From Devosia ginsengisoli (GTDB taxonomy: Bacteria > Pseudomonadota > Alphaproteobacteria > Rhizobiales > Devosiaceae): a stretch of 64,000 nt of DNA. The DNA is taken from the NCBI RefSeq assembly GCF_024707105.1, contig NZ_JANQAJ010000011.1, positions 941,488-1,005,487 on the forward strand, given 5' to 3'. The position numbers and the translations under genes were made by a program. Positions 1 to 64,000 of the stretch are shown here, piece by piece. The stretch's first letter is position 1. Each line of letters opens with the position of its first letter. Below the pieces are notes generated by a model, which was not told the origin of the DNA, made no database searches, and saw only the letters and a program-made list of their open reading frames with translations.

Positions 1-2
1 AC

Positions 3-251
3 CTATGCGGGTTGGGGCGCGAGATCATCATCGAGGGGCCGCTGGCGCGAAATGCGCTGTTCGGGCAGGCACTGGCGCGGCTGGCGGGGGTCCCCGTGAG
101 CGCGTCGGGCGATGCGACGGGGACGAGCCTGGGGGCCAGCATGCTGTTTGGTGCAGGCGAAGGGCATGCTGCGGCGGGGGCGCCGATTGTGCCGCTCGAT
201 GTGCCCGGCTTCGACGCTTATGCGCAACGCTGGCGCGACGCCACCGCCTAG
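3..251 (+). CDS. FGGY-family carbohydrate kinase, C-terminal fragment (5' end outside window)
   Basis: Open frame from window edge; EGPLARNALFGQALARLAG...DATGTSLGAS resembles the FGGY kinase C-terminal domain. Confidence 0.7.
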   Translation, partial: LCGLGREIIIEGPLARNALFGQALARLAGVPVSASGDATGTSLGASMLFGAGEGHAAAGAPIVPLDVPGFDAYAQRWRDATA

Positions 252-322
252 CAGCCTTGCGCCCATGGAGGATGCGGGCCAGGCTTCCGGCGCCCATATA
301 GAGGGCAGCATGGAGGTTTGGC

Positions 323-1603
323 ATGGCACGGCATCGGGTGGTCATCGTCGGCAGCGGGTTTGGCGGGCTGGCGGCAGCACAGGCGCTTGATGGCGCTGCA
401 GTTGATGTGACGCTGATCGACCGGCGCAACCACCACCTGTTCCAGCCCCTGCTCTATCAGGTGGCGACGGCTTCGCTCAGCACATCGGAAATCGCCTGGC
501 CCATTCGCCATATCCTGCGCAAGCGGGGCGAAGTCATGACCCTGCTGGCGACGGTGACCGGAGTGGATACGGCAAACAAGGCCGTCGTGCTGGAGGATGG
601 CACCAGGGTTCCCTATGACAGCCTGATCCTCGCGACCGGGGCGCGGCATGCCTATTTCGGGCATGACGACTGGGAGAAATTCGCGCCGGGCCTCAAGACG
701 CTGGAAGACGCGACGACCATTCGCCGCAAGCTGTTGCTGGCCTTCGAGGCCGCCGAGCGCGAGAGCGATCCAGACAAAAGGCGGGCGCTGCTGACTTTCG
801 TCATCATCGGGGCGGGGCCGACGGGGGTCGAACTGGCCGGGGCCATTGTCGAACTGGCGCGGGAGACGCTCAAGGGCGAATTCCGCAGCATCCTGCCCGG
901 CGAGGCACAGGTGGTGCTGATCGAGGGCGGGCAACGCGTGCTGGCCAATTTCAAGCCGGAACTATCGGATTATGCGCTCAAGGCGCTGCGCGAGCTGGGC
1001 GTGACGGTGGAGCTGGGCGAAGCCGTCAGCGCGGTGGATGACGCGGGCGTGGTCTATGGCGGCAAGAGGCTGGATGCGGCGACCGTCATCTGGGCCGCCG
1101 GCGTGCAGGCTTCGCCGGCGGCGAAATGGCTGGGAGTGGAGCCGGACCGGGCGGGCCGGGTGAAGGTCGAGGCGGACCTGACGGTACCTGGGCATCCCGA
1201 TATCTTCGTGGTCGGCGATACGGCGACGATCACCATGCCTGACGGCAAGCCGGTGCCCGGCGTGGGCGACGGGGCCAAGCAGGGCGGCAAGCATGCGGCA
1301 CGGGTGATCCGGGCGCGGCTGGCGGGCGGCACCGCGGCCAAACCGTTCCGCTACAAGCATGCGGGGGACCTGGCCACGATCGGCAAGCGGGCGGCGGTTA
1401 TCGATTTCGGCTGGATCCAGCTCAAGGGCTGGATCGCCTGGTGGGCCTGGGGACTGGCGCATATCTACTTCCTGATCGACACCAAGAACCGGCTGGCCGT
1501 GGCGCTGAGTTGGCTGTGGATCTATCTCAGCGGCCAGCGCAGCGCCCGGCTGATCACGCAGGGCGACGCAGAGAAGGCACCGGTCCGGGAGAGTGAGGCT
1601 TAG
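323..1603 (+). CDS. ndh: NAD(P)/FAD-dependent oxidoreductase, type II NADH dehydrogenase
   Basis: N-terminal GSGFGGLAAAQAL dinucleotide fold, IIGAGPTGVELAGA second Rossmann motif, VVGDTATI; C-terminal membrane-associated segment. Confidence 0.9.
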   Translation: MARHRVVIVGSGFGGLAAAQALDGAAVDVTLIDRRNHHLFQPLLYQVATASLSTSEIAWPIRHILRKRGEVMTLLATVTGVDTANKAVVLEDGTRVPYDSLILATGARHAYFGHDDWEKFAPGLKTLEDATTIRRKLLLAFEAAERESDPDKRRALLTFVIIGAGPTGVELAGAIVELARETLKGEFRSILPGEAQVVLIEGGQRVLANFKPELSDYALKALRELGVTVELGEAVSAVDDAGVVYGGKRLDAATVIWAAGVQASPAAKWLGVEPDRAGRVKVEADLTVPGHPDIFVVGDTATITMPDGKPVPGVGDGAKQGGKHAARVIRARLAGGTAAKPFRYKHAGDLATIGKRAAVIDFGWIQLKGWIAWWAWGLAHIYFLIDTKNRLAVALSWLWIYLSGQRSARLITQGDAEKAPVRESEA

Positions 1604-2559
1604 CGCTCCACGGCTTCCACCGCGGTGGTGGCCTTGTGCAGAGCGCGTTCACGGAGCCAGATGTAGAGGCCGCTGGCGATGACGATGGGGGCGCCCAGAT
1701 AGAGCCAGATATCGGGCGGCTGGTTGAAGATGATCCAGCTCGAGGCGGCCATGAAGATGATCTGGAGATAGGAGAACGGCGCCAGCACCGAGGCGGGGGC
1801 GAAGCCATGCGCCACGGTGATGAGCTGATGGCCGATGAAGCCGAAAATCCCCACGGTGAAGAAGGCGATCCAGACCGAAGGTTCTGACGGCCAGACCCAG
1901 AAGGGGATGGCGAGGGGCGCGAGGAGAACCGTGGCGAAGAAGCCGACATAGAATTGCTGGGTGGCGGCGGAGTCATGCGCCGCCATGCGGCGGGTCAGCA
2001 GGAAATAGAAGGCGGAGAAGACCGCGGCGGCGAGGCACAGCAGGGCCGCCGGATGGAAAGCCTCAGTGCCGGGGCGGACGATGACCAGGATGCCGATGAA
2101 GCCCACGCCAATGGCGGTCCAGCGCCGCCAGCCGACCTGTTCGCCCAGGAGCGGCACCGACAGCGCACAGAGAAAGAGCGGCATGGTGAAGGAGATGGCG
2201 CCGGTGACTGTCAGCGGCAGATAGCGCACGGCAAGGAAATTGCCGGTGGTGGCGCCGAGCAGCATGGCGGCGCGCAGGGCCTGCATCCTGAAGCTGGCAG
2301 TGCGGGCAAGGCCGGTGCCGTGCCTGGGCAGGTTGATGCCGAGCACCAGGACCAGATGCAGGGCATAGCGCAGGAAGACGATCTGCAGGACCGGAATGCC
2401 GCCGAGGGCCAGCCATTTGGCCGAGCTGTCTATGCAGGTGAACATGAGATAGGCGGCGAGCGCGAGCCCGATGCCCAACAGGCGACGGTCGCCGATGGGC
2501 GCTGTGATGGTCGACATGGCGGTTCCGAAGGGACCGCGCGGATGGGCGCGGCGTTGCAC
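1600..2559 (-). CDS. DMT-family (EamA) transporter
   Basis: About 10 hydrophobic segments, EamA repeat pattern; convergent with ndh. Confidence 0.85.
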   Translation of the reverse strand: MQRRAHPRGPFGTAMSTITAPIGDRRLLGIGLALAAYLMFTCIDSSAKWLALGGIPVLQIVFLRYALHLVLVLGINLPRHGTGLARTASFRMQALRAAMLLGATTGNFLAVRYLPLTVTGAISFTMPLFLCALSVPLLGEQVGWRRWTAIGVGFIGILVIVRPGTEAFHPAALLCLAAAVFSAFYFLLTRRMAAHDSAATQQFYVGFFATVLLAPLAIPFWVWPSEPSVWIAFFTVGIFGFIGHQLITVAHGFAPASVLAPFSYLQIIFMAASSWIIFNQPPDIWLYLGAPIVIASGLYIWLRERALHKATTAVEAVER

Positions 2560-2627
2560 TAGCGTTGGAAGATGCGGGGCGTCCTGTCAATGGAAACTTG
2601 TATGGAAGAAGGTGGCCATTCAGCAGC

Positions 2628-2714
2628 CCTCATGGTGAGCCTGTCGAACCACGAGGGCGTGGCACACCAGCCTCCACTCGCTCGACCTCGTGGTTCGACA
2701 AGCTCACCATGAGG
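2628..2714. repeat. Palindromic repeat family A, copy 1 (29-bp inverted arms CCTCATGGTGAGCYTGTCGAACCACGAGG)
   Basis: Arms 2628-2656 and 2686-2714 are reverse complements with 1 mismatch; same element at 35255, 58673 and variant at 24512. Confidence 0.9.
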
Positions 2715-2746
2715 TCTCGTAGGCCACGGCGAAGCCTGTTACTCCC

Positions 2747-5221
2747 CTAGAACGTATCGCGCAGGTTGCGGACTTTGAGCGACTGGACCAGTTCGGCCGG
2801 CGACGGGGTGGCGCCGTGGCGGGGGGTGAAGGTGAGTTCGGTCTGGCGGCCCGGCAGGAGCGTCACGGCATTGTCGGAGAAATAGCCGGGGATATCGACG
2901 CTGGCGGTGACGAACAAAGCCGGCTTGTCGCTGGTAAGGGTCAGCACGAAATTTCCATCCACATCGGACCAAGCGGCGCGGACCTTGGGCTCGACCAGTT
3001 CGTAGGCCTTGTAGGGCTTGGGGAAATAGTCGTTTTCGCCCAGGAGATTGCCCGAGGCATCGCGCCAGGAGAAGAACAGGAATTCGTCTTCGGCGAGATC
3101 GGCGGTCTGAAGCGTGGTGACGCTGATGGCGGCATCGGGACCGATGGCTGTATTGCCGGAGAAGACCTTGCGGTCGCCGCCGCCCACTTTGACGGCACGG
3201 ATTTCGAGGGCGACGGTTACCGGCTTGCCGGTATCGTTGATGCCGCGGAAAGTGATTTCGGCATTATCCGGGCTCGGCACGGCGACGATGTTGACAGGCA
3301 GGAAGAAGCGCTTGGCCATATATTGCAGCAGCTTCCACTGCCCGCCGTAATCGAGGCTGGACCAGGAGGCGACCGGCCAGATGTCGTTGATCTGCCAGAA
3401 CAGGGTGCCCATGCAGCGCGGCTTGGTGGAGCGCCAGTATTCGATGGCGGTCTTGATGGCGAGACCCTGCTGGATCTGGCTCAAAAACACCATCTGGTCG
3501 AAATCGCGCGGGAAGCGGAAATAGCGCGTCATGGTCTCGAGGATACGCGCATTGCCGCCATTGTTGCGCTGGTGGTTTTCCATGACCGGGGAGGACGGGT
3601 TGCGATCCTTTTCCTCGGCGAAACTCTCGATGACATTCATCGAGGTGAAGGACTGGAAGCCGAATTCGGAGGCGAAGCGCGGATTGACGCTGCGATAGGC
3701 GTCGAAGCTCTTGGCCGAATGCCAGACATCCCAATAATGGGTGTCACCCCGCGTATCGGCGTGCCAGCCGTCGGAGAAATCGAGATAGCCCATGGAGGGC
3801 GAGGACGGCCAGAAGCGGCGGGCCGGGTCTTCGTCCTCGACGATATTGCCGAGCATGGAATTGAGCCGGTCGTAATTGGCGACGTAGCGCTCGGGAGCTG
3901 CCTTGGTCTCGGGATACCAGCTCAGCGAGCCGATCACCTCGTTGTCGCCGCACCAGAGGGCAATGGAAGCATGGTGGCTGAGGCGGCGCACCTGCTGGGT
4001 GATTTCGGTGCGGACATTGTCGAGGAAGGGCCGGTCGGACGGGTAGCTCATGCAGGCGAACATGAAATCGTGCCAGAGCAGGATGCCGAGTTCGTCGCAG
4101 AGCTCGTAGAAATAGTCGGGCTCGTACTGCCCGCCGCCCCAGATGCGGAGCATGTTCATATTGGCGGCTTTGGCGCTTTCGAGCAGGTCGCGGATGACCG
4201 CTGGCGTGATGCGCGAGGGAATGGCGTCGGCGGGAATCCAGTTGGCGCCCATCATGGTGATGTCGCGGCCATTGATGCGGCATTTGAAAGTGTGGTCGAT
4301 CTCGTCGGGCTCGACGACCCATTCGAGCTTGCGCAGGCCGATCTGTCTTGTGGTCTTTTCGCCTTCGAGGTCGGTCACCAGTTCATAGAGCGGCTGGGCG
4401 CCCTGCCCCGCCGGCCACCACAGTTTGGGATCGTGGATGGTGACATTGTGGGTGAAGACATTCTCGCCCGGCTGCACCGAGACCTTGTCCGATATCACCT
4501 GGCCATCGATGGTGTGTTCAAGTTCCACTTCACCCTGGGCGAAGGCGAAAAGGCGAGTCTTTATCGACAGTTCGACCGACTTGTTGCCATGGGCCTGATC
4601 GACCTGGACGCTCTCCTGCCGAGCCAGACGCGACTTGCGCAGGCTCATCGTGCCATAGACGCCGATGGGCATGAGGCAGATGCCCCAGTCCCAACCGGCA
4701 TGGCAGGCCGCCTTGCGGATGAAGTTCATATGGATGCCCTTCAACCCATTGGTCATGTAATTGTAGGTGAAGGGGATCGGGAAAGGATGCGCGTCGGCGC
4801 GGGCCTTGGCGACGTCGGGGGCGATGGCGAATTCGATCCGCAAAGTGTTGTCGCCTTCGCGCACCCTGCCGGTTACGTCGATATCGTTGCGGAGGAAGCT
4901 GTTCTGCGTGTTGGCGACGACTTCACCATTGAGCAGGATGGTGGCGATGCAATCCACTTCGCTGAGGGTCAGCGTCAGGTAGCCGTCGATATCGGCGGCG
5001 CTGGCGGTAAAGCTGCGCTCGACCGACCAGGCGGTCTCGTTGACCCACATCACCGTCTTTTCGTTTTCGCCGAAATAGGGATCGGGGATGGCCTTGGCGG
5101 CCAGCAAGGCGGTGTGGACGTCGCCCGGCAGGGTGATCGGCGCCGTGAGGTCTGATGTGGGCGAGGACAGGGTAAAGTCACCCGCCAAAGAGATTTCAGA
5201 ATAAACCAAACCAGCCACCAT
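2747..5221 (-). CDS. Glycoside hydrolase family 2, beta-mannosidase
   Basis: GH2 motifs (MLRIWGGGQYEPDYFYELCDELGILLWHDFMFACMSYP, LWCGDNEV, RFASEFGFQSF); start at 5221 preceded by AAGGAG, so the 5305 ORF start is probably too long. Confidence 0.92.
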   Translation of the reverse strand: MVAGLVYSEISLAGDFTLSSPTSDLTAPITLPGDVHTALLAAKAIPDPYFGENEKTVMWVNETAWSVERSFTASAADIDGYLTLTLSEVDCIATILLNGEVVANTQNSFLRNDIDVTGRVREGDNTLRIEFAIAPDVAKARADAHPFPIPFTYNYMTNGLKGIHMNFIRKAACHAGWDWGICLMPIGVYGTMSLRKSRLARQESVQVDQAHGNKSVELSIKTRLFAFAQGEVELEHTIDGQVISDKVSVQPGENVFTHNVTIHDPKLWWPAGQGAQPLYELVTDLEGEKTTRQIGLRKLEWVVEPDEIDHTFKCRINGRDITMMGANWIPADAIPSRITPAVIRDLLESAKAANMNMLRIWGGGQYEPDYFYELCDELGILLWHDFMFACMSYPSDRPFLDNVRTEITQQVRRLSHHASIALWCGDNEVIGSLSWYPETKAAPERYVANYDRLNSMLGNIVEDEDPARRFWPSSPSMGYLDFSDGWHADTRGDTHYWDVWHSAKSFDAYRSVNPRFASEFGFQSFTSMNVIESFAEEKDRNPSSPVMENHQRNNGGNARILETMTRYFRFPRDFDQMVFLSQIQQGLAIKTAIEYWRSTKPRCMGTLFWQINDIWPVASWSSLDYGGQWKLLQYMAKRFFLPVNIVAVPSPDNAEITFRGINDTGKPVTVALEIRAVKVGGGDRKVFSGNTAIGPDAAISVTTLQTADLAEDEFLFFSWRDASGNLLGENDYFPKPYKAYELVEPKVRAAWSDVDGNFVLTLTSDKPALFVTASVDIPGYFSDNAVTLLPGRQTELTFTPRHGATPSPAELVQSLKVRNLRDTF

Positions 5222-5338
5222 CGATCTCCTTGCGGGTCTGCAATCGATTGCAGGTGATAGTCGCTCGCCGGGAAAGTGCCAATGGCTTTCTCCGGCGCGC
5301 GACAAAAAATGGGGCGCGCGGACCTGGGTTACGCACCG

Positions 5339-6511
5339 TCAATCTTCCAGCGACACCGAATTGGCGGCTTCGATGGCAGGCTTGAGGATCACGTCGCCCG
5401 GCAGGCGCGCCACGAGCCGGTTCATCAGATGCATGAAGCCGATACCCAGGCGTGACGTCGGCACATAGCCATGCGTCGCCATCTGCGCCAGTTTCTGGCT
5501 CTTGCCGACGAAAGGACGCATGCGTGCCTCGTAGCGGGCAAAGGCAGCTCCGTGATCGCCAGCGGCCCGTTCGAGTTCCCGAGCCAGCACATAGGCACCC
5601 GTTACCGCCATGCCCGACCCCATGCCGGACAGTGGCGTAGCACAAAAGGCCGCGTCGCCCAACAACGCCACCCTGCCCTTCGACCAGCCATCCATGCGCA
5701 CCTGGCTGACACTGTCGAAGTAGAATTCTTCCGAGGCCAGCATTTCCGGCAGGATGCGCGGCACGGCCCAGCCCTGGCCCTCATAAAGATCCGCCACGAT
5801 GCGCTTCTGGGCCTGGACATCCCGATGGTCATAGTCGAGCGGATCGGCGTGGAAGAAGAACAGGGCGCGCGCCTCGCTGTTCTGCCGGGCGGGATAGACC
5901 GACAGGATGGTGCCCGGGGCATTGAACATCTTGCCCGAATAGCGGAGGCCCAGCAGGTTGGGAATGCGCGCCACGGCCAGATAGAGCCCAAGATGATGCA
6001 GAAACTGCTGCTCGGGCCCGAACGCCAGGCGGCGGACTCCCGAATGCTGCCCGTCCGCACCAATCACCAGACCAAAGCGGCGACTTTCGCCACTCTGAAA
6101 CTGGACGGCAACGCCGTCCGCGTCCTGATTCAGGGCCGCAATGGCGTCGCCGAAGCGATATTCGACGCGGTCGCGCGTCGCCTCGTAGAGAATGTGGACC
6201 AGGTCACCGCGCATGATCTCCACCTCGCCACTGGCAAAGCTGGCCGGCATGACGGCCCGGCTGCGATCGCGCGCATCGACATAGTGCATGTCGCCCTGAT
6301 GCGTCGCCTGACGCTCGATCTCCGGCAGCAGGTCCATGCGACGCAAAACCTCACGCGAAACTCCACGAAAATCCACGGCGTGGCCGGCGATGCGCGGGGC
6401 TTGTGACCGCTCGACCACGGTCGGCACGAAACCACGCCGGGCAAGCCAGAATGCCAGGGCCGGGCCTGCAATGCCGGCGCCGGAAATCAGAACGGAATTG
6501 TCGGTATTCAT
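5339..6511 (-). CDS. FAD-dependent monooxygenase (PHBH/TetX-like)
   Basis: MNTDNSVLISGAGIAGPALAFWLARRG FAD fold, DG motif (GADGQHSGVR), GDAAFCATPLSGMGSGMA. Confidence 0.88.
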   Translation of the reverse strand: MNTDNSVLISGAGIAGPALAFWLARRGFVPTVVERSQAPRIAGHAVDFRGVSREVLRRMDLLPEIERQATHQGDMHYVDARDRSRAVMPASFASGEVEIMRGDLVHILYEATRDRVEYRFGDAIAALNQDADGVAVQFQSGESRRFGLVIGADGQHSGVRRLAFGPEQQFLHHLGLYLAVARIPNLLGLRYSGKMFNAPGTILSVYPARQNSEARALFFFHADPLDYDHRDVQAQKRIVADLYEGQGWAVPRILPEMLASEEFYFDSVSQVRMDGWSKGRVALLGDAAFCATPLSGMGSGMAVTGAYVLARELERAAGDHGAAFARYEARMRPFVGKSQKLAQMATHGYVPTSRLGIGFMHLMNRLVARLPGDVILKPAIEAANSVSLED

Positions 6512-6536
6512 CAAACCTCTCCTCGTTGCATGGCGC

Positions 6537-6571
6537 GATCTATACGACCGTATAATACATATGTATAGATC
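6537..6571. promoter_or_regulatory. Divergent-promoter operator with nested palindromes (candidate TetR operator)
   Basis: GATCTATAC(6537-6545)/GTATAGATC(6563-6571) perfect inverted repeat; nested TATAC-gacc-GTATA and ATACATATGTAT palindromes. Confidence 0.7.
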
Positions 6572-6664
6572 AAATTCATACAAACGTGTAAATTTTTGCT
6601 CCGGGTGCTATGGAGGAGTCGGGCACCGGGCCGGCAGGCCTGAAGTGAATGGAGAAATGGAAGC

Positions 6665-7249
6665 GTGGGACACCGGGAAGACCTGATGAGAGGGGCGAAG
6701 AAGTGCCTGCTGGAGCTGGGTTATGCGCGCACCACAGCGCGCGACATCGTTGCCGCCTCGGGAACCAATCTGGCCTCGATCGGCTATCATTTCGGCTCGA
6801 AGGACGCCCTGATGGCGGCCGCGATGATGGAACTGATGGGCGACTGGGGTGACCGGTTCTCGCCACCCAGCATGCGCGATGTGGAAATGTCCTCGCTGCA
6901 GCGCTTTTCCGAGGCCTGGCAGCGACTGATCGAGCAGTTCGCCGCCGACCCGCAATTGCTGATTGCGAGCTTTGAGATATTCGCGCAAATCCAGCGGCTG
7001 CCGAACCTCAAGGCGATGCTGGCCGGAGCCTACGAACAATTGCGCGGAGAGCTGGCGCTGGACTTCCTGACGCCCACACCCGATTTGGAGGGCAAGAGGT
7101 TCAGGGCGGTGAGTTCCTTGCTGCTGGCATTACTATCCGGGCTGGCGGCGCAGTACCTGGCCGACCCCGAACGGGCACCCACGGTCGACGAGATCGTCGA
7201 CGGCCTGCGATATATCGGCCGGTCACTGGACGCGCTGGCGGGAGAATAG
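6665..7249 (+). CDS. TetR/AcrR-family transcriptional regulator
   Basis: HTH ARTTARDIVAASGTNLASIGYHFGSKDALM; divergent from monooxygenase. Confidence 0.92.
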   Translation: MGHREDLMRGAKKCLLELGYARTTARDIVAASGTNLASIGYHFGSKDALMAAAMMELMGDWGDRFSPPSMRDVEMSSLQRFSEAWQRLIEQFAADPQLLIASFEIFAQIQRLPNLKAMLAGAYEQLRGELALDFLTPTPDLEGKRFRAVSSLLLALLSGLAAQYLADPERAPTVDEIVDGLRYIGRSLDALAGE

Positions 7250-7392
7250 CGTCGCTGACGCCGGTTGCCGGTTATTGCATCGTTGTTATGTTCGGATTCC
7301 GAGCCAAATACCTGAATCAGGCCGGCTCGTTTACACATGTATTAGGGTTTGCCCCGGTAACGTCGACGGGTGAGCAAGGAGCTCGTCGGGCT

Positions 7393-9360
7393 ATGAAGAG
7401 GCTAGTGCAGTACTTTGCCGTTCCGGACGACCCGGAACTGGTGCAGGCACAGGCCCTTGCCTTCGGCCGGCAGGTGCCGCTGATGTATGGCATCCTGCTG
7501 GTCAATTCGTTGGCGCTGGCCGCGACCCATACAAGCGCTCCCGACCTGCTGCGGCTCTATGTGCCGGGTCTGCTGACGCTGGTCTGCCTGGTCCGCATCG
7601 CCGTCTGGTGGCGGTCGCGCGGTGGCGGCATCACCTATTCCAAGGCCCGCCGGCTGCTGCGCAGCACGTTGTGGGTATCGGCCCTGCTCGGCATCGGCTT
7701 TTCGAGCTGGGCGCTGAGCCTTTATCCCTATGGCGGGCCGTATCAGCAATCGCATATCGCCTTCTATATGGGCATTACCAGCATTGGCTGCGTCTATTGC
7801 CTGATGCATCTGCGCGGAGCGGCGACGATGGTGGCGCTCAGCGTCATCATTCCCTTCGTGGTGTTTTTCGTCGTGAGCGGCAACCTGGTCTTCGGCGCCC
7901 TGGCGGTCAACCTGGTGCTGGTGGTCGGCGCGCTGATGGTGGTGCTGCTCAACAATTACCGGGATTTCGGCGCGCTGGTGGCATCGCGTGGCGAGATGGA
8001 GCGCAAGCAGGCCGAAACCCAGCGCCTGTCGGATGAAAACCATCGGCTGGCCAATGTGGACAGCCTGACCGGGCTGCCGAACAGCCGCTCGTTCGAGCGA
8101 CACCTGCAGGCGGCGTTGGACCAGGCCGAGGCGGACCAGACCCGGATCGGCGTGGCGCGGCTGGATATCGACAGCTTCAAATCAATCAATGACATATTCG
8201 GCCAGGTGATCGGCGACCGCGTGCTGGTGGAGATCACCAAACGCATCAATGCGCTGCGCCGGCCCTCGACTTTCGTGGCGCGGCTGGGCTCGAACAGTTT
8301 TGCGCTGATCCTGCCAGAGATGAGTGACGAGGCGGCTTTGCAGGCCTGTGGCGACGTGCTGACCGAAGCCATGCGGCCAGCATTCGCGTTCAAGGTCGGC
8401 ACGGTGCATCTGTCGGCCTCGGCCGGCCTGGCGGTGTCACAGCCCGGCGATACGGCCGATATGCTGTTCGACCGGGCGGACTATGCGACCGGCGTGGCCA
8501 AGCGTGACGCCAGGGGCCGCGCGCTGGTGTTTTCGGAGCGGCATGCGGATGAACTGAGCCGGGTGCGGCGGATGGAACATGCGCTGCATACGGCCGATCT
8601 CGACGCGGAAATCTACATCCTGTTCCAGCCGCAATTCGATATCGCGCTAAACCGGACGACCGGCTACGAAGTGCTGGCGCGCTGGCGCAGCCCTGACCTG
8701 GGCGAGGTATCGCCGGGCGAATTCATTCCCCTGGCCGAGCGGACGGGGATGATCTCCAAGATCACCCAGACCGTGTTGCGCAAGGCGCTGGCGATGTCGG
8801 GAACCCTGCCCAAGCCACTGCGCCTGTCGGTGAACCTGTCGGCGCATGACCTGGGCTCGACCACGGCCATGGAAGCCATCGCCATGCTGGTGGAGCAGGC
8901 CGGCAGGCCATGCCGCGTGGATTTCGAGATCACAGAAACTGCCGTCATGCGCGATATCGGCCAGGCCAATGAAGGGCTGCTGGCCCTGCTGGCACTGGGT
9001 TCGCGCATCGCGCTCGACGATTTCGGCACGGGCCATTCGAGCCTGACCCACGTGCAGAAGCTGCCGCTCGATCGCATCAAGGTGGATCGCAGCTTCGTCA
9101 AGGAAGTCACCAGCGACCCGACCAGCCGGGCCATCATCAAGACCACGGTCGATCTCTGCCGGAACCTGGGCATTTCCTGCGTGTTCGAGGGCATCGAGAC
9201 GGAGGAACAGCTCGACGCCCTGCTCGGCCTCGGCGGCACGGTGATGCAGGGTTACCTGTTCGGCCGGCCGATGAGCGCGGACAAGGTGCTCGAGCATATC
9301 GCGGACGAGAATCAGGGCTGGCAGCGGCATCGCCGCCGGATATTCGGCGCGGCGAGCTGA
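7393..9360 (+). CDS. Membrane GGDEF/EAL protein (GGDEF degenerate, EAL largely intact)
   Basis: DSLTGLPNSRSFERHL; GGDEF site reads GSNSF; EAL motifs EVLARW, DDFGTGHSSL, EGIETEEQ; likely start MKRLVQYF at 7393 with upstream AAGGAG. Confidence 0.88.
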   Translation: MKRLVQYFAVPDDPELVQAQALAFGRQVPLMYGILLVNSLALAATHTSAPDLLRLYVPGLLTLVCLVRIAVWWRSRGGGITYSKARRLLRSTLWVSALLGIGFSSWALSLYPYGGPYQQSHIAFYMGITSIGCVYCLMHLRGAATMVALSVIIPFVVFFVVSGNLVFGALAVNLVLVVGALMVVLLNNYRDFGALVASRGEMERKQAETQRLSDENHRLANVDSLTGLPNSRSFERHLQAALDQAEADQTRIGVARLDIDSFKSINDIFGQVIGDRVLVEITKRINALRRPSTFVARLGSNSFALILPEMSDEAALQACGDVLTEAMRPAFAFKVGTVHLSASAGLAVSQPGDTADMLFDRADYATGVAKRDARGRALVFSERHADELSRVRRMEHALHTADLDAEIYILFQPQFDIALNRTTGYEVLARWRSPDLGEVSPGEFIPLAERTGMISKITQTVLRKALAMSGTLPKPLRLSVNLSAHDLGSTTAMEAIAMLVEQAGRPCRVDFEITETAVMRDIGQANEGLLALLALGSRIALDDFGTGHSSLTHVQKLPLDRIKVDRSFVKEVTSDPTSRAIIKTTVDLCRNLGISCVFEGIETEEQLDALLGLGGTVMQGYLFGRPMSADKVLEHIADENQGWQRHRRRIFGAAS

Positions 9361-9378
9361 GGGCTCCACCGTGGTGGC

Positions 9379-9401
9379 TTGACATGTGACCATTTAGTCA
9401 C
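9379..9401 (+). promoter_or_regulatory. Promoter/operator of ArsR-AHSA1 gene
   Basis: TTGACA at 9379-9384; inverted repeat GTGAC(9386-9390)-catttA-GTCAC(9397-9401) followed by CTATTGT. Confidence 0.6.
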
Positions 9402-9415
9402 CTATTGTCCAGGCC

Positions 9416-10159
9416 GTGGACGCAATCTTCAAGGCCTTGAGCGATCCAACCCGGCGGGCACTACTCGATGCGCTGCGCCGGCGGGATGGACAGACACTGA
9501 CCGATCTCGAAGCCGGGATGGGCATGACGCGCTTCGGCGTCATGAAGCATCTCGGTGTGCTTGAAGACGCCAATCTCGTGGTGACCCGCAAGGTCGGCCG
9601 GTTCAAGCATCACTATCTCAACGCCGCTCCGATCCAGGAGCTGGCGGACCGCTGGATCGCGCCCTATGCCAAGCCGCTGGCGCGGTATGCGGTGGATTTG
9701 AAACGACAGCTAGAGGAGCCCACGCCCATGGCCGCCACGCCAGATTTCATCGTCGTCACCTATATCCGCACCACACCAGCCGCGCTCTGGGAGGCCATCG
9801 TCAATCCGGAGATGACCCGGCAGTATTACTATGGCAGCCGGGTGCAACCCGACCTCAGGGTCGGCGGCCGGTTCCACTACCTCGATCCGGAGGGGAAGGT
9901 GAATCTCGATGGCGAGATCATCGAGATCGAGCCGACCAAAAAGCTCGTCACCACCTTCAAGGCGACGTGGGCGCCGGAGGGCAAGGAGACCCGGGTAATG
10001 TACGAAATCGAGCCGATAGGCGAGATGTGCAAGCTCACTCTCACCCATTTCGATGCGGCGGCCGCCAAAGCCGGTGTCGAAGAGGGCTGGCCGCTCATCC
10101 TTGCCGGTCTCAAGACGTTGCTGGAAACCGGCAAGCCGATGGCGTCGAGCGGCATGTAA
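9416..10159 (+). CDS. Fusion of ArsR-type HTH and SRPBCC/AHSA1 domain
   Basis: FKALSDPTRRALLDALRRRDGQTLTDLEAGMGMTRFGVMKHLGVLEDANLV + AHSA1 domain (TTPAALWEAIVNPEMTRQYYYGS). Confidence 0.9.
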   Translation: MDAIFKALSDPTRRALLDALRRRDGQTLTDLEAGMGMTRFGVMKHLGVLEDANLVVTRKVGRFKHHYLNAAPIQELADRWIAPYAKPLARYAVDLKRQLEEPTPMAATPDFIVVTYIRTTPAALWEAIVNPEMTRQYYYGSRVQPDLRVGGRFHYLDPEGKVNLDGEIIEIEPTKKLVTTFKATWAPEGKETRVMYEIEPIGEMCKLTLTHFDAAAAKAGVEEGWPLILAGLKTLLETGKPMASSGM

Positions 10160-10165
10160 GGGAAC

Positions 10166-10189
10166 GCGCCCGGCGCATTGGCCGGGCGC
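10166..10189. terminator. GC-rich hairpin between convergent genes
   Basis: GCGCCCGGC-gcattg-GCCGGGCGC perfect 9-bp stem, no clear U-tract. Confidence 0.5.
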
Positions 10190-10213
10190 ACTCCCCTCCC
10201 CCCAGGAGGCAGA

Positions 10214-12064
<1,851 letters not shown>

Positions 12065-12373
12065 TATTCTTCACCAGTGATTTTGCGGGGCCACATCGCG
12101 AAGACGGCGTCTCCGGTTCCAGCCGATGGAACCAGGACGTACGAGCCGATGCGATGCCGACCGGAAATTTCGGATACCGCGCTCGATACGCCCACACCCG
12201 GCGCAGAGGAGCAGCGTGCGACCCTCGGCAGGAGCCCCCTCCCCAATGCCGTCCCAATTGGCGTAGAAGAGTGGACCGAAGCGGTCGCTGGCCGATCAGG
12301 ATACACGAATGCGCCGAATCTACTGTTGCGGCGCAGACACATTTCAGACCGACGATTTTTGCGGAATATATCC

Positions 12374-15013
12374 ATGCGCACCGAAACCGAACACACCATC
12401 TTCCTGAAGGACTACACACCGAGCCCGTACCGGATCGTGTCAGTAGACATGGATTTCAGGATCGGCATCGACAATACCAGGGTGCGGGCGCAACTGACGG
12501 TGGAGCCGCGCGAAGGCACCGCGCCGGGCACGCCGCTGGTGCTTGATGGAGACGAATTGAGCCTGGGTTCCATCGCCATTGACGGGCTGCCGCTGGCGCT
12601 GTCGGCCTATGCGGCCGATGCCAATGGGCTGACCGTGGTCGAGCCGCCTTTGCGCCGCTTTGTGCTGGAAACCGAAGTCACCATCCAGCCCGAGGGCAAT
12701 ACCAAGCTGATGGGGCTTTATCGCTCCAGCGGCACCTGGTGCACGCAATGCGAGCCGGAAGGCTTCCGGCGCATCACCTATTATCTCGACCGGCCGGACA
12801 ATCTGGCGGTGTTCAAGGTGCGGATGACGGCGCCGCGCGACGTGGCGCCGGTGCTGCTGGCCAATGGCAATCTGATCGACCAGGGCGATGCCGGCGACGG
12901 GATGCATTATGCCGTGTGGGAAGACCCCTTCCCCAAGCCGGCCTATCTGTTCGCGCTGGTGGCGGGGGACCTTGGTTCCATCACCGACAGTTTCACCACC
13001 ATGTCGGGCCGCAAGGTGGCGCTGGCCATCTATTGCAGCCATGGCAAGGAGGACCAGTGCCTGTGGGCCATGGACAGCCTCAAGCGGTCGATGGCGTGGG
13101 ACGAGCGCCGGTTCGGACGGGAATATGACCTCGACGTCTTCAACATCGTCGCGGTGAGCGATTTCAATTTCGGGGCGATGGAGAATAAGGGGCTCAATAT
13201 CTTCAACGACCGGCTGGTCTTTGCCCAGCCGGAGACGGCGACCGACGCCAATTACGACGGCATCGAGCGGGTCATCGCGCATGAATATTTCCACAACTGG
13301 ACCGGCAATCGCATCACCTGCCGCGACTGGTTCCAGCTCTGCCTCAAGGAAGGGCTGACGGTCTATCGTGACCAGGAATTCACCAGCGACGAGCGTTCGC
13401 GGGCGGTGAAGCGTATTTCGGATGTGGTGACCCTGCGCTCGGCACAGTTCCCCGAAGATGGCGGGCCGCTGGCCCATCCGCCGCGGCCGGATCAGTATCG
13501 CGAGATCAACAACTTCTACACGACCACGGTCTACGAGAAGGGCGCCGAAATCGTGCGCATGCTGGCGACGCTGCTCGGCGAAGCCGGCTTCCGCAAGGGC
13601 ATGGACCTCTATTTCGAGCGGCATGACGGGGAAGCCACGACCATCGAGGCGTTCCTGCAGGTGTTCGCCGATGCCAATGGCATCGATCTCGAACAGTTCA
13701 AGACGTGGTATCTGCAGGCCGGGACGCCACGGCTTGATGTGGCCGAGCATTACGATGGCGACAAGCAGACCTATACGCTCAAGCTGAAGCAGGAGACGCT
13801 GCCCACGCCGGGCCAGCCGACCAAGGCGCCGCTGGTGCTGCCGATCAAGTTCGGGCTGATCGGGCCCAATGGCAGCCCGATGGGCTGGAGTGGGGTCAGT
13901 GGCGCCGAAGTGCGCGACGACATGATCGTGCTGAGGGATGCCAGCGCCGAAGTCACGTTTACCGGCATTCCCAGCCGGCCCGTGCCCTCGCTGCTGCGCG
14001 GGTTTTCGGCACCTGTCATCATGGAGACCGGGGCAAGCCAGGAGGACCAGTTGTTCCTTGCCCGACATGACAGCGACCCGTTCAACCGCTGGCAGGCCTT
14101 GCAGGATGTGGGCATGGCGCTGGCCGTGGATGCCGTGCAGGGCAAGCCATGGAGCGATGCGGCCGTGGCGGCGCTGAGCCAGGCCATGGGCGATACGCTG
14201 GGCAGCGACGCGCTGGACGACGCCTTCAAGGCGCTGGCGCTGAGCCTGCCCGACGAGCAGTTGATCGGCCGCACGATCGGCAAGGATATCGACCCCGGCG
14301 CCATCCATGATGTGCGCAGGCAATTGCTGCGGGCGGTGTTCGGGCCGCTGGCCCGGCAGATGCTGGCCACCTACAACGCGCTGGCCAGCACGGCGCCCTA
14401 TGCCCCGGACCCGGCCAGCACGGGGCGGCGCGCCTTGCGCAACCGCATGCTGAGCCTGCTGGTGGCAAGCGAGGCTTCCGGCGCTTCCCTGCTGGTGGCC
14501 CAGCAATATGATGCGGCGACCAACATGACCGACCGGCTGGCGGCACTATCGGCTGCGGCCATGGCGGGCACGCCGGAGGCGCCGACCATGCTGGCCGATT
14601 TCCGTACGCGGTTCGGTGGCGATCCGCTAGTGCTCGACAAGTGGCTGACCGTGACGGCGGCTGCGCCGCGCGACGGGGTGATCGAGGACATGAAGGCGAT
14701 CCTGGCCGATCCCGCCTTCCCCAAGACCAACCCCAACCGGCTGCGCTCGCTGGTGGGCACCTTTGCCATGAGCAACCCGACGCAGTTCGCGCGGGCCGAC
14801 GGCGCCGGCTTCCGCTTCGTGGCCGATTTCGTCACCGAGGTCGACAAGGTCAATCCGCAGGTGGCGGCGCGGGTGCTCACCGGGTTCCGCATCTGGCCGA
14901 TGCTGGAAAGCAGCCGCCGCGAAGCGGCCAAGGCCGCGCTGACGGGCCTCTCCGCCGGCGGCACGCTGAGCCGGAATACCGCTGACATCCTGACGCGCAT
15001 GCTGGCGGGGTGA
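12374..15013 (+). CDS. pepN: Aminopeptidase N (M1 family)
   Basis: GAMEN motif (FGAMENKGLNIF), HEYFHNWTGNRITCRDWFQLCLKEGLTVYRDQEF; start MRTETEHTIFLKDY. Confidence 0.94.
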   Translation: MRTETEHTIFLKDYTPSPYRIVSVDMDFRIGIDNTRVRAQLTVEPREGTAPGTPLVLDGDELSLGSIAIDGLPLALSAYAADANGLTVVEPPLRRFVLETEVTIQPEGNTKLMGLYRSSGTWCTQCEPEGFRRITYYLDRPDNLAVFKVRMTAPRDVAPVLLANGNLIDQGDAGDGMHYAVWEDPFPKPAYLFALVAGDLGSITDSFTTMSGRKVALAIYCSHGKEDQCLWAMDSLKRSMAWDERRFGREYDLDVFNIVAVSDFNFGAMENKGLNIFNDRLVFAQPETATDANYDGIERVIAHEYFHNWTGNRITCRDWFQLCLKEGLTVYRDQEFTSDERSRAVKRISDVVTLRSAQFPEDGGPLAHPPRPDQYREINNFYTTTVYEKGAEIVRMLATLLGEAGFRKGMDLYFERHDGEATTIEAFLQVFADANGIDLEQFKTWYLQAGTPRLDVAEHYDGDKQTYTLKLKQETLPTPGQPTKAPLVLPIKFGLIGPNGSPMGWSGVSGAEVRDDMIVLRDASAEVTFTGIPSRPVPSLLRGFSAPVIMETGASQEDQLFLARHDSDPFNRWQALQDVGMALAVDAVQGKPWSDAAVAALSQAMGDTLGSDALDDAFKALALSLPDEQLIGRTIGKDIDPGAIHDVRRQLLRAVFGPLARQMLATYNALASTAPYAPDPASTGRRALRNRMLSLLVASEASGASLLVAQQYDAATNMTDRLAALSAAAMAGTPEAPTMLADFRTRFGGDPLVLDKWLTVTAAAPRDGVIEDMKAILADPAFPKTNPNRLRSLVGTFAMSNPTQFARADGAGFRFVADFVTEVDKVNPQVAARVLTGFRIWPMLESSRREAAKAALTGLSAGGTLSRNTADILTRMLAG

Positions 15014-15197
15014 GGCCGCCCCGCCTCCCGCTCTTTTATGGAGTGCAGCAAAAGTCACCTCTCCCCTCAGGGGAGAGGGAGCCCACGCTTTGGGCGATGA
15101 GGCCGGGCCGGCAAGGGGAATAGCCACAGGCCCCGCCCGGCGCCCTAAACCTCCGCCATTGTTGGAAGAATTTTTCTTCACCGCTAAGTGATTCTGG

Positions 15198-15259
15198 CGA
15201 CTCGCGATTTTGCAGAACGCCCCTCCGGCGTGCCGGAGGGGGTCTGGACAGGCGAGTCG
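15198..15259. other. Nested hairpin structure upstream of histidine kinase
   Basis: Outer CGACTCGC(15198-15205)/GCGAGTCG(15252-15259); inner CCCCTCCGGC(15220-15229)/GCCGGAGGGG(15232-15241). Confidence 0.6.
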
Positions 15260-15327
15260 GTGTGATTCATTGTTTGTTAAAGGGCAAATCGGGCGGGCTG
15301 CTACAGCCTTACAGATGGGAGAATCGT

Positions 15328-17001
15328 ATGCGGTCGGCGGAGGCATCCGGCGCCAGCGTTACCGGATTCGGTACTGGCAAAGGTCAGGCGGATTCCCGCC
15401 GCCCGGGTCAGGCGGGTTCCCGCCGCCCGGTGAGCATGCGGGCGGAGACTGCGTCCGTCTCCCGGCCATTCCGCATCGCCCTTTCCCCCATCACCATGGC
15501 GGTGGCGCTGACAGCCGTGCTGGCAGCGACCCTGTTCGTGATCTACGACGCCGCCCGCACCTTCGATGATGCCCGCCGCGACCTGTCGATCATCGGCACG
15601 GCGCTGGCATCGGAAATTTCCGGGATGAGCGCCGAGGCCGCCAATGCCGCGATCCATGCATCGGGCCAGCGCTTCGGCACCATCGCCCGGGCGAGCCTGC
15701 TGACTTCACCCGTGGTGCCGGGCAATGCACTGATCGTGCCGGCCGGACCGCATGGCATGCTGTCGCTCGAAACCGCGCAGGTGGACCACTGGACCGGCAT
15801 CGGCCAGCGTGGGGCAGCGGCCTTCGGGCTGGCGGGGCTGATCGTGCTGCTGGTGGCGCGGCGGCGGCGCGACGACATGCCGGACATGGTGCAGCGCGAC
15901 AATTACCGCACGCTGGCGGCGGCCATTCCCATGGGCGTGGCCTGCTGGAGCAAGAGCGGCAAGCTCATCGTCTGCAACGAGCAATATCGCAGCCGGCTCG
16001 ACCTCCACAGCCTCAGCATGACCTATCATGATGCCGTCAAGCGCCTGACCATCGGCGGCTATATCAAGCTGGTGAACGAGGATGGCGGCAACAAGGTGCT
16101 GGAGCTGCATCGCGAGGACGGGTCGTGCCTGCTGATCGATGAGCGCCCCCTGGGTGACGGCGCCCTGATGACGCTGATCAGCGATGTGACCGAAGCCAAG
16201 AAGACCGACACCATGCTCCATGCCATCAGGCAGGAACAACGGCTGCTGGCCCGGCGCTACCACGAGGAAAAGCTCAAGGCCGAGGCGGCCAGCCGCTCCA
16301 AGACCAATTTCCTCGCCCATCTCAGCCATGATATCCGCACCCCCCTCAACCACATTATCGGCTTTGCCGAGCTGATGCGGCACCAGACCTATGGGCCGCT
16401 GGGCGATGCGCGCTATTCGGACTATGTGCAGTCCATCAAGACATCGGGCGAACATTTGCTCGCATCCTTCGCCACCATTCTCGATCTGGCCGAGCTCGAA
16501 AGCGGGCAGAAGGCGCTGCGCAGCGATCCGGTGGCCATAGACGAGCTGCTCGACGGCGTCATCCAGCGCTTCCGGGCGCAGGCCTCGCGGGCCGGCATCG
16601 TGTTCGTGCTGGGCGAGCCCAGTGGCGCGGTCGTGCGTGGCGACCGGCTCGGCCTCAGCCGCATGGTCAGCAATATCGTCGAGAACGCGCTGCGCTTCAC
16701 GCCTTCGGGCGGGCGGGTGACGCTCAATGCCTTCGCGGCGCGCGATGGCGTGGTGGTTGAAATCACCGATACGGGCCTGGGCATGAGCGAGGAACGGCTG
16801 GCCAGCCTGTCACAGCCCTTCGCGCTGGGCGATTCCACCTTTACCCGCGAGGGCGTGGGGCCGGGCCTGGGCATTTCCATCGCCCGGGCCATAGCCGAAC
16901 TGAGCGGGGGAAACCTGGCCATCGATTCCAGCCCGTCGCTGGGGACGACAGTGGCGATTTCGCTGCCGCTGCCGGTGGCGAACGCCTTGCAGGCGGCATG
17001 A
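15328..17001 (+). CDS. PAS-containing sensor histidine kinase (PleC/DivJ-like)
   Basis: Two TM segments, H-box HLSHDIRTPLNHIIGFAELM, N/G boxes (NIVENALRFTPSGG, DTGLGMS). Confidence 0.88.
   Translation: MRSAEASGASVTGFGTGKGQADSRRPGQAGSRRPVSMRAETASVSRPFRIALSPITMAVALTAVLAATLFVIYDAARTFDDARRDLSIIGTALASEISGMSAEAANAAIHASGQRFGTIARASLLTSPVVPGNALIVPAGPHGMLSLETAQVDHWTGIGQRGAAAFGLAGLIVLLVARRRRDDMPDMVQRDNYRTLAAAIPMGVACWSKSGKLIVCNEQYRSRLDLHSLSMTYHDAVKRLTIGGYIKLVNEDGGNKVLELHREDGSCLLIDERPLGDGALMTLISDVTEAKKTDTMLHAIRQEQRLLARRYHEEKLKAEAASRSKTNFLAHLSHDIRTPLNHIIGFAELMRHQTYGPLGDARYSDYVQSIKTSGEHLLASFATILDLAELESGQKALRSDPVAIDELLDGVIQRFRAQASRAGIVFVLGEPSGAVVRGDRLGLSRMVSNIVENALRFTPSGGRVTLNAFAARDGVVVEITDTGLGMSEERLASLSQPFALGDSTFTREGVGPGLGISIARAIAELSGGNLAIDSSPSLGTTVAISLPLPVANALQAA
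15383..15430 (+). repeat. 24-bp in-frame tandem duplication (two copies, 1 mismatch)
   Basis: GTCAGGCGG[A/G]TTCCCGCCGCCCGG at 15383-15406 and 15407-15430, encoding GQADSRRP-GQAGSRRP. Confidence 0.85.
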
Positions 17002-17002
17002 C

Positions 17003-17179
17003 ATGATCAACCGGGACTGGCACGAAACGCATCGTATGCCCCGGAACGCCAATATCGAGCAGCGTATCGAATGGCATATCGAACATGCCGAGCAATGCGG
17101 CTGCCGGGATATCCCTGAAAGCGTCAAGCGTGCGCTGGAGCAGCGGGGCACGCCGGTGCCACCGCGACGGCAGGAGTAG
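17003..17179 (+). CDS. Small conserved-type protein (58 aa), not in supplied ORF track
   Basis: Hand translation MINRDWHETHRMPRNANIEQRIEWHIEHAEQCGCRDIPESVKRALEQRGTPVPPRRQE*; begins 2 nt after HK stop. Confidence 0.65.
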   Translation: MINRDWHETHRMPRNANIEQRIEWHIEHAEQCGCRDIPESVKRALEQRGTPVPPRRQE

Positions 17180-17186
17180 CGGTCTC

Positions 17187-17582
17187 CTAACCCCCGGAGG
17201 CGAGCCAGCGATGGGCCGCTTCGGCGGTATCCGCCGGGTTGGAATTGAAGGCAATCCTGGCGCCCGGCGCGATGACGTGAACCAGGTTGAGCACCTTCTC
17301 GAACAGCAGCAGCAGTTCGGGCGGCTCGCGCAGTCCCGCGCCGATGACCACGCAATCGAACGGCTTCAACCGCAACGCCTGCTCGACGACCTGTTCGGCA
17401 GTGTCTCCGAGATCGATAAGACAGCTTTCGACATCGTAGCCGAACTCGGCGATGCGATTGATCTGGCTATCGAGATAGGCGCGGACCATGTCCGCCGTGA
17501 AGCCCGGCATGGCGCTGAGATCGGCGAAGGCCGGGTCGATCCCGATCGCCAGAACCGACTTCTTCCCGCTATGCTCGGTCAT
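17187..17582 (-). CDS. Hypothetical protein
   Basis: ORF abutting glnE stop/start on the same strand; regular coding composition. Confidence 0.6.
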   Translation of the reverse strand: MTEHSGKKSVLAIGIDPAFADLSAMPGFTADMVRAYLDSQINRIAEFGYDVESCLIDLGDTAEQVVEQALRLKPFDCVVIGAGLREPPELLLLFEKVLNLVHVIAPGARIAFNSNPADTAEAAHRWLASGG

Positions 17583-20464
17583 CAGAGTCCCCGCGCCTTC
17601 TCATACCACGCCGCCGCAGCAGCACTGACCTCGCCGCGCATCTGGAGCAGGTCCAGTTCCAGCCGGCCGAAATCGGGATAGTGCGTCAGGCCGGCCAGCA
17701 ATTCCTTGAAGGCATCGGTCCAGGCTTCGTCCTTGAAGGGGCTGACCAGGGCCGAGCTCATCACCTGCAGGACCGTCGAATAGGTGAGGTGGATTTCGGC
17801 CAGCCGCGCGCCCTCAGGCACGAGGCCGGTTTCGCCCAGCCGGGCGAGGACGCGGGCGGTGAGGGCCTGGGGCAGGCCTATCGACTTGCCGGCGACCAGT
17901 TGGGCCGACTGGGCGATGAATTCGAGATCGACCAGCCCGCCTTCGGCCAGCTTGAGATCGAAGGGGTGGCGGGCCGGACGTTCCCGGGCCATCAGCGCGC
18001 GCATGGAGACGACGTCGTCGATGGTTTTGGGCACGTCGCGGGCGCGTTCCATCACCTCGGCGATGGCGGTATCGACCTCGGTGCCGAAGGCGTCGTCGGC
18101 GGCGATGACGCGGGCGCGGCTGAGGGCGAGGTGTTCCCAGGTCCAGGCATTGTCGCGGTGATAGGCGCGGAAGCCGCCGATGCTGGTGGCCAGGGGGCCG
18201 GCATTGCCCGAGGGCCGCAGGCGCATATCGGCCTCGTAAAGCACGCCTTCGCCGGTGGGCGAGGTAACCGCCGCGACGAGGCGCTGGGTGAGGCGCGTAT
18301 AATAGTGATTGGTGGTGAGGGGCTTGTCGCCGTCGGACTCGGCATCGGGCGCATCGTAGAGCAGGATGAAATCGAGGTCTGAGGTGACCGTCATCTCGCG
18401 GCTGGCCATCTTGCCGAAGGCCAGCAGGGCGACGCGGCCGCCGGCCAGCCGGCCATGGCGGCGCTCGAATTCGGCGCGGACGCTGCCGAACAGGCGATTG
18501 ACCAGGGTTTCGGCCAGGGCGGTGAACTGCTCCCCTGCCCCCGATGCGCTGACCGTGCCGGACAGGAGGCCCGCGGCGATGAGGAATTTCTGCTCCTGCC
18601 CGATGATGCGGGCGCGGTCGATGACTTCCTCATAGGAGCGCGACTCGGCGAGGAAGGCATCGACCTTGGCCACCAGTACGTCGCGATGCGTCACATCATT
18701 GGCGAAGGCCGGATCGATCAGGCCATCCATGACATGGGCGCGATGGATCACAGCCTCGGACATGCGGGGAGCCGAGGCCATGAGCTGGACCAGCAACCGG
18801 CGCAGGTCCGGATGGGTACGCAGCAGCGAGAACAGCGGTACGCCGGCCGGCAGTCGTGACAGGAAATCGTCGAAGCGCAGCAGGGCGTCGTCGGCATTGC
18901 CCGCCTCGCCGAGCGTGGCCAGCAAAGCGGGCAGCAATTCGGTGAGATGGGCGCGGGCGGCGGCGGCGCGGGTGGCGGCATAGCTGCCATAGTGCCATTT
19001 GCGCACCATTTCGATGGCCTTGGACGGGTTGGCAAAGCCCATGGCGGACAGGGTTTCGACCGTTCCGGGATCGTCGTCGCTGCCGGTGAAGACGAGATTG
19101 CCTTCGCCGCTGCCCAGCGTTTCGCCTTCGGTGAAGAGTTCGGAATAGTAGCCGACGACGCGCTCCAAAGCGGCGCGATAGGTGGTTTCGAAGGCGCGCA
19201 GATCGGGCTCGCCCATCAGCCGGCCGATGACAGCCACTTCTTCGGCGGAGGCGGGCATGGTGTGGGTCTGCTCGTCGCGCAGCATCTGCAGCCGGTTCTC
19301 GACGCCGCGCAGATACCAATAGGTCTGCGTCAGCTCGGTGGCGGCTTTCGGCGTGATCCAGTTGGCATCGGCGAGCGCCGCCAGCGCATGGGCGGTGGGC
19401 TTGACGCGCAGGGTCTTGTCGCGACCGCCGGCGATGAGCTGCTGGGTCTGGGTGAAGAACTCGATCTCGCGGATGCCGCCGCGGCCGAGTTTCACATTGT
19501 GGCCCTCGACGCGGATGTCACCGACATTCTTGGCGATGTTGATCTGGCGCTTCATCGCCTGGATATCGGCGATGGTGGCGAAGTCGAGATGCTTGCGCCA
19601 GACATAGGGGGCGAGCTCGCGCAGGAAGGCTTCGCCCACCTGCCGGTCGCCGGCGCAGGCGCGGGCCTTGATCCAGGCGGCGCGTTCCCAGTTCTGGCCG
19701 CGGCTTTCGTAATAGGCGAGCGCCGCATCGAAGGAGATAGCAACGGGGGTCGAGCCGGGATCGGGGCGCAGGCGCAGGTCGGTGCGGAACACATAGCCAT
19801 GGGCCTGGCGGTCTTCCATCAGGAAGACCAGCTTCTGGATCATGCGGGAATAGATTTTCGTGGCTTCGCCGGGATCGGCCAATACTCCCTTTTCGAGGTC
19901 GTAGAAGGCGACGATGTCGATATCGGAGGAGTAATTCAGCTCCTGCCCGCCATGCTTGCCGAGGGCGAAGATGGCGAGGCCCGAATTGGCTGCTGTAGCC
20001 TCGGATGCCGGGATGGCCAGCAGGCCCTTTTCGGCGGCGCGGCGCATCAGCAGGTTCAGCGCTGCATCGAGCGCGGCATCGGCCAGGTCCGACAAGGCGG
20101 CGGTGGCTTGCGCCGTGGTCCAGGCGCCGCCGGTTTCGGCGATGGCGGCAAGCAGGGCCGTGCGGCCCTTGGCGATGCGGAGGACTGGCGCCAGAGCTTC
20201 CTCAGTGGCGGCAGTGCTGCCGAGGGTATCGACGACATCGATGATATCGGTAAAGGCGCCGTCGGCACTGTCGGCCAGGGCGGCGACCAGCCATTCGGAA
20301 TTGTCCCGGGCCAGCGCCAGCAGATAGGGCGCGGATTCGAGCAATGGACCGATGGAAGGGGCGGAAGCGGCAAGCGCGGTGCGCTGGTCGGCCGGAAGCT
20401 CGGCGAGCCAGGCATCGAAAAGCGGCGTGGCAATGGGCGGCAGGGCGGAGAGCTTGATGGCCAT
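17582..20464 (-). CDS. glnE: Bifunctional glutamine synthetase adenylyltransferase/deadenylase
   Basis: SSDIDIVAFYD and TSDLDFILLYD duplicated nucleotidyltransferase motifs, GRGGIREIEFFTQTQQLI, GGLVDLEFIAQ. Confidence 0.95.
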   Translation of the reverse strand: MAIKLSALPPIATPLFDAWLAELPADQRTALAASAPSIGPLLESAPYLLALARDNSEWLVAALADSADGAFTDIIDVVDTLGSTAATEEALAPVLRIAKGRTALLAAIAETGGAWTTAQATAALSDLADAALDAALNLLMRRAAEKGLLAIPASEATAANSGLAIFALGKHGGQELNYSSDIDIVAFYDLEKGVLADPGEATKIYSRMIQKLVFLMEDRQAHGYVFRTDLRLRPDPGSTPVAISFDAALAYYESRGQNWERAAWIKARACAGDRQVGEAFLRELAPYVWRKHLDFATIADIQAMKRQINIAKNVGDIRVEGHNVKLGRGGIREIEFFTQTQQLIAGGRDKTLRVKPTAHALAALADANWITPKAATELTQTYWYLRGVENRLQMLRDEQTHTMPASAEEVAVIGRLMGEPDLRAFETTYRAALERVVGYYSELFTEGETLGSGEGNLVFTGSDDDPGTVETLSAMGFANPSKAIEMVRKWHYGSYAATRAAAARAHLTELLPALLATLGEAGNADDALLRFDDFLSRLPAGVPLFSLLRTHPDLRRLLVQLMASAPRMSEAVIHRAHVMDGLIDPAFANDVTHRDVLVAKVDAFLAESRSYEEVIDRARIIGQEQKFLIAAGLLSGTVSASGAGEQFTALAETLVNRLFGSVRAEFERRHGRLAGGRVALLAFGKMASREMTVTSDLDFILLYDAPDAESDGDKPLTTNHYYTRLTQRLVAAVTSPTGEGVLYEADMRLRPSGNAGPLATSIGGFRAYHRDNAWTWEHLALSRARVIAADDAFGTEVDTAIAEVMERARDVPKTIDDVVSMRALMARERPARHPFDLKLAEGGLVDLEFIAQSAQLVAGKSIGLPQALTARVLARLGETGLVPEGARLAEIHLTYSTVLQVMSSALVSPFKDEAWTDAFKELLAGLTHYPDFGRLELDLLQMRGEVSAAAAAWYEKARGL

Positions 20465-20512
20465 GAGCGAGGGATAGCTTGGCTAACGCAAGCCGGCAAG
20501 CGGGTGCGCTCC

Positions 20513-20656
20513 CCTTCTCCCCTCGTGGGAGAAGGTGCCCGAAGGGCGGATGAGGGGGTTGCTCCACATACATTCAAGCATGGGAGAGCGCAGCACCCCC
20601 TCACCCGCTTTTCCGCTGGACGCGGAAAAGCCCCCTCTCCCACAAGGGGCGAGGGG
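20513..20656. repeat. Composite palindromic repeat family C, copy 1
   Basis: CCCTTCTCCCCTCGTGGGAGAAGGTGCCCGAAGGGCGGATGAGGGG ... CCCCTCACCCGCTTTTCCGCTGGACGCGGAAAAGCCCCCTCTCCCACAAGGGG; inverted counterpart at 43599-43742. Confidence 0.85.
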
Positions 20657-20679
20657 TGGCTCCACTCATCTGGTTGAAA

Positions 20680-22098
20680 CTAAGCCCCAGGCAGATCGAT
20701 CACCGCGCGCACGCCCGGAGCGTTGTCCTCGATGCGGAATGTGCCGCCATGCAGACGGGCCACCGCGTCGACCAGCGACAGGCCCAGGCCGGAGCCCGGT
20801 TCGGAGCGGCTTTTCTCCAGACGCACGAAGCGCTCCAGCACGCGCTTGCGGTCGGCTTCGGGGATGCCGGGGCCGTTGTCGGCGACTTCGATCAGCACGC
20901 GGCCCGCATGCTGGCGCAGGCCGACGGTGATGCGGCCCTGCCCTTCCCCTTCGGGCTTGGCGTATTTGACGGCGTTTTCGAGCAGGTTGACCATGGCCTG
21001 CCCGATGAGCTCGCGATTGCCACGCAGATGCAGGCCCTCGGCGATCGATGTCTCGACAACGATGCCCTCGTCCTCCGCCACGGGGCTGTAGAGCTCGGCC
21101 ATGTCGGCCACTACGGCGCTGACATCGACGTCGGCTAGCGCGCCGGAGGGGGCGCCGGCTTCGGCGCGGGCGATCATCAGGAGGGCATTGAAGGTCTGGA
21201 TCAGGCGGTCGCTCTCGGCAATGGTGGTTTCCAGCGCCTGCTGGCGGACGTCGTCACTGGCGCCGTCGCGCAAGGCGGATTCGGCCTGGTTGCGCAGGCG
21301 GGTGAGCGGCGTCTTGAGGTCATGCGCGACATTGTCGGTGACTTCCTTGAGCCCCTGCAGCAATTGCTCGATGCGGTCGAGCATGGCGTTGAGATTGGTG
21401 GCGAGGCCATCGAATTCGTCATTGCGGCGGGTGACCGGGACACGCTCGGAGAGGTTGCCCGACATGATCTTGGTCGAGGTATCGCGGATGGTGTCGATGC
21501 GCTTGAGCACGCGGCGGGCCGTGATGCCGCCGGCCACCAGCGAGAACAGGATGATGCCGAGCACGCCGAACAGGAAGCTCTGCACGATGATGGCGGAAAA
21601 GCCCTGGCGCTCCACCACATCGCGACCGACGACCAGCCGCATGCCGTTGCTGAGTTCGACCGAGCGCACCACGGCAAAGCCGGTGCGTATGCGGCGCGGC
21701 GGGCTATCGGCATCGTCAGGCGGATCGATGAAGGGATTGGCCCGCTCGTAATCGAAGCTGTAGATGCCCGGTTCGATCAGCACATCGGGCGGCACATCGG
21801 TGACGTTACCGAGCAGGTACTGGCCGGTGGCGTCGCCGAGATAATAGACACCCGGTCCCGGCGCACGGGAGATGCGTTCGAGGGCAAAAGCCAGGGCACG
21901 GATGCCCTGCACCGCGTCGATGCGTTGCAGCACCCGCACTTCGCGGTCGATGTCATTGGCCTGCTGGCGCTGGATCTGCACGCTGGACTGCCAGGTGATG
22001 AAGGCCAGCAGCAGGATGGCGAAAAGCGAGAAGATCAGGATGAACGTCGCCGTCAGCCTGACCGTCGATGTGCGCCAGATCTGGGCAAAGCGGGTCAA
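20680..22098 (-). CDS. Two-component sensor histidine kinase
   Basis: HAMP region, NVAHDLKTPLTRLRNQAE H-box, DNGPGIPEADR, GSGLGLSLVDAVARLHGG. Confidence 0.92.
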   Translation of the reverse strand: MTRFAQIWRTSTVRLTATFILIFSLFAILLLAFITWQSSVQIQRQQANDIDREVRVLQRIDAVQGIRALAFALERISRAPGPGVYYLGDATGQYLLGNVTDVPPDVLIEPGIYSFDYERANPFIDPPDDADSPPRRIRTGFAVVRSVELSNGMRLVVGRDVVERQGFSAIIVQSFLFGVLGIILFSLVAGGITARRVLKRIDTIRDTSTKIMSGNLSERVPVTRRNDEFDGLATNLNAMLDRIEQLLQGLKEVTDNVAHDLKTPLTRLRNQAESALRDGASDDVRQQALETTIAESDRLIQTFNALLMIARAEAGAPSGALADVDVSAVVADMAELYSPVAEDEGIVVETSIAEGLHLRGNRELIGQAMVNLLENAVKYAKPEGEGQGRITVGLRQHAGRVLIEVADNGPGIPEADRKRVLERFVRLEKSRSEPGSGLGLSLVDAVARLHGGTFRIEDNAPGVRAVIDLPGA

Positions 22099-22101
22099 GA
22101 T

Positions 22102-22773
22102 CTACTCGCGGATCATGTAGCCGGCGCCGCGCACGGTATGCAACAGCGGGGTCGCGTAGCCCTTGTCGATCTTGGAGCGCAGGCGCGACATATGCACGTC
22201 GATGACATTGGTCTGCGGATCGAAGTGATAGTCCCAGACATTTTCGAGCAGCATGGTGCGGGTCACCACCTTGCCGGCATTCTTCATCAGATATTCGAGC
22301 AGGCGGAATTCGCGCGGCTGCAGCAGCACGGTTTCACCATCCCGCTCGACCTTGCGGGAGAGCCGGTCGAGGCTGAGACCGGCGACCTGGTAGCTGGTGG
22401 CGGCTTCGGAGGGGCTGGAGCGGCGCGCCAGCACTTCGACGCGCGCCAGCAGTTCGGTAAAGGCGTAGGGTTTGGTGAGGTAGTCGTCGCCGCCGGCGCG
22501 CAGGCCGGTCACGCGATCATCGACCTCGCCGAGCGCCGACAGAATGAGAACGGGGGTCTTGTCGCCCTCGGCGCGCAAGGATTCGACGATGGAGAGGCCA
22601 TCGCGGCGGGGCAGCATGCGGTCGACGATGAGGATTTCGTAATCCATGCCCGAGGCCATGGCGTAACCCGTTTCGCCATCGGCGGCGTGATGGGTGATGT
22701 GGCCGGCTTCGTCGAGGGCCTGGATGAGATAGCTCGCGGCTTCCCGATCATCTTCGATCAGCAGGATTTTCAC
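22102..22773 (-). CDS. OmpR-family response regulator
   Basis: Receiver (IEDDREAA, DRMLPRRDGLS) plus winged helix (REFRLLEYLMKNAGKVVTRTMLLENVWDYHFDPQTNVIDVHMSRLR). Confidence 0.94.
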   Translation of the reverse strand: MKILLIEDDREAASYLIQALDEAGHITHHAADGETGYAMASGMDYEILIVDRMLPRRDGLSIVESLRAEGDKTPVLILSALGEVDDRVTGLRAGGDDYLTKPYAFTELLARVEVLARRSSPSEAATSYQVAGLSLDRLSRKVERDGETVLLQPREFRLLEYLMKNAGKVVTRTMLLENVWDYHFDPQTNVIDVHMSRLRSKIDKGYATPLLHTVRGAGYMIRE

Positions 22774-22836
22774 CGCGACGCTCCGTGGTGGTTGGCGGGA
22801 GCGGCCCCGGGGAAGCCCCGGAGCCGCAGGAGAGTA

Positions 22837-24369
22837 TTACTCGGCCGCCAGCGGCAGGCCGATGAAGCGGTCATTGCCGTCGCGGCTGGCCTTGATCAGG
22901 GCGGTATTGCGCCCCTGGGCCTTGACCGCGTCAAGGGCCGCCTCGAATTCATCGAGGCTGTTGACCGGCGTATTGTTGACTTCGAGGATGGCATCGCCAA
23001 CCGCCAGGCCCTTTTCGGCAGCCGCCGAATCCGGCTCGACATTCTGGATCAGCAGGCCACCCGAACCGTCGGCGTTCGGCACCAGGGTCAGGCCGACGCT
23101 GGTTTCAGCCGGGAGCGGCGCGGGCGGAACCGGGCTCTGGCCCTGGTCGGCCTGGGCCACCTGCTCTTCATTCAGCGTGCCGAGCTGCACCGAAAGCCTG
23201 GTCTCGGCGCCATCACGCCAGACGGTCAGCTCGACGGTGGAGTCGGGCGACTTGCCGGCAATGGTGCGGCTGAGGTCGAGCGCGTCGTCGATCGCATCGC
23301 CATCGACTGCGGTGATGATATCGCCCGACTTGACGCCGGCCGGGCCGGCAGGGCCGTCCTCGGCGACATTGCTGACAATGGCGCCCTTGGCTTCGGAGAG
23401 GCCCACGCCATCGGCAATGTCACGGGTCACATCCTGGATGCCGACGCCGAGATAGCCGCGGGTGACGGTGCCGCTGTCGATCAACTGCTGAACGATGCCC
23501 TTGACGGTGGCTGCCGGAATGGCGAAGGCGATGCCGACATTGCCGCCATTGGGCGAATAGATGGCGGTGTTGACGCCGACCACTTCACCCTTGGTGTTGA
23601 AGGCCGGGCCGCCCGAATTGCCGGTATTCACGGCCGCGTCGATCTGCAGGAAATCGCCATAGTTGGAGCCGCCGATATTGCGGCCCGAACCCGAAATGAC
23701 GCCCACGGTCACGGTGCCGCCAAGGCCGAACGGGTTGCCCACGGCAACCACCCAGTCGCCAACGCGGCTGGCTTCGGTCTCGAAATTGACGAAAGGCAGG
23801 TCCGTGCCCTCGATCTTGACCACGGCCAAATCGGTCCGCTCATCGGTGCCGACGATTTCGGCAACCTGTTCGGTGCCATCGTCGAAGACGACGGTGACCT
23901 TGGTGGCATTCTCGACGACGTGGTTGTTGGTGACGATATAGCCGTCAGGCGAGATCACGAAGCCCGAGCCGGCGGCCATGAAATGGCGGGGAGCCTGCTC
24001 GCCGCGCGGACCCTGCCGGCCGAACTGGTCGCCAAACTGATCGAAGAAATCATGGAAGGGATGATCTTCGGGCAGGTCGGGGAAGTTGAAATTGAACTCG
24101 CCGCCGCGCCGCTGCACGTTGCGCGGGCTTTCCTCGGCCTCCACGAGGATGGACACCACGGCCGGCTTGACCGCTTCCACCAGGTCGGCAAAGCCGGCAT
24201 GCGGCTGCGTCGCTTCGGGAACGATGATCTGGGCGGCATTCTGCACCTGGGCAGTGGCGGCCTGACCGGTCATGACGAAAGCGGTGGAAACGCCACCGAT
24301 ACCGACCAGCAGCGCCAGGGCGGAGGCCCCGAGCCAGCGGCTGGTACGCTTCAGAATGGTCGAGCGCAT
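22837..24369 (-). CDS. degP: Do-family serine endopeptidase (DegP/HtrA)
   Basis: Catalytic NTGNSGGPAFN, TNNHVV, two PDZ domains; likely start MRSTILKR at 24369 with AAGGAG upstream. Confidence 0.94.
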   Translation of the reverse strand: MRSTILKRTSRWLGASALALLVGIGGVSTAFVMTGQAATAQVQNAAQIIVPEATQPHAGFADLVEAVKPAVVSILVEAEESPRNVQRRGGEFNFNFPDLPEDHPFHDFFDQFGDQFGRQGPRGEQAPRHFMAAGSGFVISPDGYIVTNNHVVENATKVTVVFDDGTEQVAEIVGTDERTDLAVVKIEGTDLPFVNFETEASRVGDWVVAVGNPFGLGGTVTVGVISGSGRNIGGSNYGDFLQIDAAVNTGNSGGPAFNTKGEVVGVNTAIYSPNGGNVGIAFAIPAATVKGIVQQLIDSGTVTRGYLGVGIQDVTRDIADGVGLSEAKGAIVSNVAEDGPAGPAGVKSGDIITAVDGDAIDDALDLSRTIAGKSPDSTVELTVWRDGAETRLSVQLGTLNEEQVAQADQGQSPVPPAPLPAETSVGLTLVPNADGSGGLLIQNVEPDSAAAEKGLAVGDAILEVNNTPVNSLDEFEAALDAVKAQGRNTALIKASRDGNDRFIGLPLAAE

Positions 24370-24446
24370 GTAATCATTCTCCTTCGGCAAGCCCTCAACA
24401 GCTTGTGGGGTCTAGATATGGAACGGACGATCTTTCTGCGAGGTTG

Positions 24447-24476
24447 CGCCAACATTAAACCTTGGCAATGTTGGCG
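24447..24476 (-). promoter_or_regulatory. 10-bp inverted repeat upstream of degP-RR-HK operon
   Basis: CGCCAACATT-aaaccttggc-AATGTTGGCG. Confidence 0.55.
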
Positions 24477-24511
24477 GCGGGAATGGGGCGGCGATTGTGG
24501 CACCGCCAATG

Positions 24512-24640
24512 CCACGCCCTCGTGGTTCGAGGCGCGTGAAGAACGCGCACCTCACCATGAGGACTACTTATAGCTCGATGTTCCAGTAGCCCTCATGGTG
24601 AGGCGGGAGCGTAAGCGACCCTCGAACCACGAGGGCGTGG
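24512..24640. repeat. Palindromic repeat family A, rearranged variant (copy 2)
   Basis: Outer CCACGCCCTCGTGGTTCGAGG / CCTCGAACCACGAGGGCGTGG, inner CTCACCATGAGG / CCTCATGGTGAG. Confidence 0.8.
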
Positions 24641-24654
24641 CAGGAATGCTTCTG

Positions 24655-25095
24655 CTACCTCAGCTCGTCCAGCGCCGCCTGCTCCTCGGCACTCAGCCCC
24701 GCCTCGACCGCCCGCCGCCGGTGGCCGACCACGACCAGCGTTCCCAAGCCTGCCAGCAGCAGCACGGGCGCAGCGATCCACAGCAGGATGGTGTGGCTGT
24801 TCACGCGCGGATTGAGCAGCACATATTCGCCGTAGCGATCGACGAGATATTGCCGCACCGCCTCGTCGCTGTCCCCGGCAACCAGCCGTTCGCGCACCAG
24901 CACGCGCAGGTCTTTCGCCAGGTCGGCATCGCTGTCGTCAATCGACTGGTTCTGGCAGACGAGGCACCGCAGGCCGGCCGAAATGTCGCGCGCGCGCTGC
25001 TCCAGCACCGGATCGGGGAGGATTTCGTCGGGGCTCAGCGCGACGACCGGGGTCGCGAGGCACAAAGCCAGCAGGAGCGCGCGGAGCCAGGTCAT
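24655..25095 (-). CDS. ccmH: Cytochrome c-type biogenesis protein CcmH
   Basis: [40 protein letters not shown]. Confidence 0.94.
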
Positions 25096-27065
25096 TCGGC
25101 GGCCTGGGGCGTTTGTTTGGCCGCCCGGCGCGGGGCACCGACGCGCAGTTTGCGGTCGGTGAGCGAGAGAAATCCGGCCCCGGCCATGAACAGCGCACCC
25201 AGCCAGACCAGCGTGATATAGGGCTTGTGCCAGATGCGAACGACATGGGTGTCGTCCAGCGGCTCGCCGAGCTGGAGATAGAGCTGGGAGAAGCCATAGG
25301 TCTCGATGGCCGCCTCGGTGGTGGGCATGCCCGAGGCGACATAGGTGCGGCGGTCGGCCAGCATCTGCCGCGTGCCGCCACCGGGGGCGGTGACGGTGAA
25401 ACGGCCCTCGTCGGAAATGTAATTCGGTCCCGGAACCTGGGCGAAGCTGTCGAAGGCGATGGTGTAACCCGACAGTTCGGTGGTTTCGCCGGGGTTGAGC
25501 GTGGTGACCCGTTCGGTCTCCCAGGCCGTGGTAGCGACGATGCCCAGCACGGTGATGCCGATGCCGAAATGGGCAATGGCAGTGGACCAGGCCGAGCGCG
25601 GCAGGCCGAACAGGCGGCGGGCGCTTTCAGCCAGTGGAATGCGACCGAGCTTGCTGCGGTCGACCAGTTCGGCAATGGCGCCAAAGGCTACCCAGAAGCC
25701 GAGCAGCAGGCCAAGCGGGGCCAGCGATATGCTGACGCCACCCAGCGCCGAGATCAGGATAGTGGCGAAGATGGCCAGTGCCGCCGCGCCGATCAACCGC
25801 TGGGCCGCGCCCAGGATATCGGCGCGCTTCCAGGCCAGCAGCGGCCCGAAGGGCAGCACCAGCAGCAAGGGCGCCATGAGGGTGCCGAAGGTGAGATCGA
25901 AGAAGGGCGCGCCCACCGAAATGGTGGTGCCGGCCAGGGCATCGAGCAGCAAAGGATAGAGCGTACCGACCAGCACCGCGCCGACTGCGGTGGCGAGGAA
26001 CAGGTTGTTGAGGATGAGCGCCCCTTCGCGACTGACCGGGGCGAAGAGGCCGCCCTGTCGCAGGGTCGAGGCGCGGAAAGCGAAGAGCGCGAAGGCGCCG
26101 CCAATGACCAGCGCCAGCAGCGTCAGGATGACCAGCCCGCGCGTCGGATCGCTGGCGAAGGTATGAACCGAAGTCAGGATGCCCGAGCGCACGAGGAAGG
26201 TGCCGAGCAGCGACAGGGAAAAGGTGATGATGGAGAGGAAGATCGTCCAGATTTTCAGTGCATTGCGCTTTTCCATCACCAGCGCGGAATGGAGCAGAGC
26301 GGTGCCGGCCAGCCAGGGCATGAAGCTGGCATTTTCCACCGGGTCCCAGAACCACCAGCCGCCCCAGCCAAGCTCGTAATAGGCCCAGTAGGAGCCCATG
26401 GCGATGCCGAGCGTGAGGAAGGTCCAGCTCAGCATGGTCCAGGGCCGCACCCAGCGTGCCCAGGCCTGGTCGATACGGCCGGAAACCAAAGCGGCGATGG
26501 CGAAGGAGAAGCAGATCGAAAAGCCGACATAGCCCGCGTAAAGCAGCGGCGGATGGATGGCGAGGCCGATATCCTGCAGCACCGGATTGAGGTCATTGCC
26601 CTCGATGGGGGCCGGAATCAGCCGGGCGAAGGGGTTGGAGGTGAAGATGGTGAAGCCGGCAAAAGCGGCGGTGAGCAGGCTCTGCGTTGCCAGCACCAAG
26701 GCCAGGAGATCACTGGGCAGGCGCCGGCCGAAGGCGGCCACCATGGCGCCGAAAGCCACGAGGATGAGGATCCACAGGACCATCGAGCCTTCGTGATTGC
26801 CCCAGACGCCTGAAATCTTGAAGATCAGCGGCTTCAGCGAATGGGAATTGTTCGCCGCCAGCAGCAGGCTGAAATCGGAGGTGACGAAGGCCTGGATCAG
26901 TGCGGCGAAGGCCACGGCTACGAGAATGAACTGCAGCACCGCGCCCTGGCTCAGCACCAGCGCGATCCGCTGGCCCGAGCGCCAGAAGGCATAGCCGCCA
27001 ACCGCCGAAACGGTGGCAATGGCGAAAGCCAGGATGAGGGCGAAGTGGCCGAGTTCGATGCTCAT
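25092..27065 (-). CDS. ccmF: Heme lyase CcmF/NrfE subunit
   Basis: [61 protein letters not shown]. Confidence 0.96.
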
Positions 27066-27104
27066 GCTCGGGGAGCCTCGACATTCGAGAATGCGGGAAC
27101 ATTA

Positions 27105-27221
27105 CCCCCACCCTTGATCCCTCCCCACAAGGGGGAGGGAGACGAGGGCACTTGGCACAGTGCATCCCCGACCACCGGGCAGGCTTCCCTCCCCCTTGTG
27201 GGGAGGGAGTGAGGGTGGGGG
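27105..27221. repeat. Palindromic repeat family B, copy 1 (inside ccm operon, between ccmE and ccmF)
   Basis: CCCCCACCCTTGATCCCTCCCCACAAGGGGGAGGGAG ... CTCCCTCCCCCTTGTGGGGAGGGAGTGAGGGTGGGGG; related copy at about 53783. Confidence 0.85.
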
Positions 27222-27246
27222 TATTTTAGGCACAGAGTTCCGATCA

Positions 27247-27717
27247 TCACTGCCCACCCTCCGGCCGCCATTCGCCGCTGGCTTTCAGCGCGTCGACGAC
27301 TTCCTTGGGGATGTAATTCTCATCATGCTTGGCCAGCACATTGGTGGCCATGAACGTCCCGTCAGGCCCGAGGCTACCCTCGGCCACCACGCCCTGCCCT
27401 TCGCGGAACAGGTCGGGCAATATGCCGGTATAGCGGGCGGCGACATCCTGCGCGCCGTCGGTCACCACGAAACTGTTGTCCTGGCCGGTACGGGTCCAGC
27501 TGCCGTCCTTGACCAATCCGCCCAGGCGCATCGGCGTGCCGGCCGCGATCTCGCGGGCCACGACGTCGGAGGGCGAATAGAAGAAAACGATCTGGTCGCG
27601 CAGGGCCACCAGCACCAGCGTCGTCGCCAGCGCCACGACCACGGCCAGGCCGGCAATGACGGCCAGCCGCTTCTGCTTGCGCGACCAGCCCTGCTTGCGG
27701 ACGGTGGGCATGGTCAT
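27247..27717 (-). CDS. ccmE: Cytochrome c maturation protein CcmE
   Basis: VLAKHDENYIPKEVVDAL heme-binding His region, RLGGLVKDGS. Confidence 0.95.
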   Translation of the reverse strand: MTMPTVRKQGWSRKQKRLAVIAGLAVVVALATTLVLVALRDQIVFFYSPSDVVAREIAAGTPMRLGGLVKDGSWTRTGQDNSFVVTDGAQDVAARYTGILPDLFREGQGVVAEGSLGPDGTFMATNVLAKHDENYIPKEVVDALKASGEWRPEGGQ

Positions 27718-28799
27718 GGCGTGGCTCCATTGAGGGTGAGGCCGGCCCCGAGCGCCAGCGTATCGAGTTCGCCCCGATCGAAGGCCTGCGGCCAGGCGGC
27801 GACGGCATCGTCATAGGCGGCCTGGGCGCGAGCAGTGTCGCCCAGCACGAGATAGGCCCGCACCAGTTGCGTCCATTCCTCGACGCTGCCGCCTTGCGCA
27901 GCCAGCCGGTCGGCCAGGCCGCCGACCATCTGGCCGATCATTTCGGCCTCCTGCGCATTGGCCGGGGCCACGCCGCCATTCTGCGCCACGGCAAGCCCCT
28001 GCTGCGCCGCCGTCAGCCAGGGTTCGTCGCCCGTGGATAGAGCCAGGGCGGCATTCCAGAACGGAATCGCCTCGTCATAATGCCCCTGCCCCGTCAGCAC
28101 CGAGGCCAGGTAGAGCCGCGACATGGCGTGGGACGGGTCGGCATCGGCGGCGGCACGCAACAGCGCGATGGCTTCGTCGGAGCCCGCATCGCCAGCGCCG
28201 AGCAACAGGGCTTCGGCGAGATTGGTCTGCAGGTCCGGCGTCGGCTCGCCTAGTTCCATCATGCGGCGATAGGCGCGCGCGGCATCGGCATAGCGGCCCA
28301 TTTCGAGATAGGCCGGGGCAATGACCGTCCAGCCGCGCAGATCGTCGGGATTGGCGGTGAGTTGGGCCTCGATGCGGGCAATGGCCGCGTCGATGTCGAT
28401 CTGCTGCGCCGCGACATCGCTGCGATCGGCCAGGGGCTGGCTGGGCAGATCAGGGTTGCCGAGCAGCGCATAGAGCCCCAAGGCCAGCACGGCGACCCCG
28501 CCAAGCCCCGCAAGCAGGGTGGTACGACCGAAGGCCGGTCCGGTGCCGGCGACTCGGCCGGTTTCGGATTTGAGGCGCAGGATTTCGCGCGCCAGTTCGC
28601 CGCGCGCGGCCGTCGCTTCGGCCTCGCCCAGCTTGCCGGCAGCCAGATCAGCGTCGATCCCGGCAAGCACGAGGCGAAAATGGCTGTTGGCATCGTCCAA
28701 TTCGGGAGTGCCTGCGTTGACCGCACGCGAACCCGCCGCGTAAAAAAGTGCAGCGCAGGCAATGGCGGTAACGGCGATAGCGATGAACCAGAAAAGCAT
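27714..28799 (-). CDS. ccmI: c-type cytochrome biogenesis protein CcmI
   Basis: N-terminal TM MLFWFIAIAVTAIACAALFYAAG then TPR-type repeats; true start about 28799, not the 29294 ORF start. Confidence 0.9.
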   Translation of the reverse strand: MLFWFIAIAVTAIACAALFYAAGSRAVNAGTPELDDANSHFRLVLAGIDADLAAGKLGEAEATAARGELAREILRLKSETGRVAGTGPAFGRTTLLAGLGGVAVLALGLYALLGNPDLPSQPLADRSDVAAQQIDIDAAIARIEAQLTANPDDLRGWTVIAPAYLEMGRYADAARAYRRMMELGEPTPDLQTNLAEALLLGAGDAGSDEAIALLRAAADADPSHAMSRLYLASVLTGQGHYDEAIPFWNAALALSTGDEPWLTAAQQGLAVAQNGGVAPANAQEAEMIGQMVGGLADRLAAQGGSVEEWTQLVRAYLVLGDTARAQAAYDDAVAAWPQAFDRGELDTLALGAGLTLNGATP

Positions 28800-28952
28800 G
28801 GGCCCTGGATGCTTGACGCCGGCACGCGGCAAGATGAGGCCATCTATAAGCCCAATGCGGCGAAAAACCACCAAAACACGCGATCGTGGGGCGGACGCAT
28901 TGCCACAGGCGCGCATTGCCGCGGATGCGTTGCCGATGGCAAGCACCGCGGC

Positions 28953-30017
28953 ATGAGTGAGGCCCGCGCCGATTTTGTCATCGTCGGATCGACGCCAACA
29001 GCCCGGCTGGTCGCGGGGCTGCTGGCGTCCACGCATGGCAAGGCGGTGGTGTTTTCCGGGGAAAGCCAGTCGGGCTACCGCCTGCCGCGCGCCGTCGACC
29101 TGTCGGTCGCGCAGATTACGCGGCCGGAAAGCTGGGCCCTGCTCAGGGCCGGCCTGCCCGAGGCGCTGAAACTCATTTCGCGCATCGGCGGGCGCCGCGC
29201 CTGGTCGCGGATCGATCCGATCTTCTTCAGCGAAATGCCTGACGGCAAGGAAGCCCTGGCCCATATCCGCCACATGGCGCTTGCCTTCGGCCATGCGGCC
29301 GAGCTGGTGCCGTCAAGCGCCCTCGGCATGGGCCGCGACGGATTGCTGCTGCGCGACGCCGTGCTGCTGCACCGGCCGACGCTGGAAGCGGGGCTTGATC
29401 GCTGGCTGGAGCAGCACAGGGTGCGCCGCCTGCTCGATGGCGACGCCCTCACAGTGCATGCTGATGGTAGCGCCGAGCTGGTTTCGGGCGAAGACCGCGT
29501 CGAGATCGGCCAGGCCGTGCTGGCGGACGATGCCGCCATTCTCGCACATGCGCCCAAGGCACTGTGGCCACCCTTGCTGACCCGCCGGGTCCACAGCACT
29601 GTCGCCACCGAGCCGACCCGGCCCATGGCGGCGGCGCTGATGCACCGGCTCGATACCGGGCTGACCCTGGTGCAGCAGGCCGAACGCGGCATCGCGGCTA
29701 TCGGTCCCGGCGCCATCGATCCCTTCGCTGCCGCATTGGGCGTGCTGCTGGGGCGGGAGCGGGAATTCCGCCAGGCCGGGCAATCGAGCTATGAAGCGGT
29801 GGTAACTGCCGATGCAGCCCCCGCCGTGGGACGGCTGAGCGGCAGCGGGCCGGATGTGCTGGCCGGTCTCGGCCCCACCGGCGCCTTCCTCGCCCCCGCG
29901 ATTGCGCGCTGGCTCTGCGGCGTGGCCGCGCCGGCCGAAAATGCCTGGCTTGGTGCGCGGCTGGTGGATCGCCCCACCGCAGCCTCGGCCGTGGCCGAGT
30001 TCGGAGGGATGGCATGA
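28953..30017 (+). CDS. FAD-binding protein of DAO/sarcosine-oxidase-beta-like type
   Basis: FVIVGSTPTARLVAGLLAS dinucleotide fold; ATGA overlap with the next flavoprotein gene. Confidence 0.6.
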   Translation: MSEARADFVIVGSTPTARLVAGLLASTHGKAVVFSGESQSGYRLPRAVDLSVAQITRPESWALLRAGLPEALKLISRIGGRRAWSRIDPIFFSEMPDGKEALAHIRHMALAFGHAAELVPSSALGMGRDGLLLRDAVLLHRPTLEAGLDRWLEQHRVRRLLDGDALTVHADGSAELVSGEDRVEIGQAVLADDAAILAHAPKALWPPLLTRRVHSTVATEPTRPMAAALMHRLDTGLTLVQQAERGIAAIGPGAIDPFAAALGVLLGREREFRQAGQSSYEAVVTADAAPAVGRLSGSGPDVLAGLGPTGAFLAPAIARWLCGVAAPAENAWLGARLVDRPTAASAVAEFGGMA

Positions 30018-32012
30018 AGGGCCAGCCCAACCGTCTCGGCACCGACCGGCAGCATCATTTCCACGGCAGCGCCATCAACCGCACCAAGCCGCTGCAATTT
30101 CGGCTGGATGGCCGTGTGATATCCGGTTTTGCCGGCGACACCGTGCTCAGCGCGGCGCTGGCTTCCGGCATCGACACGGTGGGACGGCGCGACGGCGCCG
30201 TGCTGGCCCTCTCGTCCCGTCATGCCCCGGCTATCAGCTTTGCCGCTTTGGCCGGCGATCACCAGCGCGCTTTGCCCATGGAGCGCACCCTTGCCACCGA
30301 TGGCGCCGACTATCTCACCAGCGCGAGGAAGACCAAGGGCAACCCCATTACCCGCCTGCTGCGGCGCTATGGGCGCTCGCTCGCTATCGATCTTGACCGC
30401 CCCGACGCGCTGGCCCGACCCTGGCTCGGTACGCCGGCCGCGCCAGGCCCGCAAGCCGATCTCGTCGTGGTCGGCGGCGGCGTTGCGGGCTTGTCGGCGG
30501 CTTTGGCTGCAGCCAAACGCGGCCTGCAGGTCGTGCTGGCCGAAGCGACGCCCTTTCTGGGTGGCAAGACGCGCCTCTTCGGCACGCAGGAGGGTGAGGA
30601 AACGCCCGACGAGGCCATTGCGCGCCTCCGTGCCGCCGTCGCCAAAGCCGACGCCATCACCGTGCTGACCAGTGCCGAGGCCTTTGCCCTGCGCCCCGGC
30701 GTGGTGCGGCTGCATCAGGTCGAAATGCTCGACAGCACCCCGACCGGACGCGTCATCGATATCCGCGCACGCCATATCATCCTCGCCACCGGGGCGCTGG
30801 AGCGGCTGCCGCTGTTTCCGGGCAATCGATTGCCCGGTGTCGCGGGCACGCTGGAAGCGTTCGAGCTGGCGCAACTGCATGGCGTCTGGCCGGGCGCAAC
30901 GGCCCTCGTCGCCACCAGCAGCAGCCCCGCCTATCGCCTCGCCATGCTGGCGACCGATGCCGGCATAACCGTGCCGCGCATCGTGGATTCGCGCCCACGC
31001 CCGCAGTCGCGCTTCATCGAATTCTCCAAGGCCTATGGCATCACCCTGGCGGCCGGTACCATCGTCGCGTCGGCGGCAGCTGCGCCGAAGGGCGGCGGGC
31101 TCACCGTCATGCCGCAATTATCGATGGAGGGATTTTCACGGGCCGAGCCGGCATTGACCGTCGACCGGCTGGTGGTCAGCGGCGGCTGGCAACCCGATCT
31201 TACGCTCTGGCATATGGCGGGCGGAGAAAGCGCCTGGAATGGATCGAGCGCCCGGCTCGAGCCGCATGCCGGTCCTGATGGCATCGTACTGGCCGGCAGC
31301 GCCGCCGGCTGGCTCAGCCGCAGCGCATGCCTGGCCAGCGGCAGCGATGCGGTCGATGTGCTGCTCGGCCGCCAGCGCCGGCTGGTCGAGGACCGGTTGA
31401 TCGATCCGATCTATGAAACGCCCGACGCGCCAGCCCCTGTCGGCGACGAGCCGGATGAGGCGGCGCAGCCGGTCTTTCTCGATGGCGGCTGGCGCCATAT
31501 CGAGCGGCCGCGCAAGGTGGTGTCGCGCTGGCCGGCCTGGCTGCCCTTCGCGCCCAAGCCGCCCGGCTGGTCGCTAGCCGATACGCCGCAACCGCTCGAT
31601 ATCGCCGATATCGCCGCCGGCGTGCAGCTTGGCGCCATTCCGGCCGCCAGCGCCGGCATCGTGGCACAGGAGCGCGTCGCCATGGTGGCGGTCGAGAGCG
31701 GGGAGGACGATATCGGCCCCTCAGCCGATCCCCCTGCCCCTGCCGCCCAGCTACCTGACCGGTCGCTACGAGGGCGCAACACTGTGGCTGGTCGCCCCAC
31801 ACGACGCGCGGCAGCTCGATATGGGCGCGCTGATCTATTCCAATGCGGATATGTCCGATCCGCTCAGGGCCATCGGCGTCGTGGTGCGGATTGTCGGGGA
31901 CAAGGCCGTGGCCCTCGTGACCGGCAGTGCCGGGCAGACGGCATGGGTGCGCGAACCCAGCCGCGCCGTCGGCATCAGGCTGGTGGAGCCGTATCGCCCT
32001 GACGGAAACTAG
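30014..32012 (+). pseudogene. Sarcosine oxidase alpha-like FAD oxidoreductase lacking GcvT domain, with apparent frameshift near 31730
   Basis: VISGFAGDTVLSAALASGI (SoxA N-terminus-like), LVVVGGGVAGLSAALAAAKRG; C-terminal tail SYLTGRYEGATLWLVAPHDARQLDMGALIYSNADMSDP continues only in the +1 frame (stop 32012). Confidence 0.65.
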
Positions 32013-33220
32013 TTGCGGCGCTCGGCGGCAGCGCGGGCGCGCTTCAGCGTATCGGCATATTCCGGATTGAAGCGGACTTCGGCCATCTTGATGCCGGCAT
32101 CGAGCCGCGCGCTGATGACCGGGTCGGCGGGATTTTGCCGGATAAGGTCGAGATTGCGCTGCAGATGGACTTCCAGCGCCTGGCCGGTCTGGCTCCAGGC
32201 CTGGTCGAACAGGGCATTGAGCGCCAGCGAATCGCGGCATTCGCGGATGGTCGCCAACAGATAGACGCCGTTGATAGCGGCCAGGATCCGGTCATTGTCC
32301 AGCCGATCGCTGCCTTCGCGGCCGCGGCGCATGGCCTGGTTGATATCGGAAACGACATCGCGCAGGCGCGGTTCGATGCGGTCGGAGACCTGCTTGGTTA
32401 TGGCCGACAGCACCATGGCCCAGCGGCTGCCACGGGCGAATTCGATATAGCCGCTCAGCGAGCGCACCAGGCGGTGAAAGCGCTCAAGGCTGCGGCAGAC
32501 CAGATCGATATCGGCAAAGGCACCCATCGGCTGGAGGATGTGGATCTGATTCTGTGCATGCGCCAGGATGGCGTCGATGACCGGGCTGAAACCCATGCGG
32601 ATCACCGCAGCTTCGGTGGCATTGCCCGAGAGCTTGATGATGGTGGTGACCAGCCGGGTCGGATTGGCAATCTGGCTCAGCGCGGCATGGAACAGCAGCG
32701 AAGCCAGAGCCTGGTCCTGCAGAGGCATGGACTGTAGGGCCACGCCCAGCGCCCCATCGTCGGTAATGGTATTGACCGCCTTGCCGAAAGCCTTGGCCTT
32801 GGCCAGCAGCGCACGGCTGCGCAAGGCCATCATCATGGTTGGCAGGGCGTCGCGGGCTTCGGTGCTGCCCAGGGCGGCGCGCAGGCGGCGATCCTTTTCG
32901 GGGTCCTTGGCGACGGCGGCCAGGCCATCCTTCATGCGCGCCAGCACATCGGGCATGACGGCTTCGAGGTCGCTGGCCGAGAAATTGCCGCTGGCCACGC
33001 CATCGGCCGAGATCAGGTCGGGGCAGAGATCGCGATAAACCCAGACCCAGCCGGCCTCGGCATGGGCACGCGTCACCGATCCGGCAAAGGGGAACGAGAC
33101 GGGGTCCTGCACCAGGATCGCATCGATGAGGCCGGCAAAGGGACGCCCAGCCATACGGCCGGCCCGGCGGGGCGCGGCGGAGGCCGGCGTTTCACTTTTA
33201 TTGGCGGCTTGGGACATCAA
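32009..33220 (-). CDS. Hypothetical protein
   Basis: Long ORF, coding composition, no recognised family. Confidence 0.65.
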   Translation of the reverse strand: MMSQAANKSETPASAAPRRAGRMAGRPFAGLIDAILVQDPVSFPFAGSVTRAHAEAGWVWVYRDLCPDLISADGVASGNFSASDLEAVMPDVLARMKDGLAAVAKDPEKDRRLRAALGSTEARDALPTMMMALRSRALLAKAKAFGKAVNTITDDGALGVALQSMPLQDQALASLLFHAALSQIANPTRLVTTIIKLSGNATEAAVIRMGFSPVIDAILAHAQNQIHILQPMGAFADIDLVCRSLERFHRLVRSLSGYIEFARGSRWAMVLSAITKQVSDRIEPRLRDVVSDINQAMRRGREGSDRLDNDRILAAINGVYLLATIRECRDSLALNALFDQAWSQTGQALEVHLQRNLDLIRQNPADPVISARLDAGIKMAEVRFNPEYADTLKRARAAAERRN

Positions 33221-33315
33221 CGCAGTGGGTCTGGAAAACGAATTCGTCCCAAACCCTATAGCGCGTTGGTAAACAATCCTTATGCGGAAAGCCTGCGAGC
33301 TTTATCCGAGTAGTC

Positions 33316-33789
33316 TCAGGCGGCGCCCTGCACGACAGCCCAGTTGCCATTCTGCTCGCGGCAGGCGGTGCCCTTCTTCACATAGTCCTGGCCATTGGCC
33401 TTGACCGTATGCGTGAAGTCACGGCAATCGAGATTGTTGACGCGGACATAGGGGCCGACGGCCACCGTGCCGGTCGTGCCCTTGTCGCCGGCCCATTGGC
33501 GCGGGGCGCCGGGGCGGCCGAATTGCAGCGCATAGAACTGGGCGCTGTTGGCTTCGGCCGAATCCTTGGCCGTCATGATCGCCAAAGCAGCCGGATCGAC
33601 GAAGCCATTGGCCACGCTAGTGGTCAGCAAGGCCTGCTGCGTCGTCTGGGCCGGGCTCGCCACCAGCGGCTGCGGGGTTACCGGGGCCATCACCACCGGG
33701 GCCTGCGCCACCTGGGTCGGACCGGTGCTGGCACAACCGGCCAGGGTCAAGGCAAGCAACGGCGCGGCGATTAGGGCGATGCGATTCAT
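33316..33789 (-). CDS. Lipoprotein, 17-kDa surface-antigen-like
   Basis: Lipobox LTLAGC after signal peptide; VNNLDCRDFTHTVKANGQDYVKKGTACREQNGNW motif. Confidence 0.7.
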   Translation of the reverse strand: MNRIALIAAPLLALTLAGCASTGPTQVAQAPVVMAPVTPQPLVASPAQTTQQALLTTSVANGFVDPAALAIMTAKDSAEANSAQFYALQFGRPGAPRQWAGDKGTTGTVAVGPYVRVNNLDCRDFTHTVKANGQDYVKKGTACREQNGNWAVVQGAA

Positions 33790-33849
33790 GATGTGACTAT
33801 CTCGTGGTCGTTATAGAGGCTCTTGTTGTCGTAATGCGGCGAAAGTGCG

Positions 33850-35226
33850 TCAGGTTGCATTTGGCCTGGCCATGGCGCTCAGCCGGGCGGTGGGCAGGCG
33901 CAACTCCGCCAGCAGCCCGCCCAGCGCCGAGCGCTTGAGCGCCAGGCCGCCGCCATAGACATCCACCAGTTCCTTGATGATATCGAGTCCCAGACCGCTT
34001 CCCGGTGTTTTTTCATCCAGCCTGACACCGCGGCGCAACGCTTTCTGCGCATCTTCCTCCGAAAGGCCGGGGCCGTTGTCGTCGATGCGGATCAGCAGCA
34101 TGGTGCCGGTCTCGCTGCGCTCGGCATCGAGCCGCACCCCAACCTGGCCGTTGGACCATTTGCAGGCATTGTCGAGCAGATTGCCCGCCATTTCCTCCAG
34201 GTCCGCCTCGTCGCCGCGGAACCACGGCAGAGACGCATCGGGGCGCTGGAAGGCAATGGTGACATCGGGGTGAATCTTGCGCATCACGCGCGTTAGCCGC
34301 AGCATGATCATGGTCGGGTCGGCCTTCTTGCCCACCACCGAGGTGCGGGCCGCCAGCCGCGCCCGCTCGAGATAGGTGGCCACCATCGTGCTCATCTTCT
34401 CGCTCTCGGTCACCACGACATCGGCCAGCGCCCCCTTGCGGGCCGCAGCCTCGTTGCGCAGCACGGCAATGGGGGTCTTGAGCCCATGGGCCAGGTTGCC
34501 CACTTGGTTGCGCGCCCGCTCGATGATTTGCGCATTGGAGCGCAGCAATTCGTTGACCTCTTCGGCCAGCGGCGCGATTTCGCGGGGATAGGTGCCGGTC
34601 ACGGCGACGCTCTCGCCCTCGCGCACGCTTTCGATGGCGGCGCTTAGCCGGTCGATCGGCCGCAGGGCAAACCGCGCCACGATGGCGCTCATGATGGCCA
34701 ACATCACCCCCACGGCCCCCAGCACGATAAAGGCCTGACCGCGAAAGCCTTCCACCAGTTCGAGGATTTCGCTCAGATTGCCGGACACGATGATCCGGTA
34801 GGTGGTCGGAGCCAGCGTCACCGTGCGCTCCACCACGCGCATGCGCGTACCGAAGACGTCGTCCATGATCGCGGTGCGGCGGCCGAGCGTATCTGGCGAT
34901 CCGGTCATCTCAGGCAGGTCGATCCCGACCATCGAGGTCGAAAGATTGTAGAGTGCGCCGTCGGCATCGCGAATGGCCCAATACCAGCCCGAGCGTGGCC
35001 GGTCGAAGCGCGGATCGCTGAGCGCAATATCGGCGCTGGACGGATCGCCCTCTTCCAGCAGGGCGCCGGCCAGGCTTTCGACATGAAACTCGAGCGTTTC
35101 CGAGAGCGAGGCATCGAGCGCCCGCGAATAGAGGTCGGTCAGCAGAAACCCGGTCGCCACCAGCGCCAGCACCAGCCAGCCCGCCGACAACCAGAACAAT
35201 GACGCCGCGATAGACCCCTTACGCAT
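33850..35226 (-). CDS. Sensor histidine kinase (PhoQ-like)
   Basis: NLAHGLKTPIAVLRNEAAA H-box, NLLDNACKWSNGQV, GSGLGLDIIKELVDVYGG. Confidence 0.9.
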   Translation of the reverse strand: MRKGSIAASLFWLSAGWLVLALVATGFLLTDLYSRALDASLSETLEFHVESLAGALLEEGDPSSADIALSDPRFDRPRSGWYWAIRDADGALYNLSTSMVGIDLPEMTGSPDTLGRRTAIMDDVFGTRMRVVERTVTLAPTTYRIIVSGNLSEILELVEGFRGQAFIVLGAVGVMLAIMSAIVARFALRPIDRLSAAIESVREGESVAVTGTYPREIAPLAEEVNELLRSNAQIIERARNQVGNLAHGLKTPIAVLRNEAAARKGALADVVVTESEKMSTMVATYLERARLAARTSVVGKKADPTMIMLRLTRVMRKIHPDVTIAFQRPDASLPWFRGDEADLEEMAGNLLDNACKWSNGQVGVRLDAERSETGTMLLIRIDDNGPGLSEEDAQKALRRGVRLDEKTPGSGLGLDIIKELVDVYGGGLALKRSALGGLLAELRLPTARLSAMARPNAT

Positions 35227-35254
35227 GGCGATCCAGACGGAGCAATGAAAGAGC

Positions 35255-35340
35255 CCTCATGGTGAGCCTGTCGAACCACGAGGGGGCGCGAGTGGAGGCT
35301 CGAACGCACGACCTCGTGGTTCGACAAGCTCACCATGAGG
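35255..35340. repeat. Palindromic repeat family A, copy 3 (inside a two-component operon)
   Basis: Arms 35255-35283 and 35312-35340, 28/29 complementary. Confidence 0.9.
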
Positions 35341-35372
35341 TCTACTGGGCAATTGTGCCAAACCAGACCCTC

Positions 35373-36032
35373 TCAGTCTTCGGCGATCTGGTAGCCCAGC
35401 CCGCGCACCGTCTGGATGCAATCTTCGGGCAGCTTCTTGCGCAGGCGACCGACGAACACTTCGATCGTGTTGCTGTCGCGGTCGAAATCCTGGTCGTAGA
35501 GATGCTCGGTCAGTTCGGTCCGCGAGATGACCTTGCCCTTGTGATGCATGAGATAGCTCAACAGCCGCAATTCGTGGCTGGTCAGTTTCACCGACTGGCC
35601 ATCGACCGTCACCTTGCCCGAGCGCGCATCGAGCCGCACGGCGCCGGCCACGATCTCGTTGGAGGCCAACCCCGCCGCCCGCCGCACCAGCGCGCGGATG
35701 CGGGCCAGCACTTCCTCCATGTGAAAGGGCTTGGCGACATAATCGTCGGCACCGGCATCAATGCCCTGCACCTTGTCGCTCCAGCGGTCGCGCGCCGTCA
35801 GCAGCAGCACCGGTGTGGTCTTGCCGGCGCGGCGCCATTCCTCGAGCACCGACAGCCCGTCCATCTGCGGCAAGCCGATATCGAGCACGATGGCGTCATA
35901 GGGTTCGGTATCGCCAAGGAAGTGGCCTTCCTCGCCATCGAAAGCCACGTCGACCGCGTAACCGGCCTCGGTCAGGGCTTCCTTGAGCTGACGGTTGAGA
36001 TTGGTATCGTCTTCGACAACAAGAATACGCAT
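35373..36032 (-). CDS. OmpR/PhoP-family response regulator
   Basis: VVEDDTNLNRQLKEAL, DIGLPQMDGLSVLEEWR, winged helix HELRLLSYLMHHKGKVISRTELTEHLYDQDFDRDSNTIEVFVGRLRKKL. Confidence 0.94.
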   Translation of the reverse strand: MRILVVEDDTNLNRQLKEALTEAGYAVDVAFDGEEGHFLGDTEPYDAIVLDIGLPQMDGLSVLEEWRRAGKTTPVLLLTARDRWSDKVQGIDAGADDYVAKPFHMEEVLARIRALVRRAAGLASNEIVAGAVRLDARSGKVTVDGQSVKLTSHELRLLSYLMHHKGKVISRTELTEHLYDQDFDRDSNTIEVFVGRLRKKLPEDCIQTVRGLGYQIAED

Positions 36033-36058
36033 TTGCAGGCCCCCGATGCGTCTATGCG

Positions 36059-36352
36059 TTACTGCGCGCTCAGAACCAGGTTCTGAGCTTCCCCCTCGGG
36101 CGTCAGTACGCCGATAATATAGACGAGCCTGCCGCCTTCGTCACATACCTGAACGGAAAGGATTTCCGCGCTGCCGCCAACGCCGGCCGAAGCCAGTACG
36201 GCATCGAGGGACATGATCTGGCCGGACGACACCGCATCCTGGATCTGGCGCTTGTCGAGGCACGCCTGCGCATTGGCCGCCCCGGTCGAGGCAAGGCCAA
36301 CCGCCAGCGCGACTGCGATCGAAGCAAGGAATTTCGAGGTCAAGGTTTTCAT
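36059..36352 (-). CDS. Small secreted PepSY-like/hypothetical protein
   Basis: Signal peptide MKTLTSKFLASIAVALAVGLASTGAANAQ; adjacent to and co-oriented with PhoPQ-like genes. Confidence 0.65.
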   Translation of the reverse strand: MKTLTSKFLASIAVALAVGLASTGAANAQACLDKRQIQDAVSSGQIMSLDAVLASAGVGGSAEILSVQVCDEGGRLVYIIGVLTPEGEAQNLVLSAQ

Positions 36353-36429
36353 GGCAGCAACTTAGGGCGACGTTGCTGAATGGGACATGAATGAGGCAAA
36401 GCGCAAGTCTTTAGCCAAATTTTTGAGCC

Positions 36430-37194
36430 TCAAGCCCGCCCGATATCGCCCTTCAGCCCCTTGCGCAGGAACAGCACGGCCAGCGCTTCCATGATGAGCT
36501 GGCCCGCCGAACTGCCCTCGAGTGCCGGCAGGTCGATTCCCAGCATTTGCGCCAGGCCCGCCAGCAGCATGAAGGCAGCGACGATATAGGTCTTGTAGCC
36601 ATTGAGAATATCCATGATCGTTCTCCAGAGTGTGATCGTATCGACCGGCGCCGTCGTGCCGGAAGTAGCCAGCGCCGCGGCTCGTACCGCGGCAACACGG
36701 TTGGTCCAGCCGCGGCCGAACGTGGCGAAAGTCGGCAAACGGTTGAGGAAAGCCAGCCGGCGGTCGCAGAGCGCGCCGATCAGCACACCCAGCCCCTTGC
36801 GCGCGGCATAGCTCTCCACCGCGCCCAGCGTCAGCGGCCCCACCTGTCCGTCGGCAGCCACGTCGAGTTCGGCCTGCAGCGTGCGGATGGCCCGGTCGGG
36901 ACCGGAATTGACGGCGAAGTCAAACAGAGCCAGGTCGAGCCCGGCGGGGAATTGCCCGGCCTGGCAGCGATCCCAATAGCTGGCGCGATAGATCTTCGCC
37001 GCTTCCGGGCGCTGCAATTCCATCACCGCGCTCTTGGGCAGGTTCCACCACGGCGACACCATGCGCCAGCGCGCCAGCGTCTTGTGGGTAATGCCCATAT
37101 TGGTAGCCCCGCCGGGATCGGACGGATGGTCGACATAGCCGCCCTCTTGGCGCAGCACCTCGTCGAGGCAAATATCGAACCGGCTTCTAGCCAT
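36430..37194 (-). CDS. GH108-type endolysin/secretion activator with C-terminal holin-like hydrophobic domain
   Basis: VLRQEGGYVDHPSDPGGATNMGITHKTL (GH108), PG-binding region, C-terminal NGYKTYIVAAFMLLAGLAQMLGIDL... Confidence 0.85.
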   Translation of the reverse strand: MARSRFDICLDEVLRQEGGYVDHPSDPGGATNMGITHKTLARWRMVSPWWNLPKSAVMELQRPEAAKIYRASYWDRCQAGQFPAGLDLALFDFAVNSGPDRAIRTLQAELDVAADGQVGPLTLGAVESYAARKGLGVLIGALCDRRLAFLNRLPTFATFGRGWTNRVAAVRAAALATSGTTAPVDTITLWRTIMDILNGYKTYIVAAFMLLAGLAQMLGIDLPALEGSSAGQLIMEALAVLFLRKGLKGDIGRA

Positions 37195-40100
37195 GGAATT
37201 CCCCCTGCGCCGCATGCCCCGCGCCCAGAACCGGGCTCAGTTGCTCAATCGTGAAATCGAACGCCGCCGGCAGCGCGCCGAAATCGGCCACCTGCGCGGC
37301 GCTCGCATAGCTAGCGGAAGGCATGCCGGTTTCCAGCACCCGCACGGCCGTCCCGCCATCGAGGATCGTGATCCGATAGCGCTCGGGCGCGTGTTCCAGC
37401 GGACTGTCGGCCACGCCCCAGCCATCGCCATCGGCCCGGCTGCGCCGCATCCAGGTCAGGCCAATATCGCCGGCATCATCGCGCAAAGCCCGCAGATGCA
37501 CCGGCGCCAGCGGCAGAGCCGGCCCCAACCCGGTCTCGGCCGTGAGGCTCGTGCCTTCGATATCGCTCGCCCCGGCATAGACACGGAAATCCCGCATCTC
37601 GCCCAACAGGCGCGGCTCCATCGGCAGCGTCACCGCCCGGGAGTCGAGCACCATCACGCGACTCCCGGCGGTTGCCGAACCGGCCTCCGTGCCTTCGAGT
37701 CCGCGCAACAACCGGCTCAGCCGATAACGCCCGGCCGAAACCAGTTCGGCTTCGGCAAAGCCGATCACCTCCCAACCGCCGGCCCCCTCGATGGCGAACC
37801 GGTTGCCGCCCGACAGCGCGGCCAGCGGTTCCACCGAGGCCAGGTGCCCCGCCAGCAGCGTCACCTCGATGACATTGCCCCGATCCCACACGCCTGTCGG
37901 TCCCGGCAGCAATGGTGTTTCGAGCGTCCCCAGCAGCCCGCGCCGCGGCAGGTTCACCGCCAGCGCCCCGGTCGCGTCATCGACCAGTTGCACGCTGCCC
38001 GGCCAGGGTTGCGCATAGGCCGCGGCCACCAGCCGCGACCGGCCAGGGTCGGCGGGCAACGGCGGCAGATGCGCCAGCGCCACCAGCGGCAGCGACCGCA
38101 CCGCCGGCCTCGTGCCCCCGGCCAACGGCCGATCGATCCCGGTCGCCACGGCGGTTCCCGAAGGCAGCGTCCGCGCCGTCACCCGCCGCATCAGCCCATC
38201 GCGGATTTCGCTGATCTCGAACGGCCCTTCGGCCAGCCCATCGATTTCCACCAGGTCCCCCGGCTCCAGCGCCAGCGCCGCAGGTGGCAGGTTGAAATCC
38301 AGCGTCTCGCGCTGCGCGCTGCGCCCATCGAGCATCCGCTCCGCGGCCAGCCGCGCGCCCGAGCCATCCAGCGTCATTGCCATGACCTCGCCCACCAGCG
38401 GCCCGGTCCCGTCGGTCAGTGCCGTCACCGTACCGCTCAGGTAGTCTCGCTCGCGGTCGAGATAGGTCAGCGCCAGCCGCCCCGGCGCCTCGGCCGGATC
38501 GCCGCGCTTCCGCGACAGCGTCGCGCCCTCGCTTTGCGCCAATTCTTCAGCGTCGAGCGCCATCGCCCCGCCTCGCCGCGCCAGGCCCAGATGCAGGCCA
38601 TCAATCCCGTTGCGCAGGCTCAGCCCCGTCGCATCAAGCAACGGCTCCAGCGCCTCGCGCGCGGTCGTCGCATGGCCCAGCACCAACCCGCCCACCAGCG
38701 GCGCAGCCGGTTCGGCGCTCAGTGCCACCCCATGGTCCGCGGCGACGGCCCTGGCCAATTCGTCGCTCGCCATGCCGCCCAGCCGCCCGGTCAGCCAGTG
38801 GCCGTTGCGATGGTTCGGGCCATCGGCCCACACATCACTCAGCGCCGGAAAGGCCGGATAGGGCCGCGCGTCCCAGGTCCAGTGATAGATGCGCTCGACA
38901 TCGACCATGCCGGCCGGATTATTGGCCGGATTGCGCCAGAAAGCCTGATGCGCCCGCAATACCTGCCGCTGGATCAGCGGATCTGGCGTCCCGGTCGAAA
39001 AATACGGCCGCCCACTCTCGGCACTCTTGGGGTCGCCGAAGATATTCGGCTGGTTCGCCCCCTTGTCGACAGCGCCGCAGCCCAACTCCGTGAACAGAAT
39101 TGGCTTCGAGCCCGGCACCCACGCCGTCGGGCTGCCATTGCGCACCCCACCCGGCCGGTTGTGGTGTGCCTGACTCCACCAGTTGCGAATATCCTTGTAG
39201 CGCCACACCCACGGCTCGCCATGCGCCCCATCAGTGATCGGCGTCCGCACCTGCGCCCGCCGGTCGGCATCACTGGCATAGAACCAGTCATAGCCCTCGC
39301 CGCCGGCAATATTGCCCATGAGATAGTCAAGGTCATGCGTAGACGCCGCCAGAGTCGCATCCGCATGGCCCTGCCCGTCCCGCCAATCGGCCAGCGGCAT
39401 ATAATTGTCGATGCCGACAGCATCGATATTGGCTGAGGCCCAGAGCGGATCGAGGTGAAAGAATTTTTCGCCCCCGCCCGGCTGGTAGCCCGAATATTCG
39501 CTCCAATCCGCCGCATAGGTCAGCTTCGTCCCCGCGCCCACCACGCCCCGCACATCGGCCGCCAGCGTCACCAGCGCCGAAACGAAGGGAAAGCTGTTGC
39601 CCGCCCCGCGCACCGTGGTCAGGCCAACCATTTCCGAGCCGATGATCAGCGTATCGACGCCACCCGCCGCCACGGCCAGTCCGGCATAATGCAGCACCAT
39701 CTGCCGATAGGCCGCCGCAAATGTCGCCACCTGCGTCGCCGCTGCCGCCGATTTGTCCGGCGATCCCGCCCGCCCCGGCGCCGGGTGACAGGTGATCCGC
39801 CCGCGCCAGGGATAGGCCGCCTGCCCCGTCCCGCCATAGGGATTTGGCAGGCCGTTGCCCGCCGGCACATCCATCATCACCATGGGGTAGAGCGTCACGC
39901 GCAGTCCGCGTGCCTTGAGGTCGGCAATCGCCGCCCGCACCGATGCGTCCGAAGGCGTGCCGCCATAGGCCGCCCCGCCATCATGGCTCGATACGACAGG
40001 CACGTCGCCGCGCCCCAGCCCGGCCACGCTCCAGCTCGTGCCCTGCACGGTCCTGTCGGCCGCCTCGACACGCGGCCCGATGGCGCAATTGCCGCAGCGC

Positions 40101-41134
40101 AGGTCATTGCCGAACCAGGTCACGACAAGCGCCACATGCTCGAGATTAGGGCACAGCGCGACCAGTTCGTCGATCGAGGCCGTCCAGTCGCTGACATTGG
40201 CGGCGAGATGCGTATTCTCGCCCACCGTCTGCCCCGGCCCGGCAATGCGCACGCGCGGCACCGGATCATAGCCGAATTCCGTCGCCCCAGGGATGATGGT
40301 CACCGCGCGAATATCGGGTTCCAGGTCCCCCACCACCCGGCACAATTCCACCGACAGTTGCGGAATGCGGTTGCCAAAGCGGTTGAGCGGCAATTGCTCG
40401 ACCACGAGATAGCACAGCCCCCGATAGGCTGGCGCCACGCCCTGCGTGGCCTCGATCAGCCCGTCGGGCAGTTGGTCTTCGGTGCCGCGATAAAAACGCA
40501 GCGTCAGCCCCGCCGTATCGAGCAGTTGCCCATCGGTCCAGATGCGCCCCAGCCGGTGCACCTCGCCCTCGCAGAAAGCCACGGCAAAGCTCGCACCGAC
40601 AACGTCTTCCTGTTGCTGCTCCTGCCCAAAGCCCTTGGCCCCGGCATTTTCCGGCGAGAGCAATTCCAGCTCGTCGCACCAGGCTGCCGCGAATTGCGGC
40701 CCGCGGAACCGGTCCGGGTCCGATGCCGACATCACCATGGCCTCGACCCCATTGGGCCAGATCAGCCGCTGCCCTCTCAGCGTCGGCCGCTCGAGTTCGG
40801 AGCACACATTCAATATGCCGCTCTCCCCGCGCACCATGATGGAAATGGCTTCGGCCATGGTTTCGCCCACCAAAGCGATCGGCCCGATTTCCTGCGCCGC
40901 CAGGCTCCGTACCCATTCAGCCCCGGCCCGTGTCTTGCCCGAGCCGCGACCGCCCAGCAGCAGCCAGGTGGTCCAGTCGCCCTTCGGCGGCCGCTGCTTG
41001 TCCAGCGCCCAGGAATTCCAGTCGAAATACACGGCCTCCGCGTCGTCTACGCGGTCGGCAAACTCTTGCGGGGTCAGCTTCGGCTGATCGACGAACAGGG
41101 GGCCATCCGGTTCAGCGATTGCGATATTGCTCAA
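37187..41134 (-). CDS. In-frame chimera: phage/GTA large terminase N-terminus fused to GTA TIM-barrel/phage-tail host-specificity protein (gp15/J-like)
   Basis: aa 1-155: WLLLGGRGSGKTRAGAEWVRSLA...RGPQFAAAWCDEL (terminase Walker A and B region); from about aa 160: SFAVAFCEGEVHRLGRIWTDGQ...GVDTLIIGSEMVGL...IDAVGIDNYMPLADWRDG...PILFTELGCGAVDKGANQPNIF (GTA_TIM) and tail domains; single open frame. Confidence 0.88.
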   Translation of the reverse strand: MSNIAIAEPDGPLFVDQPKLTPQEFADRVDDAEAVYFDWNSWALDKQRPPKGDWTTWLLLGGRGSGKTRAGAEWVRSLAAQEIGPIALVGETMAEAISIMVRGESGILNVCSELERPTLRGQRLIWPNGVEAMVMSASDPDRFRGPQFAAAWCDELELLSPENAGAKGFGQEQQQEDVVGASFAVAFCEGEVHRLGRIWTDGQLLDTAGLTLRFYRGTEDQLPDGLIEATQGVAPAYRGLCYLVVEQLPLNRFGNRIPQLSVELCRVVGDLEPDIRAVTIIPGATEFGYDPVPRVRIAGPGQTVGENTHLAANVSDWTASIDELVALCPNLEHVALVVTWFGNDLRCGNCAIGPRVEAADRTVQGTSWSVAGLGRGDVPVVSSHDGGAAYGGTPSDASVRAAIADLKARGLRVTLYPMVMMDVPAGNGLPNPYGGTGQAAYPWRGRITCHPAPGRAGSPDKSAAAATQVATFAAAYRQMVLHYAGLAVAAGGVDTLIIGSEMVGLTTVRGAGNSFPFVSALVTLAADVRGVVGAGTKLTYAADWSEYSGYQPGGGEKFFHLDPLWASANIDAVGIDNYMPLADWRDGQGHADATLAASTHDLDYLMGNIAGGEGYDWFYASDADRRAQVRTPITDGAHGEPWVWRYKDIRNWWSQAHHNRPGGVRNGSPTAWVPGSKPILFTELGCGAVDKGANQPNIFGDPKSAESGRPYFSTGTPDPLIQRQVLRAHQAFWRNPANNPAGMVDVERIYHWTWDARPYPAFPALSDVWADGPNHRNGHWLTGRLGGMASDELARAVAADHGVALSAEPAAPLVGGLVLGHATTAREALEPLLDATGLSLRNGIDGLHLGLARRGGAMALDAEELAQSEGATLSRKRGDPAEAPGRLALTYLDRERDYLSGTVTALTDGTGPLVGEVMAMTLDGSGARLAAERMLDGRSAQRETLDFNLPPAALALEPGDLVEIDGLAEGPFEISEIRDGLMRRVTARTLPSGTAVATGIDRPLAGGTRPAVRSLPLVALAHLPPLPADPGRSRLVAAAYAQPWPGSVQLVDDATGALAVNLPRRGLLGTLETPLLPGPTGVWDRGNVIEVTLLAGHLASVEPLAALSGGNRFAIEGAGGWEVIGFAEAELVSAGRYRLSRLLRGLEGTEAGSATAGSRVMVLDSRAVTLPMEPRLLGEMRDFRVYAGASDIEGTSLTAETGLGPALPLAPVHLRALRDDAGDIGLTWMRRSRADGDGWGVADSPLEHAPERYRITILDGGTAVRVLETGMPSASYASAAQVADFGALPAAFDFTIEQLSPVLGAGHAAQGEFHG

Positions 41135-41540
41135 TGCGCTTGGCCAGTTTGTTGCGCAGGTCGGTCATGTCCTTCCTGGTCGGCGGCTCCACATTGCGTT
41201 GCGCCGCGCCCATCTCGATCAGCTTGTCGAGCGTCTTGACCTGTATGCTCAGCACATTGGCCTGCTTGTCGATCGGTTCGTCCACCGCCGCCTCCAGTCG
41301 CCTTATCTGTTTGTCGAGAACCTTGAGCATCCGCGCCACCAGGTCTTCATGGCGCACCACGCGTGCCCTTATGCTGGGCCACCCTTCGACCTCCCGCCGA
41401 TAGCGCAGTTGCGCCAGCGTGATGCCGTGGCGCTTGCAGATGACGGCGGGCAGGAAGTGGCGACCCTCATATTCCGCCCGGATGATATCCCAGCGGATCG
41501 GAGCCCCCGGCTCCGTCTCGTGACCCAATTTCGTGACCAT
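41112..41540 (-). CDS. Small terminase-like DNA packaging protein
   Basis: HTH-like YEGRHFLPAVICKRHGITLAQLRYRREVEGW; directly upstream of and overlapping the terminase-derived ORF. Confidence 0.6.
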   Translation of the reverse strand: MVTKLGHETEPGAPIRWDIIRAEYEGRHFLPAVICKRHGITLAQLRYRREVEGWPSIRARVVRHEDLVARMLKVLDKQIRRLEAAVDEPIDKQANVLSIQVKTLDKLIEMGAAQRNVEPPTRKDMTDLRNKLAKRIEQYRNR

Positions 41541-41587
41541 GCCTGAACTATAGCCGATCACCGTGACGCGGGGATAAGATGGATAAG

Positions 41588-41615
41588 AAAAAGCCCCGCT
41601 GCAGCGCAACGGGGC
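41588..41615 (-). terminator. Rho-independent terminator downstream of DUF2147 gene
   Basis: On minus strand GCCCCGTTGC-GCT-GCAGCGGGGC followed by TTTTT. Confidence 0.75.
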
Positions 41616-41642
41616 CTCCAATCTTCAGCATTCCGCCGAAAA

Positions 41643-42029
41643 TCAGATCCGTACGAAATCCACCTTCTGGCAGGCGATCAGCTTGCAGCCCTGCAGGCTC
41701 AGCCTGCTCTCGTTGACCAGCGTCACCGAGCCGGACACGGTATGGCCCTCGTATTTCACCGTGCCGCGCCACTTGTTCTCGGCGGTGGCCTGGGCGCCCT
41801 GCACCACATATTGATTCAGCAGCGCGAGGTTTTCCGGGGTCTGGGCATCCTTGCGCAGCCAGGTCAGCTTGGCGCAGAGTTCGGTGCCATCGCCGCAATA
41901 GCTCACAGCATAGCGCGACTCACCGGTCGTGGTCTGCCAGGTTCCGACCGGGGTCAGGTCCTGGGCGAAGGCGGGGGCCGCGGCACAAAGGGCCAGAACG
42001 GCGGCGGCAATGGTCTTTGCAACAGTCAT
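41643..42029 (-). CDS. DUF2147-type secreted protein
   Basis: Signal peptide MTVAKTIAAAVLALCAAAPAFA; GTWQTTTGESRYAVSYCGDGTELCAKLTWL. Confidence 0.75.
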   Translation of the reverse strand: MTVAKTIAAAVLALCAAAPAFAQDLTPVGTWQTTTGESRYAVSYCGDGTELCAKLTWLRKDAQTPENLALLNQYVVQGAQATAENKWRGTVKYEGHTVSGSVTLVNESRLSLQGCKLIACQKVDFVRI

Positions 42030-42161
42030 GGTCGTCTCCTCGACGGCACGCCGAAGGCCAGCCCGCAAGGGCGCCACGGCGTGAATGAGTTTGGTTGACC
42101 GCGCAAATGCCATAACCGCACTGAACCCATCGCGAACCTGATGTTCAGATTGGGTTCATGC

Positions 42162-43427
42162 TCACCCGAACTTCCGCGCCGCATCCAGCGCCAGGCCCAG
42201 CCCCACGCTGCCCAGCACGTCCGTCCGCACCAGTTCCGCCGCCGGAAACAGCGCCCGCAGCCGCGCGGCGATCGCCGGCACCTGCGTCGATCCACCCGTC
42301 AAGATCAGGCTGTCGACCGCCTCGGCCGATACCCCTGCCCGGCGCAACGCCTCTTCAATTGTTGATTCAATGCGCTCCACCGAATTGTGCAGCGCAGTGG
42401 TCAAATCATTGATTTCAATCGTGGTCTCGATCCACCGGTCGCGCACCGGAAAGGCGAAATCCGTCGTCGCCGCGTCCGACAGCGCGATCTTGGCCGCTTC
42501 CACCGCGCCGACGAGCCGGTGTCCCAGCCGGTCCTCGATCAACTCGATCATCATCTCCACCCGCTCGGGCACCCGCGCCTCGCGCCGCGTCCCGCGCAGG
42601 TCACGCAGGGTCTGCGCCGTATAAAGCCGGTTGATGCGGTGCCAGGTGGAAAGATCATGATAAGGCGCCACCGGCAGGTGCCTCTTGCCATCAAGCGTCC
42701 GCGTGCCCAGCCCCAGTTCCGGCATCACCTTGCCCATGGACAATAGCCGGTCGAAATCCGTACCGCCGACATGCACGCCGGCGGTCGACAGAATATCGTC
42801 GCCCCGCTCCGCCGCCCGCGCCCGCTCCGGCGACACCCGCACCACCGAAAAGTCCGACGTGCCGCCGCCCAGGTCGACGATCAGCGCCAACTGTTCGCTG
42901 GTCACCTGCCGCTCGTAATCCAGCGCCGCCGCGATCGGCTCGAACTGGAAATCGACCTGCCGGAACCCTTGGGCGCGCACCGCACTTTCCAACTGCCCCT
43001 GCGCCGCCGCATCGGCCACCGGGTCGTCATCGACGAAATGCACCGGCCGCCCGCACACGACCGTATCGACCGGTCCGCCCAGCTCCGCCTCGGCCCGACG
43101 TTTCAGCTCGGCGATGAAAATGCCCAATATCTCGATGAAGCCATAGCTGCGCGCCTTGACCCGCGTCGTGTCCCCGATCAGGCTCGTGCCCAGCACGCTC
43201 TTGAGCGAGCGCATCAGCCTTCCTTCGGCACCGGTCACATATTCGGCCACCGCCTGCCGGCCGAAATACATCCGGTCATCCTCGAAGCCGAAGAAGATCA
43301 CGCTGGGAATGGTCTCGCGCCCGTCCTCCAGCTTGAGCAATTGCGGCACGCCGCCGCTGTCGCGCCGTGCAATGGTCGAATTGGACGTGCCGAAGTCGAG
43401 GCCGCAAACAAGGGTCATGGCTGCCAT
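42162..43427 (-). CDS. Hsp70-family protein (YegD-like)
   Basis: VCGLDFGTSNSTIA, DLGGGTSDFSVVRV, LTGGSTQVPAIAARL. Confidence 0.9.
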   Translation of the reverse strand: MAAMTLVCGLDFGTSNSTIARRDSGGVPQLLKLEDGRETIPSVIFFGFEDDRMYFGRQAVAEYVTGAEGRLMRSLKSVLGTSLIGDTTRVKARSYGFIEILGIFIAELKRRAEAELGGPVDTVVCGRPVHFVDDDPVADAAAQGQLESAVRAQGFRQVDFQFEPIAAALDYERQVTSEQLALIVDLGGGTSDFSVVRVSPERARAAERGDDILSTAGVHVGGTDFDRLLSMGKVMPELGLGTRTLDGKRHLPVAPYHDLSTWHRINRLYTAQTLRDLRGTRREARVPERVEMMIELIEDRLGHRLVGAVEAAKIALSDAATTDFAFPVRDRWIETTIEINDLTTALHNSVERIESTIEEALRRAGVSAEAVDSLILTGGSTQVPAIAARLRALFPAAELVRTDVLGSVGLGLALDAARKFG

Positions 43428-43456
43428 CCGAAAGGAAAGCGCCCGCCGGCGCAAAA

Positions 43457-43500
43457 AGCGCTTTCCGAAAAGTGGGCACCACTTTCCGGTTCGGAAAACG
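43457..43500. repeat. Short palindromic repeat upstream of Hsp70-like gene
   Basis: GCGCTTTCCGAAAAGTGGGCACCACTTTCCGGTTCGGAAAACG imperfect inverted repeat. Confidence 0.6.
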
Positions 43501-43598
43501 CGACGGGCAAGATTTGGGACGGGCTTCTTAGTGGCTCACGCCACCGCTGGCAAGCCGGACCAGCAACAAGAGTGGAGCCATATCGGCTGGAGTGGAGC

Positions 43599-43742
43599 CG
43601 CCCCCTCGCCCCTTGCGGGAGAGGGGGCTTTTCCGCGGTCAGCGGAAAAGCGGGTGAGGGGTCTGCGTTACCCCATGCCTAGATGTAAAGGACAAAACCC
43701 CTCATCCGCCCTTCGGGCACCTTCTCCCGCAAGGGGAGAAGG
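43599..43742. repeat. Composite palindromic repeat family C, copy 2 (inverted relative to 20513)
   Basis: CCCCCTCGCCCCTTGCGGGAGAGGGGGCTTTTCCGCGGTCAGCGGAAAAGCGGGTGAGGGG ... CCCCTCATCCGCCCTTCGGGCACCTTCTCCCGCAAGGGGAGAAGG. Confidence 0.85.
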
Positions 43743-43758
43743 AAGGACGGGGCCGGCC

Positions 43759-44418
43759 TCAAGCCGCCCGGCGCTTGCGCTCCTGCGCCGGCCGCAGATC
43801 CACGCCTTCGATACGGCCCATGCCGCGGCGGCGGGCCTTCTTCAGCGCCTCGGCGCCGGCCTCGAAGAATTTCTTGTCATAGCCGCCGCGTGGATTGGTC
43901 ACGGCCAGTCCCATACCCAGCGTCACGATGCCGGCATGGCTTTCCTTGTGCGGCATGGCCAGTTGCCGCACGGCTTCGGCAATCTTGCCGGCCGTTGCCC
44001 GCGCCATCAGCGCCGGCATGTCGGGCAGCACGATGACGAAACTGGCGCTGCCCAGTCGCAGGCAGCTATCGCCTTCGCGCGGCAGCACATCGGCAATGGC
44101 CCGCATCACGGTCAGCAGGCACTGGTCGGCCTGAACCTTGCCATAGGCGGTGAAATAGTCGGCAAAACGGTCGATCTCGATCACCAGCAGGCTCAGCGAC
44201 ACATGCCGCGCCGCCGCATGGTTCCAGCCCCGCACCAGCTCGCCTTCGATCCGCTCGCCCAGTTTGGGCTTCATGCCGATGGATCGCGCAATGGCCGCCT
44301 GCCCATAGGCCGGCACCCGCTCCTGCCGCACAGGTCGCAACAGCGCCAAAGCCGTCCGGACCCGGGTCCAGAACGGCTCGCTCTGATCTTTGATAATCGC
44401 GGTGTCGGTCATGGTCAT
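43759..44418 (-). CDS. GGDEF-domain-like protein with degenerate active site
   Basis: SLLVIEIDRFADYFTAYGKVQADQCLLTVMRAIADVLPREGDSCLRLGSASFVIVLP (GGDEF position reads GSASF). Confidence 0.75.
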   Translation of the reverse strand: MTMTDTAIIKDQSEPFWTRVRTALALLRPVRQERVPAYGQAAIARSIGMKPKLGERIEGELVRGWNHAAARHVSLSLLVIEIDRFADYFTAYGKVQADQCLLTVMRAIADVLPREGDSCLRLGSASFVIVLPDMPALMARATAGKIAEAVRQLAMPHKESHAGIVTLGMGLAVTNPRGGYDKKFFEAGAEALKKARRRGMGRIEGVDLRPAQERKRRAA

Positions 44419-44514
44419 CGCCCATCCTAGGCTCGCGCTGCGCGGGATCAGGCCACAGGAATGGTTAATGACGTGTAAATACGTAGGAGAGACCTCCCAC
44501 CAGACCAAATTGAT

Positions 44515-44642
44515 GACAGGCTATACCCTGCTATTTGACATATATTGACAGGCTATAGCCTTACAAGTTATATTTTATGACAGGCCTTAACCTGCCAAAA
44601 TTTTCGTAATGTCAGGTCATGACCTGCAAAGGAGCATGCGAT
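44515..44642 (+). promoter_or_regulatory. Four tandem 32-bp units each carrying a palindromic operator, upstream of mloA-like gene
   Basis: Units begin at 44515, 44547, 44579, 44611 (exactly 32 bp apart): GACAGGCTATACCCTG, GACAGGCTATAGCCTT, GACAGGCCTTAACCTG, GTCAGGTCATGACCTG; candidate -35 TTGACA 44545-44550, -10 TATATT 44569-44574. Confidence 0.85.
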
Positions 44643-45106
44643 GGCTTGGAATCGGAAACTGCTGCACGCCCGCGAAAAGCTGGACAACCGGCTCGCGCCA
44701 TTGCGACCGGCAGGCCAGTATCACCCCCCGGCAAAAAGGCTGGGTCAGGGCTATGCGGGATGTGTTGGGAATGTCCGCCGACCAACTCGGCAAGATAATG
44801 GGCGTTCGCCGGCAGTCCGTTGCCGATATGGAGCTTTCCGAAGCAAAGGGCAGTATAACGCTCGACACGTTACGTCGGGCCGCCACCGCCATGGATTGCA
44901 CCCTGGTCTATGCACTGGTCCCCAACACGTCGCTGGAAGCCCTGGTGCAACGGCGCGCCGAGGCCTTGGCCATGGCCGCCATATCCGGCGTTGCCCACAC
45001 TATGGCGCTGGAGGACCAGCAGGTCACCGGTCCCTTGGGACAGCAGGTCAGGGACTATATCGAAGATCACATCTCCGAACGCGATCTGTGGCGCGACAAT
45101 GACTGA
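44641..45106 (+). pseudogene. mloA: Mobile mystery protein A (HTH antitoxin-like), frameshifted near 44724-44737
   Basis: N-terminus MAWNRKLLHAREKLDNRLAPLRPAGQYHPPAK with AAGGAG RBS in frame 1; KGWVRAMRDVLGMSADQLGKIMGVRRQSVADMELSEAKGSITLDTLRRAATAMDCTLVYALVP in frame 2. Confidence 0.75.
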
Positions 45107-45683
45107 CATCTTTGCCGGGCCGGAGGGATCGACACCTCTCCACCCTCGGGATCAGCGCGGCCTGCGCCAATCGTGGATCACTACCCGCCAAGAGCTCAAC
45201 GCGGCCGAGCAAGCCAATATCCTTGCCGGCCGCGCCTGGGCGCTGCGCAGCCGGGTCGCGCTGACGTCAGAAGACTACCTGCGCCGGCTGCACCGCCGCA
45301 TGTTCGACGATGTCTGGTCATGGGCCGGTCAGTTGCGGCAGGTCGAAACCAATATCGGCGCCCTGCCGCACGAGATTCCCATTCGGCTGCGCCAATTTCT
45401 CGATGACGTGGGTTACTGGCGCGCCAACCAGACCTGGCCGCCTGACGAGCTGGCCGCGCGATTCCATCATGGCCTCGTGCTGATCCATCCCTTCACCAAT
45501 GGCAACGGACGCCATACGCGACTCGCCGCCGACCTCATGTGTCGCCAGCTCGGCGTCGCACCCTTCACCTGGGGCCGCCACAGCCTCGACTCCGCCGGCG
45601 CAACCCGCCAAGCCTATCTGGCCGCCCTGCATGCGGCCGATAATCACGATTTTGCACCGCTTCTCGCCTTCGTGCGGTCCTAG
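45099..45683 (+). CDS. mloB: Mobile mystery protein B, Fic/DOC-domain protein
   Basis: Fic motif HPFTNGNGRHTR; overlaps mloA stop. Confidence 0.9.
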   Translation: MTDIFAGPEGSTPLHPRDQRGLRQSWITTRQELNAAEQANILAGRAWALRSRVALTSEDYLRRLHRRMFDDVWSWAGQLRQVETNIGALPHEIPIRLRQFLDDVGYWRANQTWPPDELAARFHHGLVLIHPFTNGNGRHTRLAADLMCRQLGVAPFTWGRHSLDSAGATRQAYLAALHAADNHDFAPLLAFVRS

Positions 45684-45826
45684 CCTGTGTTGAGTCTCAC
45701 GTCAGGGCGAGCCAAAAACGGCGGGTTTCGAGAACCCGAGCGGAGCGTACGTTTGGTACGTGAGCACCGGAAGCGCAGAAAGCTGTCGTTTGCAGGCCGC
45801 CATCACGCGAAACTCAACACAGGCTA
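45681..45826. repeat. 146-bp palindrome-bounded intergenic element (family D) between convergent genes
   Basis: TAGCCTGTGTTGAGT (45681-45695) / ACTCAACACAGGCTA (45812-45826) perfect 15-bp terminal inverted repeats; internal hairpins CGGGTT-tcgag-AACCCG and CGTAC-gtttg-GTACG. Confidence 0.85.
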
Positions 45827-46279
45827 AAGCCGCTCCGGCGGGTCCCATTCGGGCCAGTCTACGGCGTGGTTTTCCCATTCGCCGGGGGCGACGTCCTTTT
45901 CGGCGAAGGTGCGGCCCCGCGCCGAGACGCCGACATCCACCACCGTCTGCGGGTCGCCCGAGACCAGCGGGTGCCACCAGGCCAGACCCTTGCCTTCGGC
46001 AATGCGGCGATAGGCGCAGGTGGTGGGAATCCAGGGAATTTCCCGCACATTCTGCGGCGTCAGCTTGATGCAGTCGGGCACCTTCTTCTGCCGGTTGGGA
46101 TAGTCGGTACAGGTGCAGGTATCGCCGTCGAGCAACTGGCAGCGCACGTCCGAGGTGATCAGCAGGCCGATCTCCTCGTCCTCCAGCTTGATCAGGCAGC
46201 AGCGGCCGCAGCCGTCGCAGAGGGCTTCCCACTCCGCATCGGTCATTTCGTCCAGCGTTTTTTCTTCCCAGAAGGCCAT
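45824..46279 (-). CDS. YcgN-family cysteine cluster protein (UPF0260)
   Basis: ALCDGCGRCCLIKLEDEE, CQLLDGDTCTCTDYPNRQ. Confidence 0.92.
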   Translation of the reverse strand: MAFWEEKTLDEMTDAEWEALCDGCGRCCLIKLEDEEIGLLITSDVRCQLLDGDTCTCTDYPNRQKKVPDCIKLTPQNVREIPWIPTTCAYRRIAEGKGLAWWHPLVSGDPQTVVDVGVSARGRTFAEKDVAPGEWENHAVDWPEWDPPERL

Positions 46280-46470
46280 TTTAACTCGCGGCTGGTAAAA
46301 GGCTGCTTGGAAACTTGCTCTGGCCGCCAGAGCAGATTTTCCGGGCAGCCGCTAAGCCTGTTGCCGGTTTGCCCTTGTCTGTGACGCAACGCAATCATAT
46401 TCCAGCGATTGCATTGCGTTGATCGCCGCTTGCGGACAACAGTCCGTGAAACCAGCTCCGGGGACATTTG

Positions 46471-48627
46471 GTGCAGGATCCGTTCTATACCAAGGAAAAG
46501 CGCAAGAAATCGGGCAGCATGCTCGCCGCCGATGCGTGGCTGGATTCCTCGCTCTACGAATTCTGGCAGGCGCTGGGCCGTGGCTATACGCGCTTCCAGG
46601 ATTTCATGAGCATTTTCCACGTCGCCGGTATCCGCCGCTTCTTCGTGGAAATTCTCAGCGACGGCTTTTCCTTCTTCGCCATCGGCTGCGTGCTGATGGC
46701 GGCCCTGGCCCTGCCCGCCTTCGACGCCACCGCTTCGGGCGAATTCAACAAGGCCGAGGATTATTCGGTCCTGTTCCAGGATCGCTATGGTACCGAGATT
46801 GGCCGCCGCGGCATCCGTTCGGACGATTCCGTCGCCCTCGACGACATGCCCGACTACCTGCTCAAGGCGACGCTGGCCACCGAGGACCGGCGCTTCTACG
46901 ACCATTTCGGCATCGACGTGGTCGGCACGTTGCGCGCGCTGATGAGCAATGCCGCCGGTGACAATTCCACCCAGGGTGGCTCCTCCATCACCCAGCAGCT
47001 CGCCAAGAACCTGTTCCTCTCCTCGGAGCGCACGCTGGAGCGCAAGATCATCGAGGCTTTCCTCGCCGTCTGGCTGGAATGGCACTATTCCAAGGACCAG
47101 ATTCTCAAGCTCTATTTCGACCGCGCCTATATGGGCGGCGGCAATTTCGGCGTGGTGGCGGCCTCCGACTACTATTTCGGCAAGAAGGTGCAGGACATCA
47201 ACCTGGCCGAGGCCGCCATGCTGTCCGGCCTGTTCAAGGCCCCGACCCGCTATGCGCCCCACGTCGATCTGGCTGCCGCACGCGGCCGCGCCAATCTGGT
47301 CCTTTCCAACATGGTGGCGGCCGGCTTCCTCACCGAGGGCCAGGTCACTGCGGCACGGCGTCATCCGGCCACCCCGATCAGCCGAGCCGACGATGCCAAT
47401 TCTCCCAATTACTTCCTCGACTGGGCCTTCGAGCAATCCAAGGACCTGATCGAGGCGCATCACCACGCGAGCAACAATTTCGTCGTCCGTACCACGATCG
47501 ACACCACGCTACAGAAATATGCCGAAGAGGCCGTGGTCTCGACCATTCTCGAACAGGGCGCGCAATACGATGTCAGCCAGGCCGCCATGGTGGTCACCGA
47601 TACCCAGGGCGCCATTCGCGCCATGGTCGGCGGCACCGACTATGCCAAGAGCCAGTTCAACCGCGCCATCGTCTCCACCCGCCAGCCCGGTTCGGCCTAC
47701 AAGATCTTCGTCTATTCCGAAGCCTTCGAGCAATTGGGCCTGACGCCCAGCGATCTGATCACCGACCGCCCGGTCTGCATCGGCGACTGGTGCCCGGTCA
47801 ATTACGGCCGCAACTACAAGGGTACGGTCACCCTGGCCAGCGCCTTTGCCCAGTCGCTCAACACGGTCCCCGTCACCCTCTCGATCAAGACCGGTCGCGA
47901 GCCCATTGCCGCACTCAGCCACCGCATGGGCCTGCAGGCCGATTATCCGGTCACCCGCTCGCTGGCGCTGGGCGTCGCCTCGGTGTCGGTGCTGGACATG
48001 ACCTCGTCCTATGCCGTGCTCGCCAATCACGGCTACAAGACCCCGGGCTATGGCATTACCCGCATGACCACCCTCAATGGCGAACTGGTCTATGAGGTCG
48101 ATCCCGATGCCCCGCGCGAGCGCGTGCTCAGCGAAACCACCGTGGCCAACATGAATTCCATGCTGCGTGGCGTCGTCACCGGCGGCACCGGCACCCGCGC
48201 CCGCATCGAGGGCGTGCCCGTGCTCGGCAAGTCCGGCACCACCTCATCCTACCGCGATGCCTGGTTCTGCGGCTTTACCGGCAACTACGTCGCCGCCGTT
48301 TGGATGGGCAATGACGACTATCATGCCACGCGCAACCTCACCGGCGGTACGCTGCCCGCCATGGCCTGGCAGAAATTCATGGCCTATGCCCATACCAATA
48401 TCGAAATCCTGCCGGTCTTCGGCGTCGATTTCGTGCCCGAACCGCAGGTGGTCGCCGAAGCCGATCCCGATGCGCTGGAAGAAGAAATCATCCAGCGCCC
48501 CCCCAGCCTCACCCCTGCCGCCGCCCGCAAACTGGTCGACCTGGCCGGGCGGTTTGCGGCGACGCTGGAGACCGCCGTGCCGGCAGGGCATCAGGCGAGC
48601 GTGCCGGCCGGGATGCAGGGGATGTAG
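46471..48627 (+). CDS. Penicillin-binding protein 1A-family transglycosylase/transpeptidase
   Basis: EDRRFYDHFGID, QGGSSITQQLAKNLFLS, transpeptidase STRQPGSAYK and LGKSGTTSSYRDAWFCG. Confidence 0.93.
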   Translation: MQDPFYTKEKRKKSGSMLAADAWLDSSLYEFWQALGRGYTRFQDFMSIFHVAGIRRFFVEILSDGFSFFAIGCVLMAALALPAFDATASGEFNKAEDYSVLFQDRYGTEIGRRGIRSDDSVALDDMPDYLLKATLATEDRRFYDHFGIDVVGTLRALMSNAAGDNSTQGGSSITQQLAKNLFLSSERTLERKIIEAFLAVWLEWHYSKDQILKLYFDRAYMGGGNFGVVAASDYYFGKKVQDINLAEAAMLSGLFKAPTRYAPHVDLAAARGRANLVLSNMVAAGFLTEGQVTAARRHPATPISRADDANSPNYFLDWAFEQSKDLIEAHHHASNNFVVRTTIDTTLQKYAEEAVVSTILEQGAQYDVSQAAMVVTDTQGAIRAMVGGTDYAKSQFNRAIVSTRQPGSAYKIFVYSEAFEQLGLTPSDLITDRPVCIGDWCPVNYGRNYKGTVTLASAFAQSLNTVPVTLSIKTGREPIAALSHRMGLQADYPVTRSLALGVASVSVLDMTSSYAVLANHGYKTPGYGITRMTTLNGELVYEVDPDAPRERVLSETTVANMNSMLRGVVTGGTGTRARIEGVPVLGKSGTTSSYRDAWFCGFTGNYVAAVWMGNDDYHATRNLTGGTLPAMAWQKFMAYAHTNIEILPVFGVDFVPEPQVVAEADPDALEEEIIQRPPSLTPAAARKLVDLAGRFAATLETAVPAGHQASVPAGMQGM

Positions 48628-48630
48628 TTA

Positions 48631-48659
48631 TTGACTACAATGTAGTCCCGAGCTACATT
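48631..48659 (+). promoter_or_regulatory. Promoter/operator of relE-like TA operon
   Basis: -35 TTGACT 48631-48636, 17-nt spacer, -10 TACATT 48654-48659; palindrome GACTACAATGTAGTC 48633-48647. Confidence 0.7.
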
Positions 48660-48666
48660 TAGGCTT

Positions 48667-48915
48667 GTGAAGCCAGTCGTCTACACCAAAGCCGCGCTGC
48701 GCACCCTTGGCCGCCTGCCGCAAAACACCGCGCGGCGCATTCGCGACAAGATTCACGAGTTCGCCGCCGAGCCATCGTCCCAGGCCAACAATATAAAGGC
48801 CCTGCACGGCAGCAACCTGATCCGGCTTCGCGTTGGTGACTGGCGAGTCATCATGGATGATGGCGTCGTCCTTGAAATTCTGGAGATCGGGCCGAGAGGC
48901 AGTATCTATGGGTAA
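48667..48915 (+). CDS. RelE/ParE-superfamily toxin (GTG start)
   Basis: MKPVVYTKAALRTLGRLPQNTARRIRDKIHEFAAEP...LRVGDWRVIMDDGVVLEILEIGPRGSIY. Confidence 0.88.
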   Translation: MKPVVYTKAALRTLGRLPQNTARRIRDKIHEFAAEPSSQANNIKALHGSNLIRLRVGDWRVIMDDGVVLEILEIGPRGSIYG

Positions 48916-48927
48916 GGGAGATCGCTG

Positions 48928-49269
48928 TTGAACGAAATGATCACAATTCCACGTGCCGAATACGATCGCCTCCGCGAGGCAGCCGAAGATCTTGCCGATC
49001 TTGAGACTTACAATCGTATCAAGGCCGACCTTGCGGCAGGCCGCGAAGAGCTGATTCCATCCGAATTTGTCGACCGCATGATCGACGGCGAGAGCCCGGT
49101 CCGTGTATTCCGCAACCTGCGCGGCATGACCCAGTCCGCCCTGGCCGCCGCATCCGGCGTCAATCGCGTGCAGATCGCCGACATTGAAGCCCGGCGCAAA
49201 ACCGGCTCCGTCGAAACCCTGCGCAAGCTGGCCGAAGCCCTGCGCGTCACAATCGACGATCTGATTTGA
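48928..49269 (+). CDS. XRE-family HTH antitoxin
   Basis: MNEMITIPRAEYDRLREAAEDLADL...LRGMTQSALAAASGVNRVQIADIEARRKTGSVETLRKLAEALRV. Confidence 0.9.
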   Translation: MNEMITIPRAEYDRLREAAEDLADLETYNRIKADLAAGREELIPSEFVDRMIDGESPVRVFRNLRGMTQSALAAASGVNRVQIADIEARRKTGSVETLRKLAEALRVTIDDLI

Positions 49270-49328
49270 TGTCAGACCCATCCTAAAACCGCGATATCGC
49301 CAGGCAAGCAGATGGCAAAGGAACTCTG

Positions 49329-49542
49329 ATGCCCCTCGAAACCACCAAGTTTGATATTCAGGACTTCCTCAAAACCCCGGAAGATCGGGCGCCCGTGAAG
49401 GACTTTACAAGGCCTCAGCGACAAGGGTGACCCGCGCCTCTCCACCCTGCTGGGAGTCATGCGGGCACTGGGGCTGCAGCTATCGGCCCGTGCGGCCAAT
49501 GACGACCACGATGGTCCAACCCAATTGACCGGTGGCCAATAA
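49329..49542 (+). pseudogene. Remnant of HigA-like addiction-module antidote protein
   Basis: Frame 1 MPLETTKFDIQDFLKTPEDRAPVKDF; after an apparent internal deletion and 1-nt loss, LSDKGDPRLSTLLGVMRALGLQLSARAANDDHDG in another frame. Confidence 0.65.
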
Positions 49543-49646
49543 CCGCCCTTCCGCCTCCCCGCCCCCCCTTGCTACAACCAGTCCAGCTACTCCGCGCTCA
49601 GGTTCCGCCGCCCATGCCGATTCCAGCATTTCCGAGCCGCTGAACC

Positions 49647-50219
49647 GTGCGCTTCGTATTCTACCTGCTCATGATGATTGCGGTGGCGCTGGGGGTCGGG
49701 TTCGGCCTCAGCTATTATGCCCTCACCGACGGGCGCCTGTTCGGCGTGGCGCAGGTGGGGCCGTGGGCCGCCTGGCCCGATGTCGGCGCCAACGCGCCCA
49801 ATCCCTATACGCGCGGCCATCTCGCGCGCACCGCCGCCTTCGAGCTCGGCCAGTCCGAGGGCCTGCAATTCACTGCCACGTCGGATAGCGACGGCCAGCC
49901 GCTCACCCGCAACTGCACCTATCGCATCGACGGCAAGACCCCGCTCGCCACCTTCTGGACCCTGGTGGCGCAGGACGAGGCCGGCATCAATATCGCCGCG
50001 CCCGATGTCACCCCCGCCATGCGCAGCAGCGCCATTGCCCGTGCCGAAGATGGCTCCATCATCATCAATGTCGGCACGCAGATCCAGCCCCTCAACTGGC
50101 TGGAGCTGACCGGCGAAGGTCCGTTCAAGCTGGTGCTGACCCTTTACGACACCGCTGCCTTTTCCGGCTTTTCCAGCGATGCCTCGATGCCATCGATCAT
50201 CCGTGGGGCATGCGCATGA
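49647..50219 (+). CDS. DUF1214-type membrane-anchored protein
   Basis: N-terminal TM; ARTAAFELGQSEGLQFTATSDSDGQPLTRNCTYRIDGKTPLATFWTL. Confidence 0.75.
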   Translation: MRFVFYLLMMIAVALGVGFGLSYYALTDGRLFGVAQVGPWAAWPDVGANAPNPYTRGHLARTAAFELGQSEGLQFTATSDSDGQPLTRNCTYRIDGKTPLATFWTLVAQDEAGINIAAPDVTPAMRSSAIARAEDGSIIINVGTQIQPLNWLELTGEGPFKLVLTLYDTAAFSGFSSDASMPSIIRGACA

Positions 50220-50761
50220 TCCGCTTCCTGCTCTGGCTGCTGGGTGGCGTGGTGCTGGGCGGCATCATCCATATCGTGGTCATCCTCACCCTGCCGGCCC
50301 TGGCCGAACAGTCGGTGTGGAGCCGCGTGGCCGATCTCGATGCCGATAACCGCATGGTCATCCTGCCCCGCGTCGTGGCCGGCGAGCCCAATTCGCTGGG
50401 GCTCGACCCCGCCCTGGCCTACGGCCTCTGCCGCGTCGATCTGGACAATGGCCCCGCCTATGTCAGCGGCGTGCTGCCCGAGGCCTTCTGGTCGGTAGCC
50501 TTGTTCAACACGTCCGGCATCGTCACCTATTCGACCACCAATCGCGACGGCATCGGCAAGACGCTCGAACTGGGCATTTTCAACGCGGCCCAGACACGCC
50601 TGCTGGCCCAGCAGCAGCTCGACATCGCCGAAGGCCTGCTCGTGGTCGAATCCACCAGCGACCAGCTCCTCATCCTCGTCCGCCTCGCCCCGCCCCACCA
50701 GGCCATGCGCCACCGCTTCGAACAGGAACTGTCCGAAGTCGAATGCGGCACGCGGGGCTAG
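50216..50761 (+). CDS. DUF1254-type membrane-anchored protein
   Basis: N-terminal TM; WSRVADLDADNRMVILPRVVAGE...GPAYVSGVLPEAFWSVALFN; overlaps preceding gene. Confidence 0.75.
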   Translation: MIRFLLWLLGGVVLGGIIHIVVILTLPALAEQSVWSRVADLDADNRMVILPRVVAGEPNSLGLDPALAYGLCRVDLDNGPAYVSGVLPEAFWSVALFNTSGIVTYSTTNRDGIGKTLELGIFNAAQTRLLAQQQLDIAEGLLVVESTSDQLLILVRLAPPHQAMRHRFEQELSEVECGTRG

Positions 50762-50983
50762 AAGCGCCGGCGGCGACAGGCCTCCATCGGCAATATCTTG
50801 CCAAATTCCCGCGAACCCTCGGCAACGAATTGCCGATGCGCCGATAAAACGCGCCCATCTGCAGGTTTTTCCGTTTGGCACGCGACTTGCGAAGAGGAGG
50901 GCACCGGACCCGAGGAGAGCACGCGGCTCCATTTTTCGACCCGCCTGCATGGGCCGGAGTCTGACTATTTGAGGAGCAATATT

Positions 50984-52546
50984 GTGACGAACTTTTCCAG
51001 AACGACCAGGAGATTGCTGAATGCGACCCTCGTGACATTGGGGGTTGCCGCCGCCGGTCCTGCATTCGCGCAGATGGATGACGGCCCCGCCACCGCCGAG
51101 CAATTCGGCGTTGGCCTGCCCCGCGATCACGCCACGACGCTGTTCAGCGACGAGCAATATCCCGAATTCCCCCTGAAGCCGGGCCAGGAGGCCTATGCGG
51201 ACATCGACGGCCCCCGCATGAAGCAGGATATCGTCAACCTCTCCGCCATCGCGCTCGACTATCGGGACAGTGTGAACAGCCAGTGGTGGGGGCGGTTCCC
51301 CGGCACCGACGCCGACCGCGAGGGCATGAAATACATGACGGACGAATATGAGCGTCTGGGCATGACCATCGAAACCATACCCTTCGTCATCCCGCAGGAC
51401 TGGCGCCCCAATGGCTGGACGGCCAGCTATACCGTCGATGGGGGCGAGCCAGTCACGCTGAACACGGTCTTCCCCGCTTCCGGGACGATGGGCACGAATG
51501 CGGAAGACCTGACGGCCGAAGCCATCTGGGTGGGTATCGGCGCCGAGGCCGACTTCCTTGGCCGCGACGTGGCGGGCAAGGCCGTCGTCATCTACTCCAC
51601 CTTCGTGCCGGGCGGACGAAGCCACTCGGCTTCCGATCGCGCTGGCCTGTTCGATGCCAATACGCGCGCGAAGGATCTTGGCGCGGCCATGATCATCAAT
51701 GTGATCGCGGTGCCCGGCAATGGCCAGTTCCAGCCTGAGGGCGGGATCAAGGAAGTCCCCCAGGTCACCATCAGCCAGGACGAGGGTTTTGCGCTGCGGG
51801 ATCGGCTCGGCGCCGGTGAAACCGTGGAGTTCACCCTCAATCTCGACCTGCCCGAAACCCTCAATGTGGAGACGGCCTATACCATCGCCACATTGCCCGG
51901 CTCGAGCGAGGAGGAGATCATGGTCCTGGCCCATACAGACGGCTACTTCCAGGCCGCAACGGACAATAATTCCGGCATGGCCAGCGCGCTCGAAATCGCC
52001 CGCCATTATGCGGCACTGCCGGTGGAGGAACGCCCCAGGACGATGAAGTTCATCTCCTTCCCCGACCATCACCATGGTGATGCCGAAGAAGGGGTGGAAA
52101 GCGACTATTTCCAGGAGCAATACGATTGGAGCAAGGTCGCGCTCAAGCTCACCATGGAGCATCCGTCCGAGACCCTGCTCTACATGTATAACGAGAACCT
52201 GACGCCTACCAACAGCATGAGCGCCTCGCGCTGGAATGCCCTTGGCAGCGTCGAATTCGAGGAGATGGCGCTGCAGAAGCTCGTGGACTTCGGTGTCTCG
52301 GTTTACGGCGTCGAGGATGGGCCCAAGAATGGCGGCCTGGCCCCGTCATTCCACATCATCAACCATGTGATCTATCACACCAGCCTCGACACGCCCGAAC
52401 TGGTGCCGACCGAGGGCATGGTGCGCTCGACGCGGGCCTTCGCGGCGATCATCGATGCCGTCAACGAGATGACGCTCGATGAGCTTCGCGGCTCCGGCTT
52501 CCCGCCGGAAGACAGTCGAGGCAATGTCCTCGGCCCCATCCACTGA
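50984..52546 (+). CDS. Secreted M28-family metallopeptidase
   Basis: Signal peptide; VLAHTDGYFQAATDNNSGMASALEIARHYA; PDHHHGD; GTG start with GAGGAG upstream. Confidence 0.8.
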   Translation: MTNFSRTTRRLLNATLVTLGVAAAGPAFAQMDDGPATAEQFGVGLPRDHATTLFSDEQYPEFPLKPGQEAYADIDGPRMKQDIVNLSAIALDYRDSVNSQWWGRFPGTDADREGMKYMTDEYERLGMTIETIPFVIPQDWRPNGWTASYTVDGGEPVTLNTVFPASGTMGTNAEDLTAEAIWVGIGAEADFLGRDVAGKAVVIYSTFVPGGRSHSASDRAGLFDANTRAKDLGAAMIINVIAVPGNGQFQPEGGIKEVPQVTISQDEGFALRDRLGAGETVEFTLNLDLPETLNVETAYTIATLPGSSEEEIMVLAHTDGYFQAATDNNSGMASALEIARHYAALPVEERPRTMKFISFPDHHHGDAEEGVESDYFQEQYDWSKVALKLTMEHPSETLLYMYNENLTPTNSMSASRWNALGSVEFEEMALQKLVDFGVSVYGVEDGPKNGGLAPSFHIINHVIYHTSLDTPELVPTEGMVRSTRAFAAIIDAVNEMTLDELRGSGFPPEDSRGNVLGPIH

Positions 52547-52573
52547 CCTGGCAAGGGGGCGCAAGCCCCCTTC

Positions 52574-53314
52574 TCATTTCCCCCGCAGATAAGGCCGCAT
52601 CGCCGCGGCATGCTGCGCGGCGAATTCCAGTCGCCTGATCCATTGCAGCGGCTCGTCATCGCCACTGTCTTCTGCGTCGCCGAATTCTTCCACCGTCCGG
52701 TAGAACAGCGCATGGGACTCGGCATAGCCCAGCGCCATCCCCGCCCCACGCACCAGCAGCGGCCAGTCGACATCATTGGCCAGCGTATCAACCCGGCTCT
52801 CCCGCACGATCAGGTCGGCCGCCGCCGGCGACAGGCGGCGAATGGCGAACATCAGGTCCCAGTTCTCCCCGGTCAGCAGGGCGTGGACATGGTTGACCAG
52901 CCGCTCGCTCTGCTGCAGCCGCTGCGGCTCGCGCGCCAGCGCCTCGGGTGAACGCCCCACCACCAGCATGTCGACCTCCGGCTGCTCGGCCAGCACATGG
53001 CTCAGGTCTTCCGGATCGCATTCGATCCAGCGCAGCATGTGGTCGAAATCGGCATAAAGCGCCGGCCGCCCCGCCGCCATGGCCACCGCATCGCGCCGCG
53101 CCTTGCCGATAATGGCCTCGCCCGCCGCATGGGTCATGATATCAGCGCCCAGTGCCTCCAGTTCCGCCAGCACTTCGGGCCTGGTCGCATCCGACACATT
53201 CAGGGCGATATGCGGAAAAATCTGCCGCAAGGAACCGGCCAGCCGCCGCGTGGCCGGCGCGAGCCGTCCTACCGGATCATGCACCGTGGCGGTCAGCACA
53301 ATGGCGTCCATCAA
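52574..53314 (-). CDS. Hypothetical protein
   Basis: Long coding-like ORF, no firm family. Confidence 0.6.
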   Translation of the reverse strand: MMDAIVLTATVHDPVGRLAPATRRLAGSLRQIFPHIALNVSDATRPEVLAELEALGADIMTHAAGEAIIGKARRDAVAMAAGRPALYADFDHMLRWIECDPEDLSHVLAEQPEVDMLVVGRSPEALAREPQRLQQSERLVNHVHALLTGENWDLMFAIRRLSPAAADLIVRESRVDTLANDVDWPLLVRGAGMALGYAESHALFYRTVEEFGDAEDSGDDEPLQWIRRLEFAAQHAAAMRPYLRGK

Positions 53315-53336
53315 ACCCGATCTCCGCCCACGTCAG

Positions 53337-53717
53337 TCATTGCTGGTTCTGCGGCAGCCCGTCCGCGATGTCGTAATAGTCGCCCTTGTCGGCCACAAAG
53401 ATATGCATGGCGAGCTTCACATGCGTCGGCGTGTCGAAGGCCCCCATATAGATGCCGATCCAGTCCCGCTGCGGCGGATCGAAAAACAGCGACGATCCGC
53501 AGATTGCGCAGAAGCCGCGCCGCACCTTCTCCGACGACCAGAACCAGGTCACATGCTCCTCGCCGGACACGGTGAGTGCACTGCGCTTCACATCGGTGCC
53601 GGCTTCATAATGTCCGGTATGCTTGCGGCACTTCGTGCAATGGCAGGCCGTCGGCGCCGCCAGATCACCCTCGACGGTGAAGCGCACCGCGCCGCACAGG
53701 CAGGACCCCTTATGCAT
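53337..53717 (-). CDS. GFA-family (glutathione-dependent formaldehyde-activating enzyme-like) protein
   Basis: GSCLCGAVRFTVEGDL, CHCTKCRKHTGHYEAG, FCAICGSSLFFDPP zinc-binding Cys pattern. Confidence 0.9.
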   Translation of the reverse strand: MHKGSCLCGAVRFTVEGDLAAPTACHCTKCRKHTGHYEAGTDVKRSALTVSGEEHVTWFWSSEKVRRGFCAICGSSLFFDPPQRDWIGIYMGAFDTPTHVKLAMHIFVADKGDYYDIADGLPQNQQ

Positions 53718-53782
53718 GTCATCCCCTCTAGCCAGCCGGAAGTGTTCATTTCGACTTGTTCATTCGTCCGGCGCTTTGGCCC

Positions 53783-53888
53783 ACCCCCACCCTTTGATCC
53801 CTCCCCACAAGGGGGGAGGGAGACGATGAACACGGGCGTCAGCGCTGGCGCCTCCCTCCCCTTGATGGGGAGGGATTGAGGGTGGGGT
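53783..53888. repeat. Palindromic repeat family B, copy 2
   Basis: ACCCCCACCCTTTGATCCCTCCCCACAAGGGGGGAGGGAG ... CTCCCTCCCCTTGATGGGGAGGGATTGAGGGTGGGGT. Confidence 0.8.
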
Positions 53889-53974
53889 GACGGAAGCCAC
53901 AGAAGTCCGACGCCCCGCCCTCCGGCCAACCGGGGCACAATAGCGCCCGCGCGAGATGGTGCAATCCTGCCCCG

Positions 53975-55039
53975 TCAGCCGCCGCGCGCCAGTCCATGCT
54001 CCACCAGCCGGTCGATCACATCAGCATAGCCGACGCCGCTGGCATTCATCACCTTGGAATACATGCTGATATCGGTGAAACCGGGAATGGTGTTGATCTC
54101 GTTGACCAGGAATTTCAGGTCTTCGGTCACGAAGAAATCCACCCGCGCCATGCCATCGCAGCCCAGCGCCCGGAACGCCCTGGCGGCTGCCGCCTGCATC
54201 GCGGCCTCGACCGTTTCGGGCAGGCTGGCCGGCACCAGCAGGGCCGCCCCGTCGGCATCGATATACTTGGCCTCATAGGTGTAAAAGCCGTGGCTTGCGG
54301 CCGGCACGACCTCGCCCATGCGGGAGACGAACAAGCTCCCGTCCTTGTCCTCCAGCACCGCGCATTCCACTTCGCGGCCGGCAATGAAGGCCTCGGCCAG
54401 CAGCTTGCTGTCATGCTTGAAGCCTTCGACGAGAGCAGCCCGATAGTCGGCCTCCGACGACACCTTGCTGACACCCACCGACGAGCCCTGCCGCGCCGGC
54501 TTGATGAAGATCGGCAGGCCCAGCGCATCCCGCAGCGCAGCGAAGTCCGGGGCAGTATCCGGCACAATGGTGACCGACGCCGCGACGGGCGCCCCGGCCT
54601 CCTTCAGCAGCCGTTTGGCAAGGTCCTTGTCGAGCGCATTGGCCGAGCCGGCAATGCCGCAGCCCACCAGCGGCACCCGCGCCACCGCCGCCAGTCCCTG
54701 CACCGAGCCGTCCTCGCCCCACAGGCCATGCAACACCGGAAACAGGATATCGATATCGGGCAAGGCGTAAGCCGCGCCATCGGTCGGCAGTGCCAGCACC
54801 CGCCCGCGCCCACCCGGCACAAGGCAGAGTTCTGTGCCTGTAGCCGGTTGGGCCGGCACGCCGTCATCAAAACTGCTGAGCAGCCAATGACCTTCGCGCG
54901 TCACGAAAACAGGCACGGCGTCGTAGCGAGCGGGGTCCAGCGCAGCCAGCACATTGGTGGCAGACAGTACCGAAACATCGTGTTCGGCCGACCGTCCACC
55001 GAACAAAACCGCGATACGCACCCGTTCACCCATGACCAT
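53975..55039 (-). CDS. ddl: D-alanine--D-alanine ligase
   Basis: VLFGGRSAEHDVSVLSA, FPVLHGLWGEDGSVQG, FIKPARQGSSVGVSKV, NEINTIPGFTDISMYSK. Confidence 0.95.
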   Translation of the reverse strand: MVMGERVRIAVLFGGRSAEHDVSVLSATNVLAALDPARYDAVPVFVTREGHWLLSSFDDGVPAQPATGTELCLVPGGRGRVLALPTDGAAYALPDIDILFPVLHGLWGEDGSVQGLAAVARVPLVGCGIAGSANALDKDLAKRLLKEAGAPVAASVTIVPDTAPDFAALRDALGLPIFIKPARQGSSVGVSKVSSEADYRAALVEGFKHDSKLLAEAFIAGREVECAVLEDKDGSLFVSRMGEVVPAASHGFYTYEAKYIDADGAALLVPASLPETVEAAMQAAAARAFRALGCDGMARVDFFVTEDLKFLVNEINTIPGFTDISMYSKVMNASGVGYADVIDRLVEHGLARGG

Positions 55040-55092
55040 CTCCAGACTGTCCGCGCCTGCCGCAAGGCAGATTCGCCATACAGTCTTGTGGC

Positions 55093-56295
55093 CTATCCGA
55101 GCGCGCCGGTCACCCCACCGGCCAGTGCCAGCAGCAGCACGACCATCCAGGGCGGCGCCTTCCAGGCCACCAAGGCCACGAAGCCGGCCAGTGCCAGCGC
55201 GAAATCCAGCGGTGTCAGCACCGCGCTGGTCCAGACCGGATCGTAGAGCGCCGCCCCGAGTATCCCCACCACCGCGGCATTAGCGCCGCGCATGCCCGCC
55301 TGGGCCAGCGGCAGCGCCCGCAGCCCGTCCCAGAAGGGTAGCGCGCCCACCAGCAGCAACATGCCCGGCAGGAAGATCGCCACCAGCGCAATACCCGCGC
55401 CGAGCACCCCATTCGGCATCGGCCCGCCCATGGCGCCCAGATAGGCGGCAAAGGTAAAGAGCGGCCCCGGCACGGCCTGCGCCGCCCCATAGCCGGCGAG
55501 AAACGCATCCTTGCTCACCCAGCCGCTGGCCACCGTCTCGGCATCGAGCAGTGGCAGCACCACATGCCCGCCCCCGAACACCAGCGAACCGGCGCGATAG
55601 AAGGCGTCGAACAGGTCCAGCCCATGCGCATTGACCGACGCCGCGAGTATCGGCAGGCCCACCAGCAGCACGGCAAACAGCCCCAGGCACACCAAGCCAA
55701 CCGTCCGGCTCACCGGAAACCGCGTCATCGGCGCCGCCATCCCCGCCCCGTCCCGGCAGAAGACCAGCCCGGCCAGTCCCCCGAGCAGAATCGCCGCCAC
55801 CTGTCCCAGCGATCCGGCCAGCAGAATCGTCACGGCAACCGCCGCCACGGCAATCGTCGCCCTTTGCCGGTCCGGCGTCAGGCTGCGCGCCATGCCCCAC
55901 ACGGCCTGCGCCACTACGGCCACGGCCACCAGTTTCAAGCCATGCAGCACGCCCTGCGCCACCGGCCCATCCAGCATGGCCGCGCCCAGCGCGAAGACCA
56001 CCAGCAAGGCGGCCGATGGCAGGGTGAATGCCGCCCAGGCTGCCAGCGCCCCTAGCGGCCCGGCCCGATAGAGCCCGAGCGCAAACCCGACCTGGCTCGA
56101 TGCTGGTCCGGGCAGGAACTGGCACAAAGCCACCAGGTCGGCATATTCGGCCTCGCCCAGCCAGCGCCGCCGCACCACGATCTCGTCGCGAAAATAACCG
56201 AGATGGGCAATCGGCCCACCGAAGGAGGTCAGTCCGAGCTTGAGGAAAGCGAGAAACACTTCGTCGGCCGTGCCGGTTCTCGCTGCTCTCTCCAC
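55093..56295 (-). CDS. chrA: Chromate transporter family protein
   Basis: FLKLGLTSFGGPIAHLGYFRDEIV, CQFLPGPASSQVGFALG, LVFGGGHVVLPLL, repeated PGP motif. Confidence 0.92.
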   Translation of the reverse strand: MERAARTGTADEVFLAFLKLGLTSFGGPIAHLGYFRDEIVVRRRWLGEAEYADLVALCQFLPGPASSQVGFALGLYRAGPLGALAAWAAFTLPSAALLVVFALGAAMLDGPVAQGVLHGLKLVAVAVVAQAVWGMARSLTPDRQRATIAVAAVAVTILLAGSLGQVAAILLGGLAGLVFCRDGAGMAAPMTRFPVSRTVGLVCLGLFAVLLVGLPILAASVNAHGLDLFDAFYRAGSLVFGGGHVVLPLLDAETVASGWVSKDAFLAGYGAAQAVPGPLFTFAAYLGAMGGPMPNGVLGAGIALVAIFLPGMLLLVGALPFWDGLRALPLAQAGMRGANAAVVGILGAALYDPVWTSAVLTPLDFALALAGFVALVAWKAPPWMVVLLLALAGGVTGALG

Positions 56296-56317
56296 GCCCA
56301 CCCCCCAACTCACCGCC

Positions 56318-57133
56318 CTATTTCGGCAGCACGATCTCGGTGTCGCCGATATTCTGGAAGCGTGACGGTATGACGACACCGCCTCCGCCACCGGGATGCC
56401 CACCCGGCGAGGCGCAGAAATCGCGGCGATTGGCCCGGTTCACGAACACCGCCATGCGCCGCAAGGCCTCGTCCACCGCCAGCGACTGCTCATGCGGGGT
56501 TTCCACCAGCAGGTTGTCGAGCGCGTAGTCATAGCTCGAATAGCGATAGTTCAGCGCCCGCACGAACCAGTCGATAAAAGCGTCATTTTCATATTTCCGC
56601 GCCGCCACTTCTTCGCCGAGGCGTGGCGGCAGGTCGTGGCCCAGCCCGCCATAGGCAATGGCGCGTTGCCGGTCGATCTCGATCACCTTGCAGATGGCGA
56701 TAAAGGTCGTCGGCAGCGTGTCGATATCGGCCGTCACATGCCGGCCCACCGTCGCATAGCGCGTGCGCGAGGACTGATACTGGGTGGTCTTGAGCCAGTT
56801 GTAATAGCGCTCGATGGTGAAGCGCTCGTCGCGCGGCCGCACGATGCGGGTGCGCTGCAGTTCCACGGCGCTGTCGAATTGCCAGTCCTTGGCATGAACG
56901 GCCACCAGGAAGCGCCAGACGCGGTCATGCATCTCCTCTTCCTGGTCGGTCTTGTTGAAGCTCGAAACCGGCTCCCGCCTGTTGGCGGCGATAACCTCGC
57001 CGGCGGCAGGCATGGCCGTGTCATGGGTCCAGCTTGGCGCGGCGCGACCGAAATCCCCCACGGGTCGCGCGACGCAGCCGGCCAGCACGGCGGCCAGGGC
57101 CAATGCGCCGGCCAGGCGAGAAAACTTATCCAC
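56318..57133 (-). CDS. Putative lipoprotein
   Basis: GTG start VDKFSRLAGALALAAVLAGC lipobox. Confidence 0.7.
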   Translation of the reverse strand: MDKFSRLAGALALAAVLAGCVARPVGDFGRAAPSWTHDTAMPAAGEVIAANRREPVSSFNKTDQEEEMHDRVWRFLVAVHAKDWQFDSAVELQRTRIVRPRDERFTIERYYNWLKTTQYQSSRTRYATVGRHVTADIDTLPTTFIAICKVIEIDRQRAIAYGGLGHDLPPRLGEEVAARKYENDAFIDWFVRALNYRYSSYDYALDNLLVETPHEQSLAVDEALRRMAVFVNRANRRDFCASPGGHPGGGGGVVIPSRFQNIGDTEIVLPK

Positions 57134-57356
57134 GCTTACGCTTGGGCCGCGTAGGATCGAGCCTGGTGTTTGGCGGCTGCGATGTCCCGCGCTCATAACG
57201 TACCCCGGTGAAAATAAGGATCTGGGCGTTGCCGGGCTTGTCCGCCCCACCTTTTGTGGCTCTTGGCCGCTGATCGAATTTAACGAGCTTTCCCAAGCCG
57301 GCCTCCAGTTCGCTCGCTCCTCCATTCCCATTGGAGGCCACGGTTTTGCGCTGCAA
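57126..57356 (-). CDS. Small basic C-terminus protein (76 aa) upstream of and overlapping the lipoprotein gene
   Basis: MQRKTVASNGNGGASELEAGLGKLVKF...AQILIFTGVRYERGTSQPPNTRLDPTRPKRKRG; stop overlaps GTG start of lipoprotein. Confidence 0.65.
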   Translation of the reverse strand: MQRKTVASNGNGGASELEAGLGKLVKFDQRPRATKGGADKPGNAQILIFTGVRYERGTSQPPNTRLDPTRPKRKRG

Positions 57357-57498
57357 ATCAGTCGCGTGACGCCCCTCGCACCGACCCGCTCATAGCCGCA
57401 TTAAGAGATCGTCAAGGTTAACAGTCTGCTAACGAATTCGCGGCAAGAGTGAATGCGCATCGAATGTGATGCGATTCCGGATAGACGGTCCTCCAGAT

Positions 57499-58650
57499 AT
57501 GCTTGGTTTTCAGCCTTACGAGACGTTTCAACTGCTCATCGAGACGGGCGGCGTCGACCGTACGAATACCTTGCTGATCGCGGCCTGCGACGCCTATGCG
57601 CGGCGCGGCAAGCCGACCCATCCCGAATTGGAACAGTTCGAAGCCCTGGCCGGGCGGCTCTTCCCCATTGCCGGCCCGCAGGCCCGCGCCAAGGGCGCCG
57701 CCATTCTGGGCCGCGCCGAAATGCTGTCCCCTGCCCTCGAACAACTGGTGGTCGACAATATCGGGGAAGACCTCAACCAGTTCCTTTCCGGCGCCGTCGA
57801 CCTCTCCGAGCCCACCATGCTCGACATCATCGCCCGCTATGACGTACCGGCGGCGGCCACCATCGCGGCCCGCGCCGATCTCTCCAATGTCGTCCTGGCC
57901 AAGCTGTTCCAGATGAATTCGCGCAAGGTTTACCGGGCCTTGGCGTCCAATACCTCGATCGTGCCGCGCGGCGCTTATCTCAGCGCCCTGGCCCGCTCCG
58001 CGCAGATGGACCACATGGTCGCCGAATCGCTGGCCAAGCGCGCCGACTTCGACGCCGCCCTGCTGGCTCCGGCCTTCTTCGACCTTTCCGACATCGACCG
58101 GGTCAAGGTCATCCAGGCTTTCGCCCATCGCGAAACGCCCAAGGCACCGATCAGCAAGACCATCGAGCAGATCACCGTCGCCAATGCCGAGCTGACCAAG
58201 GCGCTGATGAAGCTCTTCTCCGAGAATCGCCGTCCCGAAGTCACCCGCCTGCTGTCCCAGATCAGCGGGCTCGACGAAGTGCGCTGTGGCCAGATCGCGC
58301 ATGACGTTACCGGCGCCTCGCTCTTCGTCATCCTGCGCGCCTTTGGCTGCACCGCCTATGACGGGCTCAAGGTGCTGATCCACGCCACCAGCCACGACAG
58401 CGAGCGCTCCCGCGCTTTGGCCGATTTCGCCACCCTGTTCGGCAATGTCACCCCGGAATCAATGGCTTACCTGATGAGCGCCTGGCGCGGCGAGGTGAAC
58501 CTGCTCGAGCTCAACAAGCCCGAATACAGGCCCTTCGTCGAAGCGGCCCCGCGCCGTGCCCCGGCCAATACGCTGGCTCCGGCCCATAATCCGGTGGTCG
58601 ATCAGGCCATCGAGGCCCTGGCCCGCATCGGCGCCCGTCGCGCGAGCTGA
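57499..58650 (+). CDS. DUF2336 domain-containing protein
   Basis: MLGFQPYETFQLLIETGGVDRTNTLL...SNVVLAKLFQMNSRKVYRALASNTSIVPRGAYL. Confidence 0.7.
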   Translation: MLGFQPYETFQLLIETGGVDRTNTLLIAACDAYARRGKPTHPELEQFEALAGRLFPIAGPQARAKGAAILGRAEMLSPALEQLVVDNIGEDLNQFLSGAVDLSEPTMLDIIARYDVPAAATIAARADLSNVVLAKLFQMNSRKVYRALASNTSIVPRGAYLSALARSAQMDHMVAESLAKRADFDAALLAPAFFDLSDIDRVKVIQAFAHRETPKAPISKTIEQITVANAELTKALMKLFSENRRPEVTRLLSQISGLDEVRCGQIAHDVTGASLFVILRAFGCTAYDGLKVLIHATSHDSERSRALADFATLFGNVTPESMAYLMSAWRGEVNLLELNKPEYRPFVEAAPRRAPANTLAPAHNPVVDQAIEALARIGARRAS

Positions 58651-58672
58651 ACCTCTACGAGAACAACAGAGA

Positions 58673-58758
58673 CCTCATGGTGAGCTTGTCGAACCACGAG
58701 GTCGAGCGAGTGGAGCTATCCTGCCACGCCCTCATGATTCGACAGGCTCACCATGAGG
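58673..58758. repeat. Palindromic repeat family A, copy 4
   Basis: Arms 58673-58701 and 58730-58758; loop sequence is reverse complement of copy 1 loop. Confidence 0.88.
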
Positions 58759-58759
58759 A

Positions 58760-59095
58760 CTACTGGATGACCTCGATGCCGAGATCGTCCCCACGCAGGT
58801 CGAGGCTCAGCACCCAGAGATCGGGGTCGAATTTGACCTCCTGGGCGATGCGCTCCGTCACCTTGGGCGGCTCCACGCGATTGAAGCGGCGCTGGAAGAT
58901 TAGGCTCGCATCGTCCTGGCGGCTGGCCATCGGGGCCGGCGTGAACAGCGAACGGGTGCCATCGAGATGATCGACCTCGATGAAAACCTGGCCGGCAATG
59001 GGGTCGCCGCGGCGCGCCACCACGCAAATATTGCCGAGATCGTTGTGGCGGCGAACGAAAACGCCGCACCACAAATCGCTGCGCAAGGCCCTCAT
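58760..59095 (-). CDS. DUF1491-family protein
   Basis: MRALRSDLWCGVFVRRHNDLGNICVVARRGDPIAGQVFIEVDHLDG...FNRVEPPKVTERIAQEVKFDPDLWVL. Confidence 0.85.
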   Translation of the reverse strand: MRALRSDLWCGVFVRRHNDLGNICVVARRGDPIAGQVFIEVDHLDGTRSLFTPAPMASRQDDASLIFQRRFNRVEPPKVTERIAQEVKFDPDLWVLSLDLRGDDLGIEVIQ

Positions 59096-59133
59096 GCAAG
59101 GGCCGGTAAGATCATGCTGTTCATGCGACCAGC

Positions 59134-60237
59134 TTAGATCGCCGCCCCGGCCTGCCGCAACAGGCCGACCAGATCGGGGTTCACCTGCCCGGTCACCCGA
59201 TAGCTGTGGAAGTTCTCGAATTCGCGGATGGCCTTGGCCGTGGCGTCGCCCGGATGGCCATCGATCGAACCATGGTAGAAACCGAGGCTCGCCAGTCCCG
59301 TCTGGATCTGGCTGACCAGTTGCACATTATTGGCCGGCGCCACCGCTGCGGGCGGAGCCATGGGTTCGAGCGAAGCCACCTGCACCGGTGCCGGCATCTG
59401 CTGGGCCTGGGGCGCCGCCACCAGCGGCAGGGCCGGAATCGGCTTGACCGCAGGAGCGGCCGGCGGCGTACGGCCACCGTCGACGGCGGCCACGATGGAA
59501 TCAATGGTCTGAGCCGCAGCATTGCCGATCGTATCGACCGCCTGGTCCACCGGCGACAAATCCGGCAGGCGCGCTACGACGCGGTCAGGCTGCGCCACCG
59601 GCTGCGGCTGGGTAACCTGCGGCGCAGGCTGCACGACAACCGCCTGCTGCACCGCCGGCGCCGGCTGGGCCACCGGCACCAGGCCCGCCGTATCGGCGCG
59701 CAGAATCGCGTCGATCACGTCACGCGTCATCGCGCCGGTCGGCGTCATTCCGTTGCGCTCCTCGAAGGCGCGAATCGCATTGGCCGTCATCGGCCCGTAG
59801 AAACCATCGACCGTGCCGTTGAAGAGGCCGAGTTCGGTCAGCTTCTTCTGCACGGCAAAGGCGTCGCTATTGCCGACGGGCGCAGCGGGAATCACCGGCG
59901 CGGGGGCCGCGACACTGCCGGTGGTTTCCTGCGTCACCGGCGTGGTGACGACGGCCGTTTCGCGTACCGGCGCGGGCATGGGCTCGGGCGCGGCGGCCGG
60001 CTCGGCCACCGGCACATCCATGGCCGGCGCGAAGAAGGGCGCGGGGTGCCGTGCGGTCTGGAAATAGAGGGCGTTGCTCGCCGCCAGCGCGGTCAGGGTG
60101 ACCAGCGCCAGCATGCCCGTCGAGGCCAGTGGCGCCCGCATGTAGCGGGACATGGTCCACAGGCCGGCGCGGCCCAGCGAGGTTGCAACAGCGGTGCCCG
60201 CCAGCAAAGGCAGGCGGGTGAAAGTGGTTGCCGTCAT
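59134..60237 (-). CDS. Membrane-anchored protein with two peptidoglycan-binding domains
   Basis: Two PG_binding_1-like repeats (VQKKLTELGLFNGTVDGFYGPMTANAIRAFE; IQTGLASLGFYHGSIDGHPGDATAKAIREFE); ATGA overlap with upstream HK. Confidence 0.85.
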   Translation of the reverse strand: MTATTFTRLPLLAGTAVATSLGRAGLWTMSRYMRAPLASTGMLALVTLTALAASNALYFQTARHPAPFFAPAMDVPVAEPAAAPEPMPAPVRETAVVTTPVTQETTGSVAAPAPVIPAAPVGNSDAFAVQKKLTELGLFNGTVDGFYGPMTANAIRAFEERNGMTPTGAMTRDVIDAILRADTAGLVPVAQPAPAVQQAVVVQPAPQVTQPQPVAQPDRVVARLPDLSPVDQAVDTIGNAAAQTIDSIVAAVDGGRTPPAAPAVKPIPALPLVAAPQAQQMPAPVQVASLEPMAPPAAVAPANNVQLVSQIQTGLASLGFYHGSIDGHPGDATAKAIREFENFHSYRVTGQVNPDLVGLLRQAGAAI

Positions 60238-62051
60238 TGCGCTTTTCTTTTTTCGTCTTGCCATGAATGAACAGGAGCGGCGGCTGGCTCTTTGCGGAGA
60301 GGAGTGACGATGGCAGTTTCGTCGGTCTTTATTGCCGGACCGTTTATAGGCAGCAAAACAGTGACCGTTGTCCCCGCCCCAATTTCGGACATGGCCCGCA
60401 AAGTGCCCTCATGCAGGTCGACCAGGCCCTTGACGATGGAGAGGCCAAGCCCCGTCCCCTCATAACGGCGCGACAATCCGTCCTGCACCTGGAAGAAGGG
60501 CTCACCGATTCGGGTCAGCGCTTCGGGCGCCATGCCGACGCCATGGTCGCTGACCGACAGGTTGAGGCTCTGGCCCTGCCGCTTGAGGCTGATCGTCACC
60601 CTGCCCCCGGGATGGCTGAACTTGATGGCATTGGACAGCAGGTTGAGCAGGATCTGCCGGCAGGCGCGCTCATCCGCAACCAGCGGGGGCAGCGGGCTGG
60701 CAATATCGGTCACCAGCGTCACCTGGTGCTTGGCCGCCATGGCCTCGACCATGCTGAGGCAGGGCTCGATCATGTCTTCGACCACAAAAGGTTCGGTCTG
60801 CAATTCGAACTTGCCGGCCTCGATCTTGGACATGTCGAGCAGCATGCGCACCACTTCGAGCAGGTGCTTGCCGCTCTGGTGAATCAGGCCCGCATATTCA
60901 CGATGCGTGGTCGACAGCTCCCCGCCGATGCCGCTGCTCATCATTTCCGAGAAGCCAACCACGGCATTGAGCGGCGTGCGCAATTCATGCCCGATCGTGG
61001 CGAGGAAACGCGACTTGGCCTCCGACGCTTCCTCGGCGGTGCGGCGCGCCTCGGCCATGGCCAGTTCATTGTCCTTGCGGCTGGTAATGTCGCGGAACAA
61101 AGCCACGACTTCATGCCGCAACCCGGCATTGTCGGCGTCCTGCACCGGCGAAAAGCTGATTTCGACCCAGATGAAGCGGGGCACGCTGGTCATGGCGCGC
61201 GGATCGTCCTGGCGCATCCGCACTTCGATCACCCGAGACTTGCCGCCCTGGTTGGCGTCGGCAAAGGCGGTGAGATAGGCGGGGCGATCCAGCACATGCA
61301 GCCGCTCGCCCAGCCCACCGCCCGACAATTCATAGCGGCGGCAGCCGAAAAGCTGCTCGGACGAGCGCGAAGCCAGCAGGATTTCGCCATCGCTGGAAAA
61401 GCGGATCACGCCATCCTGCACATGCTCGATCAGGTGCCGATAGGCGGTCATCTGCGCCTTGTCATAGACCTCATAGGCCGCGTTGATACGGTTGGCGGTA
61501 TGCGCGATGATCGCGACACTGGTTACGAAGGCGACGATGGCGGTGGCCATCAACGCCCCTGCTCCAACCGGAATCGCCGGCATTGCAAAAGCCGCGCCGA
61601 TCCCGGCCAGCCCCACCACGCCGGCCAGCAGGGCCCAGCTCTGGTGCCGCAGGGGTTTGCGCCCCACCAGCGAGGCCAGGATTGGCGCCATGACGGCAAT
61701 GGCCAAGCCCGCATCGCCCAGGCGCGGATCGGCCAGGGTCAGCATGCAGCCGAGCGCCAGCAGGATGCAGACCTGTCCGGCCGCCGCTTCTTCGAACAGC
61801 CGGCGCTGATGCAGAGCCAGCGTAATCATGCCGCCGGCAAGGCCGAGCACGGCGACGGCAAAGGGGAAAGCAGTGCCCGTCACCAGCCCATAGACCGCAA
61901 AGGGCATGGCCAGGGCGCTGAACAGAATCAGGATGCGGGCATTGTTGGCCAGCGTCTTGCGGCGCAGCATTTCCGGGCGGTGGCCGGTGCCGGCAACGGC
62001 CAGGGACATCTCTTTGCTTGCGCCGAAAGAGAACAGGCTACGCATACGCAT
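60234..62051 (-). CDS. PAS-domain sensor histidine kinase
   Basis: PAS region; FLATIGHELRTPLNAVVGFSEMM H-box; NLLSNAIKFSHPGG; GTGLGLSIVKGLVDLHEG. Confidence 0.92.
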   Translation of the reverse strand: MRMRSLFSFGASKEMSLAVAGTGHRPEMLRRKTLANNARILILFSALAMPFAVYGLVTGTAFPFAVAVLGLAGGMITLALHQRRLFEEAAAGQVCILLALGCMLTLADPRLGDAGLAIAVMAPILASLVGRKPLRHQSWALLAGVVGLAGIGAAFAMPAIPVGAGALMATAIVAFVTSVAIIAHTANRINAAYEVYDKAQMTAYRHLIEHVQDGVIRFSSDGEILLASRSSEQLFGCRRYELSGGGLGERLHVLDRPAYLTAFADANQGGKSRVIEVRMRQDDPRAMTSVPRFIWVEISFSPVQDADNAGLRHEVVALFRDITSRKDNELAMAEARRTAEEASEAKSRFLATIGHELRTPLNAVVGFSEMMSSGIGGELSTTHREYAGLIHQSGKHLLEVVRMLLDMSKIEAGKFELQTEPFVVEDMIEPCLSMVEAMAAKHQVTLVTDIASPLPPLVADERACRQILLNLLSNAIKFSHPGGRVTISLKRQGQSLNLSVSDHGVGMAPEALTRIGEPFFQVQDGLSRRYEGTGLGLSIVKGLVDLHEGTLRAMSEIGAGTTVTVLLPINGPAIKTDETAIVTPLRKEPAAAPVHSWQDEKRKAQ

Positions 62052-62310
62052 TACTCACTATCACGACGCCAGCAGTCATGGATGCCGGAGGCACCAGTTA
62101 CGCCTGAATGGCTCAGGTCTCGTTGCCGCTACCCTGCGGACCAAGAGCTAAAGGCCAGCTTAAATCCTGTCGCCCGCAGAGACTTCCATGCGTCCCGGCG
62201 CGGTCCTTTCTTGGGTTAGCGTAAACAAGCCGTTGCCCTCTACCGAAACGATCGGGCGCATTTGTCTAAAATTTTATCGAAATGTCCCAGCGGCGCTTAA
62301 GACGGCCGCT

Positions 62311-62658
62311 CTAATGTCGGTGATGCAGGCCGCAAAGGTCCTGCCAAAGCCTTGGAAAGAAGCAATGTTTCTGGTCGTTCGTTCCGTTTTCTGGCTGACG
62401 GTCGCCTATATGGTGATCAAGCCCGGTGTCGACTTCGTCGATGCCCAGGCCATGTCCGCACAGGCCATGGCGGCGGGCCAGCAGGTCATTGCCGAACAGA
62501 TCCAGGCTATCGAATGCGACAGTTTCCAATGCGCCGGCGGCAAGGCCGTCATTGCCGCGGCGCTGCAGTCTTCCCCGTCCGTCGGTACACCCATGCATGA
62601 GTCTCCGACGATTGGTCCGGCCCCCATGCCCCGGCCTCGGCCGGACTGGGCGGGTTAA
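62311..62658 (+). CDS. Small membrane protein, hypothetical
   Basis: ORF with N-terminal TM FLVVRSVFWLTVAYMVIKPGVDF; followed by terminator. Confidence 0.55.
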   Translation, partial: LMSVMQAAKVLPKPWKEAMFLVVRSVFWLTVAYMVIKPGVDFVDAQAMSAQAMAAGQQVIAEQIQAIECDSFQCAGGKAVIAAALQSSPSVGTPMHESPTIGPAPMPRPRPDWAG

Positions 62659-62740
62659 CGGGAGCCACCAGGCCCCGACAGTAGACCCCAGGGCTCGCGT
62701 CACTTCCCCAAGCGACGCACTCCAGCGACCCCTGGCCTTG

Positions 62741-62775
62741 GCCCCAAGCACGCTGCCCCGTGCTTGGGGCTTTTT
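62741..62775 (+). terminator. Strong rho-independent terminator
   Basis: GCCCCAAGCACG-ctgccc-CGTGCTTGGGGC-TTTTT, perfect 12-bp stem. Confidence 0.9.
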
Positions 62776-62981
62776 CCTGCCCAAACACCATTGCCTTGCT
62801 ATCGGCAGCAGGTGCGCCTATATGTTGTCCATACGTTTGAGCTACATGGCTATCTGATCCCGGCTCGCCGGTTTGGTCATACCCCCCTGTTTTTGAGAGC
62901 GTTTAGCCCTGCCCGACATGTGTCCGGCAGCAATGATGCTATCTGGCCTTTGGCCGGGGCACGACCTGAGAGATTAAAGCC

Positions 62982-63191
62982 ATGATTACCGGCACCGTAA
63001 AATTCTTCAATTCCACCAAGGGCTTCGGCTTCATTTCGCCCGAAGACGGCAGCAAGGACGCTTTTGTCCATGTGTCGGCCGTCGAACGTTCCGGCCTTGC
63101 CGGGCTCTATGAAGGTGACAAGGTCACCTATGAGCTCGAGAATGGCCGTGACGGCAAGATTTCGGCGACGAACCTGACGCTCGTAAAGTAA
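62982..63191 (+). CDS. Cold-shock protein, CspA family
   Basis: MITGTVKFFNSTKGFGFISPEDGSKDAFVHVSAVERSGL. Confidence 0.97.
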   Translation: MITGTVKFFNSTKGFGFISPEDGSKDAFVHVSAVERSGLAGLYEGDKVTYELENGRDGKISATNLTLVK

Positions 63192-63198
63192 GACTGCT

Positions 63199-63221
63199 CC
63201 GAGCCCCCACCGGGGGCTCGG
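63199..63221 (+). terminator. GC-rich hairpin after csp gene (no U-tract)
   Basis: CCGAGCCCCC-acc-GGGGGCTCGG. Confidence 0.55.
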
Positions 63222-63289
63222 ATGCCGCCTCCGGCATTGCCGGGGCATAGACAAGGCCCTGCGGCTTGGCCCGGGCCATAGAGACAATA

Positions 63290-63628
63290 ATGACATTTCA
63301 AGACTACCACGCTCGCGCCGAGCTTTATCTCGGCAGCGACCGGCACGCTGCTATCGAGCAGGGTGGCCGATCCTTTGCCACTGCCGCCCAGGCCATCCGT
63401 TTCGCCCTCGAAGAGGCCGCGCCGGTGAGCCTGCATGGCGCCATGCTCAAGGTCGGCGGCACGACATTCGGCCGCGACGACCTCGTCGCCCTTTACCACA
63501 GCCCCGCCTTTCCTCTGCCGCGCAAGCGCGACAGCAAGCGGGAACGGCTTCGCCGCACGCGCCACTATCGTGGCAACACCTATGCACCGGCGCATGCCGC
63601 AGCGGGGCAGCAGGCCGCCATGGCCTGA
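63290..63628 (+). CDS. Hypothetical protein downstream of csp gene
   Basis: MTFQDYHARAELYLGSDRHAAIEQGGRSFATAAQAIRFALEE... Confidence 0.65.
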   Translation: MTFQDYHARAELYLGSDRHAAIEQGGRSFATAAQAIRFALEEAAPVSLHGAMLKVGGTTFGRDDLVALYHSPAFPLPRKRDSKRERLRRTRHYRGNTYAPAHAAAGQQAAMA

Positions 63629-63699
63629 CCCGAATTCCTCCGGAGCCGCCGGCAAGGCGGCTCTGGTAATGGCGCGCGGCTTTGACTAGATAATCGGCC

Positions 63700-64000
63700 A
63701 TGAGAGAACCCCAAGCCTTCCAGGACATTGCCGAAAACCTATCCTTCCTCGACGATTGGGAGGATCGGCTGAATTACGTCATCGAGCTCGGACAGGCGCT
63801 GCCTGACATGCCCGAGACCGACAAGACTGCCGAAAACAAGGTCAAGGGCTGCGTGTCCAATGTCTGGCTGGTGTCCAGCGTGGACCGCTCCGGCGGCCTT
63901 GCCGTCATGCGGTTCCGGGGCCAGTCGGATGCCATCATCACCAAGGGTCTGGTGGCCATCCTCATCGCGCTCTATTCGGGCCGTCCGGCCGCGGAAATCG
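63700..64000 (+). CDS. sufE: SufE-family protein (3' end outside window)
   Basis: Hand translation MREPQAFQDIAENLSFLDDWEDRLNYVIELGQALPDMPETDKTAENKVKGCVSNVWLV...; open to window edge. Confidence 0.92.
   Translation, partial: MREPQAFQDIAENLSFLDDWEDRLNYVIELGQALPDMPETDKTAENKVKGCVSNVWLVSSVDRSGGLAVMRFRGQSDAIITKGLVAILIALYSGRPAAEI

Follow-up and report, generated by a model that had tools for sequence, protein, structure and literature searches.

Recurrent in-frame terL::gp15 deletions accompany loss of an RcGTA-type gene transfer agent in Devosia

In Devosia ginsengisoli, a deletion inside a gene transfer agent (GTA) cluster has joined the 5' part of terL, the large terminase gene, in frame to gp15, which encodes the host-specificity/tail hub protein. 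GTA losses that break TerL at this point recur across the genus, in about eight (at least seven) separate lineages. The chimeric open reading frame (ORF) lies in the window, the 64,000-nucleotide stretch of DNA analyzed here, which comes from the genome designated G000. The GTA-loss deletion and the recurrence of its junction are real; the chimera is probably what a recent loss of an RcGTA-type cluster left behind, through one deletion of ~12.7 kb, a product without motor or tail function whose frame is open because the event is young.

The locus, the only one of its kind in the whole G000 genome, is a single uninterrupted frame of 1,315 codons, as a first-pass annotation of the sequence had described (Table 1). 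That annotation had also read residues 1 to 155 as a large terminase, naming a profile search as the check, and the protein from about residue 160 onward as gp15-like. Profile searches bear out both assignments. Pfam places Terminase_6N at residues 59 to 156 (E value of 1.7e-12), followed by GTA_TIM at 476 to 763 (1e-140), Phage-tail_3 at 822 to 977, and Rcc01698_C at 1068 to 1160, and so the gp15 domain set of TIM barrel, Phage-tail_3, and Rcc01698_C is all present. PHROG 4271, a tail protein family, matches from residue 166 onward and enters its profile at position 95; this start, together with comparison to gp15 of the G010 locus (L110), indicates that ~84 residues of the gp15 N terminus are missing. 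On the terminase side, both Walker A and Walker B of the N-terminal ATPase are present, and the TerL portion ends directly after the catalytic Walker B glutamate. The remaining ATPase core and the C-terminal nuclease are missing, with the switch to gp15 falling at residue 157. An AlphaFold model of residues 1 to 330, built on a shallow and slightly misaligned alignment and therefore of little weight, is poor, with a mean pLDDT of 54.5 and values of <50 at residues 140 to 176. The further suggestion of a possible ATPase-tail fiber chimera is not supported as regards a working protein: it lacks the later ATPase motifs and the nuclease, the junction is modeled with pLDDT of <50, and other losses in the genus keep different N-terminal partners. 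By itself, the chimeric protein most likely acts neither as a motor nor as a tail component.

Table 1. Features of the chimeric locus (coordinates in the window)
Feature	Coordinates	Strand	Description and evidence
terL::gp15 chimeric ORF, type A fusion	37187..41134	-	1,315 aa; TTG start; no internal stop
TerL residues 1-156, Walker A GGRGSGKTRAGAEW to Walker B AAWCDE	40667..41134	-	Terminase_6N 59-156; blastn
Fusion junction E156/L157 (GAG/CTG)	40664..40669	-	Break between 40667 and 40666; comparison with G010 and Devosia sp. YR412
GTA gp15 (host-specificity/tail hub protein), ~residue 85 to natural C terminus	37190..40666	-	Pfam; phrog_4271; blastn
GH108/PG_binding_3 lysozyme, C-terminal hydrophobic segment	36430..37215	-	Start overlaps gp15 stop
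Small gene overlapping terL start	41112..41621	-	ORF; GTA small-terminase candidate by position only

Comparison with the nearest relatives in the genome set, G010 and G008, both of which have an intact RcGTA-type cluster, reveals how the frame was assembled. Against each of them, blastn splits the chimera into two blocks, nucleotides 1 to 465 matching terL and nucleotides 463 to 3948 matching gp15. The TerL half is 91% (G010) or 93% (G008) identical to intact terL and the gp15 half 88% identical to G010 gp15 at the nucleotide level; taken together, the intact terL and gp15 ends match the two halves at 84 to 93%. The break points lie 12,720 bp apart in G010 and 11,636 bp apart in G008. In G010, whose cluster genes were named from sequence and order, the interval holds portal, capsid, connector, and tail genes, an NlpC/P60-type peptidase gene, and others. 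The first-pass proposal that terL and gp15 stand at opposite cluster ends and were joined by one in-frame deletion is supported: with an intact 12.7-kb interval in the nearest relative, this is a simple deletion in an RcGTA-type cluster. Such clusters carry TerL, portal, protease, capsid, adaptor, tape-measure, and tail genes in a fixed order, of which the window retains just the TerL N terminus and gp15, along with the lysozyme gene; the small gene that precedes terL, in an order identical in G010, has no Pfam match above the cutoff and no PHROG match. A search for an HK97 capsid found no match anywhere in the G000 genome, and two portal matches both lie elsewhere, one interrupted by a stop. 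The event was a deletion and not a rearrangement that moved the genes to another place. The GTA is collapsed, as had been suspected, and with no phage capsid gene left, G000 would no longer be able to make GTA particles. With G010 as the proxy, the parents of the junction read GAC GAG/GTT in TerL and CGG GAG/CTG in gp15, the window reads GAC GAG CTG, and only GAG is common to both parents. The intact cluster of G010 also carries two extra ORFs, of 136 and 216 amino acids, between portal and capsid (L110:4822-5879).

A search for the same domain order elsewhere, which the first-pass annotation had recommended, uncovered TerL::gp15 fusions in eight further Devosia genomes, in a sample with one genome per species. 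Devosia sp. YR412 (L031, from G094) shares the G000 junction to the base (type A). In seven others (type B; G030, G026, G061, G083, G076, G063, and G011), that TerL codon runs into gp15 at query residue 683, which yields WCDE[LI]GCGAVDKG, with LGSG in G026. TerL codon 156 is therefore a break point in nine genomes, while the gp15 end points of the two types differ by 526 residues. All type A and type B frames are open, although G083 and G063 are cut by contig ends; fused frames carry GGRGSGKT and WCDE, with G083 ending at the contig end before Walker A. The type B junction was absent from 61 other Devosiaceae genomes and from ~370 other Hyphomicrobiales genomes. The type A pattern was sought in the genus Devosia and in IMG/VR, and neither pattern occurs in IMG/VR. 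Intact Devosia genomes contain no template copy of either junction. In open-access papers, we found no description of recurrent TerL::gp15 fusions. Separately, two genomes carry a second, distant gp15 homolog (46 to 48% identity) alongside the GTA copy (G021:C3:692574-696206 and G091:C1:2741967-2745614).

In both the rpoB tree and a tree of the gp15 C-terminal portion (gp15-C), fused and intact genomes are interspersed. On gp15-C, type B requires six changes, and the two types together require eight. Forcing type B into one clade on gp15-C costs 1,127 log-likelihood units (approximately unbiased [AU] test, p = 3e-4), and a single origin on rpoB is rejected for type B (p = 1e-48) and for type A (p = 0.003). 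The sequences of G011 on either side of the junction cluster with those of intact G005, and G000 clusters with G010 and G008. A shared event is possible for G026 and G061, although TerL-N disfavors it (p = 0.04); the TerL-N tree was weighted less, being short and showing exchange between species. Neither the trees of the two halves nor that of rpoB are compatible with one origin, and some eight separate losses have to be assumed. The left end of the GTA cluster itself seems to have been exchanged between species, as seen for the terL N terminus of G000, G010, and G008 versus G075, where the terL-N tree conflicts with rpoB and gp15.

These fusions belong to a wider pattern of loss. Pseudogenization and complete loss of GTAs are known in several lineages and have been linked to cheaters (PMC10883770). 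Eighteen Devosia genomes are GTA defective, which requires at least 13 changes on the rpoB tree. Other in-frame chimeras join gp15 to prohead protease in G095 (L157:3772-6675) and G009 (L118:4837-5385), to capsid in G029 (L116:7492-9465), and to a TerS-like protein in G078 (L152:4168-5646); the protease part in G095 and the TerS part in G078 were assigned by eye from similarity, with no HMM match. In G006 (L119:2739-4547), gp15 is gone, and a phage capsid is fused in frame to GH108 lysozyme in a frame of 603 amino acids. G001 and G068 have out-of-frame losses. A truly decayed copy, a gp15 with several stops, occurs at L266 in the small, 2.0-Mb genome G097.

What lies downstream may matter for the frame. 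In most genomes an ATG stands 8 or 29 nucleotides before the gp15 end, and the gp15 stop overlaps the GH108 lysozyme start; the window has in-frame ATGs at both -29 and -8. This GTA-associated lysozyme gene is retained in most GTA-defective Devosia. In 15 of the collapsed genomes inspected, the lysozyme is full-length or nearly so as a match. G061 has a frameshifted copy, G068 and G034 have partial ones, and G097 has a degenerate one; in G015 and G070 the gene is missing or has just a distant match. Its constraint is alike in collapsed lineages and intact sisters, with ratios of nonsynonymous to synonymous changes (N/S) of 0.83 and 0.74, respectively.

The first-pass annotation had found an open frame of ~4 kb unexpected for decaying DNA. 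The frame is indeed open, but the surprise disappears if the deletion is recent. Relaxed selection on the fused halves was not seen: summed over branches, with one sister used twice, gp15-C has 701/754 nonsynonymous/synonymous changes (0.93) on fused branches and 834/859 (0.97) in intact sisters. Halves that evolve like those of intact sisters must be either freshly joined or still constrained. Sister pairs such as G009/G011 and G006/G095 carry different losses, which fits frequent, recent losses near the tips. By our own counting of events that are not fully independent, 13 of 16 are in frame overall, and 5 of 8 are in frame without the recurrent types (p = 0.09).

We propose, then, that one deletion of ~12.7 kb, starting immediately behind the TerL Walker B codon, extended to gp15 codon ~84, which would have left the strain unable to make GTA particles, and that the frame is open because the event is young. 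In-frame deletions may be favored because they would preserve translation to the gp15 stop that overlaps the conserved lysozyme start; this explanation of the in-frame bias is reasonable but weak, and as a sign of lysozyme coupling the bias is no more than suggestive. The intact sisters, the lack of a capsid, the many independent losses, the other in-frame chimeras, the kept lysozyme, and the gp15-C N/S ratios all agree with a loss scar. Against it stands an exact recurrence that random deletion would not be expected to produce: nine genomes break at one TerL codon, and seven of them (type B) also at one gp15 codon. The short microhomology in proxy relatives, with its many equal alternatives, counts against it too. 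The in-frame excess outside the recurrent types is also slight, the lysozyme of G001 survives although the scar before it is out of frame, and that of the fused G061 is frameshifted.

Exact recurrence might instead reflect a selected working protein, in which TerL up to the Walker B glutamate, followed by gp15, is convergently kept, for example, as a decoy or dominant-negative protein against phages or GTAs. Two exact junction types with the common TerL end E156 in ~eight lineages, frames that are all open, the retention of Walker A and Walker B, and unrelaxed N/S ratios speak for such a protein. We nevertheless consider it unlikely. Most other GTA losses either lack TerL-N in the fusion or keep TerL whole, so the fusion product is not required; types A and B differ widely in how much gp15 they keep; and the structure prediction for the junction region is of very low confidence. 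Sister species do not clearly share any fused clade, G026/G061 being the sole candidate.

A mutational hotspot or programmed excision, in which a specific DNA process links TerL codon 156 with either of two gp15 codons and GTA-minus cells recur in Devosia populations, seems to us somewhat less likely still. The break sites mostly read TGG-N6-GAR, the recurrence is exact to the base in separate lineages whose flanks are vertical up to the junction, the fused alleles look young, and type B is restricted to Devosia. However, the three sites have no conserved core: the identical core at both ends that a site-specific recombination product would carry is missing, and the sites differ within and between lineages. 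Nor do the junction sites have excess synonymous conservation at the DNA level, and hairpins at the break points are not unusual, being average or weaker than average. Microhomology as the sole cause was rejected as well. In proxy relatives, which are sister species rather than true ancestors and whose microhomology may be shorter than the ancestral one, exact matches at the junctions span 2 to 6 bp, and in-frame alternatives at least as long number from 1,642 to over 100,000. Averaged over 39 intact genomes, the type B pair ranks ~1331st (9-nucleotide window) or 2513th (18-nucleotide window) of ~510,000 in-frame pairs, and type A ranks lower in both windows; in-frame repeats of ≥10 bp number ~20 per genome. 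With so few shared bases and thousands of equal in-frame alternatives, microhomology leaves the exact recurrence unaccounted for.

Alternatively, one old deletion allele per type could have spread by homologous recombination between Devosia species and later been homogenized with local intact alleles. Known GTA capsids mostly hold less than half of their own cluster (PMC6209664), and a deleted allele of ~3 to 4 kb could fit GTA particles where an intact cluster could not; identical junctions are confined to one genus, and terL-N shows exchange between species. We rate this spread a slim prospect, however, as a single type B clade is rejected on gp15-C and disfavored on the 150 bp flanking the junction (gp15 side, p = 0.028; TerL side, p = 0.006), type B genomes are no more alike at the junction than away from it, and G000 and G011 match their own intact sisters to within a few bases of it. 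Lateral transfer of the junction is disfavored by the same AU tests and unraised identity. Misassembly or a chimeric contig is very unlikely and can be dismissed, given the base-identical junction in the independently assembled YR412, the type B junction in the single-contig genomes G026 and G076, the position of the window junction well inside a 1.04-Mb contig, and the lack of a capsid gene elsewhere.

Our preferred reading, the scar of a recent loss, leaves a broader proposition that we regard as doubtful: that GTA loss in Devosia follows a sequence-specific or strongly selected route, in which TerL codon 156 is repeatedly joined to one of two gp15 codons. If true, such a recurrent, defined deletion could be a programmed off-switch for GTA production. 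In theory, nonproducers invade, and GTA producers cannot resist them (PMC6209664); how a costly production survives when nonproducers ought to prevail is an open question (PMC6209664, PMC10883770). A repeated, defined loss allele is a clean marker, and one PCR separates producers from nonproducers. Within Devosia, it could then be measured how frequent, how old, and how fit natural GTA-minus cells are. A specific deletion, if that is what this is, would amount to a new DNA process or to a strong example of convergent selection.

Three known systems offer comparisons. The RcGTA-type head-tail cluster of Rhodobacter capsulatus and its alphaproteobacterial homologs resembles the Devosia locus in its TerL and gp15 sequences and in the gene order of the intact sisters, whereas the fusion lacks portal to gp14, cuts TerL after Walker B, and has lost the gp15 N terminus. 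Natural deletions between short direct repeats are likewise clean two-point deletions with a few shared bases, but in Devosia those bases are too few, and the alternatives too many, for one codon to be hit in ~eight lineages. Finally, pseudogenized GTA clusters in possible cheater lineages (Kogay et al. 2024, PMC10883770) have also lost GTA production while relatives keep it; what sets Devosia apart is an identical in-frame TerL::gp15 junction, with its frame still open, in several separate lineages.
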